From: Salinibacter grassmerensis
GTDB lineage: Bacteria > Bacteroidota > Rhodothermia > Rhodothermales > Salinibacteraceae
Assembly (NCBI RefSeq): GCF_947077765.1
Contig: NZ_CAMTTF010000001.1
Span: 966,818-1,030,817 of the forward strand
Direction: 5' to 3'
Length of the DNA stretch: 64,000 nt
Part shown: piece after piece, positions 1 through 64,000 of the stretch
Numbering within the stretch: the first letter of the stretch is position 1
How the letters are laid out: each line of letters opens with the position of its first letter
Notes under the pieces: generated by a model
What the model saw: the letters and a program-made list of their open reading frames with translations, nothing else
Told to the model about the DNA's origin: nothing
Database searches by the model: none
Made by a program: the position numbers and the translations under genes

Positions 1-288
1 CGAGCGCGTCGAGCAGAATGTAGTAGAACGACGCCAGGCGCTCCTCGAATGAGAAGTCCTCGTAGCCGGTGGTGGCCGCCGTGAGCATCCGGTACTGCTC
101 AAGCGCAAGGTCGTAGAAGGCGGGAGGAAGTTCGTCGACCGTCTCGAAGTGGGACTCGAACACGGCCCGTTCGACCTCTGCGTCGGCACACACCTCCGAG
201 ACGGTCAGGGACGCCTCCTGCTCTCTGCGGAGACGGAGGGCCGCTTCAACGAGCTGCTTCTTCTCGGCGAACGCGTCGGGATCGGGAA
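1..288 (-). CDS. TetR/AcrR-like regulator, 3' end outside window
   Basis: The minus strand from about 288 to the left edge is open and reads like the N-terminal part of a TetR-family regulator. A helix containing KKQLVEAALRLRREQ is followed by a helix-turn-helix pattern (TVSEVCADAEVERAVFESHF) and then a DEL...FYDLALEQYRML stretch, matching the usual TetR HTH spacing. The C-terminal ligand-binding half lies outside the window. The start is uncertain: an in-frame stop lies just upstream at about 324, no ATG or GTG follows it before the homologous region, and the best candidate is a rare ATT at 286-288. The family call rests on pattern alone. Confidence 0.5.
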
Positions 289-428
289 TGGGGATGAGGG
301 AGAGAAGGATGAAAGGGCAGTGTGGGACCCTTTACGCACGATCTCGTGGGATTTTCCGTGGTCTATCGTGCCGGCGTCCAGGCCGTCCCGACGGCGCGCG
401 TCCATTCCGGAAGGTGTGCACCCGCGTC

Positions 429-1733
429 CTACGCCGGAACGTCATTCTCGGGCACACCGGTGGCCGTCTCGGTTTCAGGGTGGCTGCTCCATTCGTACCA
501 CCCGCCGTCGTAGATCGAGATGTTGGGCCACCCCATCAGGTACGCGTTCATGAACGCCTCGCTGCCGCGCCAGCCCGTGCCGCAGTAGAAGGCGATGTGC
601 TTGTCGGGTGTGATGCCCATCTCGGCCCACTTCCCGGCGATCTCCGAGAACTCCCGCGTCGTGTAGTCGAAATTGCGGTAGTTCTCCATGTGGTAGGCGT
701 CGCTTCCACAGTTACCGAACACCGCCCCCGGGATGCGGCCGGTCTTGTCGATGTAGTGGTAGCCGCTCCGCTCCCCGACAAACTCGGCCCAACTGCGCAC
801 GCTGACGAGGTCGCCGTCGTCGGCCTCCAGAAGATCCTTGGCCTCATCCAGGGTCAGCATATACTCCGGATGGGCCGGCACCTCGACCCCGAAGTCGTCC
901 ACCGGTTCCGGCTCCACGTCGTCGGTTGACACGTCGTATCCGGCGGACTCCCACGTGCTGATCCCGCCGTTGAGGATCTTGACGTCCTCCACCCCGGCGT
1001 ACAGCATCAGTGCCGCGCACCGCATCGCCCCCAGGTGCCCTGCGCTCTGAGCGGGATAGTCCTGGTCGTACGTCGGGTACGAGAAGCGCCCGTACAGCAC
1101 GACGGTGGTGTCGTGGCGAATGCCGTGGTCTTCGAGGGCCGTCTTCAGCTCCGCCGGGGAGCGTCGGTTCCACGTCTCCGGCGACTCCAGGGCGTTCGTG
1201 TTGAGGGGGATGGCGCCGGGGATATGGCCGTCTTCGTAGTCCTGGCGGTAGCCGAAGTGCGCGTGGCACAGCACGTAGTCGTCGCCCTGCATGCCGGGGG
1301 GCGTCTCGCCGGTGCGGAGGCTCTGGACCCACTCCGGATAGACGAGCTGTCGGTACCGCTTCATGCGCCGGAGCGGGCGGTCCGGGTCGGGCGCCCAGTC
1401 CTCCAGAAAGCCGTCGTAGACCCCGACTGCCTCGAAGCCGAAGCGCGAGAGCTTGTCCGCCATCTCCGCCGCGGCATCGGCGGTGTAGCCGTACACCGTC
1501 ACGGGGGTGCTCTGCGATAATCCCTTCTCGTCGAGCACCTCCACCCAGTCCATGTACTGCGTCCACTGCAGAGGCAGGCTCTTGGCGCCCGGCACGTGCC
1601 CGCTCCGGGACTCGTCCTGGAGCGGCCAGCCATTGTAGGCCGCAAGGGGACGAACGTCGAGAATCGTATGGTCAGGATCTTCCGCCCGCAGGGCAAAGGT
1701 GTCGGTGGAGACGGTGTGGATCGTTTCTTCCAT
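429..1733 (-). CDS. Three-domain rhodanese sulfurtransferase (YnjE-like)
   Basis: This 434-residue protein has three tandem rhodanese domains, at about 5-125, 130-275 and 285-425. Only the third carries a catalytic cysteine loop (FYCGTGWRGSE, Cys384). The equivalent loops of domains 1 and 2 read VYGYTAD and LYGRFSYP, with no cysteine. The length, the three-domain plan and the single C-terminal Cys closely match E. coli YnjE, a periplasmic sulfurtransferase, but no signal peptide is evident here, so it is probably cytoplasmic. The expected role is persulfide transfer from thiosulfate or a similar donor. The ATG at 1733 is the first good start. The upstream neighbours on the same strand are an Rrf2 remnant and a CoA-binding protein. 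Confidence 0.85.
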   Translation of the reverse strand: MEETIHTVSTDTFALRAEDPDHTILDVRPLAAYNGWPLQDESRSGHVPGAKSLPLQWTQYMDWVEVLDEKGLSQSTPVTVYGYTADAAAEMADKLSRFGFEAVGVYDGFLEDWAPDPDRPLRRMKRYRQLVYPEWVQSLRTGETPPGMQGDDYVLCHAHFGYRQDYEDGHIPGAIPLNTNALESPETWNRRSPAELKTALEDHGIRHDTTVVLYGRFSYPTYDQDYPAQSAGHLGAMRCAALMLYAGVEDVKILNGGISTWESAGYDVSTDDVEPEPVDDFGVEVPAHPEYMLTLDEAKDLLEADDGDLVSVRSWAEFVGERSGYHYIDKTGRIPGAVFGNCGSDAYHMENYRNFDYTTREFSEIAGKWAEMGITPDKHIAFYCGTGWRGSEAFMNAYLMGWPNISIYDGGWYEWSSHPETETATGVPENDVPA

Positions 1734-1945
1734 CAGTCCGAGAAAGGAGCCATAAAAGGAGAACGCTCGGCAACGAATTTGGGGGAGCGGGCGATAAGAC
1801 GCAACTCTTCAGGGCGGGCCCCAGAGGTTCAAATACAGAAAAACCCGCAACAACTCCCGGAAAGACGGGGAGGACGGAAGAAGCATCAACGAGCCGGCGG
1901 GACCGTCCGGCGACCACAACCCAGAGTGGGAAATACGAACAACGC

Positions 1946-2138
1946 CTACAGCCCCTCCGCCTGGTCCTCGTCTGTGGCAGAAGACTCGGCATTGCTCAGC
2001 TTCTGAAAGGCCTCGGTCAGAACCGAGAATGAGACATCCAGTTCACTACTGATCGTGTCGATGGAGACGCATTCTTTTTCGTCGCGAGATGCAACGTAGG
2101 GGAACGCCCGGAGGCCATACTTGGGGCGTCTAGAGCAT
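1946..2138 (-). pseudogene. Rrf2-family regulator remnant
   Basis: The frame encodes RRPKYGLRAFPYVASRDE followed by VSIDTISSELDVS and LTEAFQKLSNA, the N-terminal winged-helix signature of Rrf2 regulators (KYGLRAL.YLA, then VSI..IA.ELDV). It stops after about 60 recognisable residues, whereas the family runs to about 140-160. The normal first residues sit one base out of frame: an ATG at 2136-2138 runs into a stop, and adding one base would give Met-Leu-Ser-Arg-Arg joined to the conserved part. This indicates a frameshift at the start plus loss of the C-terminal half. A GTG at 2179 keeps a 77-codon frame open and overlaps the upstream stop, so a short translated product cannot be excluded. Confidence 0.6.
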
Positions 2139-2175
2139 CGCGCAGCAACCGATCGGCCGTCCACGCACAGGGGCC

Positions 2176-2607
2176 TCACGCCAGAAGCCGGTCGTACTCA
2201 ATTTTGATGCACCGATTGCGGACGTAGGGTAGCCCCGCCTCTTCGGCCTGGGTTTTTGCTTCCGTGGTCGACACCCCGAGCTGTGTCCAGATTACCGGCC
2301 GCTCGTCCGTCTCTTCGACGCGCTCAACTGCCGACCGGACCATGTCCGCCGTGTGCTCGGGGGCGCGGAAGATGTTGACAACGTCGAGCTCCACCCCCGC
2401 CGGAATGCTGGGCAGATCCGGGTAGCACGGTTCGCCGAGGACCTCATCGTAGTTCGGGTTCACCGGCACGATGCGGTAGCCGCGCGTCTGCAGGTACTGG
2501 GCAATCTTGTGGCTCGTGCGCGTCGGCGTGGCCGAGCAGCCGACCACCGCGATCGTGTCGGCCGTGTTGAGCACAGTAAGCAGGTCCGAGGACTGGCCGT
2601 CGGGCAT
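2176..2607 (-). CDS. CoA-binding (YccU-type) Rossmann protein
   Basis: The 143-residue product is a single CoA_binding_2 domain. It has an N-terminal [21 protein letters not shown] glycine/serine loop, then [19 protein letters not shown], a [10 protein letters not shown] strand, and a C-terminal [14 protein letters not shown] motif typical of the YccU family. Members bind CoA through a succinyl-CoA-synthetase-like Rossmann fold, but no enzymatic role is firmly established. The length is normal. The start is ATG at 2607. It is transcribed divergently from leuS across a 190-base gap. Confidence 0.85.
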
Positions 2608-2797
2608 AGAACGATTGAATTCGTATGTGGGCAGTGGAGAGGCGGGGAGGCGGTGCTTACCCTATGCCGTACTACAGGATCCTATTCTCCCCTCTGTCCC
2701 GTACAATCTGGTGCTCGTCACGGCCCGTGTCGGGCACGAACCGCAGGGGAGCGTCCTCGGCGCTACAGCCCACCAGATCGTTCAATCGCCACCCGTC

Positions 2798-5389
2798 ATG
2801 GCCTACCCGTTTCGCGAAATTGAGACCAAGTGGCAGCAGCACTGGGAAGAGCACCAGACCTTCCGCACCCCCAACGAGGTGCCGGACGACCAGGAGGAGT
2901 TTTACGTGCTCGACATGTTCCCGTACCCCAGCGGGTCGGGCCTCCACGTGGGCCACCCGGAGGGCTATACGGCCACCGACATTGTGGCCCGCTACAAGCG
3001 CAAACAGGGGTTCAACGTACTGCACCCGATGGGATGGGATGCGTTCGGCCTCCCCGCCGAGCAGTACGCGCTGAAGACGAACACTCACCCACGGGAGACG
3101 ACGGAGAAAAACATAGCACAGTTCAAGCGGCAGCTAAAGCGCCTCGGCTTCTCGTACGACTGGCAGCGAGAGATTAACACCACGGACCCGGACTACTACA
3201 AGTGGACCCAGTGGATCTTTTTGCAGCTCTACGAAAAAGGGCTCGCCTACCAGTCCGAGGAGCCGGTGTGGTGGTGCGAAGAGCTGGGCACCGTGCTGGC
3301 CAACGAGGAGGTGATCGATGGCAAGAGCGAACGGGGGGGCTATCCCTGCGAGCGGGTACCGATGCGGCAGTGGGTGCTTAAGATCACCGAGTACGCCGAT
3401 CGGCTGCTGGAGGGGCTGGAGGACCTCAACTGGCCGGAGAGCACGAAGGCGATGCAGCGCAACTGGATCGGCCGGTCGGAGGGGGCGAACGTTTACTTCG
3501 ACCTTGCGGGCGTAGACGACTCGCTGGAGGTCTACACCACGCGGCCCGACACCCTCTTCGGCGCCACCTACATGGTGCTGGCGCCCGAGCACGACCTGCT
3601 CGACGAGATCACGACCGACGAGCACCGTGAAGAGGTGGACGACTATTGCCAGCAGGCCCTCCGCAAGAGCGAGCGGACGCGCCAGCAGCAGGGCGACAAG
3701 ACGGGCGTCTTCACCGGCGGCTACGCCGTGAACCCGGTGAACGGGGAAGAAATTCCGGTCTGGGTGGCCGACTATGTGCTCGTCTCCTACGGCACCGGGG
3801 CCATCATGGCCGTCCCTGGCCACGACGAGCGCGACCACGCCTTCGCCGAGAAGTACGACCTGCCGATCCGGGAGGTCGTGGAGGGGGGCGACGTCGATGA
3901 GGAGGCGTACGCGGGCGACGGACCGCACATCAACTCGGCCAACGAGGCGGTCTCCCTCGATGGGCTCCACAACGAGGAGGCGAAAAAGACCATCACCGAG
4001 TGGCTCGAGGAGCAGGGGAGGGGGGAGCACACGGTCAACTACCAGCTACAGGACTGGCTCTTCAGCCGCCAGCGCTACTGGGGCGAGCCGTTCCCCATCG
4101 TCTTCACCGAGGACGGGGAGGACAAGCCTGTGCCGGAGGAGGAGCTGCCGGTCACACTGCCCGACATCGATACGTTCGAGCCCAGCGGCACGCCTGAGGG
4201 GCCGCTGGCCACCATTGAGGACTGGATGGAGACGACCGATCCGGAGACGGACGGACCCGCGATGCGAGAAACGAACACGATGCCGCAGTGGGCGGGGTCC
4301 TGCTGGTACTATCTCCGCTTCATCGACCCGGACAACGACGAGCAGCTCGTTGACCCGGAGAAAGAAGAGTACTGGATGCCGGTCGACCTGTACGTGGGCG
4401 GCTCCGAGCACGCAGTGCTGCACCTGCTGTACGCCCGCTTCTGGCACAAGGTGCTCTACGACGCGGGGGTCGTCTCCACGAAAGAGCCGTTCCAGACGCT
4501 GGTGCACCAGGGCATGATCCTGGGCGAGACGGAATACACGGCGTACCAGGACGACGCCGGCGACTTCGTCTCCGCCGAGCACGTGGACGACGACACCGAC
4601 CTCAGGCCCGTGCCGGTGGACGAGGAGGACATCGAGAAGAACGGAGACGTGTTCGTCCTTGCGGACCGGCCGGCGGTGCAGGTGGACGCCCGCAGCCACA
4701 AGATGAGCAAAAGCCGCGGCAACGTCATCAACCCCGACGACGTAGTCGACGAGTACGGGGCCGACACGCTCCGCCTCTACGAAATGTTTATGGGGCCGCT
4801 GGAGCAGGACAAGCCCTGGAGCACCGACGACATGGAGGGGGTCCACCGGTTCCTCAACCGCGTGTGGCGCCTGGTCGTTGACGCGGACAGTGGGGGGCTT
4901 GCGGTGAGCGACGACGAGCCGGACCGCGAACAGCTCCGCACGCTGCACCGCACCATCAAGGCGGTTACGGAGGACATTGAGGCGCGAGACTTTAACACCG
5001 CCATCGCGGCGATGATGGAGTTCGTGAACGCGGCCAACAAGTGGGACGCAATGCCGCGACAGGTGGGAACGCCATTCGTCCTGCTACTGAGTCCGTTTGC
5101 GCCGCACCTCGCGGAGGAACTGTGGGCGCGCCTCGGCCACGATCAGTCGCTGGCCCACGCGGACTGGCCGGCGTATGAGGACGAACTCATCCAGCGGGAG
5201 GTGGTGGAGATGCCCGTCCAGGTGGACGGCACCGTCCGCGCCACCGTCGAGGTGGAGGCCGACGCAGACGAGGAAGATGTGCTCGCCGCCGCCAAAGACG
5301 CCGAGAATATTGCCCGTCACCTCGATGGGAAGACCATCCAGCGCGAAATTTACGTCCCGGGGCAGATCGTCAACTTCGTGACCGGGTGA
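2798..5389 (+). CDS. leuS: Leucyl-tRNA synthetase
   Basis: This 863-residue class Ia synthetase charges tRNA-Leu. The HIGH-type motif is HVGH at residues 50-53 within [16 protein letters not shown]. An editing CP1 domain follows ([19 protein letters not shown], then [15 protein letters not shown]). The KMSKS loop is intact at about 635-639, and the C-terminal anticodon-binding region contains [11 protein letters not shown]. The frame is open further upstream, but the ATG at 2798 opens the conserved [15 protein letters not shown]-terminus, so the longer start is rejected. No Shine-Dalgarno sequence precedes it. Many acidic residues (for example [13 protein letters not shown]) fit a high-salt cytoplasm. 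Confidence 0.97.
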
Positions 5390-5447
5390 ATTGGAGCCCT
5401 GCGGCGACGCACGACACGTTCAGCACTTCTCGAAGAACCGCACCCTC

Positions 5448-6206
5448 ATGGCCGAACTCGATGTTCTTGCCCTCGCTGCCCACCCCGACGACGTAGAGCT
5501 CTGCGCGGGGGGGACCATGTGCCTACTCGCTCAGCAGGGGTACGAGGTCGGCATCGTCGACTTCACAAAGGGGCAACTGGGGTCGCGAGGGACCCCCGAG
5601 CAGCGGATGAAGGAGGCCGAGCGGGCCTCGGAGATCATCGGCCTGAGCGCCCGTGAGAACCTTGGGCTGATGGACGGGGACATCCGCAACACGAAGGCCA
5701 ACCAGCGCCGGGTCATCGAGGCAGTGCGTCGGTACCGGCCCCACATCGTGCTCATCAACGCGTCGGAGTCGCGTCATCCCGACCACAGCGATGCCGCCGA
5801 CCTCTCCACCGACGCCCTCTATTACAGCGGGCTGCAGGAGATTGAGACGACCGGCCCGGATGGAGCCCCGCAGGAGCCCTGGCGGCCGCACCATGTTCTC
5901 CACTACATGCAGGCTGTTTCCTTCGAGCCGACGATGGTGGTGGACGTGACGGATGTGTGGGACCGGCGCATCGAGGCGCTGCAGGCCTTCGAGTCGCAGT
6001 TCCACAATCCCGACTACGAGTCGAACTCGGACGAGCCGGAGACCTTCGTGTCCAACCCGGAATTCTTCGAGTGGGTGAAGTCGCGGGCGCGCACCCACGG
6101 CTACACGGTGGGGGCTACCTACGGCGAGCCGTTCAAGTACCGGCACGGCCCCTTCGGGGTCACGGACCTGCCCGGCGTGCTCAGCAAGGAGAAGGAGTTC
6201 CGGTAA
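5448..6206 (+). CDS. PIG-L-family deacetylase, BshB1-like
   Basis: The 252-residue LmbE/PIG-L zinc deacetylase has the N-terminal metal motif AAHPDDVE and the second metal ligand region SRHPDHSDAA. The motifs EQRMKEAERASEIIG and MDGDIRN, and the C-terminal GEPFKYRHGPFGV, resemble BshB1, which deacetylates GlcNAc-malate in bacillithiol synthesis. Bacteroidota commonly make bacillithiol, so this role is likely but is inferred from resemblance. The ATG at 5448 starts the conserved MAELDVLALAAHPDD; an upstream TTG at 5391 is less likely. It lies 58 bases after leuS and may be co-transcribed. Confidence 0.85.
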   Translation: MAELDVLALAAHPDDVELCAGGTMCLLAQQGYEVGIVDFTKGQLGSRGTPEQRMKEAERASEIIGLSARENLGLMDGDIRNTKANQRRVIEAVRRYRPHIVLINASESRHPDHSDAADLSTDALYYSGLQEIETTGPDGAPQEPWRPHHVLHYMQAVSFEPTMVVDVTDVWDRRIEALQAFESQFHNPDYESNSDEPETFVSNPEFFEWVKSRARTHGYTVGATYGEPFKYRHGPFGVTDLPGVLSKEKEFR

Positions 6207-6309
6207 ACTAGATCCCGCGTGAATTGCGGGCGGGATGGATTCGAAATCCGCAACAAACGGCCGATTTACGTCTTTAGCCCGAATCAGCGTTTCGCCGAGC
6301 GGCTGTGAG

Positions 6310-6339
6310 TTGACACCGCTCCCCATGGCGTAGTATATT
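6310..6339 (+). promoter_or_regulatory. Sigma-70-like promoter for efp
   Basis: TTGACA at 6310-6315 is followed after 18 bases by TATATT at 6334-6339, a near-consensus -35/-10 pair about 40 bases before the efp start. It sits in the 173-base gap between the deacetylase and efp, in a visibly more AT-rich stretch. This is a sequence match only. Confidence 0.6.
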
Positions 6340-6379
6340 ATCGTACTGTAATTGTCACGAAGCGACCTTCCTCCCCCCC

Positions 6380-6958
6380 ATGGCGGACACGAGTGACTTT
6401 CGAAATGGCATGACGTTCATCTGGAAGGATGATCTCTGGGAGATCGTCGACTTTCTCCACGTCAAGCCAGGCAAAGGCGGGGCATTCGTCCGCACCACCC
6501 TCAAAAACGTAAAGGACGGCCACGAGGTGGAAGAGACCTTCCGGGCGGGGGCAAAGGTCGACGAGGTGCGGGTCGAGCGCCGCGAGCACCAGTACCTCTA
6601 CGAGGACGACTACGGGCTCCACTTTATGGACCAGGAGTCCTACGAGCAATTCTCGATGCCGCCGGAGCAGGTGGAGGGGCGCGAGTTCTTGAAGGAGGGG
6701 GGCGATGTCGACATCCTCTTCCGCACCGACACCGAGGAGCCGCTCCGGACTGAGGTTCCGCAGAAGGTGGATCTTGAGGTTACCGAGACCACGCCTGGCG
6801 TCAAGGGCGACACCGCACAGGGAGGAGACAAGCCCGCGACGCTGGAGAGTGGAGCGACCATCGACGTGCCGCTCTTCATCAACGAGGGGGACGTTGTCCG
6901 TCTCAGCACCGAGACCAAGGAGTACAAGACCCGCGTATCGGCCGCTTCCACTGTGTAA
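6380..6958 (+). CDS. efp: Elongation factor P
   Basis: This 192-residue EF-P relieves ribosome stalling at polyproline codons. The N-terminal KOW-like domain carries the tip loop VKPGKGGAF with Lys32 at the position that is modified in many bacteria. The OB domains follow (FRAGAKVDEV, LYEDDYGLHFMDQESYEQF), and the C-terminal signature region includes PGVKGDTA and VPLFINEGDVVRLSTETKEY. The length is slightly over the usual 185-190. No EpmA or EarP modification gene is visible nearby. A good promoter precedes it, and accB follows 45 bases downstream, so the two are probably co-transcribed. Confidence 0.96.
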   Translation: MADTSDFRNGMTFIWKDDLWEIVDFLHVKPGKGGAFVRTTLKNVKDGHEVEETFRAGAKVDEVRVERREHQYLYEDDYGLHFMDQESYEQFSMPPEQVEGREFLKEGGDVDILFRTDTEEPLRTEVPQKVDLEVTETTPGVKGDTAQGGDKPATLESGATIDVPLFINEGDVVRLSTETKEYKTRVSAASTV

Positions 6959-7003
6959 CTCGGGGCGCGCCCGTTGTTCTTTCGCACACACGTACCCAGA
7001 CGC

Positions 7004-7639
<636 letters not shown>

Positions 7640-7904
7640 GGCATTGTCTTTTCGTCGTGTTGATGGCTCCGGGGAGCCCGGGGCCGTTTTCATGTTGAGC
7701 TCCCCACGACTCTCGCCTCCCGCCCCTTCGCCTTCGAGCACGAATGGCCTCCGGAGCCAGCGCCGTGCAGACGGCGATGCATGACGACGTGCAATTTGAT
7801 CGTCCGCGCCGTGTGGCCCACGACGCCAGCCCCGAGGGCTGGTCCCCGCAGCGAGGCCGACGACAGGGAACGACGCCCCTCCACCCGCAGGACCCAAACC
7901 CCAC

Positions 7905-9272
7905 ATGAGTGACATCCAAAAAATTCTGATTGCCAACCGCGGCGAGATTGCGCTGCGTGTGATCCGCACCTGCCACGAGATGGGCATCAATACCGTGGCG
8001 GTGTACTCGACGATCGACCGCGACGCGCTGCACGTCCGATTTGCCGACGAAGCCGTGTGCATCGGGCCGGCGGCGTCCGGAGAGAGCTACCTGCGGCCCG
8101 ACCGCCTCATCGCCGCCGCGGAGGTCACGGGGGCCGACGCCATCCATCCCGGCTACGGCTTCCTCGCCGAGAACGCCGAGTTCAGCCAGATCTGTGCTGA
8201 TAACGACGTCGAGTTTATCGGCCCCTCCGCCGAGACGATTTCCCTGATGGGGGAAAAGTCGAAGGCGAAGGAGGAGATGCACAAGGCGGGGGTGCCCATT
8301 GTGGAGGGATCCGACGGGACCGTCGGGGATCTGGACACTGCTTACGAGATCGCGTCCGATATTGGGTTCCCCGTTATGGTGAAGGCTGTTGCAGGCGGTG
8401 GGGGCACTGGTATGCGGCTGGTGCGGGAGGCCGACGGGTTTGAGCGGGCCTTCAACGGAGCCCGTTCCGAGGCCGACGCGGCCTTTGGCAACCCGGAGGT
8501 GTACATCGAAAAGTTCGTCGAGAGGCCGCGCCACGTCGAGATTCAGGTTCTGGGCGACGGGCAGGGCAACGTGATGCACTTTGGCGAGCGCGAGTGCTCC
8601 ATTCAGCGTCGTCACCAGAAGCTGCTCGAGGAATGCCCCTCGCCGGTCGTCGACCAGGAGCTCCGCGAAGAAATGGGTGCGGCCGCCATCCGCGGGGCCG
8701 AAGCCGTTGACTACGAGGGGGCCGGAACGGTCGAGTTTTTGGTGGGGGCCGACCGCAATTTCTACTTCATGGAGATGAACACCCGCATTCAGGTGGAGCA
8801 CCCGGTGACCGAAGAGGTGACGGACTGCGACCTGGTGGAGTACCAGATTCGGGTGTCGATGGGGGAGACCGTGGACGGTGAGGAGCGCCCCCCCATGGAG
8901 GGGCACGCCATCGAGTGCCGGATCAACGCCGAGAACCCCTTCCAGAACTTCAGCCCCGCGCCGGGCGACATCACGGCGTTTCATCAGCCCGGCGGCCATG
9001 GCATCCGGATCGATACGGCGGCCTACTCGGGCTACCGGATCCCGCCCACCTACGACTCCATGATCGCCAAGCTCATCGCCTACGGCAAGACCCGCGAGCA
9101 GGCCATCCGGAAGATGCGCCGGGCGCTTGCCGAGTTCGTCGTGGAGGGGGTCGACACCACGATCCCGTTCCACCGTCAGCTCATGAACGACGACCGATTC
9201 AAGCAAGGTCGTTTCGACACCCGTTTCCTCGACGACTTCGAAATGCACGCCGCCCCCGCGGAGGTTGCGTAG
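7905..9272 (+). CDS. accC: Biotin carboxylase subunit of acetyl-CoA carboxylase
   Basis: The 455-residue ATP-grasp enzyme carboxylates biotin on BCCP using ATP and bicarbonate. Visible features are the N-terminal [29 protein letters not shown], the ATP-grasp region with [16 protein letters not shown], the active-site region [16 protein letters not shown], and [17 protein letters not shown]. The length is normal. In the glycine-rich ATP loop the residue usually Lys or Arg (GGGGK/RG) is Thr. The 265 bases between accB and accC hold no gene; a GGCTCC/GGAGCC hairpin lies near 7666-7679, followed by a short T run, and may modulate read-through. Confidence 0.95.
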
Positions 9273-9406
9273 GGGGCCGGACATGGGTGTGGCGCGGGAA
9301 AGGAATCCACGCCCGACGTGTCCGCAGCACGACAGGGAAAACGCGTCCGTCTTTCCGAGGTCCGGGCGCGCCCACATTCTTCTTCTAGCTGGTTCGCAGA
9401 TGCCCC

Positions 9407-10621
9407 ATGTCGTCCTCAACTCATTCCGTTCAGTTTAACGACCGCGTGGCCGCGATGCAGCCGTCCGCCACGCTCGCCATGAAGTCGCGCGCCGAGGAGC
9501 GACGGCGGCAGGGGCACCCGGTGGTGGCCCTCAGTGCCGGAGAGCCGGACTTCGAGACGCCCAAACCGATCTCGGATGCGGGCGTGCAGGCCATCCGGAA
9601 CGGATTTACGAACTACACCGAGAACCCGGGCACGCTGGAGCTCCGGGAGGCCATCTGTAGCAAACTCGACCGCGACAACGACCTCTCGTACACGCCGGAG
9701 CAGGTCGTATGCTCGAACGGGGCGAAGCAATCCCTTGCCCTTGCCATCCATGCCCTCTGCGACGAGGGCGACGAGGTGCTCATTCCGGCGCCGTACTGGG
9801 TGAGCTACCCGGAGATGGCACGCTTCAGTGGGGCCGAGCCCGTGACGGTGCCTACGGACGTGGACGACGGGTACCGCCTGACGCCCGAGGCCCTGGAGGG
9901 CGCAATCACCGAGCGGACGCGGCTGCTCATCCTGTGCACCCCGTCCAACCCCACCGGCACCGTCTATTCGCCCGATGAGCTGGCGGCGCTCGCCGACGTG
10001 CTGCGCGACCACGAGCAGATCCACGTGGTGTCCGACGAAATTTACGAATACGTCCTCTACGACGCCGAACACCGCGCGTTCGCCTCGCTTCCGGACATGA
10101 AGGATCGCACCGTCACGGTGAACGGGTTTTCCAAGGGCTTCGCGATGACGGGGTGGCGGCTCGGCTACATGGCCGCGCCGGAGCCGATCGCCGAGGCCGC
10201 GGGGAAGATCCAGGGGCAGTTTACCTCGGCGCCCAGCAGCATCACACAGAAGGCGGGCGTGGCGGCCCTGGAAATGGACAAGGAGCCGGTGCACGAAATG
10301 GTGTCGGCCTTCCGGCGCCGACGCGACATGGTCGTGGAGCGCCTCCGTGCCATTGACGGGGTGCAGTGCCCGACCCCTGGAGGGGCCTTCTATGCGTACC
10401 CGGACGTGTCGGCCTTCTTCGGGTCCACGACCCCCGACGGCTCGACGATCGAGGACGGGGGCGACCTGTGCTTCTACCTGCTCGAGGAGCAGAACGTCGC
10501 CCTCGTTCCGGGCCCGGCGTTCGGGGAGCCCGATGGGCTTCGCCTGTCCTACGCCTCGTCGATGGAAGATCTCGAAACGGGGCTGGACCGGATTGAGGCT
10601 GGACTTGACGCACTCCGCTAA
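9407..10621 (+). CDS. Class I PLP aminotransferase (aspartate-type)
   Basis: The 404-residue class I/II aminotransferase has SAGEPDFETPKPI near the N-terminus, the YTENPGTLELREAI region, the cofactor-contact motif CTPSNPTGTVYSP, SDEIYEYVLYD, and the Schiff-base lysine in NGFSKGFAMTGWRLGY (about Lys243). The C-terminal arginine motif is DGLRLSYASS. These fit the AspC group of bacterial aspartate aminotransferases that are also active on aromatic or prephenate-type substrates, but the substrate cannot be fixed from sequence. The ATG at 9407 lacks a Shine-Dalgarno sequence. It is followed 63 bases later by an M50 protease gene. Confidence 0.92.
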   Translation: MSSSTHSVQFNDRVAAMQPSATLAMKSRAEERRRQGHPVVALSAGEPDFETPKPISDAGVQAIRNGFTNYTENPGTLELREAICSKLDRDNDLSYTPEQVVCSNGAKQSLALAIHALCDEGDEVLIPAPYWVSYPEMARFSGAEPVTVPTDVDDGYRLTPEALEGAITERTRLLILCTPSNPTGTVYSPDELAALADVLRDHEQIHVVSDEIYEYVLYDAEHRAFASLPDMKDRTVTVNGFSKGFAMTGWRLGYMAAPEPIAEAAGKIQGQFTSAPSSITQKAGVAALEMDKEPVHEMVSAFRRRRDMVVERLRAIDGVQCPTPGGAFYAYPDVSAFFGSTTPDGSTIEDGGDLCFYLLEEQNVALVPGPAFGEPDGLRLSYASSMEDLETGLDRIEAGLDALR

Positions 10622-10684
10622 CGGGGGCGATACCGAGCGGCACCGGGGCACGATCACGATTGTCACTGACGTACGTTTTCGCTC

Positions 10685-11932
10685 GTGGAACCAAATCAGT
10701 CCTCCGGTGACGCCCGAATCGAGGTAAACACCGACTCGGACTCGGCCTCGACGACGGCCGCGTCCCAACCGACGGCCGACCGCTACTGGCTGCACCTTCT
10801 TCTCTTCGTCCTCACGCTGGCATCCACGGTGTACGTGGGGGCCTCGTGGTGGGCCAACCGGCTGCTCCACTACGAGGCGCACGACCAGACGATCTCGCTC
10901 CTCTTCCTGACCCTCAATCAGGCCTGGCTCGTCGACGGACTGCGCTACGCGATTCCGCTCGTCGGCTTCCTCACGGTGCACGAGTTTGGGCACTACTTCG
11001 CGGCGCGGTACCACGATGTGCGCACGTCGCTGCCCTACTACATCCCCTTTCCGTTCAACGGAATCGGCAATTTCGGGGCTGTCATCAGCATTCGGCAGCG
11101 CATCCCGAGCACGCGCTCGCTTTTCGACATTGGGGTGGCCGGGCCGCTGGCGGGCTTCGTGGTTGCGCTCGGAGCACTGACCTACGGCTTCGCGACGCTC
11201 CCGCCCCCGGAATACCTGCTCGACCTGCCGGGGCACGAAGCGCTGAAGGCGCACATCCGGCAGCACGGAACGTTTCCGGACACGCGTCCGACCTCGGGCA
11301 ACGGAGTGCCAGTCCTGGTGGTGGGGTACACGCCGCTCTACTGGGCCCTGTCCCAGGTCTTCGCGAACGTCCCGCCAATGTACGAGCTGTACCACTACCC
11401 GGTGCTCTTTGCGGGGTGGCTCGGGCTGTTCTTCACGGCGCTCAACCTGCTTCCGGTGGGCCAGCTCGATGGCGGGCATGTGATGTATGCGCTGCTGGGC
11501 GACAAGTGGCACCGCCGCTTCGCGCAGGCCTTCGTCTTCGTGCTGCTGTTCTCGGGGGGCATAGGATTCATGGACGGAATGCAGCAGCCCCTCCAGGATG
11601 TGAGTCCATGGCTGGGGAGGGCGTCATGGATCATCCTCGCGGCGATCTACTACGGCTACCTATACAAAATCTTTGGGGGGACCGATCGGCGCACCTGGGC
11701 TGGGCTGGCGGGCCTGCTGCTGGGGGTGGGGGCGGCGATGACACTTGGGTGGACGGGACTCGGATGGACCGGTTGGCTCGTGTGGAGTCTCCTGATTATC
11801 TTCCTCGTCCGTGTGAAGCACCCCCCGGTCCTGCGCCCGCAGCGACTGACGCCCGGGCGGCGGATCCTGGGGTACCTGGCCATTGCCATCTTCATTCTTT
11901 GCTTCAGCCTGCAGCCCCTGAGCACGGTTTAG
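10685..11932 (+). CDS. Site-2-type intramembrane metalloprotease (M50)
   Basis: This 415-residue polytopic membrane protein carries the zinc motif HEFGH at 99-103 in a membrane segment and the third-ligand motif NLLPVGQLDGGH further downstream, the two hallmarks of M50/site-2 proteases. About eight hydrophobic segments are visible. The first 30 residues are polar and acidic. It starts at GTG 10685. Such enzymes cleave membrane substrates, often anti-sigma factors, but no sigma or anti-sigma gene is adjacent, so the substrate is unknown. No PDZ domain is evident between the two motifs; there is instead an extracytoplasmic loop of about 70 residues. Confidence 0.9.
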   Translation: MEPNQSSGDARIEVNTDSDSASTTAASQPTADRYWLHLLLFVLTLASTVYVGASWWANRLLHYEAHDQTISLLFLTLNQAWLVDGLRYAIPLVGFLTVHEFGHYFAARYHDVRTSLPYYIPFPFNGIGNFGAVISIRQRIPSTRSLFDIGVAGPLAGFVVALGALTYGFATLPPPEYLLDLPGHEALKAHIRQHGTFPDTRPTSGNGVPVLVVGYTPLYWALSQVFANVPPMYELYHYPVLFAGWLGLFFTALNLLPVGQLDGGHVMYALLGDKWHRRFAQAFVFVLLFSGGIGFMDGMQQPLQDVSPWLGRASWIILAAIYYGYLYKIFGGTDRRTWAGLAGLLLGVGAAMTLGWTGLGWTGWLVWSLLIIFLVRVKHPPVLRPQRLTPGRRILGYLAIAIFILCFSLQPLSTV

Positions 11933-12013
11933 CGCCGGACACTCTGGGCATGTCGCCGCCGCGCAAACTAGTGCAGGACGCTTGAGACCCCTAAACCGAT
12001 TCGCGTCTTACCC

Positions 12014-12535
12014 ATGGAAAACTCGACGTTGTCCATCCTGGGACGTCTGCTGGGGGCCGGGCTGGTTGCAGGCGGGCTGGTCCTGTGGGGCGGGTGCGAC
12101 ACGGTGCCGGCCCCGGAGCGCACTCCGCGGGGGCCGTCGGTAACGGATCTTCGGGTGACCCCGGACAGCCTCCATGAGTCCGATGTGCAGGTCGTAGATA
12201 CTATGGCTCAGGTCGAGGTCGATGTGTCGGCGCGAGTGGCGGATCCGGACGGAACGGTGGAGCGCGTTGCGTTTGTCTTTGAGCCGTCGTCAAATCCGCG
12301 GCGTACAATCTCAGGGACTCTGTCTGCCGTGGAACCGCCCTTGTATGGAGGAACGCTCCCGCTCTCAGTTCCTCTCGTCGACGAGATCTATACGGTCCGC
12401 GTCTTTGCCGTAGACGACGACAGCCTGTCGGGCAACCAGGTGACGGGACAGTTCCGGTTTGTGCCGACGGACACGTCAGAGGCCGCAGGGGACGCTCTTC
12501 GTATGCAGCTGAATCGCCGCCCGGACGACTCGTGA
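12014..12535 (+). CDS. Predicted lipoprotein of unknown function
   Basis: The 173-residue product has a hydrophobic signal segment ending in LVLWGGC, a good lipobox with Cys at about 29. The mature part (VTDLRVTPDSLHESD..., RVADPDGTVERVAFVF, YTVRVFAVDDDSLSGN) looks like a single Ig- or cadherin-like beta-sandwich. Its stop overlaps the GTG start of the next gene (GTGA), so the two are translationally coupled. With that sorting-domain protein and the PorV-like protein it forms a three-gene surface cluster. I do not recognise a specific family. Confidence 0.82.
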   Translation: MENSTLSILGRLLGAGLVAGGLVLWGGCDTVPAPERTPRGPSVTDLRVTPDSLHESDVQVVDTMAQVEVDVSARVADPDGTVERVAFVFEPSSNPRRTISGTLSAVEPPLYGGTLPLSVPLVDEIYTVRVFAVDDDSLSGNQVTGQFRFVPTDTSEAAGDALRMQLNRRPDDS

Positions 12536-14148
12536 ACCGCATTCTCGTGTGGCTTTTCGTGCTGGGGCTGGCCGCCGCGCCGGCGTGGGGACAGGGGCCG
12601 CCGCGCCTGCAGGAACTACGTCCGACGACGGGCCTGGCCAGCAATACGGTCCAGGAGCTAGCGTCGGCGGGCGACTCGCTCTGGGCGGGGCCCCTGCTCA
12701 CCGTGTACGTGGAGGACGAGGCGCGCCTGTTCACGCCGGACGATCCGGTGGTGGAGCGTCGGCTCAGAGAGGGAAGCAATGTCGTGTTCTCGCTGGCCGC
12801 CGAGGGGGGCATACGAGGCGCCTCGACCGTCTGGGCGGGCCTCGCGTTCGACGCTGGGGGCGATGCGATTGGGGCGGGCGGATTTTTGGTGTCGACCGAC
12901 GGCGGAGCGTCTTTCGCGACGCGACCGGTCCCGCTCGACGACGCGGCGGACACGACGATCACCTACGGTACAGGTACGCTCCCGGCGGTTCCGATCACGC
13001 AGGAGGCCGGGAGCCCTCCTCGGGATCTCGCGATCGAGCCCCAGGCCGATACCGTGTGGACTGCTGGGGGGCGCAGTGGCCTGCGGCGTTGGACGGAGCA
13101 GGACTCGGCCTGGACGCGAGCCGTGCTGCCCCCGGACACGAGCACCCGCATTGAGCCGTCCACGCCGACTGATTTCCTGGTAGCCCCGCCTCTCGATGAC
13201 GGACGGGGCTTCCAGAACCACCGGGCCCTGAGTGTGCTGGTGGACGAGACAGGCACGGTATGGGCCGGCACCGCCGCCGGCCTCAACCGCTCGACGCCGG
13301 ACGACGTCGGCCCGTCTGGGGACCGGGCCTGGCGCCTTTTTCGGCCGGACGGCACCCCCAACAGCCTGACGGGGCAGTTTGTGCTTGGGTTGGCCGAGCA
13401 GCCGCGCCCCAATGGGCGCAACCCGATCTGGATCGCCACCCTGCGGGCCGACGGGGGGAGTGTGCTCCAGCGCAGCGGGCTCACGGTGACGCCGGACGGG
13501 GGCGAGACCTTCCGGCAGCCCCTCATCGGGGAACAGGTGAACGACGTGGCGGCCCGTCAGACGCGCGTCTACGCCGCCACCGAGAACGGGCTCTTCGTGT
13601 CGGAGAATCAGGGGCGCACGTGGCGTACTGTTGAAGAGGTATCGCTCGCGGAAGAGAGTCAGGCGTTCCCGGGAGAGCTGACGGCCCGCGCCGTCGAGGT
13701 CACGCCCGCGGCGCTCTGGGTGGGGACGACGGAGGGTCTGTTGCGCCTGGACCGCGAACAAGAGCCCCAGCTCTTGCCCGGCGAGGCGGACGCCCGGCCC
13801 CCGGAGTGGCAGCTGTTTCGGACCGAGGTGCCCGTCAATCCCGACGAGCCGACCGAACAGGTGCCCGACGTCGAGACGTACGCCTACCCGAACCCATTCG
13901 TCCCGTCGCGCGACGATGCGGTACGGATCGTTTATGACGTTCCGGAGCCGCAGACGGTGAAGGTGTCCATCTACGACTTCGGGATGAACCGTGTGCGCAC
14001 GCTCGAAGAGCAGGAGCCGGACGGCCAGCAGGAAATCGTCTGGGACGGAACCGACGCCTCGGGGCTCCGCCTGCCCACCGGCACGTACCTGTACACGGTC
14101 GAGGTAGGGGGCACGACGGTACGAGGGAAAATCCTGCTCTCAAACTGA
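12532..14148 (+). CDS. Secreted propeller-like protein with FlgD/type IX-like C-terminal domain
   Basis: The 538-residue protein has a signal peptide (about 1-20, cleaved after AWGQ). The central part contains repeated short motifs such as GTVWAGTAAGLNRS, RVYAATENGLFVSENQGRTWR and LWVGTTEGLLRLD, as in two-component-regulator or sialidase-like beta-propellers. The last 90 residues (YPNPFVPSRDDAVRIVY, VKVSIYDFGMNRVRTL, IVWDGTDASGLRLPTGTYLY) form a FlgD-Ig-like domain resembling type IX secretion C-terminal signals. The GTG start overlaps the previous stop. The PorV-like gene lies 47 bases downstream. It is probably exported to the cell surface; its ligand is unknown. Confidence 0.85.
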   Translation: MNRILVWLFVLGLAAAPAWGQGPPRLQELRPTTGLASNTVQELASAGDSLWAGPLLTVYVEDEARLFTPDDPVVERRLREGSNVVFSLAAEGGIRGASTVWAGLAFDAGGDAIGAGGFLVSTDGGASFATRPVPLDDAADTTITYGTGTLPAVPITQEAGSPPRDLAIEPQADTVWTAGGRSGLRRWTEQDSAWTRAVLPPDTSTRIEPSTPTDFLVAPPLDDGRGFQNHRALSVLVDETGTVWAGTAAGLNRSTPDDVGPSGDRAWRLFRPDGTPNSLTGQFVLGLAEQPRPNGRNPIWIATLRADGGSVLQRSGLTVTPDGGETFRQPLIGEQVNDVAARQTRVYAATENGLFVSENQGRTWRTVEEVSLAEESQAFPGELTARAVEVTPAALWVGTTEGLLRLDREQEPQLLPGEADARPPEWQLFRTEVPVNPDEPTEQVPDVETYAYPNPFVPSRDDAVRIVYDVPEPQTVKVSIYDFGMNRVRTLEEQEPDGQQEIVWDGTDASGLRLPTGTYLYTVEVGGTTVRGKILLSN

Positions 14149-14195
14149 TCGCTCCGCCCGGCGCCGCTGACTTTCGTTCACGTGTCCGCTCTTCC

Positions 14196-15263
14196 ATGCG
14201 CAGTTGGACTCTTCCATCGCTAGTTGGCCGTTTGGGGCGGCAGGCGGGCCTGAGTATTCTGCTCGGGATTGGGCTGATGGCAGGACTGTCGGTCCCGGCC
14301 AGTGGTCAAGATGTGGGAACCGGGGCGTTTTCCCGTCTGGGATTTGGGGCCCGCGGCATGGCGCTGGGCAACGCGCTGGTGGCCGACCCGTCCGCGGACG
14401 TGAGTCCGTACTACAATCCGGCCCTGCTTCCGGCCGCCTCCGGCCAGCGGGTGTCGGCGTCCGCCGCGCTGATGTCGTTCGACCGGGAGCTGCAGTTCCT
14501 CGAGTTTACGGCGCCCCTCGGCCCGACCGCGGGGATTGGGCTGAGCCTCACCCACGCCGGCGTCAACGACATCGACGGCCGCAACGCCGACGGCGTGCGC
14601 ACCGAAACGCTGTCGACCGACGAGTTTGCGCTCTCGCTTGCATTTGGCAACCGCTTCGCGGACTGGCTTGCGGTGGGCACCACCCTCACGCTGTACCAGT
14701 CCGACCTGCTGCCCGAGGCGGATCCCGTCCGAGGCTTCGGCGTCGACCTGGGCGTGCGTGTGCAGCCTACCGAGCGACTCTCTCTGGCTGCCGCCGTCAA
14801 GGATCTGCTGGCCAGGTACGAGTGGGACGCCGCCCCGGTGGGCGGGGGCAGCCACACGGACCGGTTCCCGGTGCGGGTGCAGGTGGGAGGGGGCTACGCG
14901 CTCCTCGACAGGCGTCTTCAACTCCTAGCGGAAGTAGAGTCCCGGTATACCGCACGGGACCGACGGACTCAACAGACCCTCGTCACGTCGGGCGGCCCGC
15001 GGGCCCAGACCCGAACCGAGTCGTTCCTCCTCCACGACCTGCGGGCACGGGTCGGGGCCGCCTACCGCCCCCTCGAGAGTCTTCGCCTTCGGGTGGGGGT
15101 CGACCGCCTTGGGGTGGGCGACACGAGCGGCCTTCGTCCCAGTGCCGGGTTCGGCGTGCGGCAATCGATTGGGGACCTCGACCTCCGCATCAGCTACGCG
15201 GCCACACTTGAGCCCTATGTCCGGACCGTCGTGAATACCGGGACCGTCGAGCTCTTTCTGTGA
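14196..15263 (+). CDS. PorV/PorQ-family outer-membrane beta-barrel protein
   Basis: The 355-residue protein has a signal peptide ending near SGQD. It then has the family signature GAFSRLGFGARGMALGNA with DPSADVSPYYNPALLP, characteristic of PorV/PorQ (UPF0164) barrels. Alternating beta-strands continue to a terminal VNTGTVELFL strand. PorV-type proteins carry substrates of the type IX secretion system at the outer membrane, and its position directly after a gene with a type IX-like C-terminal domain fits that role. It is convergent with the CPBP protease gene, with only 34 bases between the stops. Confidence 0.85.
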   Translation: MRSWTLPSLVGRLGRQAGLSILLGIGLMAGLSVPASGQDVGTGAFSRLGFGARGMALGNALVADPSADVSPYYNPALLPAASGQRVSASAALMSFDRELQFLEFTAPLGPTAGIGLSLTHAGVNDIDGRNADGVRTETLSTDEFALSLAFGNRFADWLAVGTTLTLYQSDLLPEADPVRGFGVDLGVRVQPTERLSLAAAVKDLLARYEWDAAPVGGGSHTDRFPVRVQVGGGYALLDRRLQLLAEVESRYTARDRRTQQTLVTSGGPRAQTRTESFLLHDLRARVGAAYRPLESLRLRVGVDRLGVGDTSGLRPSAGFGVRQSIGDLDLRISYAATLEPYVRTVVNTGTVELFL

Positions 15264-15297
15264 GGGCCAGAGGGCGGACGTCGGTCGGGGATGGCAC

Positions 15298-16095
15298 TCA
15301 CCCAAGCTGGGACAGAAGCTCGAACAGGGCGTCGAGGCCCACCCCTGACACGCCCGTTCGAATGCGGAGGGCACACCACAGGTCGAGCAGCATCATCTGG
15401 GCGGCGTGGATGGGAACGGCAATCCAGAAGGAGCGGCAGCGCCAGACGAGGGCGCCCAGGGCGATGCCGCCCACGACGGAGAGCAGCGCCTCCGGCCACG
15501 GCTTCGTGACGTGGAGGGCGGCGAAGGGAAGCGCCTGTACAAAAATGGCCGACAGGCCGAAGGTCGGTGCGGTGCCGAAGAGCACGAACCCGCGCCACAG
15601 ATACTCCCACCCCACCCAGTAGAAGAGAAACAGGGCCTCGTAGATGAAGAACACGGCCCAGTCCCGGGTTGCCGGCTGGTAGTGCGGGTACTGCTCCTGA
15701 AAAGCTGCGCCATCGGAGAGCACCCACGTCCCCGCTGCCACGACCGGCAGGTAGAGGGCGGCGACGACGCTCGCAAATCGCCATTCGCCCAGGCCTAGAC
15801 CGATCTCGTCGAGGGTCGGTGCGAAGAATGCTCGGAGGGCCGTCGCCGGCACCACGAAGCCGAGCAGGCCCTGCATCCCAAACCACCACCCCCAGCTTGC
15901 GAGTCCCTGCCAGTCTCGAGGGAGAAACGTTGCGAGGTGAGTGCGGAAAAGCCCGCGGTCGCCCAGAATGAACTGGAGAACGACGAGCACCGCCGCGGCT
16001 GTGAGGACGAACGTCGTCTGCCCGTCGAGGGAGACGGCGGCCCGGCGAAGGCGACGCCACTCCGTCCGGAGACGGGCGGCCAGTGCGTGCAGCAT
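15298..16095 (-). CDS. CPBP-family intramembrane protease-like protein
   Basis: The 265-residue polytopic membrane protein has about seven hydrophobic segments. The CPBP (Rce1/Abi) core appears as WEYLWRGFVLFG followed by ALPFAALHVTKPWPEALLS and a later IAVPIHAAQM. In the classic EExxxR motif the first Glu is Trp here, while the second Glu, the Arg and the downstream His motifs remain; a WE...RG variant is common in related bacteria. The ATG at 16095 is preferred over an upstream start that adds a non-conserved tail. It lies 86 bases downstream of the S9-family gene on the same strand. Confidence 0.82.
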   Translation of the reverse strand: MLHALAARLRTEWRRLRRAAVSLDGQTTFVLTAAAVLVVLQFILGDRGLFRTHLATFLPRDWQGLASWGWWFGMQGLLGFVVPATALRAFFAPTLDEIGLGLGEWRFASVVAALYLPVVAAGTWVLSDGAAFQEQYPHYQPATRDWAVFFIYEALFLFYWVGWEYLWRGFVLFGTAPTFGLSAIFVQALPFAALHVTKPWPEALLSVVGGIALGALVWRCRSFWIAVPIHAAQMMLLDLWCALRIRTGVSGVGLDALFELLSQLG

Positions 16096-16181
16096 GAGAA
16101 ACAAGGAATTGGGCAGCGAACGCGATGCCGACAGACAGGGGGCAACGGAATTCTTCTCGTCCCCCAAAGCCGAAGTGCTGG

Positions 16182-18878
16182 TCAGGGGCGATTGGTCGTC
16201 CGGGAGGAGCCAGGCGGCGCAGGCAGGTCCAGGAAGCGCGCAAGGAACTCGTGGGTCCGCACGAGACGGTCGAGGCGCTGACGCGGAGAGGCCGAGGCGG
16301 ACACGTCATGCCCCACCCCAGGATACCGCACGTACTCGACGGGGCGATCCAGGATCTTGAGGCGTTTGTACAGACGCTCACCCTGAGACGGCCCCACGCG
16401 CCGGTCGGTCCCGCCCTGCATCAGCAGGAGCGGCGTGCGGATCAGGTGTGCGTACGTGAGTGGCGAGTTGCGGTGAAGGGCGGTCCAGGGCGTCCGGGCG
16501 GTCGAGTCGGGAGACAGAAGCCCGAAGGAGAGTGTAGGGTCGCCGAGCGAAAGCGGCGGAACGCCCTCCCAGGGATACCCGCCAAACTCCTCCGGCACGA
16601 GGCGCCACGCACGGCCGCCGCCCAGCAGGGCCGGGAGGTCGTACACGCCATTGAGCGCAACGGCCGCGGCGAACCGGTCCGTCTGACCAAGGAGCCAGGC
16701 GGCAAGGGTGCCGCCGTACCCCGTGCCGCCGAGCGCGACCTGGGTGGAGTCGGTCCAGGACAGGGTCGCGGCGGAGTCCGCAAGGGCGAGGACGTCGCGG
16801 GCGGGGCCAGGGCCCCAGTTTTGGTCGTTGGCGCGCCGGAAGGCCGTCCCGAAGCCCGCCGAGCCCCGCGGAAACCCCTCCACGAGCCCCAGTCCGCGTC
16901 CCGCAAGGTACTGTCGCTCGAACCACGTTTCTGGCGTGTAGGGGGCACTCAACTCTGGAGGCCCGCCTCGCGCCTGCACGAACAGGGGATGCCGAAGCGA
17001 ATCCGGAAAGGCAACCGGACGCGTCACCCATCCGGTCACGTCGAGGCTGTCGCGGGAGATGGTCACGCGGCTGGGCTTCGCGATCTGTCGACGGGCCAGC
17101 CACTCGGCATTGGGCGTGGCGAGGGGCCGCTCGTTGTTGAAGCTGACGGTGTTGGCGTAGAGGGCGGAGGGTGTGGCTGGGTCCGTCGAGGCGTAGACGG
17201 CGGTCGCGTTGGTTACGTCGAATGAATGTATGGCCCGTGCGGCCCCCGTCATCTGTTCGGCCTCGGCGGGCCGAACCATGGTCGAGTCGAGCGTGAATTC
17301 GTTCCGCGAGGTGGCCCGGTCTGCGGGCATGTCCGGGCTCTGGGCCCGCGGATCCGCGTCGGTCGTATCTCGGGCGAAGGGGGTGAAGCGGAAGAGGGGA
17401 CGGCCGCCCTCTGAGGGGGCCGTCGCGTACAGGTACCAGCCGTCGGGCGCCCACTCGACGGACGCCACGTCCCGGTCGAGGGCGCTCGTGAGAACGCGGG
17501 GCTGTGACCGACCGTCCAGGTCAAAAATCCCGACGTCTGCGGGCGCGTCGCTCGTTCGGGAGAGCGACGCGAGGCGGAAGGCCACTGTGCTGCCGTCCGT
17601 CGTGACGGCGGGGTCCGTCAGGGCGTAGTTCTCAATGCGAAGCAGGCGACGAAGCCGGGGGCGGTCAAGGTCGGCCACGAACAGGGCGCGCCGGCGGACG
17701 CGGTCGGGCGATCGATTCGTGGAGGGCATCCCGCTTACGACGATCTGCCCGCCCCCGGGGAGCCAGTCGGCCTGGCCGTACGAGCGGTAGCCGCCCGTCA
17801 CGAGACGAGGCGTGGGGCGTGGGGGGCGCCCGGAGCGGATGCCGGGGGGAACGTCCACAACGTAGTGGTGGCGGTAGGCCGGTGTGGGCTGGAGCCGCCG
17901 CTCGCCCTGCAGCTCGAGCCGGGACGAGACGAGGGCCGTCCCGGACCGGCGGTTCTGGTGCATCCATCGCCGAATTTGCGTGAGGTTGCCGTCCGGGGTG
18001 GCGGCAGTGTCGGGCCGCACGGCGACCGTCGTCGTGTCGGGACGGAGCCGAAACTGATCAAACACCGCCCGCACGCTATCGGGGGAGAGCGCCGCGAGGC
18101 GATGCACGGGCGGGGCGGCGAGGGTGTCCGGGATGGACGGATGCTGCGGGATTTGTAGGGTGTCAGTCGTGTCCGTGGGCGTCCGAAGCCGGCCGCCCGC
18201 GTCCACCGGAAGGGAGTCGACAGGGTTGAGCGTCCGGTCGTGTCGGAGGACGAGGAGGGTATCGGGCGCAGGAGCACGAACGGTGTCCGCGGGCGCCCGG
18301 CCAGGGCGCTCAGTGGGAGGTCGACGGTCCGTCTGTCGATGGACCGCCGGTTCGGGGACGCGGCTCGCGAAGAGCAGTTGCTCCCCACCGGGGCCCCACT
18401 GGGGGGCCTGAGCGCCGTGCGGCGTATCGGTCAGCTGATACGGAATGCCCCCATTGAGGGGAAGGACGAACACCTGCGGCGTGCCATCTACAGGGCGCAC
18501 GAAGGCAAGGTGTGTGCCGTCGGGGTGCCAGGCAGGCTCTCGGGCGTGGTGCCGGTTCTGAGACAGCAGACGCGGGTCGTCCCGTCCGCTCGTCCGCGTC
18601 ACGTACAGCCGGGCACGAGGCGTGGCGGACCGGCCGGGTGAAAGGCGGCGCACCGTATAGGCCACGGAGCGCCCGCGGGGAGAAAGCGCGACCTCCGTCA
18701 CCTCTCGCATCCGATACAGGTCCCGGGCCTGGATGGGCTGCTCTTCGTCCGAGGAAGCCTGTGCAGATGCCGTTGCGGGGAGAACGAGGCCCGTGAGGAG
18801 GCCCACCAGAAGGGACGCGAGAACCGTTCGGTGGACCCTAGGGCGATACGGTGACGCCGAGTTGGAACAGATTTGCAT
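16182..18878 (-). CDS. S9-family peptidase homologue lacking the nucleophile Ser
   Basis: The 898-residue secreted protein has a hydrophobic signal near the N-terminus ending at ATASAQA. An N-terminal beta-propeller region follows with several WxPDG repeats (EPAWHPDGTHLAFV, SVEWAPDGWYLYA) and a Pro/Arg/Thr-rich insertion of about 120 residues. The C-terminal alpha/beta-hydrolase domain is of the prolyl-oligopeptidase type (FVQARGGPP, RANDQNWGPGPARDV). The catalytic Asp (GGTDRRV, Asp825) and His (PGVGHDVS, His857) are present. The nucleophile loop reads GGTGYGG instead of GGSYGG-like, so the Ser position is Gly720. It may be a binding or chaperone-like pseudoenzyme. The start is ATG 18878, overlapping the upstream gene by 41 bases; an upstream start at 18911 is possible. 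Confidence 0.85.
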   Translation of the reverse strand: MQICSNSASPYRPRVHRTVLASLLVGLLTGLVLPATASAQASSDEEQPIQARDLYRMREVTEVALSPRGRSVAYTVRRLSPGRSATPRARLYVTRTSGRDDPRLLSQNRHHAREPAWHPDGTHLAFVRPVDGTPQVFVLPLNGGIPYQLTDTPHGAQAPQWGPGGEQLLFASRVPEPAVHRQTDRRPPTERPGRAPADTVRAPAPDTLLVLRHDRTLNPVDSLPVDAGGRLRTPTDTTDTLQIPQHPSIPDTLAAPPVHRLAALSPDSVRAVFDQFRLRPDTTTVAVRPDTAATPDGNLTQIRRWMHQNRRSGTALVSSRLELQGERRLQPTPAYRHHYVVDVPPGIRSGRPPRPTPRLVTGGYRSYGQADWLPGGGQIVVSGMPSTNRSPDRVRRRALFVADLDRPRLRRLLRIENYALTDPAVTTDGSTVAFRLASLSRTSDAPADVGIFDLDGRSQPRVLTSALDRDVASVEWAPDGWYLYATAPSEGGRPLFRFTPFARDTTDADPRAQSPDMPADRATSRNEFTLDSTMVRPAEAEQMTGAARAIHSFDVTNATAVYASTDPATPSALYANTVSFNNERPLATPNAEWLARRQIAKPSRVTISRDSLDVTGWVTRPVAFPDSLRHPLFVQARGGPPELSAPYTPETWFERQYLAGRGLGLVEGFPRGSAGFGTAFRRANDQNWGPGPARDVLALADSAATLSWTDSTQVALGGTGYGGTLAAWLLGQTDRFAAAVALNGVYDLPALLGGGRAWRLVPEEFGGYPWEGVPPLSLGDPTLSFGLLSPDSTARTPWTALHRNSPLTYAHLIRTPLLLMQGGTDRRVGPSQGERLYKRLKILDRPVEYVRYPGVGHDVSASASPRQRLDRLVRTHEFLARFLDLPAPPGSSRTTNRP

Positions 18879-19569
18879 CAACGCCGGGATTGATTTGTCC
18901 ACGGAAGCCATTCGACAGGTGGTGATAGCGGTAGCCGGCAGTGAGAATCAGGGCAGAGGTCACGACCACACGGACGCCCGCCCCCACGTCGAACATAAAG
19001 TTCAGCGACCGCCCCAGCGCATTTGGGACGGAGCGGTTGAAGAACGCGAGGCCGGTGCTCCCCGCCAGGAACGGTTGGAGATGCTCGTCGGGCCGGAAGG
19101 TGAGCCGCAGGCCCGCCGGGCGCACCCCCACGCCGACCGCGGTCCGCCCCTGGGGACGAGAAGGGGAAGACGTCCGTTCGGGAGCAGGCCTGTCGGACGG
19201 AAGGGGGGAGAGGGCGCCGGCTGGAATCGACAGGAAGAGAACGGGAAGCAGGTCTGCCGTGTACGTGAGGGTCGGGCCGTCGGAAAGTGGAGTGCGAGAG
19301 GATGGGGCGAGGAGGCGATGGTAGCGCAGCCCGATCAGCCCCATCCTTGCACGCCGGATGTTTCCGATGAGGCGTCCGGTCGCGAACGAACCGCCGGCCC
19401 ACACGCCGATGGCGTTCGTGGAGGGGGCGGGGGCGAGGCTGTCCGTCGTCTGCCCTACACAAGGGACAACGACCCCGAGGCTGACAAGTAGGGCGACGAC
19501 GGCGAGGCGAGCGTGCAAAATCGGGAGCAATTTCGTCCGTGACGACGCGTAAGGCAGGGGCGAATCCAT
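18838..19569 (-). CDS. PagL-like lipid A deacylase / acyloxyacyl hydrolase
   Basis: The 243-residue protein has a signal peptide (about 1-40) and beta-barrel strands. Its C-terminal motif is YRYHHLSNGFRGQINPGVD followed by NLFQLGVTVS. The His-x-Ser-Asn core followed by N.G.. matches the catalytic His-Ser region of PagL lipid A 3-O-deacylases. The expected role is trimming an acyl chain of lipid A at the outer membrane. The barrel is preceded by an internal low-complexity insert (SPLPSDRPAPERTSSPSRPQ). The 3' end overlaps the S9-family gene, suggesting one transcript. Enzymatic activity is inferred. Confidence 0.7.
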   Translation of the reverse strand: MDSPLPYASSRTKLLPILHARLAVVALLVSLGVVVPCVGQTTDSLAPAPSTNAIGVWAGGSFATGRLIGNIRRARMGLIGLRYHRLLAPSSRTPLSDGPTLTYTADLLPVLFLSIPAGALSPLPSDRPAPERTSSPSRPQGRTAVGVGVRPAGLRLTFRPDEHLQPFLAGSTGLAFFNRSVPNALGRSLNFMFDVGAGVRVVVTSALILTAGYRYHHLSNGFRGQINPGVDANLFQLGVTVSP

Positions 19570-19639
19570 CTTGGCGGCACGCGGCCCGGACTTCCGAGTC
19601 CGTGCGAGCGATTCTTCTTCTCACCCAACCCCACCCCAA

Positions 19640-20416
19640 ATGGAGCTTTTCTACAACCAGTACGGCGACTCCGGGTCTCCGTTCATCATTCTCCACGGCC
19701 TTCTTGGCGCGCACGGCAACTGGCACACCCTCAGCCGGACGGCGTTCCAAAACGTCGCTCGCGTGTACGCCGTGGATCAGCGCAACCACGGACGGTCGCC
19801 CCACGCCGACGCGATGGACTACCCGACCCTTGCGGCGGACTTGCGCCGGTTTATCGATCGGCACGCCCTCGCCCCGGCCGCCGTGATGGGCCACTCGATG
19901 GGCGGGAAGACCGCCATGCAGACTGCCCTCTCGCATCCGGACCGGGTCGACCGACTGATCGTCGTCGACATGGCCCCGAAGGCGTATCCACCCCACCACA
20001 CCAAACTGCTGGACGCACTGGCCCGCATTGACCCGACGGCGTACGACGGGCGTGACGAGATCGACGACGTGCTGGCCGAGGACGTGTCGTCCTGGCCCGT
20101 CCGCCAGTTTCTGCTCAAAAATCTCGACTACGACGGCGAGACCTATACCTGGCGCATGAACCTGGACGCCATCCGTGCGCACTACGACGACATCACGGCC
20201 GCCCTGCCGCGCGCGTCGACCTACGAGGGGCCGGCGCTCTTCGTCCGGGGCGGGGCCTCGGACTACGTGGCCGACGAGGACCGCGAGGACATCCGGGCGC
20301 GCTTCCCCAACGCCGAGCTCGTGACCATCGACGGGGCGGGGCACTGGGTCCACGCCGACGCGCCCGACGCGCTGGCCGAAGTGGTGACCGACTTCCTCGC
20401 GGAGACGGCCTCGTGA
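19640..20416 (+). CDS. Alpha/beta hydrolase (YbfF-like esterase)
   Basis: The 258-residue protein starts MELFYNQYGDSG and has the oxyanion-region motif ILHGLLGAHGNW, DQRNHGRSPHA, and the nucleophile elbow VMGHSMGGKTAM. The acid lies in the GGASDYV region and the catalytic His in DGAGHWVHADAP. This order and spacing match the YbfF/ABHD11 esterase group. The substrate is unknown. ATG 19640 is chosen because upstream in-frame codons add a non-conserved arginine-rich tail. It is divergent from the PagL-like gene and 75 bases upstream of an SDR gene. Confidence 0.9.
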   Translation: MELFYNQYGDSGSPFIILHGLLGAHGNWHTLSRTAFQNVARVYAVDQRNHGRSPHADAMDYPTLAADLRRFIDRHALAPAAVMGHSMGGKTAMQTALSHPDRVDRLIVVDMAPKAYPPHHTKLLDALARIDPTAYDGRDEIDDVLAEDVSSWPVRQFLLKNLDYDGETYTWRMNLDAIRAHYDDITAALPRASTYEGPALFVRGGASDYVADEDREDIRARFPNAELVTIDGAGHWVHADAPDALAEVVTDFLAETAS

Positions 20417-20491
20417 GCAGGGGTCGACACGAGGCGTGCCAATTCGTAGATTGCGGGCGCATTGTTCTTATACAATTCCCTACGTGTACTC

Positions 20492-21295
20492 ATGGACTTA
20501 GGACTTTCGAACCGGACCGCTTTCGTGGCCGGGGCCAGCAAAGGACTGGGCCGGGCGACCGCCCACGAGCTCGCCCAGGAAGGGTGCAACGTCGCCCTGT
20601 GCTCGCGGGACGGGGACCGCATTCAAGCGGCGGCGAAGGCCATCCGCGACGACACGGACGCCGAGGTGCTGCCTCTCGTCTGTGACGTGACCGACGCGGA
20701 GCAGGTGGAGAGCGCCATCGCCCAGACGGCCAACACGTTCGGCGGTCTCCACGTGCTCGTCACCAATGCCGGCGGCCCCCCCTCCGGAGCGGCCACGGAG
20801 CTGGACCCCTCCGACTACCGCGACGCGGTGGAGCTCAATCTGATGAGCACCATCTCGCTCTGCGACGCCGCGCTCCCCCACCTCCGCACGGCGGCGGCAG
20901 AGGACGACCACGCCCGCGTCATTATGGTAACGAGCGTGTCGTCGAAGCAGCCCATTCCCACCCTTGCGCTGTCCAACACGGCCCGCGCCGGCGTGCAGGG
21001 CTACGCCAAGAGCCTGGCCGATGACCTGGGTCCCACCGGCATCACGGTCAACACCGTGCTGCCCGGCTACACCCGCACGCAGCGGCTCGAGGACCTGGCC
21101 GATGAGATTCAGGAGCGAACGGGCCAGTCGCGGACGGAGATCGAGGCGGGCTGGGCGGACGACAACGCGCTTCCGCGCATTGGCGAGCCGGACGAGTTTG
21201 CCGCGACGGTGGCCTTCCTTGCCGGGGCGCGTGCCGGCTACGTGACCGGGGTGGCGTTCCCTGTCGATGGGGGGCGCAGCAAGCATCTTCTGTGA
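20492..21295 (+). CDS. SDR-family protein with altered catalytic Tyr/Lys
   Basis: The 267-residue Rossmann protein has the nucleotide motif VAGASKGLGRATA, the DV at the end of strand 3 (VCDVTDAE) and TNAGGPP, so it clearly belongs to the short-chain dehydrogenase family. Aligned on TSVSSKQPIP...AGV, the positions normally Tyr and Lys (YxxxK) are Ser161 and Arg165. A small SDR subgroup is known with LSN...R at this place, so the change may be conserved within that group. The C-terminal VTGVAFPVDGG is normal. The start MDLGLSNRTAFV at 20492 fits the family; an upstream ATG at 20462 is less likely. Confidence 0.88.
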   Translation: MDLGLSNRTAFVAGASKGLGRATAHELAQEGCNVALCSRDGDRIQAAAKAIRDDTDAEVLPLVCDVTDAEQVESAIAQTANTFGGLHVLVTNAGGPPSGAATELDPSDYRDAVELNLMSTISLCDAALPHLRTAAAEDDHARVIMVTSVSSKQPIPTLALSNTARAGVQGYAKSLADDLGPTGITVNTVLPGYTRTQRLEDLADEIQERTGQSRTEIEAGWADDNALPRIGEPDEFAATVAFLAGARAGYVTGVAFPVDGGRSKHLL

Positions 21296-21324
21296 GGAGC
21301 GGCACGCCCCCAATCGACCCGGGA

Positions 21325-21380
21325 GAAAATAAAAAAGCCCCGGACCGCGGGGCGGGGAGGGGGAGGGCGCGGCCCGGGGC
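21325..21380 (-). terminator. Intrinsic terminator with G-rich loop
   Basis: Arms 21337-21349 and 21368-21380 form a 13-bp GC stem with one mismatch. Read on the minus strand, the hairpin is followed by an almost pure T run (21336 down to 21325), so it should terminate the alpha/beta hydrolase transcript that ends at 21553. The 18-base loop (plus strand) contains four G runs separated by single C or A bases, a candidate G-quadruplex. Confidence 0.8.
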
Positions 21381-21552
21381 AAAAAGCCGGGAGGAAAGGG
21401 GAGACAGCCTGTGGCTATCGCCCCGTCATGACTTGCTCATTCGTAAGCACGCACCGATTTTTTTGCTCCGCCAACTTTCGATGAACCAGGGCGATTCAAC
21501 GAGACTTTTAGCCCGTCGTCAAGGACGCTCGAAAGGCTCGTGTCCGGGTGTC

Positions 21553-22557
21553 TCAGTGGAGGTCGAGGAAGGTGTCCACGGCGTCGAAAAAGGGCGCCGG
21601 CGCCTCCCAGTGGGGGAGCAGGCCCCCGGGAAGCGCCTGGTGGGAGAGATCGCGTGCGTTCTGAGAGAGGACCGTAGGGAGTCGGTCGAACGATTGTACG
21701 GTGGAGCCGGGCGTAGTGGGGGTGAGGAGGAGGGTGGGCCGGTAGAGGCGGGCGTAGACGTCGTCTGAGACGTCTGGGATTGAGAGGGTACCGTCCACGA
21801 ACCGGAGGGGAGCCCGGTAGGCCCCGCGGACCTGAGCGGTCTGTTCGGCGTAGTCGAGCAGCGCGTCGGGGATGGCGTCGGGGCTCAGGAAAACCTGCCG
21901 CGCGTAGTAGTCCCAGAGCGACGAGCGCCGGGTGAGGCGGTGATAGAGCAGCTCGAACGCGCCGGTGTGATCGGCCAGGGCGAGCCCCAGGCGACCGGGC
22001 GTGGAGGGGCCCTGCGTGGGGGCGAGGCCGGTCGGGGAAACGAGCACGAGTCGGCGCACGAGCGGGGCGGCCTGGAGGGCCACCTGGGCGGCGTATTCCG
22101 CTCCCAACGACAGCGCGACGACGTCGGCGGCGGCCTCGGGCACCTCGTCGAGGAAGTGGTAGAGCTGTTGCTCGTACAGCGCCGGGGAGTAGGCCCGGGG
22201 CTCCCGATCCGACCGCCCGAAGCCGAGCCAGTCGAGCGCATAGACGGGCCGGTCGGTGGTCGTTGCCAGATGCTTGGCGATGGGCTGCATCTCGCGGCTC
22301 GACGCGACCGCGTTGAAACTGTGGAGCAGCACGATCGGTGGCCCGGTGCCGGGACGGACGTAATACTGTGCACGGCCGTCCGGCGTCTCGAACGGACGCG
22401 GCTCCAGGTCGAGCGCCGGAGGCAGGGACAGAGGCGACGGCAGCGTGCGTCGGTAGGCCCACCGGGCGGCGGCAAGGCTGGCGTAGGTGCCGGCCAGGGT
22501 CGCACCGGTGGTGAGCAGGGCGCGCCCAAACGAGGAGGATGAAGAGGAGTCGGACAT
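21553..22557 (-). CDS. Membrane-anchored alpha/beta hydrolase
   Basis: The 334-residue protein has an N-terminal Ser-rich segment and one hydrophobic stretch (about 8-30), suggesting a membrane anchor. The hydrolase fold follows with IVLLHSFNAVASSREM, the YALDWLGFGRSDRE turn, a nucleophile elbow VVALSLGAEYAAQ (Ala-Leu-Ser-Leu-Gly) and a terminal His in LLPHWEAPAPFFD. The acid residue is not obvious. The ATG at 22557 is used because a longer frame would run into the tRNA gene. A strong terminator lies about 170 bases past the stop. The substrate is unknown. Confidence 0.88.
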   Translation of the reverse strand: MSDSSSSSSFGRALLTTGATLAGTYASLAAARWAYRRTLPSPLSLPPALDLEPRPFETPDGRAQYYVRPGTGPPIVLLHSFNAVASSREMQPIAKHLATTTDRPVYALDWLGFGRSDREPRAYSPALYEQQLYHFLDEVPEAAADVVALSLGAEYAAQVALQAAPLVRRLVLVSPTGLAPTQGPSTPGRLGLALADHTGAFELLYHRLTRRSSLWDYYARQVFLSPDAIPDALLDYAEQTAQVRGAYRAPLRFVDGTLSIPDVSDDVYARLYRPTLLLTPTTPGSTVQSFDRLPTVLSQNARDLSHQALPGGLLPHWEAPAPFFDAVDTFLDLH

Positions 22558-22684
22558 CGGGACAGACGGGGCGGCGATAAAATAGATTGAGTCCTCGAAC
22601 GCCGCTTCGGCACCGACGTTCAACCCGGAACCGTCCGCGTCCCATCGGTTACGCCCTTGTGGGCTGGCGTGGTCGGCCAAGTAT

Positions 22685-22757
22685 GCCCCTGTAGCTCAAC
22701 TGGAGAGAGCGGTGGCCTCCTAAGCCGCAAGTCGCGGTTCGAGTCCGCGCAGGGGTA
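22685..22757 (+). tRNA. tRNA-Arg (anticodon CCT)
   Basis: The 73-base sequence folds into a full cloverleaf. The acceptor stem is GCCCCTG/CAGGGGT (with one G-T pair), the D stem GCTC/GAGC, and the anticodon stem GTGGC/GCCGC with loop CTCCTAA, so the anticodon is CCT reading AGG. The T stem is CGCGG/CCGCG with loop TTCGAGT. The discriminator base is A. The 3' CCA is not encoded, since CTG follows. It lies between a divergent hydrolase and a small Cys-rich gene. Confidence 0.96.
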
Positions 22758-22788
22758 CTGCGCGTTCCAGTTAGTTACCGACAAATGC

Positions 22789-22989
22789 ATGAGCACTTGT
22801 ACGGCCACCAACAAGGACGGAACCCCGTGCAGCAACTCTGCGGCGGCGGGCAGTGTGTACTGCCACGTGCACCAGGACGCGGACGCGAGCACGAGTGCGG
22901 ACGAGCACGGGTTCGGGGTGATGCTGGCCAGCGCCCTCACCGTCATTCTCGTCACCCACTTCCTTCTGCAGTTCGTCCTGGGGGCGTGA
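22789..22989 (+). CDS. Small Cys/His-rich protein with C-terminal membrane segment
   Basis: The 66-residue product begins with a compact motif, a Cys followed by TNKDGTPCSN and then SVYCHVH (Cys4, Cys14, Cys25, His26/28). This resembles short zinc-binding KGTxC...YCxxH modules of unknown function. An Asp/Ser-rich linker follows, and then one strong hydrophobic segment (about 43-64, LASALTVILVTHFLLQFVLG) that should span the inner membrane. It starts 31 bases after tRNA-Arg. Zinc binding is inferred; the function is unknown. Confidence 0.72.
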   Translation: MSTCTATNKDGTPCSNSAAAGSVYCHVHQDADASTSADEHGFGVMLASALTVILVTHFLLQFVLGA

Positions 22990-23041
22990 GGAGTAGCCGG
23001 GGACCCAGGGAGCACCCCTCCGCACAGAGACGGGCAAAGGG

Positions 23042-23791
23042 TCAGTCCAGGGCCTCGTCGATGTGGGGGCGGAGGTCGTCGATCGTCTCGTACATCCAGT
23101 CGAAGTAGCCGGGGTGGTCGCTCTGAATGTCGCGGAGGGCCTTCCCGTCGTGCTTGCCGAAGCACACCACCACTGCGTCGCCCTCCTGCTTGAGGCGGCG
23201 CTGGTCGTCGAGATAGTCGCCCCGAATCTGCTGGGCGAGGTCGGCCGGCGTGCCGTCGATGTCATGGTCGGCAAGCTGTCGTTGGAGGACCATCCCGGCC
23301 GCTTCCACGTCGCGGAGGGCATCGTGGGCGTCGTCGAGCGCCTCGCCGGTGTACCGTTCGTAGAGGGCCGAGAGGGTGCGCGGACGCAGCACTTGCTCTA
23401 GGCGGTACGGGTCGAGGACGACGCGGTCGTCGGGGCCGGGGAGCGTCCGCCCGTGCCGCTCAAATTCGGCGTGGAGGAGGGGGACGTCGTACGCAAGGGC
23501 GTTGTACCCGGCCAGGTCGGCGTCGGCGAGAAGAGGGGCGATGCGGTCGAGGTGGGCCTCCAGCGGGGGCGCCTGCCGGACCGCGTCGGGCGAGAGGCCC
23601 GTCAGGTCCGTGACGGCCGCCGGAATCTCCTCTTGCGGGTCCACGAGCACATCGATGGTCTCGTTTAGCGCGGCCCCGCTCTCGCTCGGCACGAATCGCT
23701 GCATCCCGATCTGGATGATGCGGGCCGTCTGGGGGTCCGTGCCGGTGGCTTCAAGGTCGAAGAAGACGAGGGGGCGTTCGAGATGGAGCAC
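23042..23791 (-). CDS. DnaQ-like 3'-5' exonuclease
   Basis: The 249-residue DEDD-family exonuclease shows Exo I (VFFDLEATGTD), Exo II in LAGYNALAYDVPLL (Asn/Asp) and Exo III DDAHDALRDVEA, with the DEDDh-type His in the AHDAL motif. An additional C-terminal region (VCFGKHDGKALRDIQSDHPGYFDWM) matches the small module found at the end of several bacterial DNA polymerase III epsilon-like proteins. It is probably a stand-alone repair exonuclease rather than the replicative proofreader, but this is not certain. The start codon is GTG at 23791. Confidence 0.9.
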   Translation of the reverse strand: MLHLERPLVFFDLEATGTDPQTARIIQIGMQRFVPSESGAALNETIDVLVDPQEEIPAAVTDLTGLSPDAVRQAPPLEAHLDRIAPLLADADLAGYNALAYDVPLLHAEFERHGRTLPGPDDRVVLDPYRLEQVLRPRTLSALYERYTGEALDDAHDALRDVEAAGMVLQRQLADHDIDGTPADLAQQIRGDYLDDQRRLKQEGDAVVVCFGKHDGKALRDIQSDHPGYFDWMYETIDDLRPHIDEALD

Positions 23792-23881
23792 GAGCAGGGA
23801 CGACGATGGGTTTGAGGGACAATCAACGTGCCCCTGTATGCACGGCTCGTGCGAAAGATCGCCGTCTCCTGGACGGGAACG

Positions 23882-24346
23882 TCAGTGCTGAGGAAGCACC
23901 GAGTCGAGCCACTGCACGAGCGCACTCTCGGCGCCCTCGGTGCGCAGCTCCAAGAGGATCCGCTGGAGTGCAAACTCCAGAAGGAGGCTCCGCGACACGG
24001 TGGTGGCGTACCGGGAGCCGAGAACCGACACGGCCTTTTCGAGCTGGCGGGAGAGGTCCGCCCGCACGGATCCCACGGAGACCGGTTGAAGGGACGGGTC
24101 CGGCTCGGGAAGCTCCGACGGGGCCGCCATAGAGAGGGCCAGCTTCTGGTCCAGGGACGACGCTTCGGCGTGCGGCTCTGCCTCGCGGGGCCGGTCCTTC
24201 TGGATCTCAGTCGAGGGCGGCGGGGGTTGCGTGGCTTGCTCGGTGGCGTCGGGGCGGGGGGCGTCGTACGCCATGTCCTGGTCCACGGCCTTCATCCAGC
24301 CGGGGACCGTGCCGTCGCCGTTGAAGGAATTGGTCGAGGTGCTCAT
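23882..24346 (-). CDS. Putative ParA partner with ribbon-helix-helix-like C-terminus
   Basis: The 154-residue protein has a disordered Pro/Glu-rich first half and a compact C-terminal half. The segment LEKAVSVLGSRYATTVSRSLLLEFALQRILLELR (about 101-134) has the spacing of the two helices of a ribbon-helix-helix domain, with SRS...E.AL at the second helix. It lies 24 bases downstream of parA on the same strand. Small RHH proteins act as centromere-binding partners of many ParA ATPases, so that role is proposed. I know no named family for it. Confidence 0.6.
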   Translation of the reverse strand: MSTSTNSFNGDGTVPGWMKAVDQDMAYDAPRPDATEQATQPPPPSTEIQKDRPREAEPHAEASSLDQKLALSMAAPSELPEPDPSLQPVSVGSVRADLSRQLEKAVSVLGSRYATTVSRSLLLEFALQRILLELRTEGAESALVQWLDSVLPQH

Positions 24347-24370
24347 GGGAGCATCGGAATCAGGCGGGAA

Positions 24371-25225
24371 TCATGCGGCAGTCGCAACGCGGGAGCGTTC
24401 TACGACTTCGTCGGCGAGGCTGAGGTAGTACGAGGCTGCGTCGGAGGCCCCGTCGTACTCCATGATGTTCATGCCGTGGGTGGCCACCTCGTTGACCTTT
24501 GAGCGCCACGGGATGGCGGTCTTGAAAAGGATGTCGGAGTACACGTCCTCGAACTTTTCCTGCATGTCGCTAACCAGGCTGGAGCGCAGGTCGAGGTCGT
24601 TGGGCAGCAGGCCCAGGATCCGCAGGCTGTCGTTGTGCACCTTTCGGATTTGCTTGATGGTGTCCTGGAGCTGGCTGACGCCCCGCATGCTGAACCGGTC
24701 GGCGTGGATGGGGACGATGATGCCGTCGGCCCCGGCCAGGGCCGTCGCAATGCTACGCCCGAGCGACGGGGGGCAGTCCACGAGGCAGTAGTCGTGCTTC
24801 ATGGTCGAGCTGGAATTGCGCTGCACCTCGGCCGTGCGAAACTCCTGAACGCGGCACCGGAACTGTTGAGGAAAGACGGGGCTCCGGCCGACCACCGAGT
24901 CGAAGCTTGCCGCCGCCATGCGCCGGTCGGAGGGGATGAAGTCGACCCCGACGGACTCGGACGTGCGGAGAACGCTGGCGAACGACCACTCGTCGGAGGC
25001 CTCGCCGTCCCAGGTGGCGAGGGAGTCGAAAACGGTCGCGTCATCGTCGGTCGCCTCCCGCCCCATGAGCCAGTCGGTGGCGTTCATTTGGGGGTCGTAG
25101 TCGATGACCAGGGGATCGTGGCCCTTGTGTTTGAGGGCCGTAGCCAGGTTGACACTCGTGACGGTTTTCCCAACCCCGCCTTTCTGGTTGATGACGGCAA
25201 TGGTGTACATGGCACTTTGGGGCAT
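24371..25225 (-). CDS. ParA-family partition ATPase
   Basis: The 284-residue Walker ATPase has the deviant Walker A motif INQKGGVGKTVTSVNLA near residues 12-28, Walker A' VIDYDPQMNATDWL, and the Walker B strand CLVDCPPSLGRS. A central segment (about 75-130) is longer than in minimal Soj proteins. A start at the second Met (25210, MYTIAVINQ) is equally plausible. It is followed by a small putative RHH partner instead of a ParB, and the rest of a chromosomal par locus (parB, gid genes) is absent, so it may segregate a plasmid-like element or a protein cargo. Confidence 0.88.
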   Translation of the reverse strand: MPQSAMYTIAVINQKGGVGKTVTSVNLATALKHKGHDPLVIDYDPQMNATDWLMGREATDDDATVFDSLATWDGEASDEWSFASVLRTSESVGVDFIPSDRRMAAASFDSVVGRSPVFPQQFRCRVQEFRTAEVQRNSSSTMKHDYCLVDCPPSLGRSIATALAGADGIIVPIHADRFSMRGVSQLQDTIKQIRKVHNDSLRILGLLPNDLDLRSSLVSDMQEKFEDVYSDILFKTAIPWRSKVNEVATHGMNIMEYDGASDAASYYLSLADEVVERSRVATAA

Positions 25226-25443
25226 CGACGAGGAACAAGCGCAGTGGTGTTTGGCTCTTTGAATGTCCGCAAAGAGTATTCCGGGATGCCGAGGGCACGA
25301 TGTGACGGACGTATTACGGAGAGGATGGAGAAAGTACTCACGCCGATGGGTGCATATGTACGTTACTGAAAACGCCCTATCGAGACGTACGGGAACGGGG
25401 CGTGTTGACGACCCTGCGCGACGATCCGTGGGGGGGCACCGGT

Positions 25444-26460
25444 CTATTCTGTGTTCCGTAGGAACGAGGCAGCGACGGGCAGGTGATCGCTGGTGGCGGC
25501 CATCGAGTCGGCCGGGAGGGGGCGCGCCACGTGCGCCGAGCCGTCCACGAGACGATCAGAGAGGGCAGAGTTGGGCAGAAGATAGTCGAGCTGGCGGACG
25601 GGATCGTCCGAGGGATGGGTGGGCGTGGGGCGGTTGGACAGTGGGTCGGTAAGCTGGACGCGTCCCGGGATGCGCCCGGGCCGGACCGAATCCGGCGCCG
25701 GCCGACCGGGGTCGTTGAGCAGGAGGCGCAGTTCGGGGCTGTCGGAGAGTGAGTTCAGGTCGCCCGCCACCAGCATCTTGGCCGCCGGTCGGGCGCTGTG
25801 GAGACGAGACAGTTCCGCGTGCAGAAAGCGGATTTGGCCGATGCGCCAGCCTCGGTCTTCTGCGCTGCGGCCGGCTTTTAGGTGGGCGCCGGCCAGCGTC
25901 CACACCCGATCCGGGGCCACCCGCACGTCGGCCGTCCACAGGCGGTGGTTGGTGAGCGACTGCGCCGCGGGCGCTCCGTTGTCGGCGTCCTGGCCCACGA
26001 TGGGGGTCACCACGTCCGCGTAGTTTCGCACCACGCCGAGCGGATATCGGCTCAAGAGCACCACGTTCATGTACCAGGTGGGGCTCTCCACGGAGGTCGC
26101 AAAGCGATAGCTCGTGTCCCCGAGGCGGTTCTCGACGAAGGAATCGAGAAAGGCTTCACTCTCGGCCTCCTGCAGCACCACGAGGTCCGCGTCGAGCCGG
26201 CGCAGCGCCCGGGCAACGCGTCGCTTCCGATCCGTCAGGTCCGATGCGGGCGTGTTTTCGGTGCCGGCATCGATGTATGGGTTGTCGTGCCCGTCCACGA
26301 AGTGCTCTAGGTTCCAGGTTGCGACCCGGACGGTATCATCGTCCGGAAAGTCGTAGTCCGACGGAAGGGCCATTCCGGTCGTGGGGGAGGGAGACGAAGC
26401 GTCCGGTCCGCAGGCGGGGAGGAGGCAGAGTATGAGAAGAAGCGGGGGGAGGGTGCGCAT
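25444..26460 (-). CDS. Secreted endonuclease/exonuclease/phosphatase-family lipoprotein
   Basis: The 338-residue protein starts MRTLPPLLLILCLLPAC, a signal peptide with a lipobox (Cys17). The EEP domain follows: VRVATWNLEHFVDG, VVLQEAESEAF, LLSRYPLGVVR, an LAGAHLKAG motif, VAGDLNSLSDSPEL and the terminal SDHLPVAASF. These are the metal and catalytic motifs of the DNase I/phosphatase superfamily. The substrate could be nucleic acid or a phosphoester; extracytoplasmic location suggests scavenging. The ATG at 26460 is chosen for the signal peptide. It is divergent from folK. Confidence 0.87.
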   Translation of the reverse strand: MRTLPPLLLILCLLPACGPDASSPSPTTGMALPSDYDFPDDDTVRVATWNLEHFVDGHDNPYIDAGTENTPASDLTDRKRRVARALRRLDADLVVLQEAESEAFLDSFVENRLGDTSYRFATSVESPTWYMNVVLLSRYPLGVVRNYADVVTPIVGQDADNGAPAAQSLTNHRLWTADVRVAPDRVWTLAGAHLKAGRSAEDRGWRIGQIRFLHAELSRLHSARPAAKMLVAGDLNSLSDSPELRLLLNDPGRPAPDSVRPGRIPGRVQLTDPLSNRPTPTHPSDDPVRQLDYLLPNSALSDRLVDGSAHVARPLPADSMAATSDHLPVAASFLRNTE

Positions 26461-26585
26461 GGGCAAGACGAAATGTACGAGTTGCGTGGACTTGATGGGT
26501 ATGAAACGTAGGTCCTGGCGTGGACCATCGTGAAGGCTGGAGTTTAAAATCCGATCCACCTTTTCCCGGAAACCCATCGAGTCCA

Positions 26586-27161
26586 ATGTCTTCTACTTAC
26601 CTGGGGCTTGGATCCAACAAAGGCGACCGCTTGGAGCACCTGCACCGGGCGGTCGAGCGGTTGCAACAGCGCGACGCCATCGACGTGGTGAGCGTGTCCC
26701 CCGTCTACGAGACCGAAGCCCACACGACCTCGCCGGACGAGACCCAGCCTTCGTTTTTGAACGCCGTGACGCGACTGGCCGTCGAGGTCGATCCGGACGC
26801 CCTCCTTCGAGTAGCGCACGAGGTGGAGCGGGCGGAGGGGCGCATCCGGGCCGCCGAGCAGCGGTGGGGGCCTCGCCCCCTGGACGTCGACCTGCTGGCA
26901 GTCGGATCCCTCACGCGAAACACTGAGGCCCTCACGCTCCCTCATCCTCGTCTCGCGGAGCGCCGGTTCGTGCTCCGGCCCTGGGCCGACCTCGCGCCAA
27001 ACTTCGTCGTCCCGCCGCCGTTCGATCAGTCTATTCGGTCACTGTTCGATGAGTGCGGGGACCCGGCCTCCATTCAGCAGACGGACTACACGATTGGAGA
27101 CGAGACGGCGTCCCCAGAAGCCCCCGGCACGCAAGTCTCCAAACAGTCCGGTGGGGGCTGA
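26586..27161 (+). CDS. folK: HPPK (folate biosynthesis kinase)
   Basis: The 191-residue enzyme is 6-hydroxymethyl-7,8-dihydropterin pyrophosphokinase. It shows YLGLGSNKGDRLEHL at the N-terminus, SPVYETEA, PSFLNAV, and the signature RWGPRPLDVDLLAVG with LPHPRLAERRFVLRPWADLAP. A C-terminal tail of about 30 residues is extra. The ATG at 26586 opens the conserved core. The dNK gene follows 58 bases downstream on the same strand, and the pair is likely co-transcribed. Confidence 0.95.
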   Translation: MSSTYLGLGSNKGDRLEHLHRAVERLQQRDAIDVVSVSPVYETEAHTTSPDETQPSFLNAVTRLAVEVDPDALLRVAHEVERAEGRIRAAEQRWGPRPLDVDLLAVGSLTRNTEALTLPHPRLAERRFVLRPWADLAPNFVVPPPFDQSIRSLFDECGDPASIQQTDYTIGDETASPEAPGTQVSKQSGGG

Positions 27162-27219
27162 GCCGACGAATCTACCCCGAACGTGCACCTCGCCATCCCT
27201 CCCGACGTTGCCGCGCCCG

Positions 27220-27870
27220 ATGCCCTTGACCCCGCCGGACGCCCTCGACTATGTGGCCATCGAAGGCGCAATTGGGGCCGGTACCACCACGCTCACCGAG
27301 CTCCTGGCCGACCGCTTCGAGGCCGATCCCGTGCTCGAACGGTTCGAAGAAAATCCGTTCCTGGAGCGCTTCTATGAGGACCGGAAGCGGTGGGCCTTCC
27401 AGACGCAGCTCGCCTTCCTAGCAAGCCGGTTTCGGCAGCAAAAAGAGCTGTCCGAGCGCGACCTCTTCCGCGACTTCGCGGTGAGCGACTACACGTTCGA
27501 CAAGGACCGCATCTTCGCCCGGCAGACGCTGAGCGGCGACGAACTGCAGCTCTACGAGTCGCTTTTTCGCCTCATGGAGCCGACCGTCCCGTCGCCCGAC
27601 CTCGTGGTGTACCTACGCTCCTCCCCCGAGCGGCTCTTGCAGAACATCGAGATGCGTGACCGGCTGTACGAGCGCGACATGGACCCGGACTACATTGCGG
27701 ACCTCCATGAGGCCTACGACCAGTACTTTCGCCAGTACGAGCGCACCCCCCTCCTCGTGGTGAACGTCGCGGAAATGGACTTCGTAGAGCACCCGGCGGA
27801 TTTCCAAACACTGGTGCAGCACATTGTCGCCCCGTCTGAGGAGCGCACCCGCTACGTCCACCCGTCGTAG
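27220..27870 (+). CDS. Deoxynucleoside kinase family protein with altered P-loop
   Basis: The 216-residue protein matches the dNK family: ENPFLERFYEDRKRWAFQTQLAFLASRF, SDYTFDKDRIFAR (DRS-like), VVYLRSSPERLLQNIEMRDRLYERDMD (lid region) and a C-terminal VVNVAEMDF. The P-loop reads EGAIGAGTTTL, with Thr in place of the Walker A Lys, visible directly in the DNA (GCC GGT ACC ACC). All other family motifs look intact. Activity may be reduced or altered. ATG 27220 is the start consistent with the family. Confidence 0.9.
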   Translation: MPLTPPDALDYVAIEGAIGAGTTTLTELLADRFEADPVLERFEENPFLERFYEDRKRWAFQTQLAFLASRFRQQKELSERDLFRDFAVSDYTFDKDRIFARQTLSGDELQLYESLFRLMEPTVPSPDLVVYLRSSPERLLQNIEMRDRLYERDMDPDYIADLHEAYDQYFRQYERTPLLVVNVAEMDFVEHPADFQTLVQHIVAPSEERTRYVHPS

Positions 27871-27921
27871 CAGCGGGGCTCGTTCCGACACCGATAGCAC
27901 GGCCGTTTGCAGACGCGCACG

Positions 27922-28176
27922 ATGGAGTACCTCGCTCTCGGCATCATTCTGTACTTTATCCTGCGGACGTCCGGCAACCTCGTCCGTCTGATGGGGGGAG
28001 AGGAACGGACATCGTCCCAGCAAGGACCGGCGCACGAGTCTCCGTCCCGTCAAACCGAGTGGGAGGGCCCCTCGCCCCGCCAGCGAACAGGAACGGCGCG
28101 CAATGCGCCGACATTTTGGGGAAAAGACGTAGAGGACGCACGCTGGCAGGACCTCAACGGGGAGGCGAACCCGTGA
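27922..28176 (+). CDS. Small single-pass membrane protein
   Basis: The 84-residue product starts with a hydrophobic segment MEYLALGIILYFILRTSG (about 1-18). A short basic/polar stretch, a Ser/Gln/Pro-rich linker and a conserved-looking end with FWGKDVEDARWQDL follow. The arrangement (N-terminal membrane anchor and a short acidic cytoplasmic tail) is common in Bacteroidota small proteins of unknown function. It lies 51 bases after the dNK gene and is convergent with TonB. An upstream TTG at 27907 is an alternative start. Confidence 0.65.
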   Translation: MEYLALGIILYFILRTSGNLVRLMGGEERTSSQQGPAHESPSRQTEWEGPSPRQRTGTARNAPTFWGKDVEDARWQDLNGEANP

Positions 28177-28204
28177 AGCCCGTCCCGATAATGCCCCGCC
28201 AGCG

Positions 28205-28888
28205 TCACTCCGATGTGCCAAACTCGAAGGTGAGCGTCGTCTGGCTGGCAACCGGCTGGCCGTTCTGCTGGGCAGGGCGGAAGCGAGACCGGCGGGCGGC
28301 AACGAGGGCCGCCTCCTCGAGGCCGTAATTGAGGTGTGCGACGGCGCGGGCACGTCTCCCGTCTGCGAGCTGCCAGCGCTTCAGGACGGTCGCCCCGGTG
28401 ACCTGCCCCGTCTCGGAGACCTGCACGGCGATGCGGATCCGGGCCTGCACGTTCTCCTTGCGGGCAGCGGTCGGATAGTCGGGCTGTACGGCCCGGAACA
28501 GGCGGGCGTTGGTGTCGGGCGTGCGGGTTGCGCCCGGGGGGCCGGTCGTCCCCTCCCGCAGTTGATCGTCGTCCTCGGGGGCGTCGACGGCCAGGGCGGA
28601 CGTGCCAAACTCAATCTCTTCCTCGATTACGACGTTGTTGGGAACGACCCTTGGGGGCACCGGTGCCGGTGGGGGCGGCGTCTGCTCGCGGGCCTGGGCC
28701 GTCGGCTGCACCTCGTTGACCTGGATGCGGTCCGGGCCCCGCTCTCCGAATGGACCGTCCGGGGCCTGCGGGGACGGTGCCGGCCACCAGCGCACGAGGG
28801 CAACGCCGAGCGCCAGCACGACGGCCAGCGCCCCGAGAAGGCGTCGCCGGTACGCGTGGTCGGACGTGAAGGCGGTGGAGCGGCGCAT
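28205..28888 (-). CDS. TonB-family energy transducer
   Basis: The 227-residue protein has one N-terminal membrane anchor (LLGALAVVLALGVALV), a Pro-rich periplasmic linker (PPPPAPVPPRVVP), an acidic segment and a C-terminal TonB domain with AVQPDYPTAARKENVQARIRIAVQVSETGQV, a typical YP..A...G...I.V.V. pattern, ending TTLTFEFGTSE. It should transmit proton-motive force to outer-membrane receptors, but no ExbB/ExbD is nearby. The start is ATG 28888; an upstream start at 28942 is less likely. It diverges from the car leader. Confidence 0.88.
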   Translation of the reverse strand: MRRSTAFTSDHAYRRRLLGALAVVLALGVALVRWWPAPSPQAPDGPFGERGPDRIQVNEVQPTAQAREQTPPPPAPVPPRVVPNNVVIEEEIEFGTSALAVDAPEDDDQLREGTTGPPGATRTPDTNARLFRAVQPDYPTAARKENVQARIRIAVQVSETGQVTGATVLKRWQLADGRRARAVAHLNYGLEEAALVAARRSRFRPAQQNGQPVASQTTLTFEFGTSE

Positions 28889-29104
28889 CGGACGGACAGC
28901 AATAGGAATCAATAGCGTATCTTTAAAAAAGGGGGGTGCCATCTGTTTCTAGGCGGTGGGCACGCTCGGTTCGTAGTCCAGACGCGGGCGCTGTTCTGAA
29001 AGCCCCGGAAGTGAGACGTCGATCAAGAAGCTCGATCGCGAAACTTTTCGGCCTGCTTGCACTTTCATCCGCAGATTTTACGAGAACCGCCAATACTGAG
29101 TGTT

Positions 29105-29167
29105 ATGTCTCCCGACATACCCCCCGAACCTGGGCCCTGCTCACCGGCACCCACCCCATTGGATTAG
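29105..29167 (+). CDS. Possible 20-codon leader peptide before carA
   Basis: ATG at 29105 opens a 20-codon frame ending in TAG at 29165-29167, ten bases before the terminator stem. Eight of the 20 residues are proline, including a Pro-Pro pair. Leader peptides placed just before an intrinsic terminator are typical of transcription attenuation. Proline codons have no obvious link to pyrimidine or arginine control, so translation is uncertain. Confidence 0.3.
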   Translation: MSPDIPPEPGPCSPAPTPLD

Positions 29168-29176
29168 TTTCCCTGC

Positions 29177-29201
29177 CCTCCCCATTTGGGGAGGTTTTTT
29201 T
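29177..29201 (+). terminator. Intrinsic terminator in the carA leader (candidate attenuator)
   Basis: Arms CCTCCCC (29177-29183) and GGGGAGG (29188-29194) with loop ATTT form a perfect 7-bp hairpin, followed by seven T bases (29195-29201). It lies 45 bases before the carA ATG. The gene upstream (tonB) points the other way, so a plus-strand transcript entering the hairpin most likely starts in the 28889-29176 interval and would be the car leader. This is the geometry of transcription attenuation. Confidence 0.78.
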
Positions 29202-29246
29202 ATGGGCCGCGGTGCCGCCGTCTGTCACTGACCCTCCCTCCACACC

Positions 29247-30407
29247 ATGACCCACGCTTCTTCCTCCTCCACCCGCGATCCCGCCAAGCTGGTCCTGTCC
29301 GACGGCACCGTCGCCCGTGGCGTTGCGCTCGGCCAGCGAGGGCTCACCGGCGGCGAGCTGTGCTTCAACACGAGCATGACGGGATACCAGGAGATCATGA
29401 CGGATCCGTCCTACTATGGCCAGCTCATGATGATGACCCAGCCCCACATTGGCAACTACGGCGCCTCGGCCGAAGACATGGAAGCCGACACGCCGATGGT
29501 GGCGGGCTTCATCGTCCGCGACTACCCGCGTCGTCACTCCAACACCCAGGCCGACGAGACGCTTGAGGCCTTCATGCAGCACCACGATCTCGTGGGCATC
29601 GCGGGGGTGGACACCCGGGCGCTCGTTCGGCATGTGCGGGACAAGGGGGTCATGAACGCCGTCATCTCGTCCGAGGACCTGGAGGAGGAGACGCTCCTGC
29701 AAAAGGCACGCGACTGGCCCAGCATGGCGGGCCGCAAGCTGGCCTCGGAGGTGAGCACCGATGGCCCCTACACCTTCTGTGAAGGGCCCGGGCCGCGCAT
29801 CGCGGTGTACGACTTCGGGGTCAAGCAGAACATCCTGCGCTCGTTTCGCCGGCGGGGGTGCACGGTAAAGGTGGTGCCGGGCGACACGGACCTCGGCGAC
29901 GTGCTCGGCTGGGACCCCGACGGCCTGTTCTTCTCGAACGGCCCCGGCGACCCGCGCCCGATGGCCGATGCGATCGAGACCGTGAGCGAGGCCATCGACA
30001 CGGGCCTCCCGATCTTCGGCATCTGCCTGGGCCACCAGCTGATGGCCCTGGCAGAGGGAATTGAGGTCTACAAAATGCACGTGGGCCACCGCGGGGCGAA
30101 CCATCCGGTCAAAAACCTCGACACCGGGCAGGTGGAAGTGACGACCCAGAATCACGGCTTCGCGGTCGATCCGGAGTCGATTGCCCCGGAGACGGCCCGC
30201 GTGACGCATGTCAATTTGAACGACGATACGATCGAGGGGCTCGAGTTCAAGACCTTCGCCGGCATGTCGCTGCAGTATCACCCGGAGGCGTCTCCCGGCC
30301 CGCACGACAGCCACTATCACTTCAACCGCTTCATGGAGCTGGTGGCGGAGGAACGCGATGTGACACTGCCGGAGGCAGCCACCGAGCCGGCCGTCGCGAC
30401 GGCGTAG
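29247..30407 (+). CDS. carA: Carbamoyl-phosphate synthase small subunit
   Basis: The 386-residue glutaminase subunit supplies ammonia to CarB. The N-terminal domain shows KLVLSDGTVARG, FNTSMTGYQEIMTDPSY and VAGFIVRDYPRRHSN. The GATase I domain has IAVYDFGVKQNILRS, the catalytic Cys in FGICLGHQLMALAEG, and His/Glu in QYHPEASPGPHDS. The length is normal. It is the first gene of carAB and is preceded by a terminator-bearing leader, which suggests attenuation control. carB starts 119 bases downstream. Confidence 0.96.
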   Translation: MTHASSSSTRDPAKLVLSDGTVARGVALGQRGLTGGELCFNTSMTGYQEIMTDPSYYGQLMMMTQPHIGNYGASAEDMEADTPMVAGFIVRDYPRRHSNTQADETLEAFMQHHDLVGIAGVDTRALVRHVRDKGVMNAVISSEDLEEETLLQKARDWPSMAGRKLASEVSTDGPYTFCEGPGPRIAVYDFGVKQNILRSFRRRGCTVKVVPGDTDLGDVLGWDPDGLFFSNGPGDPRPMADAIETVSEAIDTGLPIFGICLGHQLMALAEGIEVYKMHVGHRGANHPVKNLDTGQVEVTTQNHGFAVDPESIAPETARVTHVNLNDDTIEGLEFKTFAGMSLQYHPEASPGPHDSHYHFNRFMELVAEERDVTLPEAATEPAVATA

Positions 30408-30526
30408 ACGACCGAAGATTGACGGGCAACGGCAGCAAGGCGAAGGCAGACGCCCGAGAACCATTGACGTCGGGAGGCCCCGACGGTGTTCATCCATCAC
30501 GCACCACGCACCCACGCACGTTCCCA

Positions 30527-33355
30527 ATGCCCAAGCGCACCGACATCGAGACCGTTCTTCTCATCGGGTCCGGCCCCATCGTGATCGGGCAGGCCTGCGA
30601 GTTTGACTACAGCGGCAGCCAGTCGGCCCGTGCCCTGATGGACGAGGGCTACCGGGTGGTTCTGGTGAACTCCAATCCGGCCACCATCATGACCGACCCG
30701 CTGATGGCCGACGAGGTGTACCTCCGGCCGCTCACCCCGTCGTCCATTGCGCAGATTGCCCGCGAGGAGGAGCCGGACGCCGTGCTGCCCACGATGGGCG
30801 GCCAGACCGGCCTCAATGTGGCGCAGGACCTGAAGAAAGATGGATTCTGGCACGAGGAGGGCATCGAAGTGATCGGGGTCGACATCGATACGGTCCAGAT
30901 CACGGAGGATCGCCAGGAATTTCGGACGCTGATGGACGATATTGGGCTCGACCAGTCCCGCAGTGACACGGCCAAGAGCCTGTTGGAGGCCAAGGAAATC
31001 ACTCAGGAGCTCGGGGGACTGCCGGTCGTCATCCGGCCGTCGTATACGCTCGGGGGCTCGGGCGGGGGGATCGTGTGGAAGGAGGAGCAATTCGAAGCGA
31101 TGATCACTCGGGGGCTGGAGCTCTCTCCGACCCATCAGGTGTTGATCGACGAGTGCCTCTTTGGGTGGAAGGAGTACGAGCTGGAGCTGCTCCGCGACCC
31201 CAACGACAACGTGATCATCATCGCCTCCATCGAGAACGTGACGCCGATGGGCGTGCACACCGGCGACTCGGTGACTGTGGCGCCCCAGCAGACGTTGACG
31301 GACAAGCAGTTTCAGCGGATGCGCGACGCGGCGATCAAGGCGATGAACTCGATTGGCACCTTTGCGGGCGGGTGCAACATCCAGTTTGCCTTCGAGCCGG
31401 GCACCGGGCGCATGATTGTGATCGAGATCAACCCGCGGGTGAGCCGCTCCTCGGCCCTCGCCTCGAAGGCGACCGGGTACCCCATCGCGAAGGTGGCGTC
31501 GAAGCTGGCGGTTGGCTACACGCTCGACGAGCTGCCGAACGAGGTCACCGGCGACACGAGTGCCTGCTTCGAGCCCTCGCTCGACTACGTGGTCACCAAG
31601 ATTCCGCGCTTCAACTTCGACAAGTTCGAGGGGGTCGACGAGGAGCTCACCACGCAGATGAAGGCCGTCGGCGAGGTCATGTCGATCGGCCGCACGTTCA
31701 ACGAAAGCCTGCAGAAGGCCTGGCAGAGCCTCGAAATCGGGTACGCGGGCCTCGGGGCCGACCGCCCGGACGCCGACCGTGAAACGGTGCGTGAGCGGCT
31801 GACGGCCCCACGCTGGGACAACCTGCTGCACGTCCGCCACGCCTTCCGCTACGGGGCGAGCGTGGAAGAGGTACACGACATTACCCAGATTGACAAGTGG
31901 TTTCTCTATCAGATCAAGGATCTCGTCGCCCTTGAGGAGGCAATCCGCTCCACTTCCCTCCGCGAGATGGACGCCCGCTTCCTTCAAGAGGCCAAGCGCG
32001 CGGGCTTCTCCGACGAGCAGATTGCCTTTCTCGTCCCCGAGGACGTGTCCGACCGCGAGGTGCGCGCCCACCGGAAGGACGAAGACGTCACCCCGGCCTA
32101 TCAGCTCGTCGACACCTGTGCCGGCGAGTTCCCGGCGGAGACGCCCTATTACTATTCCAGCTACGAGACCGTCAACGAGAGCACGGTCACGGACCAGCCG
32201 AAGGTGCTAATTCTCGGTTCCGGCCCCAATCGCATTGGGCAGGGCATCGAGTTTGACTACTGCTGCGTCCACGGCGTGAAGGCCGCCCAGGAGATGGGCT
32301 ACGAGGCCCTCATGCTGAACTGCAACCCCGAAACGGTGTCCACGGACTTCGACGTGGCCGACAAGCTCTACTTTGAGCCGGTCTTCTGGGAGCGGGTGCA
32401 GGACGTCATCGACCTGGAGCAGCCGGAGGGGGTGATCCTCCAGCTCGGCGGCCAAACGGCCATCAAGCTCGGCGAGCGGTTCGAGGAGGATGGCATCCAG
32501 ATCCTGGGAACCTCGTACTCGAAGATGGACCTCGTGGAGGACCGTGGCAAGTTCACGTCCATTCTCCAGAAGCTGGACATTCCGTTCCCGCCCTACGGCG
32601 TGGCCCACTCGAGGGAAGAGGCCCTCGAGACCGCCGACCGTCTCGGGTATCCGACCCTGATCCGGCCCAGCTACGTGCTCGGGGGCGAAGGCATGCGCAT
32701 CGCCATCAATGAGGACGAGGTGGCCGAGTACGTGGGCAACGTCCTGGAGACGTACCCCGACAACGAGATCCTGCTCGACCGCTTCCTCGAAGACGCGGTT
32801 GAGCTGGACGTGGACGCCATCTGTGACGGCGATGAGGTCTGGATTGCGGGCATGATGCAGCACATCGAGCCGGCGGGGGTCCACTCCGGCGACTCGACCG
32901 CCGTCCTGCCGCCGTTCAGCCTCTCCGACGCGGTGCTGGACACCATTCGGGAGTATGTGCGGGCCCTTGCCTTTGAGCTGGATGTCCTCGGCCTCGTAAA
33001 CGTGCAGCTCATTGTCAAGGATGGAACGGTGTACGTCATCGAGGCCAATCCGCGGGCCTCCCGCACGGTCCCCTTCATCGCCAAGGCGGCCGACATTCCG
33101 ATCCCCGCCATCGCCACGAAGGTCATGCTCGGTGAGAAGCTCGAGACCTTCCGCGAGCGGGGCGATCTGCAGTCGGACCTGGAGGAGTACGCAATCAAGG
33201 AGCCTGTCTTCTCGTGGGACAAATTCCCGGAGGTGCCGAAGGAACTCGGGCCGGAGATGAAGTCGACGGGCGAGTCGATTGCGTTCGTGGAGTCCCTCGA
33301 CGCCGAGCAGTTTGAGCAGCCCTACGAGATGAAGGACCTGTACCTATCCCGATAG
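30527..33355 (+). CDS. carB: Carbamoyl-phosphate synthase large subunit without MGS domain
   Basis: The 942-residue synthetase has both ATP-grasp halves. The first (1 to about 540) begins MPKRTDIETVLLIGSGPIVIGQACEFDYSG and has GGSGGGIVW and IEINPRVSRSSALASKATGYP. The second has GSGPNRIGQGIEFDYCCVH, GGEGMRIA and IEANPRASRTVPFIAKAADIP. It stops 35 residues after the SWDKFPEVPKELGPEMKSTGE motif, about 130 residues short of the E. coli enzyme (1073), so the C-terminal MGS-like allosteric domain is absent. Several Bacteroidota enzymes are reported with this short form. ATG 30527 opens the conserved N-terminus. Confidence 0.95.
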   Translation: MPKRTDIETVLLIGSGPIVIGQACEFDYSGSQSARALMDEGYRVVLVNSNPATIMTDPLMADEVYLRPLTPSSIAQIAREEEPDAVLPTMGGQTGLNVAQDLKKDGFWHEEGIEVIGVDIDTVQITEDRQEFRTLMDDIGLDQSRSDTAKSLLEAKEITQELGGLPVVIRPSYTLGGSGGGIVWKEEQFEAMITRGLELSPTHQVLIDECLFGWKEYELELLRDPNDNVIIIASIENVTPMGVHTGDSVTVAPQQTLTDKQFQRMRDAAIKAMNSIGTFAGGCNIQFAFEPGTGRMIVIEINPRVSRSSALASKATGYPIAKVASKLAVGYTLDELPNEVTGDTSACFEPSLDYVVTKIPRFNFDKFEGVDEELTTQMKAVGEVMSIGRTFNESLQKAWQSLEIGYAGLGADRPDADRETVRERLTAPRWDNLLHVRHAFRYGASVEEVHDITQIDKWFLYQIKDLVALEEAIRSTSLREMDARFLQEAKRAGFSDEQIAFLVPEDVSDREVRAHRKDEDVTPAYQLVDTCAGEFPAETPYYYSSYETVNESTVTDQPKVLILGSGPNRIGQGIEFDYCCVHGVKAAQEMGYEALMLNCNPETVSTDFDVADKLYFEPVFWERVQDVIDLEQPEGVILQLGGQTAIKLGERFEEDGIQILGTSYSKMDLVEDRGKFTSILQKLDIPFPPYGVAHSREEALETADRLGYPTLIRPSYVLGGEGMRIAINEDEVAEYVGNVLETYPDNEILLDRFLEDAVELDVDAICDGDEVWIAGMMQHIEPAGVHSGDSTAVLPPFSLSDAVLDTIREYVRALAFELDVLGLVNVQLIVKDGTVYVIEANPRASRTVPFIAKAADIPIPAIATKVMLGEKLETFRERGDLQSDLEEYAIKEPVFSWDKFPEVPKELGPEMKSTGESIAFVESLDAEQFEQPYEMKDLYLSR

Positions 33356-33471
33356 TAGGCCGTTGAGGCGGAGTATCCCGGACGGTCGGCACCTGTGCGT
33401 TCTGTTACCGATGGGCGGGGGCGTGCGGCGTACGAGGTCCCACGGTCATCGGATCTCAAGCCCCACAGGTC

Positions 33472-34317
33472 ATGTCTTTCGATCTTGCCAGTCTCACGTG
33501 CCACCGAGAGTGCTGGTCGCGGGCACTCGCCCCCCTGGCGCGTGCGGTCGTTCTTTTGCTCGCTGTCTGGGCGGGGGCGACGGCTCCGGCTTCGGGCCAG
33601 GCGGTGCGCGCGCCCCAGTCCGTCGATGTCCCGTCCGTGGACGAGCTCGCCCGGCGTGCCGTGGAGCGGAGTGGAGCACGCCCGAGCATGCTTGCCACCA
33701 CGGAGGGCGGGAAGATGCGCTCTCGGCTGCGTGGACGTCCGCCCGCCCCGCTTCTGCCCGCCCTGGACGGCTCGTCTCGGTTCCGTCGCGCCCTTCTGGG
33801 CAGTGCAGCCGGGGTGACAGTCAGTGTAGGGACGCTCCTTCTCTTGTCCGACGCCGACCTGACCGGCCGCCACGATCAGGGCCGGTACGGGGACAACGAG
33901 GAGCTACGGGCCCAAGGGGCCGCCTTGCTGTTGATCGTTGGGAGTGCGCCGATTGGAGCGGTGCTCGGGGCCGGGCTTGCGGACGACGGGCTGCCCGGAG
34001 AGGCCCTCTTCGCTGCGGGGCTTGGGGAGCTCACCGTCGGTGCAATGGGAGCCCTGGTGGGCATTGGGGGAGCGGCCCTCATCGGAAGTGGAACTCCGGG
34101 ACAGCAGGTGGGAGCAGGCGTTGGGGCGGGTGTGGGAGCGGCCATTGGGGCCGCCCTCGGAGCGACACTATCAGCTCCAAACGGGCGCGGGGCGCTCTCT
34201 TTTCGAGGAGGGACGTGGTCCGTCGGCGTGCCAGACATCACGATTCGTCCCACACTCCGAAATGATGTCCCCGTTGCTGCGCGTGTGCCCCTCATCACGG
34301 CGAGCCTCTACCGCTAG
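33472..34317 (+). CDS. Gly/Ala-rich membrane protein of unknown function
   Basis: The 281-residue protein has an N-terminal signal-like segment (ARAVVLLLAVWAGATAPASGQ, cleaved after GQ). A polar stretch follows, and then several glycine- and alanine-rich hydrophobic helices (LGSAAGVTVSVGTLLLLS, GAALLLIVGSAPIGAVLGAG, VGAGVGAGVGAAIGAALGA), ending in beta-strand-like polar sequence. The Gly-zipper look is common in outer-membrane or envelope proteins. No family is recognised. It lies between carB and psd on the same strand with a 116-base gap. Confidence 0.65.
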   Translation: MSFDLASLTCHRECWSRALAPLARAVVLLLAVWAGATAPASGQAVRAPQSVDVPSVDELARRAVERSGARPSMLATTEGGKMRSRLRGRPPAPLLPALDGSSRFRRALLGSAAGVTVSVGTLLLLSDADLTGRHDQGRYGDNEELRAQGAALLLIVGSAPIGAVLGAGLADDGLPGEALFAAGLGELTVGAMGALVGIGGAALIGSGTPGQQVGAGVGAGVGAAIGAALGATLSAPNGRGALSFRGGTWSVGVPDITIRPTLRNDVPVAARVPLITASLYR

Positions 34318-34452
34318 GGCCATGAGGGTTTCCGGACAACGTTCACGGGGACGGGTGAACTTTTCTGTGCTCTGAAGGTAAAGCGAGTTGTCGGTGAATC
34401 GCACCGTCCCTCAGTATGCGGACCCGGCTTCTTTCCGAACGTCGACCTGGTC

Positions 34453-35190
34453 GTGATTGCACGCGAAGGATACACAATTATCGCCGTCGCTGCGAGCCTA
34501 GCGCTCGTGCTGACGGCAGGGGCGTTTTGGGTCGACGCGTGGCTGTGGCGGGGGCTGATGCTCGCTCTTGCGATTGGGGGCCTCGCGTTTACTCTCTACT
34601 TCTTCCGGGACCCGGAGCGGACGCCGCCGCCGGACGCCCTGGAGACTGGCATCGTGGCCCCGGCCGACGGCCGGGTCGTGGAGATCGCGGAAGAGGAGGA
34701 GCCCCTGTATCTCGACGGCCCGGCCCGGCGCATCTCCATCTTTCTCTCGCCGTTGGACGTGCACGTGAACCGGGTGCCGGCACGGGGCGTCATCGAGCAC
34801 GCCGAGTACCGTCCGGGTGACTACCTCGTGGCGTGGCATCCGAAGGCCAGTGAAAAGAACGAGCGGTCCGAGTTCGGCCTGCGACACCCCAGTGGCACGA
34901 AACTCCTGTTTAAGCAAATCGCGGGGGCGGTGGCACGCCGCATCGAATACGATCTCCATGAGGGGGATACGGTGGAAACCGGGGCGCGCTTCGGCATCGT
35001 CAAGTTTGGGTCCCGGATGGACCTGCTCGTGCCGCCATCGGTAGAGCTTCACGCAGAAGAGGGACAGGTGGTGCGGGCGGGGACGACGGTTCTGGGACGC
35101 ATCCCGACGCCCGACTCCGGCCAGTCCTCGTCCTCGGAGGCAACCGCCGCGCCGGCCGCCTCGTCCGCACGCCGCTCGTCTGCTTCTTGA
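34453..35190 (+). CDS. psd: Phosphatidylserine decarboxylase (short form)
   Basis: The 245-residue protein has an N-terminal membrane hairpin (VAASLALVLTAGAFWVDAW and LMLALAIGGLAFTLYFFRDP). The motifs FFRDPERTPPPD, IVAPADGRVVEI, ISIFLSPLDVHVNR and GIVKFGSRMDLLVP are those of the short Psd proenzyme, which self-cleaves at Gly-Ser in the last motif to make the pyruvoyl group. It makes phosphatidylethanolamine from phosphatidylserine. The start is GTG 34453. A Ser/Ala-rich tail follows the last motif. pssA follows after 16 bases. Confidence 0.93.
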   Translation: MIAREGYTIIAVAASLALVLTAGAFWVDAWLWRGLMLALAIGGLAFTLYFFRDPERTPPPDALETGIVAPADGRVVEIAEEEEPLYLDGPARRISIFLSPLDVHVNRVPARGVIEHAEYRPGDYLVAWHPKASEKNERSEFGLRHPSGTKLLFKQIAGAVARRIEYDLHEGDTVETGARFGIVKFGSRMDLLVPPSVELHAEEGQVVRAGTTVLGRIPTPDSGQSSSSEATAAPAASSARRSSAS

Positions 35191-35206
35191 TTGCTGACCG
35201 AATGGG

Positions 35207-36082
35207 ATGATCGACCTCTTTGGGGCCGACCGTGCGGGCAGTACGGCCCGGGCGGACGACCGCTCCTCCCGGCCGGCGAGCGTTCGGCGTCGTCTCCGTG
35301 CTTATCGGAGTGCGCGCCGTGAGCAGCGGGGCGACCGACCGCCGCCCCGGGTGGCGGTGCCGTCCTTCTTCACGCTGATGAACCTGCTGTGCGGGTTCAT
35401 GGCCCTCACGCAGGTGGCGAACGCAGCGTTCGTCATGGCCTGCTGGCTCATTGTGCTGGCCGGCTTCTTCGATCTGCTCGACGGCGTGATGGCACGCCTC
35501 GCGGGCGCCGACAGCCCATTTGGCGTCCAGCTCGATTCCCTCAGCGACATCGTGTCGTTCGGGGTGGCACCGTCATTTCTGCTCTACGGATACGTGCTGA
35601 ACGCCCTCAACCCGGTCGGGATGATCGTTGCTGCCCTGCCGGCACTCTGCGGGGCGGTGCGGCTGGCCCGTTACAACATGACCGCGGACGAGAGCGACAA
35701 AGAAGGCTTCGAGGGCCTTCCCATTCCGGGACAGGCCATTGCCGTCGTGGCGCTCATCCTGGCTGCCGAGAACTCGCCCTGGGACGGCCGCTTTGCCCTC
35801 GACAGCCTCCGCGTCGTGCTGCCCGTCGTTATCGTGTTGTCCGGGCTGATGGTATCGAGCATCCGGTTCGACGCCATCCCCATGCCCTCCCTGGAGACCG
35901 TGCGCACGCATCCCCGAAAAGTTGCCGCGTACGGGCTCGCGGGACTGCTGATCGTGGGGCTCCAAGAGCGGGGGCTTCTGATCGTCCTGACTGCCTACCT
36001 GTTGCACGGCGTGGGACGGGCTCTCTACAAGCTCGGGCGGGCGCTCATTGCTCCGGTGCCGGACGGGCCGCCGGGCTCCTGA
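35207..36082 (+). CDS. pssA: CDP-diacylglycerol-serine O-phosphatidyltransferase
   Basis: The 291-residue protein has about eight membrane segments and the CDP-alcohol phosphotransferase motif DLLDGVMARLAG...GVQLDSLSDIVSFG (D-G-x2-A-R-x8-G-x3-D-x3-D). It makes phosphatidylserine, the substrate of the adjacent psd product. The first 45 residues are basic and polar, an N-terminal extension not needed for the core. It lies 16 bases after psd, in one operon. Together the two genes give the whole route to PE. Confidence 0.93.
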   Translation: MIDLFGADRAGSTARADDRSSRPASVRRRLRAYRSARREQRGDRPPPRVAVPSFFTLMNLLCGFMALTQVANAAFVMACWLIVLAGFFDLLDGVMARLAGADSPFGVQLDSLSDIVSFGVAPSFLLYGYVLNALNPVGMIVAALPALCGAVRLARYNMTADESDKEGFEGLPIPGQAIAVVALILAAENSPWDGRFALDSLRVVLPVVIVLSGLMVSSIRFDAIPMPSLETVRTHPRKVAAYGLAGLLIVGLQERGLLIVLTAYLLHGVGRALYKLGRALIAPVPDGPPGS

Positions 36083-36134
36083 AGACGCCGACCATCTCAA
36101 CATTCTCTGCCGTTTTCTGCATCCGACTGCACCC

Positions 36135-36413
36135 ATGTACAAAGCTACGATCTCGATCACCCTCCGCCCGTCCATCCTCGATCCCGAGGGCAAGACCATC
36201 CAGCACGCCCTGACCAACCTCGGGTACGACGCGGTGGACCAGGTACGCATGGGCAAGCAGGCGGAGGTGTGGATCGACGCGGCCAGCGAAGCCGAGGCCC
36301 GTGAGGTGGCCACGGAGGCCTGCGAAAAGCTACTCGCAAACCCTGTCACCGAAAACTTCGACATCCAGATCGAATCTGCGTCCCGCGAGGCGGCCGAGGA
36401 GGGAACGGCCTGA
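36135..36413 (+). CDS. purS: FGAM synthase subunit PurS
   Basis: The 92-residue protein MYKATISITLRPSILDPEGKT, with ALTNLGYDAVDQVRMGK and the CEKLLANPVTENFDIQI end, matches PurS, the small subunit that couples PurQ and PurL in purine synthesis. The length is normal (about 80-95). PurQ and PurL are not in the window. It follows pssA by 52 bases and may share its transcript. Confidence 0.93.
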   Translation: MYKATISITLRPSILDPEGKTIQHALTNLGYDAVDQVRMGKQAEVWIDAASEAEAREVATEACEKLLANPVTENFDIQIESASREAAEEGTA

Positions 36414-36496
36414 CGACGCAACCGTCCTCACCCCATTGGGTACTCGATGCGTTTGCCTGCGACAATCCGTTCACGAATTCCATTCGTTTGCTTGCT

Positions 36497-36835
36497 ATGA
36501 CTGAGGGTTTTCCGCAACGCATGCTTGGGGCACCGGCTGAGCCGGACGTCAAACCGGCGCCGCCGGAGGTGGAAGAGGCCGAACAAGAAGAGGAAGACAG
36601 GGGCACCGACGAGCCCTGGTTCGTCGTCCTCTTCAACGACGAAGTGCACACCTTCGAGGAGGTCATCGGGCAGCTGGTGAAGGCCACGGGCTGTAGCCGT
36701 GGTGAGGCCGAAGACATGGCCTGGACGGTTCACAACGAGGGCAAGGCGACCGTCTACGAGGGCACTTTTGAGGAGTGCTTCGAGGTCCAGAGTGTGCTGA
36801 AGGAAATCCAGCTCGTGACGGAAATTCAGGGGTAG
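36497..36835 (+). CDS. clpS: ClpS adaptor for N-end rule proteolysis
   Basis: The 112-residue protein has a long acidic Glu-rich N-terminal extension (about 1-40) and then the ClpS core PWFVVLFNDEVHTFEEVIGQL, AEDMAWTVHNEGKATVYEG and ECFEVQSVLKEIQL. The N-degron-binding region NDEVHT and the HNEG motif are present. It delivers substrates to ClpAP. The ATG at 36497 is preferred to an upstream TTG. It converges with a propeller lipoprotein gene, and the stops are only 20 bases apart. Confidence 0.92.
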   Translation: MTEGFPQRMLGAPAEPDVKPAPPEVEEAEQEEEDRGTDEPWFVVLFNDEVHTFEEVIGQLVKATGCSRGEAEDMAWTVHNEGKATVYEGTFEECFEVQSVLKEIQLVTEIQG

Positions 36836-36836
36836 G

Positions 36837-36856
36837 AGGCCCTCCCGGCAGGGCCT
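36837..36856. terminator. Hairpin between convergent clpS and lipoprotein genes
   Basis: AGGCCCT (36837-36843) and AGGGCCT (36850-36856) form a perfect 7-bp stem with a six-base loop. It sits between the two stops and overlaps the stop codon of the minus-strand gene. No T run follows on either strand, so it would be a weak or factor-assisted bidirectional terminator. Confidence 0.4.
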
Positions 36857-38057
36857 ACGAAGCGGGCCGACGCCACACGTGAAGGAGGGTCTGGGGGGCA
36901 GAGTGCGTGTAGCGGGTCGTTCCGCTCAAGGACTTCACCCGTACAGAATCCGGGCCGGGCACCACCACCGAGCGATCATCGAGCCAACCCCAGACCGCCC
37001 CCTCCACTCGGCCAAGGCGGCGGGTCTGTCCTTTCACCCGCACGGCGGCCTGCGGGGACGCGTCGCTCCGCAGGGTGAAGGCGAGGCGGGTGCCTGAAGG
37101 CGACCACCGGGGATGCACCTGGTCGGCGGTGGCTTGGTCGGGGGAGACGAGGAAAGTGGGGCGCGAGCCGTCGTAGACCACCACCTGCCGGTGGCCGGAC
37201 GCCTCAACCTGTACATCGAGGGCTACCTCCTTTGTCTGCGGGGCCCACCGGTGATGGCGGGCACGGCGCTCGTCTTCGAACAGGGTCTCGGTATTGGTGC
37301 CGTCGGGGCCGCTCAGGACGAAGGACGAGTCGGGCACGTACTCGCCGCGGTCCCGGTTGTATTCGAGCTCCCGGTAGATATAGGCCATCTGCTGGCCGGT
37401 AGGAGCATAGCGAATGTAGTGCATGCGGCGGATGTCGAGTGAGGCCTGGGTGGTACAGTCCCCTGCGTCCACTACGTACAGGTTGTCGTCGGTGCGGGCG
37501 GCAAGCGAACCGTCTTCCAGCCAGTGCAGGACCTCGCGGACGCTGCTGCATCCCACGTCCCGGGTCGTGCCGTCGGGCGTCACGACCTGGAGCCCCCCGG
37601 GCCCACGCCCGCCGTCGTCGGTGGGGCGGTAGTGACCGACGGCGAGGCGATCCTGGTCGGGGTGCCAGGCCAGCGAGTAGGTGACCTCCGTCCCGGCCAT
37701 GGCGTGCACACGGCGTGTCTTCTGTGTCGTCAGATCCAGCAGTGCGAGGTGGGACGAGTCCGCCGTGGCGTAGCTGAACGCAAGGTGACGACCGGACGGC
37801 GACACCGCCCGGGCCTGCTTGGCCGTGGCGCCCCCGACGAGGGTCTGACTCTTGTCCTCGCGTGCATCATGGAGCATGAGGCCGCCGGTTGAGGCCGTGT
37901 ACAGCAGAAAGAGGGACGGACCAGAGGAGGCGGCTGGTTCGTCCGTCTCGGTCGCGGAGACGGGCGGCTGTGAGGATGAACAGGCGACCCCCAATCCCAA
38001 GACCCCGATGAGTGCGCACAAAACGACGATACGAGGGGAAGACGAGGGACAGTGCAT
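36855..38057 (-). CDS. TolB-like beta-propeller lipoprotein
   Basis: The 400-residue protein has a signal peptide ending LGLGVACSSSQ (lipobox Cys26). WD40/TolB-like blades follow, each with a Sxx(G)xxLAFS core, for example RAVSPSGRHLAFSYA, SLAWHPDQDRLAVGHY, RYAPTGQQMAYIY and HPRWSPSGTRLAFTL. It is probably an outer-membrane or periplasmic lipoprotein that binds other proteins or reports on envelope state. There is no catalytic motif. The start is ATG 38057. Confidence 0.85.
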   Translation of the reverse strand: MHCPSSSPRIVVLCALIGVLGLGVACSSSQPPVSATETDEPAASSGPSLFLLYTASTGGLMLHDAREDKSQTLVGGATAKQARAVSPSGRHLAFSYATADSSHLALLDLTTQKTRRVHAMAGTEVTYSLAWHPDQDRLAVGHYRPTDDGGRGPGGLQVVTPDGTTRDVGCSSVREVLHWLEDGSLAARTDDNLYVVDAGDCTTQASLDIRRMHYIRYAPTGQQMAYIYRELEYNRDRGEYVPDSSFVLSGPDGTNTETLFEDERRARHHRWAPQTKEVALDVQVEASGHRQVVVYDGSRPTFLVSPDQATADQVHPRWSPSGTRLAFTLRSDASPQAAVRVKGQTRRLGRVEGAVWGWLDDRSVVVPGPDSVRVKSLSGTTRYTHSAPQTLLHVWRRPAS

Positions 38058-38330
38058 AGACCGAAAAAGCTTAGAAAAGATGGAGGGCCAGCAAAAATCT
38101 AGGGGGGCGAGCCGTGAAGGTCAGACAAAGCCTCTAGGTGGCCTGATTTCGGGTCGGCTGACGCCGGAATCGAGACGGAGGGCGTTCCAAAAGCGTTCCA
38201 CATGGCCGCAGAACAAGTACGAGGAGGTCGCATAAAAGACCGATGTAATTAAAATTCCGGGTCCTTTTCCTCTGCGGAGAGGGAGTCGGAGGTCCGCTGA
38301 ACGCGAACATGAGAAGATCCCAACTGAATT

Positions 38331-38540
38331 ATGGAGACAGGAACCGTTAAGTGGTTTAGCCCTGCCGAAGGATATGGATTCGTTGAGCCCGACAATGGAG
38401 AGGACGACGTTTTCCTCCACCACAGTGAGGTGCCCGACGAAGACCTGGAAGAAGGCGATCGTCTCGAGTTCGAAATCGAAGAGACGGAGAAGGGACTGAA
38501 CGCCGTTAACATTGACGCCCTCACCGAGCCCGAGTGGTAA
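38331..38540 (+). CDS. Cold-shock-domain protein (CspA family)
   Basis: The 69-residue protein METGTVKWFSPAEGYGFVEPD has RNP1 (EGYGFV) and RNP2 (DVFLHH) RNA-binding motifs and is acidic throughout (EDLEEGDRLEFEIEETEKG). Such proteins are single-stranded nucleic-acid chaperones. The gene is preceded by a long AT-containing leader in the 273-base gap (38058-38330), common for csp genes with structured 5' UTRs, and is followed by a strong terminator. Confidence 0.95.
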   Translation: METGTVKWFSPAEGYGFVEPDNGEDDVFLHHSEVPDEDLEEGDRLEFEIEETEKGLNAVNIDALTEPEW

Positions 38541-38560
38541 ACTCGGCCCGATCCACTCGA

Positions 38561-38593
38561 ATGCCCCTGAGCGTCCTGCTCAGGGGCATTTTT
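38561..38593 (+). terminator. Intrinsic terminator after cspA-like gene
   Basis: A 12-bp perfect stem (38561-38572 with 38578-38589), a five-base loop and a T run (38589-38593) form a classical rho-independent terminator 20 bases past the stop codon. Confidence 0.92.
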
Positions 38594-39614
38594 GTTTGTG
38601 GGGTCCGTCAGGCAGTGCCGGGCCAAATGTCTTGTGGAACGTAGGGCAAACCACCTAAATCGTCTCGAACTCATCGCCATCTTCTCCGGCGGACGGGCCC
38701 TGTGGACATGCGCACCTGATGGTCCCCAACTGTCAGGCGTCATTGGTGGCGGGTACCCCCCGACTATTCTCAGTGTCTGATCCGTGAGAAGTGCGGTTCC
38801 TCCACTGATCGCTCTTGACCCTCTCCCACGTACCGATCCGTTTGTGGCGGCATGATCCCCGGTTGACCGGGGCGAACATGAGTGCTCCGTGGAGGATGAG
38901 TGGTGGCACTGGTTCGCGCCTCGATCGCACGACGCAGAGGAACTCCGCTCCGCTTCAAGTACCGACACAGACCCTCTGTACTCTCGCCGTCGTCCCAGGT
39001 GCACGCCGTCGTGACGTACGTCGTGGGCCGGGCGGGTACATGTGCCCGCATACCAATCATTGAGGACTCCAGCGTAGATCTGGAGTACAGATAGCGTACG
39101 CCCCAACCCGTCAACCTGCTTGAAACCCAGTCCTGTCTCTGCTCAGCGGGCCGTCCGGCTGCTCACGGCCGAGAGTCTGCGGGCGTTCGTCCGCGGGCAC
39201 GATTCTACTTTCGGACCTGCCTTGCGGACGACTGGGGAGCAGGGGCGGACCGTACGTCTCGGAACCGGCGACTCAGGAAATCAAAGTTGCGTCCGATCGA
39301 TGCGCCGAGGGCCGCTTCCATGTCGTGCACATGGTGCCTGTGGACGGGCGGATTGGAACGCTGCGAGTCCGTGTCGCGCCGAAAAGAAGACCGAAAGAGA
39401 GGAGAAAAGTTTTTCATAAAGGGCGCCTATCGGTGTTGAGTTGACGTATTAGGTGTCCGTTCGCGTAATAATTTATCCGATAGGGTAATTAATGTTCCTC
39501 ATCGAACGCTGAAGTCCCCAGTGCCCTTCTTATAACTGAATCGAAACAAGCAAAACTCAAATGACTATAGAATCTCCATTTTGAGTGTAAAATCGCTCGA
39601 CTGCTCCACCCGAT
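38594..39614. other. About 1 kb without an intact gene; probably decayed DNA
   Basis: No continuous frame here has a convincing start or conserved motif. One plus-strand stretch near 39250-39410 reads well (EIKVASDRCAEGRFHV, then VPVDGRIGTLRVRVAP) but has no start and changes frame upstream, as in a broken gene. A 7-bp inverted repeat lies at 39066-39086. From 39415 on, the base composition becomes AT-rich. TTGACG at 39441 with CGTAAT at 39464-39469 (17-base spacing) could be a promoter reading toward the gene at 39615. Confidence 0.5.
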
Positions 39615-39815
39615 ATGACTATCAACGAACTGCAGTCTTTGAAGCCGTACCTGAAGATCTCGGCGCTGGCCGACGAGATTGAGGGCATCAATAAGCACAC
39701 GTTGCTTTCAAAGGTGCGGCGGGGCACCGAGCTCACGATCGTGGAAAGCGACAAGCTAGAGGCGAAGCTGGGCGAAGTATTGACCCACGCCGGGTTTTCG
39801 CTCGCGCGCGAGTAG
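39615..39815 (+). CDS. Small HTH-like protein, phage/plasmid type
   Basis: The 66-residue protein MTINELQSLKPYLKISALADE contains what looks like a short helix-turn-helix (ISALADEIEGINKHTLLSKVRRG) followed by SDKLEAKLGEVLTHAGF, the arrangement of small Cro-like proteins found in Bacteroidota phages and mobile elements. It is preceded by about 200 bases of AT-rich DNA, unlike the surroundings, suggesting a foreign origin. No integrase or transposase is seen nearby. The function is inferred only from the shape. Confidence 0.55.
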   Translation: MTINELQSLKPYLKISALADEIEGINKHTLLSKVRRGTELTIVESDKLEAKLGEVLTHAGFSLARE

Positions 39816-39979
39816 TTCTCGCGAGGCAGGTCCTCATGCTCCTCCAATACGGACGAGGCGGTATTTGAGCAGAGGCGGAGCGTCCCCAGTCAGTGAGTGC
39901 ATCTGTTGAGGAGAGGGCTCCCTGCTAAACGCCGAGTGCCGAATTGAGAGTGTCCAATTGACGCCCCCGGTGGGCGAGC

Positions 39980-39994
39980 GGGGGCAAGGCCCCC
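39980..39994 (-). terminator. GC hairpin just past dapD
   Basis: GGGGGC (39980-39985) and GCCCCC (39989-39994) form a 6-bp stem with an AAG loop directly after the dapD stop. No T run follows on the minus strand, so it is at best a weak terminator or mRNA-stabilising hairpin. Confidence 0.3.
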
Positions 39995-39996
39995 AG

Positions 39997-40839
39997 CTAC
40001 CGGAGCGCATCCTCCAAGACCGTGGCGGCGTCGGTATCGGCGTCGCGGTACTTGACGATGACGGGGGTCGAGAGGGAGAGGCCGTGCTCCTCCCCAAACG
40101 CCGAGTCGACGGACCGTGCGCCTGGCACGACCACGGCATTCTCGGGCACAACCAGCGGCTCGTCGTCGGAGGCCGTGTGCACCGTCTCCTCCACGAGGTC
40201 GTACAGTCGAGTGGACGAGGTAAGGGTGACCCCTGCGGCCAGCACGGCCCCGGTCCGCACGATGCAGCCCTCGTAGAGCCCCGCGTTGCCCCCCACGAAG
40301 ACATCATCCTCCACGATCACCGGCGTAGCGTGCACGGGCTCCAGCACGCCGCCAACCTGGGCGGAGGCAGAGAGATGCACCCGCCTGCCGATCTGTGCGC
40401 AGCTTCCCACCAGGGCGTGAGAGTCGATCATGGTCTCCGCGTCGACGTACGCCCCCACGTTCACGTACATCGGGGGCATGCAGACCACCCCAGGCGCTAT
40501 ATACGCCCCGGTCCGGATTGCCGAGCCGCCCGGCACGAGCCGCACGTTGTCGGCCTTGCGGAGCGGCTTGACTGGAAACGTGTTCTTGTCGTAGAATGGG
40601 AACCGGTCGGTTGAGTAGTCGACGGTGCGGCCGATCTGAAAGCCCAAGAGAATGCCTTCCTTGACCCATTCGTTGGCGTGCCAGGCACCGTCGTCGGCGG
40701 GGGTGGCGGCACGCACCTCGCCGGCGTTGAGGGCCTGCACGAGGTCGGCCACGGCGTCGCCGGCGGCGCCCCGGTCGACACCCGAGGACTCTTTGGACTG
40801 AGCCACCAGCGATTCGATTCGATCTTGTAAGTCGGTCAT
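39997..40839 (-). CDS. dapD: Tetrahydrodipicolinate N-succinyltransferase
   Basis: The 280-residue trimeric left-handed beta-helix enzyme of lysine/diaminopimelate synthesis has the N-terminal NEWVKEGILLGFQIG motif. Hexapeptide repeats follow from about 120 (IRTGAYIAPGVVCMPPMYVNVGAYVDAETMID, VGSCAQIGRRVHLSASAQVGGVLEP, VEDDVFVGGNAGLYEGCIVRTGAVLAAGV). The length is normal. ATG 40839 opens MTDLQDRIESLV; the frame continues upstream without similarity. Confidence 0.95.
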   Translation of the reverse strand: MTDLQDRIESLVAQSKESSGVDRGAAGDAVADLVQALNAGEVRAATPADDGAWHANEWVKEGILLGFQIGRTVDYSTDRFPFYDKNTFPVKPLRKADNVRLVPGGSAIRTGAYIAPGVVCMPPMYVNVGAYVDAETMIDSHALVGSCAQIGRRVHLSASAQVGGVLEPVHATPVIVEDDVFVGGNAGLYEGCIVRTGAVLAAGVTLTSSTRLYDLVEETVHTASDDEPLVVPENAVVVPGARSVDSAFGEEHGLSLSTPVIVKYRDADTDAATVLEDALR

Positions 40840-41026
40840 GCGTCGGAAACCAGTGTGTAGACAGACGGTGAGAACGAGCAGTCCTCGTTGCGCGCATTCA
40901 CCATGAAGCTCCGAAGTGATAGACACATTGTAAACCCGGGCCCCGTAGCATTTTCTATGCAAAATGCCCTCTATCCCCCGGTGGCGGGGGCTGTGTGCTC
41001 GTGTCTCCCCAATTTGCCCATTGCCC

Positions 41027-41185
41027 ATGAAACGATCGCTCGTATTTGCGGCCCTTCTTCTCTGTGCCAGTCTCACCTCGTGCCAGTGCTCCAACCAGCC
41101 CGACGTGGGGCCGGTAGAGGGTGAGGAGGAGCAGGCCCATCGGATCCAGACCGAGATCACAGGTGACCGGGGCCGGATCGCATAG
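41027..41185 (+). CDS. Small predicted lipoprotein
   Basis: The 52-residue product has a signal MKRSLVFAALLLCASLTSC with a lipobox (LTSC, Cys19) and a short acidic mature part. It lies 67 bases before dnaG in the same direction. Its size and lack of a recognisable domain make the function unknown; being so short it could also be a chance frame, but the signal peptide is good. Confidence 0.6.
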   Translation: MKRSLVFAALLLCASLTSCQCSNQPDVGPVEGEEEQAHRIQTEITGDRGRIA

Positions 41186-41251
41186 AAAAGACCCCGGCCA
41201 CGCATCCAACACACATGTGCGCCATGTTTGCTGCAAGGCGCTTTCCCAGTC

Positions 41252-43219
41252 ATGCCGATTCCGGACGAAAAAGTTGAGGAGGTCCGCGCCGCGGTTGATC
41301 TCGTGGAGGTGGCGGAGGACTACGTCCAGCTGAAGCAAAGCGGGTCGCGGTACATGGGGCTCTGTCCATTCCACAACGAGGACACGCCCTCCTTTAGTGT
41401 CGACCCGGATCAGAACCTCTACTACTGCTTCGGTTGCCAGAAGGGCGGGGACGCCTTCAAGTTCGTCCAGGAGATCGAAGGCGTCGGCTTTCTGGAAAGC
41501 GTGCGGATGCTGGCGGAGCGGTACGGCGTTCCGCTGCCGGAGGAGGAGACCGACCCCGACGCGGCCAACGAGCGCGAGGCTGTCCTGCACGCCCTGCGCT
41601 TTGCGGCCCGATTCTTCTACCGCCAGCTCACGCAGTCCAACCGGGGACGCCCCGCGCTCGACTACCTCCGTCGGCGCGGCTTCACCCCGCAGACCATCAA
41701 GCAGTTTGGGCTCGGCTACGCCCCCGACGAGTGGGACGCCCTGTTGACGGCCGCGGACGAGGAGCAGATCGACCTGGAGACCCTCGAAAAGGCGGGGCTC
41801 ATCATCGAGCGCAACGACGGAAGCGGGTACTACGACCGCTATCGGGGGCGCATCATCTTTCCCATCTTCTCTCACATCGGCAAGGTGTTGGCCTTCGCCG
41901 GACGCATCCTCGATCCCGATGACGAGCGCGATCAGCCGAAGTACATCAACTCTCCGGAGACGGAGGTCTACCACAAGAAAGAGGTGCTCTACGGCCTGCA
42001 CCAGGCCAAACAGTCCATCCGCAACGTCGATGAAGTCCTGCTCGTGGAGGGGTACACGGACGTGATCAGCCTGTCGCAGGCCGGGGTGGAAAACGTCGTT
42101 GCCTCCAGTGGCACGGCGCTCACCGAGCAGCAGATCAGCGCGCTCGACCGGTACGCGAAGCGAGCGGTGATGCTCTACGATGCCGACGAGGCGGGAGAGC
42201 GGGCGGCCCTGCGGGGAATGGAGCGTGTGTTAGAGGCGGGGCTGGGGGCCTACGCCGTAGAGCTCCCCTCGGGCAACGACCCGGACGAGTACGTTCAGGA
42301 GCATGGGGGGGATGCCTTTTCCGATTACGTTCAGGAGCACCGGCAGGACCTTCCGTCGTTCGCCTACCAGCGGGCCCGCCGCAACGGGGTCCTCGAGACC
42401 CCCGAAGACCGGGTCGAGGTCCAGCGCGAGATCATCGAGTCGGTTGCCCGGATCCCGGACCCGAACCTGCGCCGCGAGTACGTATCCCATACGAGTGAGG
42501 TGACCGGCGTGCCGGACTCGGATCTGTTCCGCATGCTGGAGGAGGAACGAGAGCAGATGGAGCGCCGAGCCCAGCGGCAACGAAAGCGAGAGCAAAAGCG
42601 TCAGCAGAGGCAGGCGGAAGAGACTGCGCCCCCGGCCGAGGAGGAGACCGCCTCGCCCACCCAGAACGGTGCGTTGTCCCCGCCTTCCACCTCCGCAAAC
42701 GGGAAGACGGCGTCCGGTCCCGTGCTGCTCCCGGAAGAGCGGGTGCTGTTCCGCCTCATGCTGGAGAACGGGCATCGCATGGTGAGCCTTGTGCTGGGGC
42801 ACATGGCGCTGGATGAGTTTTCGGAGGGACCGCCGCGCGCGTTCGCCCAGGCCCTCGCCGAGATGTACGAAGACGGCCGCGTGCAGCCCCAGCAGATTCT
42901 GAACGGTGAGCATGGAGAGGCGCTTCAGCAACTCGGCGCATCGGTGATGATGGACGAGCACGAGGCCTCCGAGCACTGGGCCCAGAAGGAAGACATCCCG
43001 GTGCCCCACCTTAACGACCGTCCCTACGAGGCGGCCCGAAGCGCGATGAAGTTCTTGAAGATGGACCGCGTCGACGAGGCCATCGAGGCGGTTCGCGAGC
43101 GGATGTACCAGGCCAGCCAGCAGGGGGCCGACGACGAGGTTCAGCGCCTGCAGCAGAAGATGATGTCGCTGCAGGAGCTCCGGAAGGGCATCAAGCGCGG
43201 CGAGTTCCTGGAGGACTGA
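41252..43219 (+). CDS. dnaG: DNA primase
   Basis: The 655-residue primase has the CHC2 zinc domain (GLCPFHNEDTPSF and YYCFGCQKGGDAF). The RNAP core follows with QPKYINSPETEVYHKKEVLYG, and the Toprim domain has LLVEGYTDVISL and VMLYDADEAGERAALRG. A Gln/Glu-rich charged linker (about 420-490) leads to a C-terminal helicase-binding region. ATG 41252 opens MPIPDEKVEEVRAAVDLVEV, the usual start; an upstream start at 41228 is less likely. Confidence 0.96.
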   Translation: MPIPDEKVEEVRAAVDLVEVAEDYVQLKQSGSRYMGLCPFHNEDTPSFSVDPDQNLYYCFGCQKGGDAFKFVQEIEGVGFLESVRMLAERYGVPLPEEETDPDAANEREAVLHALRFAARFFYRQLTQSNRGRPALDYLRRRGFTPQTIKQFGLGYAPDEWDALLTAADEEQIDLETLEKAGLIIERNDGSGYYDRYRGRIIFPIFSHIGKVLAFAGRILDPDDERDQPKYINSPETEVYHKKEVLYGLHQAKQSIRNVDEVLLVEGYTDVISLSQAGVENVVASSGTALTEQQISALDRYAKRAVMLYDADEAGERAALRGMERVLEAGLGAYAVELPSGNDPDEYVQEHGGDAFSDYVQEHRQDLPSFAYQRARRNGVLETPEDRVEVQREIIESVARIPDPNLRREYVSHTSEVTGVPDSDLFRMLEEEREQMERRAQRQRKREQKRQQRQAEETAPPAEEETASPTQNGALSPPSTSANGKTASGPVLLPEERVLFRLMLENGHRMVSLVLGHMALDEFSEGPPRAFAQALAEMYEDGRVQPQQILNGEHGEALQQLGASVMMDEHEASEHWAQKEDIPVPHLNDRPYEAARSAMKFLKMDRVDEAIEAVRERMYQASQQGADDEVQRLQQKMMSLQELRKGIKRGEFLED

Positions 43220-43249
43220 GGGTCGCTGCGGCGTCGGCGCGCCGAGAGA

Positions 43250-45091
43250 CTACGGCCGCCGCCGGAGCGTGTCGGGGACCGTGGGGACCGTCGACGAGAG
43301 ATCGAGAGGGCGGCCTTCAATCGTCATCTGGCCCGTGGCCCGGGTCGTCGCGTCGGCCAGCTCCTGCCAGGGATTGGACATCCAGAGCCGCCGGTGCGTG
43401 CTGATAATTCGAAGCTGGCGGTGCCGGTACTGGGACGGCCGCTGCTCGGCGAGGGTCTCGAAGCGGTCGTGGAGCTGAAGCAGGCGCTCGCGGTTGGCCT
43501 CGGTGAAGCCGAAGTGTGCGATGTCGTCGACGAGGGTGTCGTACTGCTGGTCCCATCGGGTCACCTGGCTCGGCTCGGGCCCTGCGTAGGTGGAGGCGTC
43601 GTAGCGGACGGTGGCGGACGAATCGAGGGCACGGACGCCTGCGGCGCGAAGCACATCAGGGGTCCCGAGGGGAAGGAAAAAGCGCACGGCTTTGCCGTCG
43701 ATGGCAGAGACGAACCGCACGTTGCCAGCTTCCGGGATGGCGCCGTCGGGGGAAGACGGCAGCTCGATGTGGGGATTCAGTGCGCGGAAGCGGTCGTATA
43801 TCGTCCGGGCGGTGTCGGCGGCCGGCCCCCAGTCGAACGATTGCGCCGTGGTGCTGAGGGGAGCGAGAAGCTCCCGCAGCGCAACTGAGTTTCCCGGTGC
43901 CACCTGCAGCTGGACAGCCTGGAGCGGAGGGGCCGCGTCCAACGGGCCGTCGTCGCGGGCCGTGAGGGCGCCGTACGTGGCGGGGACGTAGCCGCGGGAG
44001 TCGCCGCCGAAGGAGGACCCGTCGCTCACCGTGTCGAAGCCCTCCGTAACCGCCCAGGCGTAGGCGTCCGCCACGGTTGAGGAGGGGGTGAAGCGGTCCG
44101 AGGTGTAGAACCTGCGATACAGCTTAAAGATGTTGCCGGGCCCGGCGTGGTAGGCCGACAGGCCCGGAAGCTCGTGCCCCACGGCGTTGACGTAGCCACG
44201 CAACAGCAGGAAGGCAGGCTCCAACACGAGAAGGGGATTGCGCTCCTCCCGGACCCGCACCCAGGACTCGGCCGCAGTTGGAAGCGTGTACTCGGTCACG
44301 CCGCCTCGGCGTAGGATCCAGGGCAGCATCTGGTAGCGGCTCACGGCGCCCGCCGTCGACACGAGATGATCCTGATTGAACGTCTCGACGGTCCCAATCT
44401 CTGTGGCAAGCAGGCTCAGCCCGAGGTGCTCGGCGAGCTGGCGCTCGTAGGCCCGGTAGGCCCGGTCGCGCTCGTGGGCGGTCTGCACCTGATCGGCCCG
44501 CCCCCAGCGGACGATGATGTCGTCGAGCGGGACGCCGCGCCGCTCGTACTTGTCCACGAGCCGGTCCATGGCCTCGTGACGCCGCTCGTCCACCGTGTCC
44601 CAGTCTATGGGGGCTCCGTCTTCGTACGACGCCCGGAGGTCCGTAAGCTCAAACAGTTCCAGCACCTCGTTCGTCCGGCGGTCGATGACCCGGATGGTAA
44701 AGTTGTCGTCGTGGGCCTGCCGGTGGACGTACTGGTCCAGCAGGTCGTGAAACTGCCGGAGGATGTCCGGGTTGCGGGTCGCCGCGAGGGAGGCAGACGG
44801 GGTGAAGTAGGGCTCAAGCTTCGTCGACGGATGCGACGACCGGTCCGCCAGGGCGGGAGCTGTGCTCGCCTCCGAAGGGGAAGGGCCCTGCAGCAGGGCA
44901 GGGGTGAAAAATGGAAGGTCGGAGAGAACTTGAGACTGTCCCGGAGAGAACGGGGCGACCGCACTCAGGACGATGAGCAACGTCACACCGCTGAGCATGA
45001 CGGCCGAGAGACGACGAATGAGTTGGTCGGCCCCTGGGGAAGACGAGTCGATGCCGTCGTCGGGTCGGTTGGACCAGAAAGGGAGGCGCAT
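43250..45091 (-). CDS. Lytic transglycosylase-like envelope protein
   Basis: The 613-residue protein has an N-terminal membrane anchor (VMLSGVTLLIVLSAVAPF) and a region with the features of an SLT transglycosylase: a helix with ATEIGTVETFNQDHLVSTAGAVSRYQMLPWILRRGG (catalytic-Glu region), then GLSAYHAGPGNIFKLYRRF, equivalent to the LSAYNAGPGN motif. The C-terminal part is rich in strand-helix repeats and has no second known domain. It would cleave peptidoglycan glycan strands in the periplasm. It converges with dnaG across 30 bases. Confidence 0.78.
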   Translation of the reverse strand: MRLPFWSNRPDDGIDSSSPGADQLIRRLSAVMLSGVTLLIVLSAVAPFSPGQSQVLSDLPFFTPALLQGPSPSEASTAPALADRSSHPSTKLEPYFTPSASLAATRNPDILRQFHDLLDQYVHRQAHDDNFTIRVIDRRTNEVLELFELTDLRASYEDGAPIDWDTVDERRHEAMDRLVDKYERRGVPLDDIIVRWGRADQVQTAHERDRAYRAYERQLAEHLGLSLLATEIGTVETFNQDHLVSTAGAVSRYQMLPWILRRGGVTEYTLPTAAESWVRVREERNPLLVLEPAFLLLRGYVNAVGHELPGLSAYHAGPGNIFKLYRRFYTSDRFTPSSTVADAYAWAVTEGFDTVSDGSSFGGDSRGYVPATYGALTARDDGPLDAAPPLQAVQLQVAPGNSVALRELLAPLSTTAQSFDWGPAADTARTIYDRFRALNPHIELPSSPDGAIPEAGNVRFVSAIDGKAVRFFLPLGTPDVLRAAGVRALDSSATVRYDASTYAGPEPSQVTRWDQQYDTLVDDIAHFGFTEANRERLLQLHDRFETLAEQRPSQYRHRQLRIISTHRRLWMSNPWQELADATTRATGQMTIEGRPLDLSSTVPTVPDTLRRRP

Positions 45092-45136
45092 GACAGTGCA
45101 ATCGTGAAAACCGACGAGCAGCGAGGGCGTGAGACC

Positions 45137-45835
45137 TCAGAGAGAGGCGGGGACGGACCTCGTTCGGGCCTGCTCCAAGAATGCCTGGAAGAGCGGCCGG
45201 GTGACGTCCCCCATGCGTTCGGGGTGAAACTGGACGCCGAACAGGCGCCCACTCTCGTGTTCGATCGCCTCGATCACCCCATCCGGGGCCGTGGCCGCCA
45301 CCGAAAATCCGTCCCCGACCGTTGCGATGGCCTGGAGGTGACGCGTGTTGACGGCCAAGGTCTCGGTGTTGACCCATCGGTGCAGACGAGAAGAGGACCG
45401 CAGGGTTACCGGATGCGTTATGGCTCCGCGTTTCTGGCTGTGCGTCTGCGCACCGTCGTGCTCGGCCTCCACGTCCCCGTAGATCGTGCCGCCCGACAGG
45501 GCGTTGAGGCGTTGCATGCCGTAGCAAATCCCGAGGATGGGCCGCCCGGTCTGCCAGCAGGCTTCAATCCAGCGGCGGTCCGATTCGGCCCGCCGCGGGT
45601 CGAGGGCGTCGAGTTCTTCAGGGAGCGGACCGGTGAGCCCATCGGTGACGGCTGGTCCCCCCGGCACCACCAGCCCATCGATGTGGCCCAGCGTCTCTTC
45701 GACCGTTCGATTGGACTCGGTGATGGGAAGTAGTACGGGGACCCCGCCGGCGTCCTCAATGGCCGTCGTGTACCGGCGATCCAGGCGTTGCGTCCCGTCC
45801 GCGTGGGAGGTCGTAATGCCAATGTGGGCGGGCAT
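45137..45835 (-). CDS. PuuD-like class I glutamine amidotransferase hydrolase
   Basis: The 232-residue protein shows GITTSHADGTQRLDRRYTTAI, the GLVVPGGPAV loop, the catalytic Cys in ILGICYGMQRLNALSGGTI, and His/Glu in FGVQFHPERMGD. This is the gamma-glutamyl-GABA hydrolase (PuuD/peptidase C26) form, which lacks a synthase domain. The substrate may be a gamma-glutamyl compound. ATG 45835 opens MPAHIGITTSH; an upstream Met at 45892 adds a non-conserved tail. It lies 45 bases upstream of the transglycosylase gene on the same strand. Confidence 0.88.
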   Translation of the reverse strand: MPAHIGITTSHADGTQRLDRRYTTAIEDAGGVPVLLPITESNRTVEETLGHIDGLVVPGGPAVTDGLTGPLPEELDALDPRRAESDRRWIEACWQTGRPILGICYGMQRLNALSGGTIYGDVEAEHDGAQTHSQKRGAITHPVTLRSSSRLHRWVNTETLAVNTRHLQAIATVGDGFSVAATAPDGVIEAIEHESGRLFGVQFHPERMGDVTRPLFQAFLEQARTRSVPASL

Positions 45836-45937
45836 AATCCACTGAGGGTCGGCAGTGCAGAAAGACGGGCGGAAAGTGAGGTCAAATCGCATGCCATCCG
45901 AACGGCGGACCGCATGTGAGACGCGTTGAAATGGCCC

Positions 45938-46267
45938 CTAGGGGCGCACGTCGCGCAGTGTAATGGGCGTGGGGTCGGAGGTTGCCGTCAGGTCGAGGGC
46001 CAGGGTTAGGGTGTCGCGGGACCGAATGATATTTGTCGCGTGGGAGCCCAAGGACCCGCGATCGAGCTGATCATGTAGGGCGCTCTTGATGGTGCGACGC
46101 TGGCCCTGCGTGGTGGAGGATCCGTGGATCACTTTCAGTTGGCTCCGCCCGCGAGTCTCGGCAAGACGAAGCGTGCTGTAGGTCACATCGAGCGCCTCGT
46201 CGACCGACAGGCCGTGCAGGTCGAGGGTCACCGTGGAACCGTCGTCGTCGAGCGTAGGCGTCGCCAT
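45938..46267 (-). CDS. Smr-domain protein
   Basis: The 109-residue protein has the Smr core VTLDLHGLSVDEALDVTYSTL and the second motif LKVIHGSSTTQGQRRTIKSAL (normally HGxGxGxL). The glycine run is partly lost (SSTTQG). Smr domains bind or cleave nucleic acids. The start MATPTLDDDG at 46267 is chosen over Met at 46288. It lies 102 bases upstream of the GATase gene on the same strand. Confidence 0.82.
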   Translation of the reverse strand: MATPTLDDDGSTVTLDLHGLSVDEALDVTYSTLRLAETRGRSQLKVIHGSSTTQGQRRTIKSALHDQLDRGSLGSHATNIIRSRDTLTLALDLTATSDPTPITLRDVRP

Positions 46268-46809
46268 GAGCCTTGGGGCGGGAAGCAAATTCAGTGCGTG
46301 TGTGGTACCCTACAGGCCGAGAAGAGATTCGGGGAAGGAGCCCGGCCCGAAATTCCATCTATCGAGGGAGAGGAGGAACCTCGGTATTGCGTATGGAGCA
46401 CCTGAAGAGGCATCCCAGCAGTCATCAGGAGATGTCCCAAGATTTCACCGTCCGCCTCCGTCCAGATCTGATGCTGATCATCAGGGCGGATGATGGTAAG
46501 GTGGCGCCCCCAGTGCGTTTCCACGCCGCCGAGAAGTGGGGGTGTGCTCTCGCAAAACCGATGAGCATAGCAGAGATGAGGTAGGCTCAGTCCATCGCGG
46601 CCCCGAGCCTGGTCGTCGTGCACCGAGTGCGAGGGGGTTGTGGCTGGGCGTTGAGAGAGCGTACGAAACCATGCGCGTCGGCCCCCACTCCCGGCCGTTG
46701 GACTGACGATCGCGACGGTGCGCACTACGGGTGGGAAGCGTTGAGGGAGGATAAATCCCGGCCGGAGTCCGATAAACAGGCCCGTAGCGCAACGAGCACA
46801 GGAAGGCGG
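46268..46809. other. 542 bases without a gene
   Basis: No frame in this stretch shows a start followed by recognisable protein features, and no tRNA, terminator or clear promoter is visible. It separates the Smr gene (minus) from the SWIM gene (minus) and is the second-longest gap in the window. A structured RNA cannot be excluded by eye. Confidence 0.5.
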
Positions 46810-47271
46810 CTACACAGAGCCGTCGGAGGGTGCGGACTCTCCAGTCAGACGGGCCTGCTCCCGTTCGATCTGATCCAAGAGACGTGGGTCGTGCTTCACA
46901 AGCCGCTCGATGAGGGTGGCCAGCTCGTCCCGATCCATGTCTGCCACGAGATCGGCGACCGCGGCGGGGTCCGATTTAGGCACCTCGTCGTTGTCGAGCA
47001 CCTTCAGTATGGTAGCGACGACATGCTTGCACCAAGAGCCCTCATAATACGGACACGTGCACTCAACGGCCGTGATGTGGTCGGCGTCGAACTGGACGGT
47101 CACCAAGTACGGGTGCACGTCGCTTCCCTGCACCTTGGCCTTCAAGGTGTGATCGTGGGTCCGTTCTACGGACTGCACGGCCCCGTCCTGAAGGTATTGC
47201 CGGCCGCGTTCAAAAGACCCGCCCGCGGTGTGCTTCCGAAGCTGGTCTATGGTGAGGGGAAGAGTGTTCAT
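46810..47271 (-). CDS. SWIM zinc-finger protein
   Basis: The 153-residue protein has the SWIM motif VECTCPYYEGSWCKHVVATIL (CxC...CxH) at about 69-89 and a helix rich in acidic residues after it. SWIM domains bind zinc and DNA or protein partners; in bacteria they often sit in SNF2-associated operons, but no SNF2 gene is nearby. The N-terminal half (TAGGSFERGRQYLQDGAV) is typical of these small proteins. The stop is 20 bases from the previous gene. Confidence 0.85.
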   Translation of the reverse strand: MNTLPLTIDQLRKHTAGGSFERGRQYLQDGAVQSVERTHDHTLKAKVQGSDVHPYLVTVQFDADHITAVECTCPYYEGSWCKHVVATILKVLDNDEVPKSDPAAVADLVADMDRDELATLIERLVKHDPRLLDQIEREQARLTGESAPSDGSV

Positions 47272-47291
47272 GACGGACTGAAAGAGAACGA

Positions 47292-48026
47292 CTAAGCATT
47301 CAGGGTGGACGAGGGGGCCTCAGAGGCGGCCACGTGGTCGAGAAAGTTCTCGAAAATGCGGGTAGCGGTCCCGGCCGCGTTTACGTTGGCGTCCGTACAA
47401 GTATCTAGGGCACCCTGGATCTTGCGCTCGGACAGGTCTTTGGAGTGAATCATGGCCTCAGCAGTCTTCAGGTCATACTCGGGGTGGAACTGCACGCCGT
47501 ACACCTGCTCGTAGCGGAGTGCCTGCACCCCCGTCTCGTTGGAGGCCAAGAGGTGGGCGTCAGGCGGCATCTTCACCACGTGGTCGGAATGTGTGGCGAA
47601 GACGGTGAAGGGATCCGAGAGCCCGTTCCAGATCGGATCGTCCGCTTCCTGCTGAACCTTGACGTAGCCCAACTCATAGTTGCCTCCGCGAACGGTCCCT
47701 CCCAGAATCTGGGCGAGAAGCTGGTGTCCCCAACAGACGCCGAGGATGGGCAGGCCGTCGGAAATGGCCCCTTCCACCCACTGGCTCAGCTCCTGTATCC
47801 AGGCCCGTTGACTGTCGTAGACGGACGACTGTGAGCCACTAATTATGGCTCCGTCAAATGACCGGGAGGTCTCGCCTCCCGTTTGAACGGAAGGGGGCTT
47901 GCCGATGGGCGGGGGCATCTCTCCCTCGTTGGCATTATAGACGCTCAAAGAGGCGTCGACTTCCCGCTTGAAGTTGCGCTGGGCATGCGGGGTGCCAAGG
48001 GACGCGTCGATGAGGGCAAGGTGCAT
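47292..48026 (-). CDS. GMP-synthase-like type 1 glutamine amidotransferase
   Basis: The 244-residue GATase has FDGAIISGSQSSVYD, the catalytic Cys in LPILGVCWGHQLLAQILGG, VFATHSDHV and the His/Glu of VYGVQFHPEYDLKTA. There is no synthetase domain, so it is a stand-alone amidotransferase-like protein, often annotated GuaA-like; the acceptor is unknown. Together with the SWIM gene downstream it forms a small minus cluster with a 20-base gap. Confidence 0.88.
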   Translation of the reverse strand: MHLALIDASLGTPHAQRNFKREVDASLSVYNANEGEMPPPIGKPPSVQTGGETSRSFDGAIISGSQSSVYDSQRAWIQELSQWVEGAISDGLPILGVCWGHQLLAQILGGTVRGGNYELGYVKVQQEADDPIWNGLSDPFTVFATHSDHVVKMPPDAHLLASNETGVQALRYEQVYGVQFHPEYDLKTAEAMIHSKDLSERKIQGALDTCTDANVNAAGTATRIFENFLDHVAASEAPSSTLNA

Positions 48027-48364
48027 TGTGGAAAGCGCGTTCGTTCAACGGATTCTCACGTAGACCACCGCCAAGACCGAAGTGCGTTCCGGCCGCCGGG
48101 GGACGAGGGATATACCGTCGGGTGGGGGCTTGACGGCGGGCCGTCTCATCCGTAGCGTCTACACCAGGAGGCCCGAACAGTTACCCTGCACGGACGAATG
48201 TGTACCCTGCGCCCCCTGCGGGAAGTGGGGCCCGGAGCGAGTGCCGGACCAAAATGTCGGCGTCTCGTCCTGGTCGATCGTGAAAACTTTTTATAGAGTC
48301 TCTCGTGCTAGTCCCTGCGATCTCGAAGCCGCTGCGTTCACGATCCTCACCGTCCTCTGCTCCA
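48027..48364. other. 338-base divergent intergenic region
   Basis: The gap separates the GATase (minus) from the Omp85 barrel gene (plus). A TATAGA at 48292-48297 might be a -10 element for the barrel gene, about 70 bases before its ATG, but no good -35 is at the right distance. Otherwise I see nothing in it. Confidence 0.4.
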
Positions 48365-49762
48365 ATGACCGGTCCAGGCCGCAGGTCCATTGGTCGCGTC
48401 GCTGCCTTCGGGGCTGCATGTGCGACCATCCTGGTCCTTTGGGCTTTGCCAACAGCAAAAGAAGCGCACGCCCAGCCGACATCGCAACCAACGGGGTCAG
48501 GGGCGATCGCCGACTCTTCATTGGACCGAAGGGCTGTGTATGATACCAGCCGGGCGGCTCGGTGGCGTAGTGTACGTCGCCAGAAGGCCCAGTCGATGGA
48601 AGAACACAGACCGACCTTCATGGAGCGGGCCGCGTCGTTCGTGGGCAGCTTCGGCGGCGCCGTTGTGCCCCACCGTCTGATTCTCGATGTGCCCCAGTTG
48701 GAGGTTGCCGACTTCCACCCGGTTTTTGGGGGGCTCGACGGAAATGCGGGAACGACGGCGGGGGTGCTCTACGAGCCGACGTTTTGGAAGGAGGAGCAGC
48801 GCCTCGCCGAGGCGGAGCTTCTTGGCAGCCTCCGTGAATATTACGGGACGGGGGCACGCTTCGGGGGCGTCTTCGAGCCCTATGTGGGGTACGCGTACGC
48901 TCGGTATCAGCACCGTCCCCGCGAGAGCTTTTACGGGGTCGGGGCCGACAGCCAGGTGGACACGGAGGCCGGCTTTCGATTGGATCAGGGAGTTGTGGGG
49001 GGGCTTCTGGGATGGTCGCCAAAGCCCAGTGCGCTCCTCGGCGGACATGTCTCGTACCAGGCAAATCGGTACGGGACAGGGCAAGGAGACCGCCCGACGG
49101 TGGCGGATCAGTTCGGGGCGACCCTTCCCGGTGTGAAGACCAACGTGGACTACCTAATGCTCGGCGCCTTCTTTGAGCTTGACGTCCGGGATACACCGTA
49201 CACCCGTGCCTTTGGACACCGGTTCGCCCCGACGGAACCCCGACTGCGAGGGGTATCGCTCGACGCGTCCCGTGGGTTCTATCTCGCCTCCGAGGTGACA
49301 CACAACTTCAGCATGCGGGGGCAGGATGTCGACTTCACCCGCCTCACCCTCGACGTGCGGGAGTTTATGCCGATTGGGAAGGAGCTGCTCCACGGCTTTT
49401 CCTTCCGCCAGTTTGCGTCGGTGACCCACTCGGGGGACGGGCGCGTTCCGTTCTATCGGTTGCAGTCCGTAGGGGGGGCACGATCCCTCCGAGGGTACCC
49501 ATCGGGGCGATTTCGGGATCGAAACGTGCTTCTGGCGAACGCGGAGGTTCGATGCCAGATCTGGCACTGGATCGACATGGCGGTCTTCGCCGACGCGGGG
49601 CATGTGTTTCGCAACATCGGGGACGTTGACGTTGCGGACCCACGCGTCGGATACGGCCTGGGTTTTCGGGTCAAGAACGAGGGGAAAACGTTGGGGCGCG
49701 TCGACGTAGCCCGGGGACGGGGAGGATGGGAGCTGCACCTTGACCTAGGCTCTCTCTTTTAG
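48365..49762 (+). CDS. POTRA-less Omp85/BamA-type beta-barrel
   Basis: The 465-residue protein has a signal peptide (about 1-35, ending AHAQP) and then an alternating beta pattern. It includes the Omp85 signature YRLQSVGGARSLRGYPSGRFRDRN near 378-400 and a terminal aromatic strand (GWELHLDLGSLF). There is no room for POTRA domains between the signal and the barrel, so it is of the N-terminal-domain-free Omp85 type found in Bacteroidota. The function of this type is not settled. ATG 48365 is chosen to give the signal peptide; an upstream start at 48305 is less likely. The gene immediately downstream (5 bases) encodes a secreted protein, suggesting a pair. Confidence 0.85.
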   Translation: MTGPGRRSIGRVAAFGAACATILVLWALPTAKEAHAQPTSQPTGSGAIADSSLDRRAVYDTSRAARWRSVRRQKAQSMEEHRPTFMERAASFVGSFGGAVVPHRLILDVPQLEVADFHPVFGGLDGNAGTTAGVLYEPTFWKEEQRLAEAELLGSLREYYGTGARFGGVFEPYVGYAYARYQHRPRESFYGVGADSQVDTEAGFRLDQGVVGGLLGWSPKPSALLGGHVSYQANRYGTGQGDRPTVADQFGATLPGVKTNVDYLMLGAFFELDVRDTPYTRAFGHRFAPTEPRLRGVSLDASRGFYLASEVTHNFSMRGQDVDFTRLTLDVREFMPIGKELLHGFSFRQFASVTHSGDGRVPFYRLQSVGGARSLRGYPSGRFRDRNVLLANAEVRCQIWHWIDMAVFADAGHVFRNIGDVDVADPRVGYGLGFRVKNEGKTLGRVDVARGRGGWELHLDLGSLF

Positions 49763-49767
49763 CTACC

Positions 49768-51441
49768 ATGTGCGTTGCGTTTCTCGGGTTGACTCGTGAG
49801 GTGCGGGTCCGGTACGCTGGAGGGGTGCTGTGCCTGTTGCTTCTTCTGGGCGGGAGCCCTTCGTCCGCAGTCGCGCAGCGGTTTCTCACCGACGACCCGC
49901 TGTGGCACGACCCTGATCGCATGGACATGCCCTTTCCGGAGCCCACCCCGTCGGACCACGGGATTGGGCCCCTGGAGTTTTTCGAGCGCAGCTTCGGCGT
50001 GCGGGGCGACTACGCCGTCCCGGCGACGAATGTCAATACGGTCGGAGGTGTCCCCAATTCGTCCTGGTACACCAACCGGCACTACCGATCCTCCATGTCG
50101 CGGGCGGCACTCCGCCGGGGCCCCAACCAAGAGCCGGGGCCGTCTTCCCGGTCCAGGTGGCGCGTGGTAGATTTGGGGGGAAACGGAGAGCTCCCACGTG
50201 CGACCATCCGGGACACTACGGGCCGGGCATTTCGGATTCTCTTTGATGCGCCCGCTCATCCGGAGATGGCGACCGGCGCCGCCATGATCAGCAGTCGTCT
50301 GCTGCACGCGCTCGGCTACAACGTGCCCCAGCATTGGCTGCGTCGCGTTCGAGTGGAGCGGTTGGTACCGGAGCCGGAAAGCGGCGTCACGCAGTCTCGT
50401 GTGGACAGCCTCCTCACGTCGGCCGCCCAGCGTCCGGACAGCACGTACCGGGTGCTCGCCACCCGAATTTCTAGTGTTGAGCGTCGCATCGGACCGTTTC
50501 AGTTTAAGGGAACCCGGGCGGACGACGGGAACGACGTGTTTCCCCACGAGGACCGACGGGAACTGCGGGGGCTTCGGGTCATCGCGGCGTGGATTCATCA
50601 CAGCAAGATTCGTCCCCGCCACACGCTTGATGTGGGAATGCGGGTGGAGGGACGCCGGTTTGTGCGACACTACCTGACGGATCTACACCTCACACTTGGC
50701 AGTGCAGGTGCGGCGCCGAAGTCGGAGTGGTCGGGACACGAGCACGTGCTTGAGCTGGGCCGCGTCTTTGAACGCATCGGAACGCTCGGGCTCAGCGGCG
50801 GAGACTGGGCGGAAATTGAGCCACCCAACAACCCGGCCGTCGGCCGCTTCGGCACTGGCGGATTCGATCCACGGGCGTGGCGCCCCGAGTGGCCCAACCT
50901 CGCGTTCCAGCGCACCACCCCCGCCGACGCGTTCTGGGCCGCGAAGAAGATCCGGAATTTCTCCTGCCAGGACCTGCGCGCCATCGTCTCCACGGCGGAT
51001 TACTCGTCGGCGGAGGTGGCCGACCACATGGTCCGGACCCTCCTCGCCCGACGGGACGCCATCGGACAGGCCTTTCTGGACTGGGGAGGTGGCCTGGATC
51101 GGTTTGCGGTCCGGTCCGGGCGTCTTGCCTTCAAGGACCTGCGGGCCGCCCATGGGCAAGCGCCCGATACCCTGCAGCGCACCGTCAAGTGGCGGGCGTA
51201 CGACAACCGCGCGGATGAAGTAAGCTCCGTTTTGGCTCGCACGACTTCAAGCCAGGAGGCGGTGCCGCTTCCCAACTACTCCCCGTCCCACCTTCGCGCC
51301 TCTCTGGTGACGCCCCGAGCGGGGACGACTCATGTCTTCGTGCGTCAGACCGAGCAGGGGCAAGCGTCGCCGGGCGGACGATTGCGTCGCCGGGTGGTCG
51401 GGGTCGACCGCACGGCCCCCTCTACGGCACAGAGGCCCTGA
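49768..51441 (+). CDS. Large secreted protein paired with Omp85 barrel
   Basis: The 557-residue protein has a signal peptide (LLLLLGGSPSSAVAQ, about 22-37). The mature part shows no family I can name with confidence. Features are a WRVVDLGGNGELPRATIRD segment, then GPFQFKGTRADDGNDVFPHEDRRELRGLRVIAAW, then a helix-rich half (AFWAAKKIRNFSCQDLRAIVST). The RRELRGLRV...AAW stretch recalls kinase-like CotH/HipA-type secreted proteins seen in other bacteria, but the catalytic loop is not recognisable here. It starts 5 bases after the barrel gene, so the two are almost certainly co-expressed. Confidence 0.72.
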   Translation: MCVAFLGLTREVRVRYAGGVLCLLLLLGGSPSSAVAQRFLTDDPLWHDPDRMDMPFPEPTPSDHGIGPLEFFERSFGVRGDYAVPATNVNTVGGVPNSSWYTNRHYRSSMSRAALRRGPNQEPGPSSRSRWRVVDLGGNGELPRATIRDTTGRAFRILFDAPAHPEMATGAAMISSRLLHALGYNVPQHWLRRVRVERLVPEPESGVTQSRVDSLLTSAAQRPDSTYRVLATRISSVERRIGPFQFKGTRADDGNDVFPHEDRRELRGLRVIAAWIHHSKIRPRHTLDVGMRVEGRRFVRHYLTDLHLTLGSAGAAPKSEWSGHEHVLELGRVFERIGTLGLSGGDWAEIEPPNNPAVGRFGTGGFDPRAWRPEWPNLAFQRTTPADAFWAAKKIRNFSCQDLRAIVSTADYSSAEVADHMVRTLLARRDAIGQAFLDWGGGLDRFAVRSGRLAFKDLRAAHGQAPDTLQRTVKWRAYDNRADEVSSVLARTTSSQEAVPLPNYSPSHLRASLVTPRAGTTHVFVRQTEQGQASPGGRLRRRVVGVDRTAPSTAQRP

Positions 51442-51496
51442 GTTGGACCTACACAGCACAGATTGAGAGGAGAATAGCTCCGAATGGACGTGAAAG

Positions 51497-51525
51497 TTGA
51501 ATTTCTCCCTACGACGTGCCATAAT
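51497..51525 (+). promoter_or_regulatory. Sigma-70-like promoter for small lipoprotein gene
   Basis: TTGAAT (51497-51502) and CATAAT (51520-51525) have exact 17-base spacing in an AT-rich gap, 39 bases before the start at 51565. With the efp promoter, this suggests that canonical -35/-10 elements are used here. Confidence 0.6.
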
Positions 51526-51564
51526 AATGGCAGTTTTCCTCTCCAAACAAAAGTGCCCAATGTT

Positions 51565-51876
51565 ATGTCACTATCGAAGGTATGGGTTGTACTCGTCCTG
51601 TTTCTCGTCGTAGGATGTGGAAGTGCGGAAGACTCGCCGATGGACACCAACGCCTACAACGGAACGATTGCTGAGATAAACGCCGAAGAGCGCAAGGTCC
51701 ACGTCGAAGTGCCGGACGAAGGGACCATGGAGTTCGCCTTCACAGACACGACGCAGGTGCTGAAAAACTTTCTAGAGGTGCCTTTCGACTCCCTGGATAC
51801 CAACCGAAAGGTGCGTGTCGAGGTCGTGGAGACTGGAGATCAGCCGACCCCGACGACGGTCACTCTGATCGAGTAA
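51565..51876 (+). CDS. Predicted small lipoprotein
   Basis: The 103-residue protein has a signal ending LFLVVGCGSAED (lipobox Cys18). Its mature domain (GTIAEINAEERKVHVEVPDEG...DTTQVLKNFLEV, then KVRVEVVETG) looks like a single OB-like or beta-barrel domain that binds a small ligand or metal; YNGTIAEIN and the VRVEV repeats recall small periplasmic carrier domains. No family name can be given. A good promoter precedes it. Confidence 0.78.
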   Translation: MSLSKVWVVLVLFLVVGCGSAEDSPMDTNAYNGTIAEINAEERKVHVEVPDEGTMEFAFTDTTQVLKNFLEVPFDSLDTNRKVRVEVVETGDQPTPTTVTLIE

Positions 51877-52109
51877 CCCTGCGTTCGACGCCCCCACTGG
51901 CAGGGCTGTCCGCAGCCGAAGGGATTGAACGCCGATCCGTACTCCGCCCATCCAGTCCGGTGGGGTACAGCCCTGGAGATTCGTGCGTCTTCGGTTCGGC
52001 GTTTCGCATCTTTTGGCTCAGGGAGCGGGGTCGCGACCGGTACGGCGGACGTGTTCTGCACCGCCGACACCAGCCTGCTCTTCAGAGGAACGCCACGGGA
52101 AGAGAGCGT

Positions 52110-55100
52110 TCAGTTCCCCTTCAAGGCGATGTTGTCGGAACCAAAGATGCGCTGGGCCCCCCGCATGAACTCGGCGGTTGGTTCCACGACATAGGCGCGG
52201 CTACGGAGGCGCTCCTGGCCCCGAAGTTCAGGGGCGTCCACGTCGAAGTAGAGCGTGCAGTTGCCCTCGGTCTGCTCGCAGAGCTGTCGGAATGTCCGGA
52301 GCTCATCGGGCATCACCTGGTCGAGATCCACCGTGAGAATCACTTCGCTCACCATCTGCTCGCGGACCTTCCACATCGGAGTGAGGTCCTTCGCGAGCAC
52401 CTTCACAGTGCCGCCGCGCACCTCCACGTTGCCCTTCGCGAGGACGACGTTGTCGACCTCCAGATAGGGCTGAATGCGGTCGAGGATGCTGGAAAAGAGG
52501 ACCATCTCGCCCTGGCCGGTAAAGTCCTCGATCGTGGCGAACGCGATCGGCTTGCCGGACTTCGTGGTATTGCGGTCCACCTCGGTGATGATCCCACAAA
52601 AGGTGCGGACGGGCCCTCGGTTGCGGCCGTCCCCCCCGGCGGCCTGTTCGATGACCCGCTCAAGCTGGTCCGGCTCGCCGAAGTGGGCGGTCGCAAAAGC
52701 GTCGGCCTCGGCCCGGTATTCGTCGAGCGGGTGGCCGGAGACGTAGAAGCCCAGCACCTCGTGCTCCTCCTTCAGGCGCTGTGACTTGGCCCAGGTCTCC
52801 ACGTCCGGTAGGCCCGGCTGCATCGCCTCGGTGCCCGCGTCGCCGTTGCCGAAGAGCGAGTTCTGGCCGGCCATGCGGTCGTGCTGCACCTTCTGGCCGT
52901 AGCGCACGGCCTTGTCCATAATCTCCATGAGCTGTGCGCGGTGGCCCTCCAGGTCGTCGAGGGCCCCGGCCTGAGCGAGTGCTTCCAGGGTGCGCTTGTT
53001 GACCGTGCCGAAGTCCACGTTCTTCGTGAGGTCGAAGATGGAGTCGAAGGGGCCGTGCTCTTCCCGGGCCTCGATCAGCGCGTCGATTGCCTTCTCGCCC
53101 GCGTTCTTAATAGCCGCGAGGCCGAAGCGCACGCGATACGTGCCGTCCGTGCCCTGCTCCACCGTAAAGCGCGACTGGCTGCGGTTGATAGAGGGAGGGA
53201 GCACCTCCAGGCCCATGCTCCGAGCCTCCTCCAACACCTTTGACAGCTTATCGGTGTCGTCCATCTCGTTGGTCATCGCCGCCGCCATAAACTCCGGCGG
53301 GTAGTGGGCCTTCAGGTAGGCCGTGCGGTAGGCGACCAGCGAGTAGGCGGCCGAGTGGGACTTGTTGAAGCCGTACCCGGCGAACTCGTTGATGATGTCG
53401 AAGAGCTCGTCCGCCTCGTCTTCCGGAATGTCATTCTCCTCCTTACACCCCTCGATGAACTTCTCCCGCTGCTTGCGCATGAGCTTTGCCTTCTTCTTGC
53501 CCATCGCGCGGCGCAGGATGTCTGCCTCGCCGAGGGAGAAGCCGGCCAGCTCGCGGGCCATCTGCATCACCTGCTCCTGAAACACGGCGATGCCGTAGGT
53601 CGGCTCCAGGATGTCCTCCAGCAGCGGATGGGGGTATTCCACCTCTTCCCGCCCGTGCTTGCGGGCCACGTAGGTGGGAATGTTTTCCATCGGCCCCGGC
53701 CGGTAGAGCGCGTTCATGGCGATCAGGTCGCCGATCTCCGTCGGCTTCAGCTTGCGGAGGTGCTCCCGCATGCCGGTCGACTCGAACTGGAAGATCGAGA
53801 CCGTATCGCCGCGCTGGAAAAGCTCGAACGTGTCCTCGTCGTCGAGCGGAATGTCGTCGATGTTGAGGTCCACGTCGCGGGTGTCCTCGACGAGCTCGAC
53901 GGCGTCTTCGATGAGCGTGAGCGTCTTGAGACCGAGGAAGTCCATCTTCAGCAGCCCAAACTCCTCCACCCAGTCGCCGTCGTACTGAGTCGTGACGACC
54001 TTTTCGCCCTTGCTCTTGGCGACGGAGACGGGCACGTAGTCGCTCACCTCGCCGGGCGCGATAATGACCCCGGCGGCGTGGACGCCGGTGTGCCGCACCG
54101 ATCCTTCCAGCACGTCCGCGTACTGCATCATTTTGCTGACCTCCGGGTTGTTCGCGTCCTTCAGCGCGCGGAAGTCGGGGTTCTCGTCGAAGGCCTGTTC
54201 GAGGTCCACGCCCGGGCCGTCGGGGATCATCTTGGCAATCTCGTCGGCGCGGTCGAGCGGAATGTCGAGCACGCGCGAGACGTCGCGCACCACCGTCTTC
54301 GCGCCCATGGTGCCGAAGGTGATGATCTGGCATACATTCTCCTGCCCGTACTTCTCCACCACGTAGTCGATGACCTTTTCGCGGCCCCGGTCGTCGAAGT
54401 CGATGTCGATGTCGGGCATCGACACGCGCTCCGGATTGAGGAAGCGCTCGAAGAGGAGATCGTACTCGAGCGGGTCCACGTTGGTGATGCCGAGGCAGTA
54501 GCTCACGCAGCTCCCGGCGGCGGAGCCCCGCCCCGGCCCCACGCGCACGTCAAGTTCGCGGGCCGCGTCCGTAAAGTCCTGAACGATGAGGAAATAGCCG
54601 GAATAGTCCTCGTCGGCAATAATGCCGAGCTCGTGGTTGAGCCGATTGACAACCTTTTGGGGCAGCGGCTCCCCGTAGCGCTCCTTCGCCCGTTCGAAGG
54701 TGAGGTGGCGCAGGTACTCGTCCATGTCCTCGAACCCCTCCGGAATGGGGTAGTGAGGCATCAGAAGATCCCCCATCGGGAGGTCGAACGCGCACTTGTC
54801 GGCCACCTTGTTGGTGTTGACGAGCGCCTCACGCTGAAACTCCTCCGGGATGCCCGTGAGGGCCTCCATCATGCCCTCCGAGTCCTTCATGTAAAACTGA
54901 TCGTTGCTGAAGCGCATCCGGTTGGGGTCGTTGTAGTCGTCCCCCGTCTGGAGGCAGAGCAGGATGTCCTGGGCCTCGTGGTCCTGCTGATTGACGTAAT
55001 GAACGTCGTTGGTGGCCAGTACCTCTACGTCGTACTCTCGGGCCCACTGCAGCAGCACCTCGTTGACGGTGTGCTGATCGTCGATGTCGTGGTCCTGGAT

Positions 55101-55610
55101 CTCGATGTAGTAGTCGTCCCCGAAGATGTCCAGGTACTCTTCAAACTTCTCCCGCGCCGCCGCCTCGCCCTGGTTCAGAATCATCTGCGGCACCTGGCCC
55201 TGCAGGCAGCAGGTGGTGGCCACGAGGCCCTCGTGGTGCTCGCGCAGGAGGCCAAGGTCGATACGCGGCTTGTAGTAGAAGCCCTCCAGGAAGGAGGTAG
55301 AGGAGAGTTGCATCAGGTTCTTGTACCCCGTCTGGTCCTTCGCCAGGAGAACCTGGTGGTAGCGGGTGGGGTCGGACTGGTCCTGAATGCCACTCGGCGT
55401 CAGGTAGAACTCGCAGCCGATGATCGGCTGGACGTCGGACTTCTGAGCCCGGGTGTAGAACTCCGGGACGCCGTAGAGATTGCCGTGGTCGGTAATGGCG
55501 ACGGCCGGAATGTCGCGGCGCTCAGCGCTTTCGATGAGGTTGTCGATGTCGGCGGCGCCGTCGAGCAGGGAGTACTGCGTGTGGCAGTGGAGGTGGGAAA
55601 AATTGGGCAT
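52110..55610 (-). CDS. dnaE: DNA polymerase III alpha subunit
   Basis: The 1166-residue replicative polymerase has a PHP domain (FSHLHCHTQYSLLDGAAD, then AITDHGNLYGV). The palm contains SMPDIDIDFDDRGREKVIDY (catalytic Asp) and VGPGRGSAAGSCVSY. The fingers/tau-binding region follows, with VRHTGVHAAGVIIAPG and GFNKSHSAAYSLVAY, and the C-terminal OB-fold region has GIITEVDRNTTKSGKPIAFATIEDFTGQGE. The length is normal for DnaE1, and no intein interrupts the catalytic motifs. A large open frame on the opposite strand is an artefact of high GC. Confidence 0.97.
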   Translation of the reverse strand: MPNFSHLHCHTQYSLLDGAADIDNLIESAERRDIPAVAITDHGNLYGVPEFYTRAQKSDVQPIIGCEFYLTPSGIQDQSDPTRYHQVLLAKDQTGYKNLMQLSSTSFLEGFYYKPRIDLGLLREHHEGLVATTCCLQGQVPQMILNQGEAAAREKFEEYLDIFGDDYYIEIQDHDIDDQHTVNEVLLQWAREYDVEVLATNDVHYVNQQDHEAQDILLCLQTGDDYNDPNRMRFSNDQFYMKDSEGMMEALTGIPEEFQREALVNTNKVADKCAFDLPMGDLLMPHYPIPEGFEDMDEYLRHLTFERAKERYGEPLPQKVVNRLNHELGIIADEDYSGYFLIVQDFTDAARELDVRVGPGRGSAAGSCVSYCLGITNVDPLEYDLLFERFLNPERVSMPDIDIDFDDRGREKVIDYVVEKYGQENVCQIITFGTMGAKTVVRDVSRVLDIPLDRADEIAKMIPDGPGVDLEQAFDENPDFRALKDANNPEVSKMMQYADVLEGSVRHTGVHAAGVIIAPGEVSDYVPVSVAKSKGEKVVTTQYDGDWVEEFGLLKMDFLGLKTLTLIEDAVELVEDTRDVDLNIDDIPLDDEDTFELFQRGDTVSIFQFESTGMREHLRKLKPTEIGDLIAMNALYRPGPMENIPTYVARKHGREEVEYPHPLLEDILEPTYGIAVFQEQVMQMARELAGFSLGEADILRRAMGKKKAKLMRKQREKFIEGCKEENDIPEDEADELFDIINEFAGYGFNKSHSAAYSLVAYRTAYLKAHYPPEFMAAAMTNEMDDTDKLSKVLEEARSMGLEVLPPSINRSQSRFTVEQGTDGTYRVRFGLAAIKNAGEKAIDALIEAREEHGPFDSIFDLTKNVDFGTVNKRTLEALAQAGALDDLEGHRAQLMEIMDKAVRYGQKVQHDRMAGQNSLFGNGDAGTEAMQPGLPDVETWAKSQRLKEEHEVLGFYVSGHPLDEYRAEADAFATAHFGEPDQLERVIEQAAGGDGRNRGPVRTFCGIITEVDRNTTKSGKPIAFATIEDFTGQGEMVLFSSILDRIQPYLEVDNVVLAKGNVEVRGGTVKVLAKDLTPMWKVREQMVSEVILTVDLDQVMPDELRTFRQLCEQTEGNCTLYFDVDAPELRGQERLRSRAYVVEPTAEFMRGAQRIFGSDNIALKGN

Positions 55611-55688
55611 ACGAGCGCGAGACGTCAGGGGAATGGTTCCGGAACGGAGAGGCTTCAGATCCAGTGCCCAACTAAACTGATGCCTATT

Positions 55689-55708
55689 CGGGAATCAATG
55701 GATTCCCG
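55689..55708. repeat. Inverted repeat upstream of dnaE
   Basis: CGGGAATC (55689-55696) and GATTCCCG (55701-55708) form a perfect 8-bp inverted repeat with a four-base AATG loop, 79 bases upstream of the dnaE start on the minus strand. It could be an operator or an mRNA hairpin in the dnaE leader. No T run follows, so a terminator is unlikely. Confidence 0.45.
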
Positions 55709-55889
55709 TCGTTTTCCCACCGAGATTCGTCGCCGTCCCTTTGCGCCTAAGAAGAGGGCTGAGGGGGATGCTGGGCATAGGGCAAGGGGGGCAAGTGCGG
55801 GGCACGAAAACCCCGCAAGCGCTCGGGGCACCCATGCCTGCGGAGAGGAATAAACTGCAATGTGGATCGGGTTTGTCGGAGGCCCCGGG

Positions 55890-57032
55890 CTATGCCACCG
55901 GCTCAAAGTGGTCGTCGAACCAGCTCTGGGCCGTCGCGACGGCCCCGCGCATCAGGTCTTCGGCCTTAGCCGTGTCCCGACTGGCGAGGTGAGCGTGGAG
56001 CGCCTCGCCATCCAGCTTGGCGGCGGCGTGCTCGCAGGCCTCCCAGCTCAAAACGGAGCGCAGGACCCGGCCCAGGGCCTGATCGGTGTCGTCGTACGGG
56101 CGGGCCTGCACGTCGTGGCCCTTCCAGCGGTCGAAGCCGGCGTCCTGCATGAGGCGGGCCATGGCGATGTTCATCCCGTTGATGCGGGTGGCCTGGTCGA
56201 TGTCGAATCGCCCGGAGCCGCCCATCGAGATGCCGTCGTTGTAGCCCTGACTGTTGAGGTGGGTGTGGTGCATCATCCCGTTGTCCAGCTCCTCGATCGT
56301 ATCGTGCACCGGGTCGAGGCCTACCATCTCGGAGTGGCCGATCTCCTTGTTGACGCCCTTCCGGCTTAAAGGCACGTCGAACTCCTCCGCGATGCGGTAC
56401 CACATCACGATGGCGCTGGCCACGGTGGGAAGGAGCATGGCCGGATGTCCCTCGTTGGGCTTCGGCTCCAGGGTGACGAAGAGCTCCCCACCCTGCTCTG
56501 CTTCGAACCGGCAGAGCTTCGCCAGGCTTTCTTTGAGGTTCTGGTACATGCGGCGCAGCTCGGGTGTGGCGAGGTCGTACCCGAAGGAGCCGTTCCAGAT
56601 TACCAGCGAGGGGGCCTTGCCCGGGTCGTCGCTCCAGCCGGGGCGGAGGGGGCCGTAGGCCACCTCGAGGCAGCGCTCGCAGAAGTCCTGGGCCTCGGCC
56701 CGCTCGTCGGGGTCGAGCGACGCGATGCCCCCGTAGGCGTGGTGCAGGTGCGCGCCCGGTGTCACCATCGCTAGGCTCAGGTCAGTCGCGTCCAGAGCAT
56801 CGGCAATGTCCGTGGCATTCTCCTCGTCATACTCGTTGTCGTAGTGCAGCTCCACGCCCAGTTCGACGTGGTCCGGCAGGCGCGGGACAGTCTCGTCCTG
56901 CACGAGACGCACGAAATCGACGGTGTCGAAGTGGTCGGGGGCCCAGTCCGGGCGGACGCCGCTCGGGACGAACCGTCCTGTGCCCTCGTGGAAGGTCCAT
57001 CGGCAGAGGCTATGCAGGGAAGGGTCGGACAT
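55890..57032 (-). CDS. Xylose isomerase-like sugar isomerase
   Basis: The 380-residue TIM-barrel enzyme resembles class I xylose isomerase in the core (VTLEPKPNEGHPAMLLPTVASA, KEIGHSEMVGLDPVHDTIEEL, SGRFDID). The N-terminal catalytic His region reads LGVELHYDNEYDE instead of the usual FHDDD, so the substrate may differ. The next gene upstream in the operon is a xylulokinase, which supports D-xylose use or another pentose. The ATG at 57032 follows the upstream stop by two bases; a GTG at 57038 overlapping that stop is an alternative. Confidence 0.8.
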   Translation of the reverse strand: MSDPSLHSLCRWTFHEGTGRFVPSGVRPDWAPDHFDTVDFVRLVQDETVPRLPDHVELGVELHYDNEYDEENATDIADALDATDLSLAMVTPGAHLHHAYGGIASLDPDERAEAQDFCERCLEVAYGPLRPGWSDDPGKAPSLVIWNGSFGYDLATPELRRMYQNLKESLAKLCRFEAEQGGELFVTLEPKPNEGHPAMLLPTVASAIVMWYRIAEEFDVPLSRKGVNKEIGHSEMVGLDPVHDTIEELDNGMMHHTHLNSQGYNDGISMGGSGRFDIDQATRINGMNIAMARLMQDAGFDRWKGHDVQARPYDDTDQALGRVLRSVLSWEACEHAAAKLDGEALHAHLASRDTAKAEDLMRGAVATAQSWFDDHFEPVA

Positions 57033-57034
57033 GG

Positions 57035-58537
57035 TCACGTCGTGCGGTTGAGTTGATGAGCGAGCGTGTGGGTCCAGCGATCGTACGCTTCCGCGTAGGC
57101 CGAGGCGTGTGTGGGATTCGGAGATACAGTCTTCACGGGCTCCAGGCCCTCAAAGGCGTCGCTCGGGGTGGAGTAGAGGCCAGCACCGACCCCGGCGCCC
57201 CGGGCGGCCCCTTCGGACCCGTCGGTGCGGAGTAGCTCGACGGTCGTGTCCGTGAGGGTGGCGAAAGTGGTGGCGAAAAGGGGACTCAGAAACATGTTCG
57301 CGTGGCCGGCACGGACCGTCTCGGCAGAGAGCCCCATCGCCTGCATGATATCGAGGCCGTAGCGCAGGGCGAAGACGATGCCCTCCTGCGCGGCGCGGAG
57401 CAGATGCGGCCGGCCGTGGACGTTGAAGTTGAGTCCATGCACCGACGCCCCAAGGTCGCGGTCGCCCAGGGTGCGCTCCGCCCCGTTGCCGAAGGGGAGC
57501 ACCGTCAGGCCCGCGGCCCCGATGGGGGCCTGGGCGGCCTCCTCGTTCATCTCTTCGTAGGAGAGACCGTTGGCGCCAGCAAGGATGCCGCGCAGCCACC
57601 GGTTCAGGATGCCGGTGCCGTTTACGCACATGAGGGTGCCGTAGCGGAGGCGCTCCCCGGGCTCGTGATTGACGTGGAGGAAGGTGTTGACGCGGGACTG
57701 CCGGTCGTAGCCGGGCGTGTCGCCGACGCCGTAAATGACGCCGGACGTGCCGGCGGTGGCGGCCACCTCCCCCGGCTCCAGCACGTTGAGCGAGAACGCA
57801 TTGTTGGGCTGGTCCCCCGCCCGGTAGGCTACAGGCACGCCGCTCGGCACGCCCAGGGTCGAGGCGGCGGATGCGGTGACGGTGCCCTGCTCGGAAAAGG
57901 TCGGCACCGTCTCCGGCCAGAGGCTTGGGTCGAGGTCGAAGTAGTCGAGCAGGTTGACGGCCACGTCCTGCCGCTGTACGTCCCAGAGTGTTCCTTCGGA
58001 AAGGCCCGACGGGGTCGTGCGGACGGTCCCGGTGAGCTTGAGGGCGAGGTAGTCGCCGGGCAGCATGGCCTTGTGGACTCGGCCGTAGACCTCGGGCTCG
58101 TTCCGCTTCACCCAGGCCAACTTGGCGGCCGTGAAGTTGCCGGGGCTGTTGAGGAGGTGGGAGAGACACCACTCCCGCCCGAGCGCCTCGAAGGCCTCCC
58201 GGCCAATATCCACGGCCCGACTGTCACACCAGATGATGGACGGGCGCAGCACCTCATGTGCCTTGTTCACCAGCACGAGACCGTGCATCTGGTAGGTGAG
58301 GCCGATGGCCCGCACGGCCTGAAGGTCGGCGCTGGGCATTGAGCGGAGCGTGTCCGTGGCGGCCTGTACGTGACGCCACCAGCGTCCGGGCGGCTGCTCG
58401 GCCCAACCCGGGTGCCGGGCCTCCATGCTCATCTCGTGGTCCGATGGGGCGCGGGCGGAGGCCACCGCGTTGCCGGTGTCGGGGTCCAGTAGGGCGGCCT
58501 TGATCGCCGAGCTGCCGATGTCGTAGCCGAGAAGCAT
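57035..58537 (-). CDS. xylB: Xylulokinase (FGGY family)
   Basis: The 500-residue kinase shows MLLGYDIGSSAIKAALLD, QMHGLVLVN, WCDSRAVDIG, SGLSEGTLWDVQRQD, GDQPNNAFSLN, AATAGTSGVIYGVG and LPFGNGAERTLGDRD, the FGGY sugar-kinase motifs. It phosphorylates a ketopentose, most likely D-xylulose, in line with the adjacent isomerase gene. ATG 58537 opens the conserved N-terminus; the longer upstream frame is not conserved. It is tightly linked to the isomerase gene. Confidence 0.87.
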   Translation of the reverse strand: MLLGYDIGSSAIKAALLDPDTGNAVASARAPSDHEMSMEARHPGWAEQPPGRWWRHVQAATDTLRSMPSADLQAVRAIGLTYQMHGLVLVNKAHEVLRPSIIWCDSRAVDIGREAFEALGREWCLSHLLNSPGNFTAAKLAWVKRNEPEVYGRVHKAMLPGDYLALKLTGTVRTTPSGLSEGTLWDVQRQDVAVNLLDYFDLDPSLWPETVPTFSEQGTVTASAASTLGVPSGVPVAYRAGDQPNNAFSLNVLEPGEVAATAGTSGVIYGVGDTPGYDRQSRVNTFLHVNHEPGERLRYGTLMCVNGTGILNRWLRGILAGANGLSYEEMNEEAAQAPIGAAGLTVLPFGNGAERTLGDRDLGASVHGLNFNVHGRPHLLRAAQEGIVFALRYGLDIMQAMGLSAETVRAGHANMFLSPLFATTFATLTDTTVELLRTDGSEGAARGAGVGAGLYSTPSDAFEGLEPVKTVSPNPTHASAYAEAYDRWTHTLAHQLNRTT

Positions 58538-58795
58538 GAGGGAAAACGGCAGGTGAACGAGAATGCGCGCTTCAGGGCCATCCCCCTCTGGCCCTCCCCC
58601 CGATGGTGTACCTGTTCGCGGAGGTGGCGGTCGTACACATTGCGGACCGCGCGCACCGTGTCGCCGATGCGGGTGCTTTGCGAAACAAGGCAAGAGCACG
58701 ATGGATCATTCCGGAGTCTCCCAGGGGGGAGGCCGTCGATCCCTGCGGGCAGCCCGTCGCAGGCCTCGAGTGCCTGAGCGACAGGGGTGGAAGGG

Positions 58796-59992
58796 CTACA
58801 CCGCCACGAGTCCGATCAGCCAGCCGCAGCCGAGTGCCGCGTAGATGCCCAGGATGTAGCCGGCGACGCCCATGAGCAGGCCCACGGGCGCCATCGCCGG
58901 CAGATAGACGCCCGCCACGATGGGGGCGCTGGCGGCCCCACCGACGTTGGCCATACTGCCGGTGGCTACGAAGAAGAGCGGGGCCTTCACCATCCGGGCG
59001 GCGGCCAGCAGGAAGGCGATGTGGATGAGGATCCACAGGACCCCCGCCAGCAGATACAGAGGGACATCCAGTACGGCAGCGAGGTCGGCCTTGGCGCCGA
59101 TGGACGTGAGGAGCAGGTACAGCGCGAAGTAGCCGAGCCGGGACGCCCCCGCGTTCTCCATCTCCTGTAGGGAGGTAAAGGAGAGCAGGAGCCCTCCCGT
59201 TACCACGAGCAGAATTGCCCAGGTGTCTGTACTGATGACGGTGGCGTCTGCGGTACCGATCTCCGGCATTGTGGCCCCGACGGTCTTAGCCGCCACAGTA
59301 GCGGCGAGAGCGAGGCCGATCATCAACGCGAGGTCGCGGAGGGTGACGGGCCGCAACTGGTCCTCCATGTTTTTCATCTTTTCGTTCAGGCGGTCCATCG
59401 CGGACGTGTCCGCCTCCATCCAGCCGTCGAAGTGGGCCTGGTATGCGCTCAGGAAGATGAGCACGCCCATCCAGCCGTAGCCGGCCACCACGTCCACCAC
59501 CAGGAGCGGGCCGAGCGTGCTGTCCGGAGTGCCGAAGCTCTGCTTCATCGCCACCATGTTGGCCGTGCCCCCGATCCAGCTTCCCGAGAGCGCGGCGAAC
59601 CCTTTCCAGGCCACCGGATCCTCAAAGAATGGACCAAACAGCGCAAACACGACCGGCCCGCCCACGATGATGCCGAGCGTACCCGCGCACATCATGAACA
59701 GCGCCATCGGGCCCAGACGGAGGATGGCCTTTAGGTCGACCGTGATCATAAGGAGAAAGAGCGAGAAGGGCAGCAGGTAGGCCGACATCCAGTCGTACAC
59801 CGGGCTTTCGGCAGGCGTAAGGCCAACGGTGGTGCACAGCATGGGCACGAAGTACGCCCAGATGACCGGCGGGAGGTACTTGAAGAGGGGCTCGAAGACC
59901 TCGAACGAATCCAGCCAGAAGACACCGCCGAGGATGGCACTGAAGAGCGCGATGATCGCCATCGGCTCGGAGACCAGGGGAGAAGAAAACAC
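58796..59992 (-). CDS. DUF819-family membrane protein
   Basis: The 398-residue polytopic protein has about ten membrane segments. Conserved-looking motifs are WAYFVPMLCTTVGLTPAESPVYDW, SGSWIGGTANMVAMKQSFG and FFVATGSMANVGGAASAPIVAG, characteristic of DUF819 (YjcL-like) proteins. Two similar glycine-rich re-entrant motifs (GGTANM and ANVGGAASAP) suggest an inverted-repeat transporter fold. The substrate is unknown. It lies upstream of the xylose pair with a 258-base gap, so it may or may not belong to the same unit. Confidence 0.87.
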   Translation of the reverse strand: MFSSPLVSEPMAIIALFSAILGGVFWLDSFEVFEPLFKYLPPVIWAYFVPMLCTTVGLTPAESPVYDWMSAYLLPFSLFLLMITVDLKAILRLGPMALFMMCAGTLGIIVGGPVVFALFGPFFEDPVAWKGFAALSGSWIGGTANMVAMKQSFGTPDSTLGPLLVVDVVAGYGWMGVLIFLSAYQAHFDGWMEADTSAMDRLNEKMKNMEDQLRPVTLRDLALMIGLALAATVAAKTVGATMPEIGTADATVISTDTWAILLVVTGGLLLSFTSLQEMENAGASRLGYFALYLLLTSIGAKADLAAVLDVPLYLLAGVLWILIHIAFLLAAARMVKAPLFFVATGSMANVGGAASAPIVAGVYLPAMAPVGLLMGVAGYILGIYAALGCGWLIGLVAV

Positions 59993-60302
59993 AGGGCAGG
60001 GGGATCATGGAGAGGCTGCGATAAATCCGTCCACAATCTGCCACAGCGTGCGGAGAGGGTCAACTGCGAAGGGCATGGGCCGATCGACGACATGCGCGGA
60101 GGATCGAGGGGTGCATCCCTGCCCGGGCAAAGAGGGCAAAACATCCTCTATCGCACGGCATTGTGCCGACGAGACCACGGGTGACGGCAGAGTTCTGGTC
60201 CGAAGACTATTCCTGTGCGGGGGATACGAGATGTAAGTGGGCTGCCGGACACGAAGCACGTACGGGCACGCTATCGGGTCTGGGAAAGCGCCTGTATGAT
60301 GA
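59993..60302. other. Intergenic region before TPR gene
   Basis: I see no gene, tRNA or clear promoter here. It ends at a TGA (60300-60302) that is in frame with the TPR gene; the frame is open from there on. Confidence 0.45.
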
Positions 60303-60359
60303 GGGAGGAGAGACGGGGAGCGGTACGTCGATGTTGCCCACGCGGACGCAGAGGGTGCG

Positions 60360-61253
60360 GTGCCTCCGGACACGGGGGGGGATTCGGACCGGGTCTGCTA
60401 CGCCGTCCGGCCGTCGGAAGACTGGACATTCCAGCTTGACGATAAACAAGTTCTCCCGAACACCACGCCGGCGCAAGACACATCGGCTTTCGTCTTCAAG
60501 ACGGTGGCCCGTGCTTCCCTCCTGAATGATCTGCAACGGTGGCGGCTGGCCAGCGAAGTCTCCCCCGATTCCGTCCCGGAGCGCGCCCTGGGACTCGCGG
60601 AAGAGGCCCGCTCCTATCGTCGGGCCGGAGAGCTTGGGGCCGCCGAGGCCCGGCTCCAACTGGCCGCCCGCCTGGCCGAGCCGTACGCGCCACTGTACTA
60701 CGAACTTGGTCAGCTGAGGCAGGCTCGGGGGGATACGTCGGCGGCGCGGCAGGACTTTCAGCGGGCGCGAGCGATGGCCCCTGACTACGCCCCGCCGGAA
60801 GTGAGCGTCCTGCGACAACTTCTTGCTCGGGAGAAGCACGAGCGGGCCCTGGCCCGGGCCGACTCCCTTGTGCAGGAGCAGTCGTACTGGCTGCTGTATC
60901 TGCCAAAGGCACGAGCCCTGCTGGAAAGGGGACGCCTCACCGAGGCGCGAAAGGTGCTTCGCGGGCGCTGTGAGCCGCTCAACGATGAGAGCTATGCCCT
61001 GTACGCCCTCCTCGCCGATACGTACGTGGGCATGGAGGTGTGGGACGGTGTGCGGTGGGCCGTGCAGCAGGCCGAGGCACTCCCCCCCCGCCGCTCGTCG
61101 TTCGTCGAGCGCGTGTCGGAGGTGCGAACCGTCGCCACGGAACAGGGACGGTCTCTAACGGAGGCCGCCGGAGACTCAATTAGCAGCGAAGAGCTTCGCG
61201 AGCGGGCCGACACAACACGAGGGGGCGCGACCGGGGAAGAGGGCCAGCAGTAG
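60360..61253 (+). CDS. TPR-repeat protein, 5' end unclear
   Basis: The 297-residue protein, counted from GTG 60360, contains at least three TPR-like helix pairs (GLAEEARSYRRAGELGAAEARLQLAARLAEP, APLYYELGQLRQARGDTSAARQDFQRARAMAPDY, YLPKARALLERGRLTEARKVLRG). The N-terminal part (VCYAVRPSEDWTFQLDDKQ) precedes the repeats. The coding character continues upstream of the GTG (ERYVDVAHADAEG) to a stop at 60300 without any ATG, GTG or TTG, and a second frame further upstream also reads plausibly. The gene may have lost its start through a frameshift. Such proteins mediate protein-protein contacts. Confidence 0.68.
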   Translation: MPPDTGGDSDRVCYAVRPSEDWTFQLDDKQVLPNTTPAQDTSAFVFKTVARASLLNDLQRWRLASEVSPDSVPERALGLAEEARSYRRAGELGAAEARLQLAARLAEPYAPLYYELGQLRQARGDTSAARQDFQRARAMAPDYAPPEVSVLRQLLAREKHERALARADSLVQEQSYWLLYLPKARALLERGRLTEARKVLRGRCEPLNDESYALYALLADTYVGMEVWDGVRWAVQQAEALPPRRSSFVERVSEVRTVATEQGRSLTEAAGDSISSEELRERADTTRGGATGEEGQQ

Positions 61254-61256
61254 CTA

Positions 61257-62084
61257 CTAAGGGTGGGCGGGAGACGAAGACGGCGTGGAGGCCCGCTGCC
61301 ACAGCCAGAGGCCGATCGCCACGGCGGGGACGCTGAGCAACTGGCCCATGCTGAGTCCCATCGGCAGTGCTGCCTCGAAGTGGATCTGTCGCATCTTAAA
61401 GAACTCCAGCACGATGCGGACGCCGAAGATCAGTGTGAAGAACAGCCCCACCAGCTGGCCGCGTGGCGTGTCGGCCCCGTGCCGCTGGTACAGCCGCCAC
61501 AGGAGGACGAAGACGAGAAAGTAACAGATCGACTCGTAGAGCTGCACGGGATGGAGGGGAATGGCCTCGATGCCCCGCCGCACCCGGGCCGCACGCTCGA
61601 AGACCACGCCCCAGGGCAGGTCGGTGGGCACGCCCAAGATTTCGGAGTTGAAGAAGTTGCCGAGACGGATAAGGCTTCCGGTGAGTGCGACCGGGGCGGC
61701 GAGGCGGTCGAGCAGCCACAGGAACGGCTGGTCCTCGCGGCGGCGGCAGTAGAGCCATATGGCCAGCACGACGCCGATGAGCCCCCCATGGCTTGCAAGC
61801 CCCCCCCGCTGGATCATGGGGATTTCGAGCGGATTGCTGAAGTAATAACCTGGTGCATAGAACAGAATGTGTCCGAGGCGGGCCCCGAGGATCGTCCCCC
61901 CCAGCAGATAAAACAGCAGGTAGTCGAGGTCTGCTTCCGGCTTGCCCTCCCGCTCGAAGACATGCCGCATGAGGTAGAAGCCGATCAGGAAGCCCAGTGC
62001 GAACAGAAGGCCGTACCAGCGCGGGGCGAGAACACCCCAACGAAAGATCGTCGGGTCGACGTCCCAGTGGATCTGCAGGAGCAT
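61257..62084 (-). CDS. lgt: Prolipoprotein diacylglyceryl transferase
   Basis: The 275-residue membrane enzyme adds diacylglycerol to the lipobox Cys of prolipoproteins. It shows PRWYGLLFALGFLIGFYLM, GGTILGARLGHILFY, the GGLASHGGLIGV motif with the essential His, the signature LIRLGNFFNSEILGVPTDLPWG, HPVQLYESICY and a final membrane helix. The length is normal. It serves the many lipoproteins predicted in this window. It converges with the TPR gene across three bases and diverges from the gene at 62256. Confidence 0.95.
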   Translation of the reverse strand: MLLQIHWDVDPTIFRWGVLAPRWYGLLFALGFLIGFYLMRHVFEREGKPEADLDYLLFYLLGGTILGARLGHILFYAPGYYFSNPLEIPMIQRGGLASHGGLIGVVLAIWLYCRRREDQPFLWLLDRLAAPVALTGSLIRLGNFFNSEILGVPTDLPWGVVFERAARVRRGIEAIPLHPVQLYESICYFLVFVLLWRLYQRHGADTPRGQLVGLFFTLIFGVRIVLEFFKMRQIHFEAALPMGLSMGQLLSVPAVAIGLWLWQRASTPSSSPAHP

Positions 62085-62199
62085 GCGGGCGGCGGGGGAA
62101 GTGAAAAAATTGACACTGTACCAAGCGATTCCGCCCCGTCGCGTTCAGGGCTTCGTCTAACCTTTACACGCACTCGCGCTGGATTCAGAAACCTCGATG

Positions 62200-62218
62200 A
62201 TTTAGATTCGATCTAAAT
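62200..62218. promoter_or_regulatory. Perfect palindrome, candidate operator
   Basis: ATTTAGAT (62200-62207) and ATCTAAAT (62211-62218) flank TCG, an exact 8-bp dyad in an AT-rich pocket 38 bases before the gene at 62256 and 116 bases upstream of lgt. Its size and symmetry fit a dimeric repressor site, and the AT-rich TTTAG...CTAAA form recalls metal-regulator (DtxR/MntR-type) boxes. This is a sequence resemblance only. Confidence 0.6.
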
Positions 62219-62255
62219 AGCCGGTAGTATCCTCAGCACCCTCAATCTACTCGTT

Positions 62256-62603
62256 ATGGCTTCTTCCGTCCCGTCGGACACGTCCGTTCTTTTTGCGACC
62301 GATCACGGCTCCGTGGAACGCACAACACAGGGCCGCGTCCGCCTGCGGTTCGGCGGTACGAGCTGGATTCTGGCGTCGTCGGACGTGCCAACCCTGCGCG
62401 CCACCACGCGGTCGCTGGCGAGCGAGGTGTATCACTGTGAGCGCGACTGTCGATGGCAGCTTCGCGTGGATGGGCACCCGACGGTCGTGCTCGACTCCGA
62501 CGAGGTGCTTCGGCTCGACGCGCTGCTCGACGGAGCAGTGACGATGCTCGAACTTGACACCATTCTGGACGACGCGTCTGTTACCCGACCGGTCGTGGCG
62601 TAG
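62256..62603 (+). CDS. Small protein of unknown function behind palindrome
   Basis: The 115-residue product (VLFATDHGSVERTTQGRVRLRFGGTSWIL...) appears to be a single alpha/beta domain. It has a conserved-looking N-terminal HGSVERTTQGRVRLRFG and a central CERDCRWQLRVDG with two Cys. No signal peptide or membrane segment is present. I do not recognise the family; small Bacteroidota DUF proteins have a similar layout. It is convergent with argS. Confidence 0.65.
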   Translation: MASSVPSDTSVLFATDHGSVERTTQGRVRLRFGGTSWILASSDVPTLRATTRSLASEVYHCERDCRWQLRVDGHPTVVLDSDEVLRLDALLDGAVTMLELDTILDDASVTRPVVA

Positions 62604-62660
62604 GAGGAGTCTGCGCCGGAGTGCCACGGTTGGTTCAATTCTCTTTGTCGCCTGCCCTGC

Positions 62661-64000
62661 TCACATTTGACGAGGGGCGGAAATGCCGAGCACGGTCAGG
62701 CCGTTTTTGAGGACTGTCTTCGCGGCCAGTGCAAGTCGCATGCGAGCCGACGCCAACCTGTCCTCTTCGCCGATGATGCGGCAGTTGTCATAGAACTGCG
62801 AGAAGGCAGTCGCCACGTCCCGAAGGTAGTTGGGGACGAAGTGCGGCGCCCGCGCATCCGCGGCGTTTTGCAGCTCTCTAGGGAAGCGGAGTAGTTCCTT
62901 GATGAGGGCAATCTCGTCCTCATGAGTCAGTTGTGAGAGGTCGGCGTCCTCGTCGTGGGAGAAGCCGACCTCCTCGGCCTTGTCAAGCACGGAGCAGATG
63001 CGGGCGTGGGCGTACTGAAGGTAGAAGACGGGGTTCTTCTCGCTTTCCTCCTCCGCCAGCTCCAGATCAAAGTTTAGGTGCGTGTCGGGAGAGCGCATGA
63101 GGAAGAAGAAGCGCGTCACGTCCGCCCCCACCTGCTCGATGAGGTCGTCGAGTGTGACGTAGTTGGCGCGGCGTGTGCTCATCTTGACGGGCTCGTCGCC
63201 CCGCACGAGCGTGACGAACTGATAGAGAACCACGTCGACCCGGTCCGTCTCGTACCCGAGCACGTCCAGGGCGCTCAGCACGTCTGGGTAGGCGGCGTGG
63301 TGGTCGGCCCCGAAAACGTCGACCATGAGGTCGAAGCCGCGCTCGAACTTGGCGGCGTGGTAGGCGATGTCGGGGGTGCGGTACGTAGGCTCACCGGTCT
63401 GCTTTACGAGCACCGTGTCGTCCTCCTTGCCGAACTCGGTGGTTTTGAACCAGAGCGCCCCTTCCTCCTCGTAGGTGTAGCCGGCGTCGGCGAGGCCGTC
63501 GAGCACCGTTTCCACCCGCCCCTCGTCGTGGAGGGCCTGCTCGTTGGCGTAGCCGTCCATGTCAATGTTGAGGTCACGGAGGGTGGCCTCGATGTCGCCG
63601 AAAATAGCGTCCTCCGCGGCCGCCCGGAACGGCGCTAGGTCGTCGTTAGAGCGGAGGGCGTCCCCGTGCTCGTCGTACAGGGCCCGAGCGATCTCTACGA
63701 TGTAGGCCCCCAGGTAGCCGTCCTCGGGGAAGGTCTCAGGCACCTCCACGGTCGTGTCGTCGTCGAGCGTGAGGGTCGTGGTGGGGACGTCTCCCGTCAG
63801 CTCCTCGTAGCGGGCCCGCACCGACTGGGCGAGCACGCGCATCTGGCGCCCGGCGTCGTTGTAGTAATACTCGCGCGCGACGTCGTATCCAGTCCAGGTC
63901 AACAGGTTAGCGATCGTGTCCCCGAGCACGGCATTGCGGCCGTGTCCCACGTTGAGGGGACCGGTGGGATTGGCGCTCACGTACTCGACCAGTGCGCGCT
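62661..64000 (-). CDS. argS: Arginyl-tRNA synthetase, 5' end outside window
   Basis: The open frame runs from 62661 to the right edge, giving 446 residues of the C-terminal three quarters of a class Ia synthetase. The HIGH motif is in EYVSANPTGPLNVGHGRNAVLGD. The KMSK-like loop is KMSTRRANYVTLDDLI, and the anticodon-binding region contains PNYLRDVATAFSQFYDNCRI with the terminal ALAAKTVLKNGLTVLGISAP. The N-terminal additional domain is cut off by the window. It charges tRNA-Arg, one copy of which (CCT) is in this window. Confidence 0.95.
   Translation of the reverse strand, partial: RALVEYVSANPTGPLNVGHGRNAVLGDTIANLLTWTGYDVAREYYYNDAGRQMRVLAQSVRARYEELTGDVPTTTLTLDDDTTVEVPETFPEDGYLGAYIVEIARALYDEHGDALRSNDDLAPFRAAAEDAIFGDIEATLRDLNIDMDGYANEQALHDEGRVETVLDGLADAGYTYEEEGALWFKTTEFGKEDDTVLVKQTGEPTYRTPDIAYHAAKFERGFDLMVDVFGADHHAAYPDVLSALDVLGYETDRVDVVLYQFVTLVRGDEPVKMSTRRANYVTLDDLIEQVGADVTRFFFLMRSPDTHLNFDLELAEEESEKNPVFYLQYAHARICSVLDKAEEVGFSHDEDADLSQLTHEDEIALIKELLRFPRELQNAADARAPHFVPNYLRDVATAFSQFYDNCRIIGEEDRLASARMRLALAAKTVLKNGLTVLGISAPRQM

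Follow-up and report, generated by a model that had tools for sequence, protein, structure and literature searches.

The window, a stretch of 64,000 nucleotides from Salinibacter grassmerensis, encodes a POTRA-less outer-membrane barrel of the Omp85 family followed by an exported protein that is predicted to have a kinase fold of the HipA/Fam20C/CotH kind and to have lost most of its catalytic residues. The two proteins probably constitute one functional unit, which would be an envelope phosphorylation module in most of the family and a non-catalytic one in the window lineage.

The barrel gene (positions 48365 to 49762 of the window; this and all features below are on the + strand) encodes 465 aa in a frame that is open from a GTG at 48305 to the stop at 49762, with the ATG at 48365 as its likely start. 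The C-terminal part of the protein matches PF01103 (Omp85) with 56 bits against a cut-off of 24, and the protein matches NF047779 (Omp85_fam) with 85.8 bits, below the cut-off of 200 for that family; no POTRA family was matched at E ≤ 1. When the window barrel was analyzed together with 32 barrels from other loci, all 33 matched PF01103 and none matched a POTRA family (E ≤ 0.1). Thus, of the two features that characterize the Omp85 superfamily, the C-terminal barrel domain was found and the N-terminal POTRA domains of the BamA, TamA and FhaC types were not, as the initial annotation had proposed for this gene. The barrels are 332 to 505 aa long (n = 67; starts chosen by the analyst). By eye, the N terminus resembles a signal peptide, and between it and the barrel lies a short Arg/Lys-rich segment (TSRAARWRSVRRQK, 48545 to 48586). 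Also by eye, the majority of the 33 barrels in the alignment have a similar stretch, which is absent from those of the KSB1, Zixibacteria and Calditrichota types. Lacking an N-terminal extension, the barrel resembles the noNterm Omp85 subfamily, compared here by its description in sections of PMC4104836, which differ in naming no kinase-like partner. Two other short Omp85 proteins are encoded in the same genome (L151:3697-5046 and L152:3977-5275), and no kinase-fold neighbor of either is visible in the ORF lists.

The partner gene (49768 to 51441) starts with an ATG after a gap of 5 bases (49763 to 49767), a linkage from which the initial annotation had suggested a joint function, with conservation of the pair in other genomes as the check. 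Among 101 distinct loci gathered by the partner alone, for which the best 80 of 243 stretches were kept in one search round, the barrel is directly upstream on the same strand at 98; at the remaining 3, the contig is cut off on the upstream side. The loci with the pair belong to eight phyla, as named by record titles. The pairing is conserved beyond chance, and these counts lead us to reject a local accident. Furthermore, the tree of the barrels is congruent with that of the kinases (r = 0.70, compared with a maximum of 0.09 in 100 shuffles), and the barrels separate by partner clade in one change, both over 86 pairs, that is, those of the 101 loci with one barrel and one partner of sufficient length. 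Conservation of the pair supports the joint function and suggests that the two proteins associate physically.

The partner (557 aa) carries a predicted signal peptide at residues 1 to 36 (49768 to 49875), recognized by eye as a hydrophobic stretch followed by SSAVAQ and modeled as a helix at residues 8 to 28, in agreement with its earlier description as secreted. The protein had also been described as having an unknown fold and no recognizable family. At the level of sequence families this description holds, given that neither Pfam nor NCBIfam yielded a match to the window partner at E ≤ 1, whereas the fold proved recognizable. In the AlphaFold2 model (pLDDT 92.3), a kinase fold spans residues 123 to 443 approximately (50134 to 51096, the range aligned to CtkA) and is followed by a mostly-beta C-terminal domain at residues 443 to 549 approximately (51094 to 51414, delimited by the secondary structure of the model). 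The model aligns with CtkA (Z 14.1, rmsd 4.2, 235 residues aligned), Fam20C (Z 13.2) and Fam20A (Z 12.0), with the CtkA and Fam20C alignments spanning 235 to 259 residues. Foldseek produced no match for the window model at E ≤ 0.001; for an intact relative from Edaphobacter aggregans, it retrieved a Golgi casein kinase of the Fam20 type (E 4.3e-5), and this relative aligned with CtkA (Z 14.6), Fam20C (Z 13.4) and CotH (Z 12.1). In a library of viral structures, 3 matches reached E ≤ 0.001 (the best at 8.7e-6), with many viral protein kinases below that. Judged by its model, then, the window partner has a kinase fold of the HipA/Fam20C/CotH kind, in line with the CotH/HipA-type fold that the initial annotation had raised for structure prediction.

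This likeness barely extends to sequence. Searches of PDB sequences by phmmer and by profile found no credible relative and no kinase. At E ≤ 0.1, Pfam HipA_2 was matched weakly by 17 of 66 family members (best E 7.9e-4), HipA_C by 3 of 66 (best E 0.006) and a CotH family by none; the window protein matched neither HipA_2 nor HipA_C. An E value of 0.095 corresponds to a score of 12.4 bits, whereas the cut-off is 27, so all of the HipA_2 and HipA_C scores should fall below it. Membership in either the HipA or the CotH family was rejected on sequence. In a profile alignment with HipA_2 proteins (probability 59%), the Lys, Glu, Asp, Asn and Asp residues are in register; the HipA_2 set consisted of 15 loci with the longest frame taken, and because some of these frames look wrong (at least L156 and L167), the evidence for the register comes chiefly from L154. 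The corresponding comparison with HipA_C proteins reached a probability of 19% and left the catalytic loop unaligned. The partner family thus shares its fold with HipA, HipT, CtkA and CotH but differs from them in having a signal peptide or a lipobox-like site and a barrel gene as its neighbor. Among animal proteins, Fam20C and its pseudokinase partner Fam20A are kinases of the secretory pathway. They resemble the present family in being exported, in their atypical kinase fold and in that a pseudokinase has arisen beside active-looking relatives; however, the partner family is bacterial, shows 8 to 12% identity in structural alignments, is paired with an Omp85 barrel and has a C-terminal beta domain.

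The Omp85 fold and the gene order would also fit two-partner secretion, whereby the barrel would export the kinase-fold protein to the surface, like FhaC with its adhesin, and the kinase would act extracellularly; moreover, 4 of the 33 barrels also match the ShlB/FhaC family PF03865 (best E 1.1e-6). We consider this unlikely. In two-partner secretion the substrate is received by the POTRA domain, which was not found in the barrel; the partner is modeled as a compact kinase fold and not as a secreted beta-helix, and the partners of clade B carry a Cys at the lipobox-like site, which suggests membrane anchoring.

The catalytic residues K158, D280, N285 and D305 (window numbering) are all kept in 82 of 99 distinct relatives, with one change in 4 and two or more in 13; these labels were taken from one MAFFT alignment. 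In a quick tree of 99 rows, obtained from 116 hits minus duplicates and short pieces, 12 of the 13 relatives with two or more losses fall into one clade, which includes the window protein. Here, the beta3 Lys (57 of 66 aligned sequences) is Leu at residue 158 (50239 to 50241), the alphaC Glu (52 of 66, with Asp in 6) is Ala at residue 172 (50281 to 50283), the catalytic-loop Asp (57 of 66) is Lys at residue 280 (50605 to 50607) and the catalytic-loop Asn (58 of 66) is His at residue 285 (50620 to 50622). The DFG motif at residues 305 to 307 (50680 to 50688) reads Asp-Leu-His (D305 in 62, F306 in 57 and G307 in 54 of 66), so that D305 alone of the catalytic residues is kept, and the window protein is predicted from the alignment to be a pseudokinase. 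Within the 12-member clade, the residues at the Lys, Glu, Asp and Asn positions have been lost and vary between members. Nevertheless, the clade is under purifying selection: dN/dS is 0.12 to 0.25 for ten pairs among eight pseudokinases, and the pseudokinase frames contain no stop codons across the 12 genomes of the clade, which led us to reject a decaying pseudogene. The window's genome holds one family match in total.

Genomes with relatives outside the pseudokinase clade tend to encode a TLC-type ATP/ADP transporter as well. This association was found by inspecting neighbors, not predicted; neighborhoods were clustered by single linkage, which produced many shadow-frame clusters, and of the clusters listed the analysis covered those of the transporter, phosphoesterase and PAP2. 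A TLC gene lies on the same strand, no more than 1.5 kb downstream, at 24 of 71 loci outside the clade (non-adjacent at 47), compared with 0 of 12 inside. All 8 transporter neighbors tested exceeded the PF03219 cut-off, and 2 of the 8 also contain HEAT repeats. Among related genomes, PF03219 was found in 16 of 20 with family members outside the pseudokinase clade, in none of 6 carrying the pseudokinase only (two of these six are 83% complete) and in 2 of 34 without the kinase family. The four of the 20 without TLC are all less than 85% complete, and at a completeness of at least 90% the counts are 11 of 11 outside the clade versus 0 of 4 with the pseudokinase only; the 20 include two genomes (G017 and G045) with fragments only, in which the active site is out of view, and one (G031) whose copy has Glu at D305. 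In other groups, TLC was present in 24 of 24 genomes, chosen by the analyst from 24 of 80 loci and including one (L082) with Glu in place of Lys158; 12 of these already had TLC in the fetched stretch, leaving 12 of 12 as the newly obtained count. In Acidobacteriota, where kinase copies were counted by presence whatever their catalytic residues, TLC occurred in 24 of 27 kinase-bearing genomes (3 showed none) versus 20 of 122 others (19 of these 20 over the cut-off). Without the four of these 149 genomes in which both genes were known beforehand (G107, G109, G116 and G120), the comparison is 20 of 23 versus 20 of 122. The genomes in these comparisons are related, and p-values therefore overstate independence. 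Shared ancestry within one order was rejected as the source of the link, which recurs in other phyla, although relatedness within each set remains.

The kinase-near transporters resemble the TLC/NTT proteins of free-living bacteria, including the NTT-HEAT fusions, whose function is given as unknown in the sections of PMC5381601 compared here; these sections do not contain the link to the kinase, which is drawn in the present analysis.

It is rather improbable that the barrel serves as an auxiliary insertase or lipid-handling Omp85 in outer-membrane assembly, with the partner replacing POTRA as a periplasmic helper and ATP secondary or absent. A role in membrane protein biogenesis has been suggested for noNterm-type Omp85 proteins (in the part of PMC4104836 compared), and a strongly conserved stretch of the partner, DDxNDxxPHExRRELRG, is retained by the pseudokinases too, but this explanation leaves the conserved kinase residues and the co-occurrence of the ATP/ADP transporter unaccounted for. 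Less credible still is nucleotide scavenging, in which the barrel would admit nucleotides, phosphatases and the kinase-fold protein would process them in the periplasm and TLC would import them. The characterized TLC proteins, from parasites and organelles, do function in nucleotide uptake, according to the portion of PMC5381601 consulted. Phosphoesterase genes are also found near 14 of the 101 loci (PF00149 confirmed by Pfam at 5 of the 14), but uptake needs no conserved catalytic-loop Asp and Asn or DFG Asp. PAP2 neighbors occur at 8 loci (2 of the 8 confirmed by Pfam), and histidine kinase and BON-domain neighbors were observed in some Acidobacteria. That the window clade retained another reaction, such as AMP transfer as in SelO or glutamylation as in SidJ, is very improbable, given the loss and variability of four catalytic sites within the clade and no TLC found in the six pseudokinase-only genomes, even if some pseudokinases, SidJ included, are enzymes (PMC6858067, as far as its text was available).

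We therefore favor one functional unit of barrel and partner. The exported kinase-fold protein would bind the POTRA-less barrel, most likely from the periplasmic side, its presumed location. In most of the family, it would be a working kinase. An inner-membrane TLC-type antiporter, assumed to export ATP, would swap cytoplasmic ATP for ADP. Either next to the barrel or through it, the kinase would then phosphorylate a substrate in the envelope, a modification that phosphatases with genes in the vicinity in some genomes could undo. For the window lineage, the loss of the kinase residues and the lack of TLC in the window's genome suggest a partner that no longer transfers phosphate and instead serves the barrel as a scaffold, plug or gate. 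Extended to many diderms, the complete scheme, with TLC-fed periplasmic ATP, a HipA/Fam20C-like kinase docked on the barrel, phosphatases in some genomes, and a gating or scaffolding pseudokinase in the Salinibacter lineage where genomes with the pseudokinase alone have no ATP supply, is offered tentatively, at slightly below even odds.

The barrel, the kinase fold and the transporter are each of a known kind, and the novelty is their combination, for which no published description was found in the part of the literature surveyed. The periplasm is generally regarded as free of ATP, so that a kinase conserved in this compartment and matched by an ATP/ADP transporter would represent new envelope chemistry. 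The window copy is an example of a kinase converted naturally into a predicted pseudokinase, with both its catalytic residues and the transporter missing, which makes the coupling of kinase and transporter testable by comparison. If the scheme is correct, TLC/NTT transporters of free-living bacteria would gain a function, an open question in the sections of PMC5381601 compared. The intact-looking kinases elsewhere, together with the transporter, suggest an undescribed bacterial route to phosphorylation outside the cytoplasm, and such envelope phosphorylation would be comparable to secretory-pathway phosphorylation in animals.

The barrel gene encodes a 465-aa ORF on the + strand (48305-49762, likely start ATG at 48365) whose C-terminal part matches the Omp85 family (PF01103, 56 bits against a cut-off of 24); no POTRA family was detected in it at E ≤ 1. 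Five bases past its stop, the partner gene begins at ATG 49768 on the same strand, encoding a 557-aa protein whose N terminus forms a signal-like helix and which matches no Pfam or NCBIfam family. The coordinates and description in the initial annotation were correct. The barrel is an Omp85 member resembling the noNterm subfamily, which has been proposed to act in the biogenesis of membrane proteins (PMC4104836). A 130-aa lipoprotein-like ORF (51484-51876, + strand) adjoins the pair downstream; it had no Pfam match over the cut-off, and its homologs among the fetched loci come from the nearest relatives only (L039-L043 and duplicates). The same genome encodes two more Omp85 proteins (L151:3697-5046, 449 aa, and L152:3977-5275, 432 aa), both short for POTRA domains, with no kinase-fold neighbor visible in the ORF lists beside either.

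The partner alone, used as the query against 60 related genomes (one of them the window's own), found members in 26. Two subfamilies were found in these genomes: a window-like one and clade B, in which a Cys at a lipobox-like site suggests membrane anchoring. A scan of a one-genome-per-species collection confirmed 243 stretches, and the titles of the best 80 of the 243, which were retained, name Bacteroidetes, Acidobacteria, Poribacteria, Zixibacteria, KSB1, Marinimicrobia, Calditrichota, and Latescibacterota. A profile built up from the window barrel located a barrel gene immediately upstream, in the same orientation, in 98 of the 101 distinct loci, that is, wherever there was enough upstream sequence; the other three have none or only ∼0.3 kb. 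Because the loci were picked by the partner only, the pairing is not built into this count. The family match begins a median of 22.5 bases after the barrel stop, with 96 of the 98 at ≤300 bases; the one that begins after 1,582 bases is in the latter of two kinase genes that share a single barrel. This widespread pairing supports the earlier proposal that the two genes work together, possibly through physical binding of their products. Variant arrangements occur in Acidobacteria, with two pairs in tandem (L093) or a single barrel followed by two kinase-fold genes (L104). A contig labeled Haloarculaceae archaeon (L075) carries a pair that groups with Rhodothermota sequences, and its label is probably a binning error.

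The partner is predicted, from structural models, to adopt a kinase fold, as the initial annotation had anticipated in naming CotH- or HipA-type kinases. The AlphaFold2 model of the window protein (66-sequence alignment) has a pLDDT of 92.3 and a pTM of 0.91, and its best Foldseek matches among solved structures are kinases, led by CtkA (2.9e-3), with none at E ≤ 0.001. A second aligner gave Z scores of 14.1 for CtkA, 13.2 for Fam20C, 12.0 for the pseudokinase Fam20A, 11.9 for PI4KII-alpha, and 10.7 for HipT, where models without clear matches typically reach a best Z of 7 to 8, but 14 for five mostly helical ones. For a relative with intact catalytic residues from Edaphobacter aggregans DSM 19364 (pLDDT 93.5), Foldseek returned a Golgi casein kinase of the Fam20 type (4.3e-5), and the second aligner returned CtkA (14.6), Fam20C (13.4), and CotH (12.1). 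Sequence similarity to Pfam HipA_2 reaches E ≤ 0.1 in 17 of 66 members, with 7.9e-4 as the best value. One profile comparison with HipA_2 proteins (probability 59%, E 9e-5) aligned residues 158, 172, 280, 285, and 305 with Lys, Glu, Asp, Asn, and Asp, respectively, in the displayed HipA_2 protein; comparison with HipA_C proteins reached a probability of 19% and left the catalytic loop unaligned, and a profile search of PDB sequences found no kinase. The partner resembles HipA and Fam20C kinases in predicted fold but is not a sequence member of the HipA or CotH families.

The copy in the window is predicted to be a pseudokinase. At positions where the 66-sequence alignment retains Lys158 in 57 sequences, Glu172 in 52, Asp280 in 57, Asn285 in 58, and Asp305 in 62, it has Leu, Ala, Lys, His, and Asp. 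Among 99 distinct relatives, 82 keep K158, D280, N285, and D305, 4 carry a single substitution, and the other 13 lack at least two of these residues. Twelve of these 13 form a single clade (SH-aLRT 100, quick tree) that joins intact members on the tree, which was rooted at its midpoint and not by inference; loss is thus the most economical explanation. The remaining one, from an Acidobacteriota bin (L142:5929-9408), lost the Lys and catalytic Asp separately from the Salinibacter-like clade; its frame extends ∼600 codons beyond the family match, possibly a fusion or a missed stop. A counting method puts dN/dS at 0.12-0.25 among the pseudokinases and at 0.07-0.21 among their barrels, in each case from ten pairs taken from eight loci and with saturation at the larger dS values. 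Other conserved stretches, such as DDxNDxxPHExRRELRG, are retained. Together, these features indicate that phosphotransfer has probably been lost and function has not. The barrel tree is congruent with that of the partners (r = 0.70 for 86 pairs; highest of 100 shuffles, 0.09), and in both, a single change sets apart the pairs with pseudokinases and another those of clade B, so there is no sign of partner swapping between pairs of different types in one genome.

A search for conserved neighbors of the partner loci tied relatives of the window partner to TLC ATP/ADP transporters. A membrane protein gene lies directly downstream in all 13 clade-B loci (L056-L068) and a number of others, and all eight such proteins tested match PF03219 over the cut-off, two with HEAT repeats. 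Counting loci with at least 1.9 kb downstream, TLC genes occur within 1.5 kb on the same strand in 24 of 71 loci outside the pseudokinase clade versus 0 of 12 within it, and anywhere in the fetched stretch in 34 of 71 versus 0 of 12. By genome, among the same 60 relatives, TLC is present in 16 of 20 with a copy outside the pseudokinase clade, 0 of 6 with pseudokinases only (among them the window's own, 99.7% complete), and 2 of the 34 that lack the family; all four TLC-less genomes of the 20, and two of the six, are <85% complete. It is also present in 24 of 24 genomes of other groups, although in 12 of these the stretch around the kinase had already shown it, and in 0 of 14 well-known control genomes. 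Across 149 Acidobacteriota genomes, TLC occurs in 24 of 27 with the kinase versus 20 of 122 without, or in 20 of 23 with the kinase once four genomes already known are removed. Because the tests treat related genomes as independent, significance is overstated by the resulting P values (one-sided Fisher for the 16 of 20, 4e-9 against all others and 9e-4 against pseudokinase only; Acidobacteriota, 9.5e-13 and 8e-11). In five loci (L052, L061, L128, L139, and L145), TLC frames stand in tandem downstream of the kinase, short then long; the only long frames tested lie outside these (L054 and L062), and both have HEAT repeats. TLC proteins of free-living bacteria are described as uncharacterized, and their HEAT fusions as of unknown function (PMC5381601).

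A periplasmic Fam20C-type kinase needs ATP, and characterized TLC proteins exchange ATP for ADP. From the computed pairing, fold, and co-occurrence, we infer activity, binding, and localization in what is the best-supported picture, an envelope phosphorylation module: an inner-membrane TLC antiporter would supply ATP to the periplasm, where the kinase would be held at the POTRA-less barrel. In some genomes, a phosphatase may be an added part. Of 101 loci, 14 have a calcineurin-like phosphoesterase gene within the fetched stretch and 8 a PAP2 phosphatase gene (L060, L063, L064, L067, L124, L135, L139, and L141; L139 and L141 were checked against Pfam); none of these is a pseudokinase locus. The PAP2 neighbors may point to a lipid or lipid-linked substrate.

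Among the matches listed from the openly licensed PubMed Central literature, no paper linked the barrel, the kinase fold, and TLC; the terms Omp85, HipA, periplasm, lipoprotein, and outer membrane are all absent from the text of a 2025 review of bacterial pseudokinases (PMC12599244). The analysis bears out the original observation and both supports and extends its interpretation: the pair is widespread, with a kinase-fold partner whose window copy is a predicted pseudokinase.

In Salinibacter and its kin, catalysis would have been lost in one pair; no transporter was found in the six genomes in which no other kinase copy was found. Both types of pair, pseudokinase and intact, are found in six genomes (G004, G006, G010, G016, G018, and G022), where the pseudokinase pair may regulate the intact one; such regulation cannot be the whole role in the window's genome. 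Fam20A acts via Fam20C and not through catalysis, and the role proposed for the pseudokinase partner is somewhat similar. Given that its pair has been kept, this partner probably works by binding and may hold, plug, or gate the barrel.
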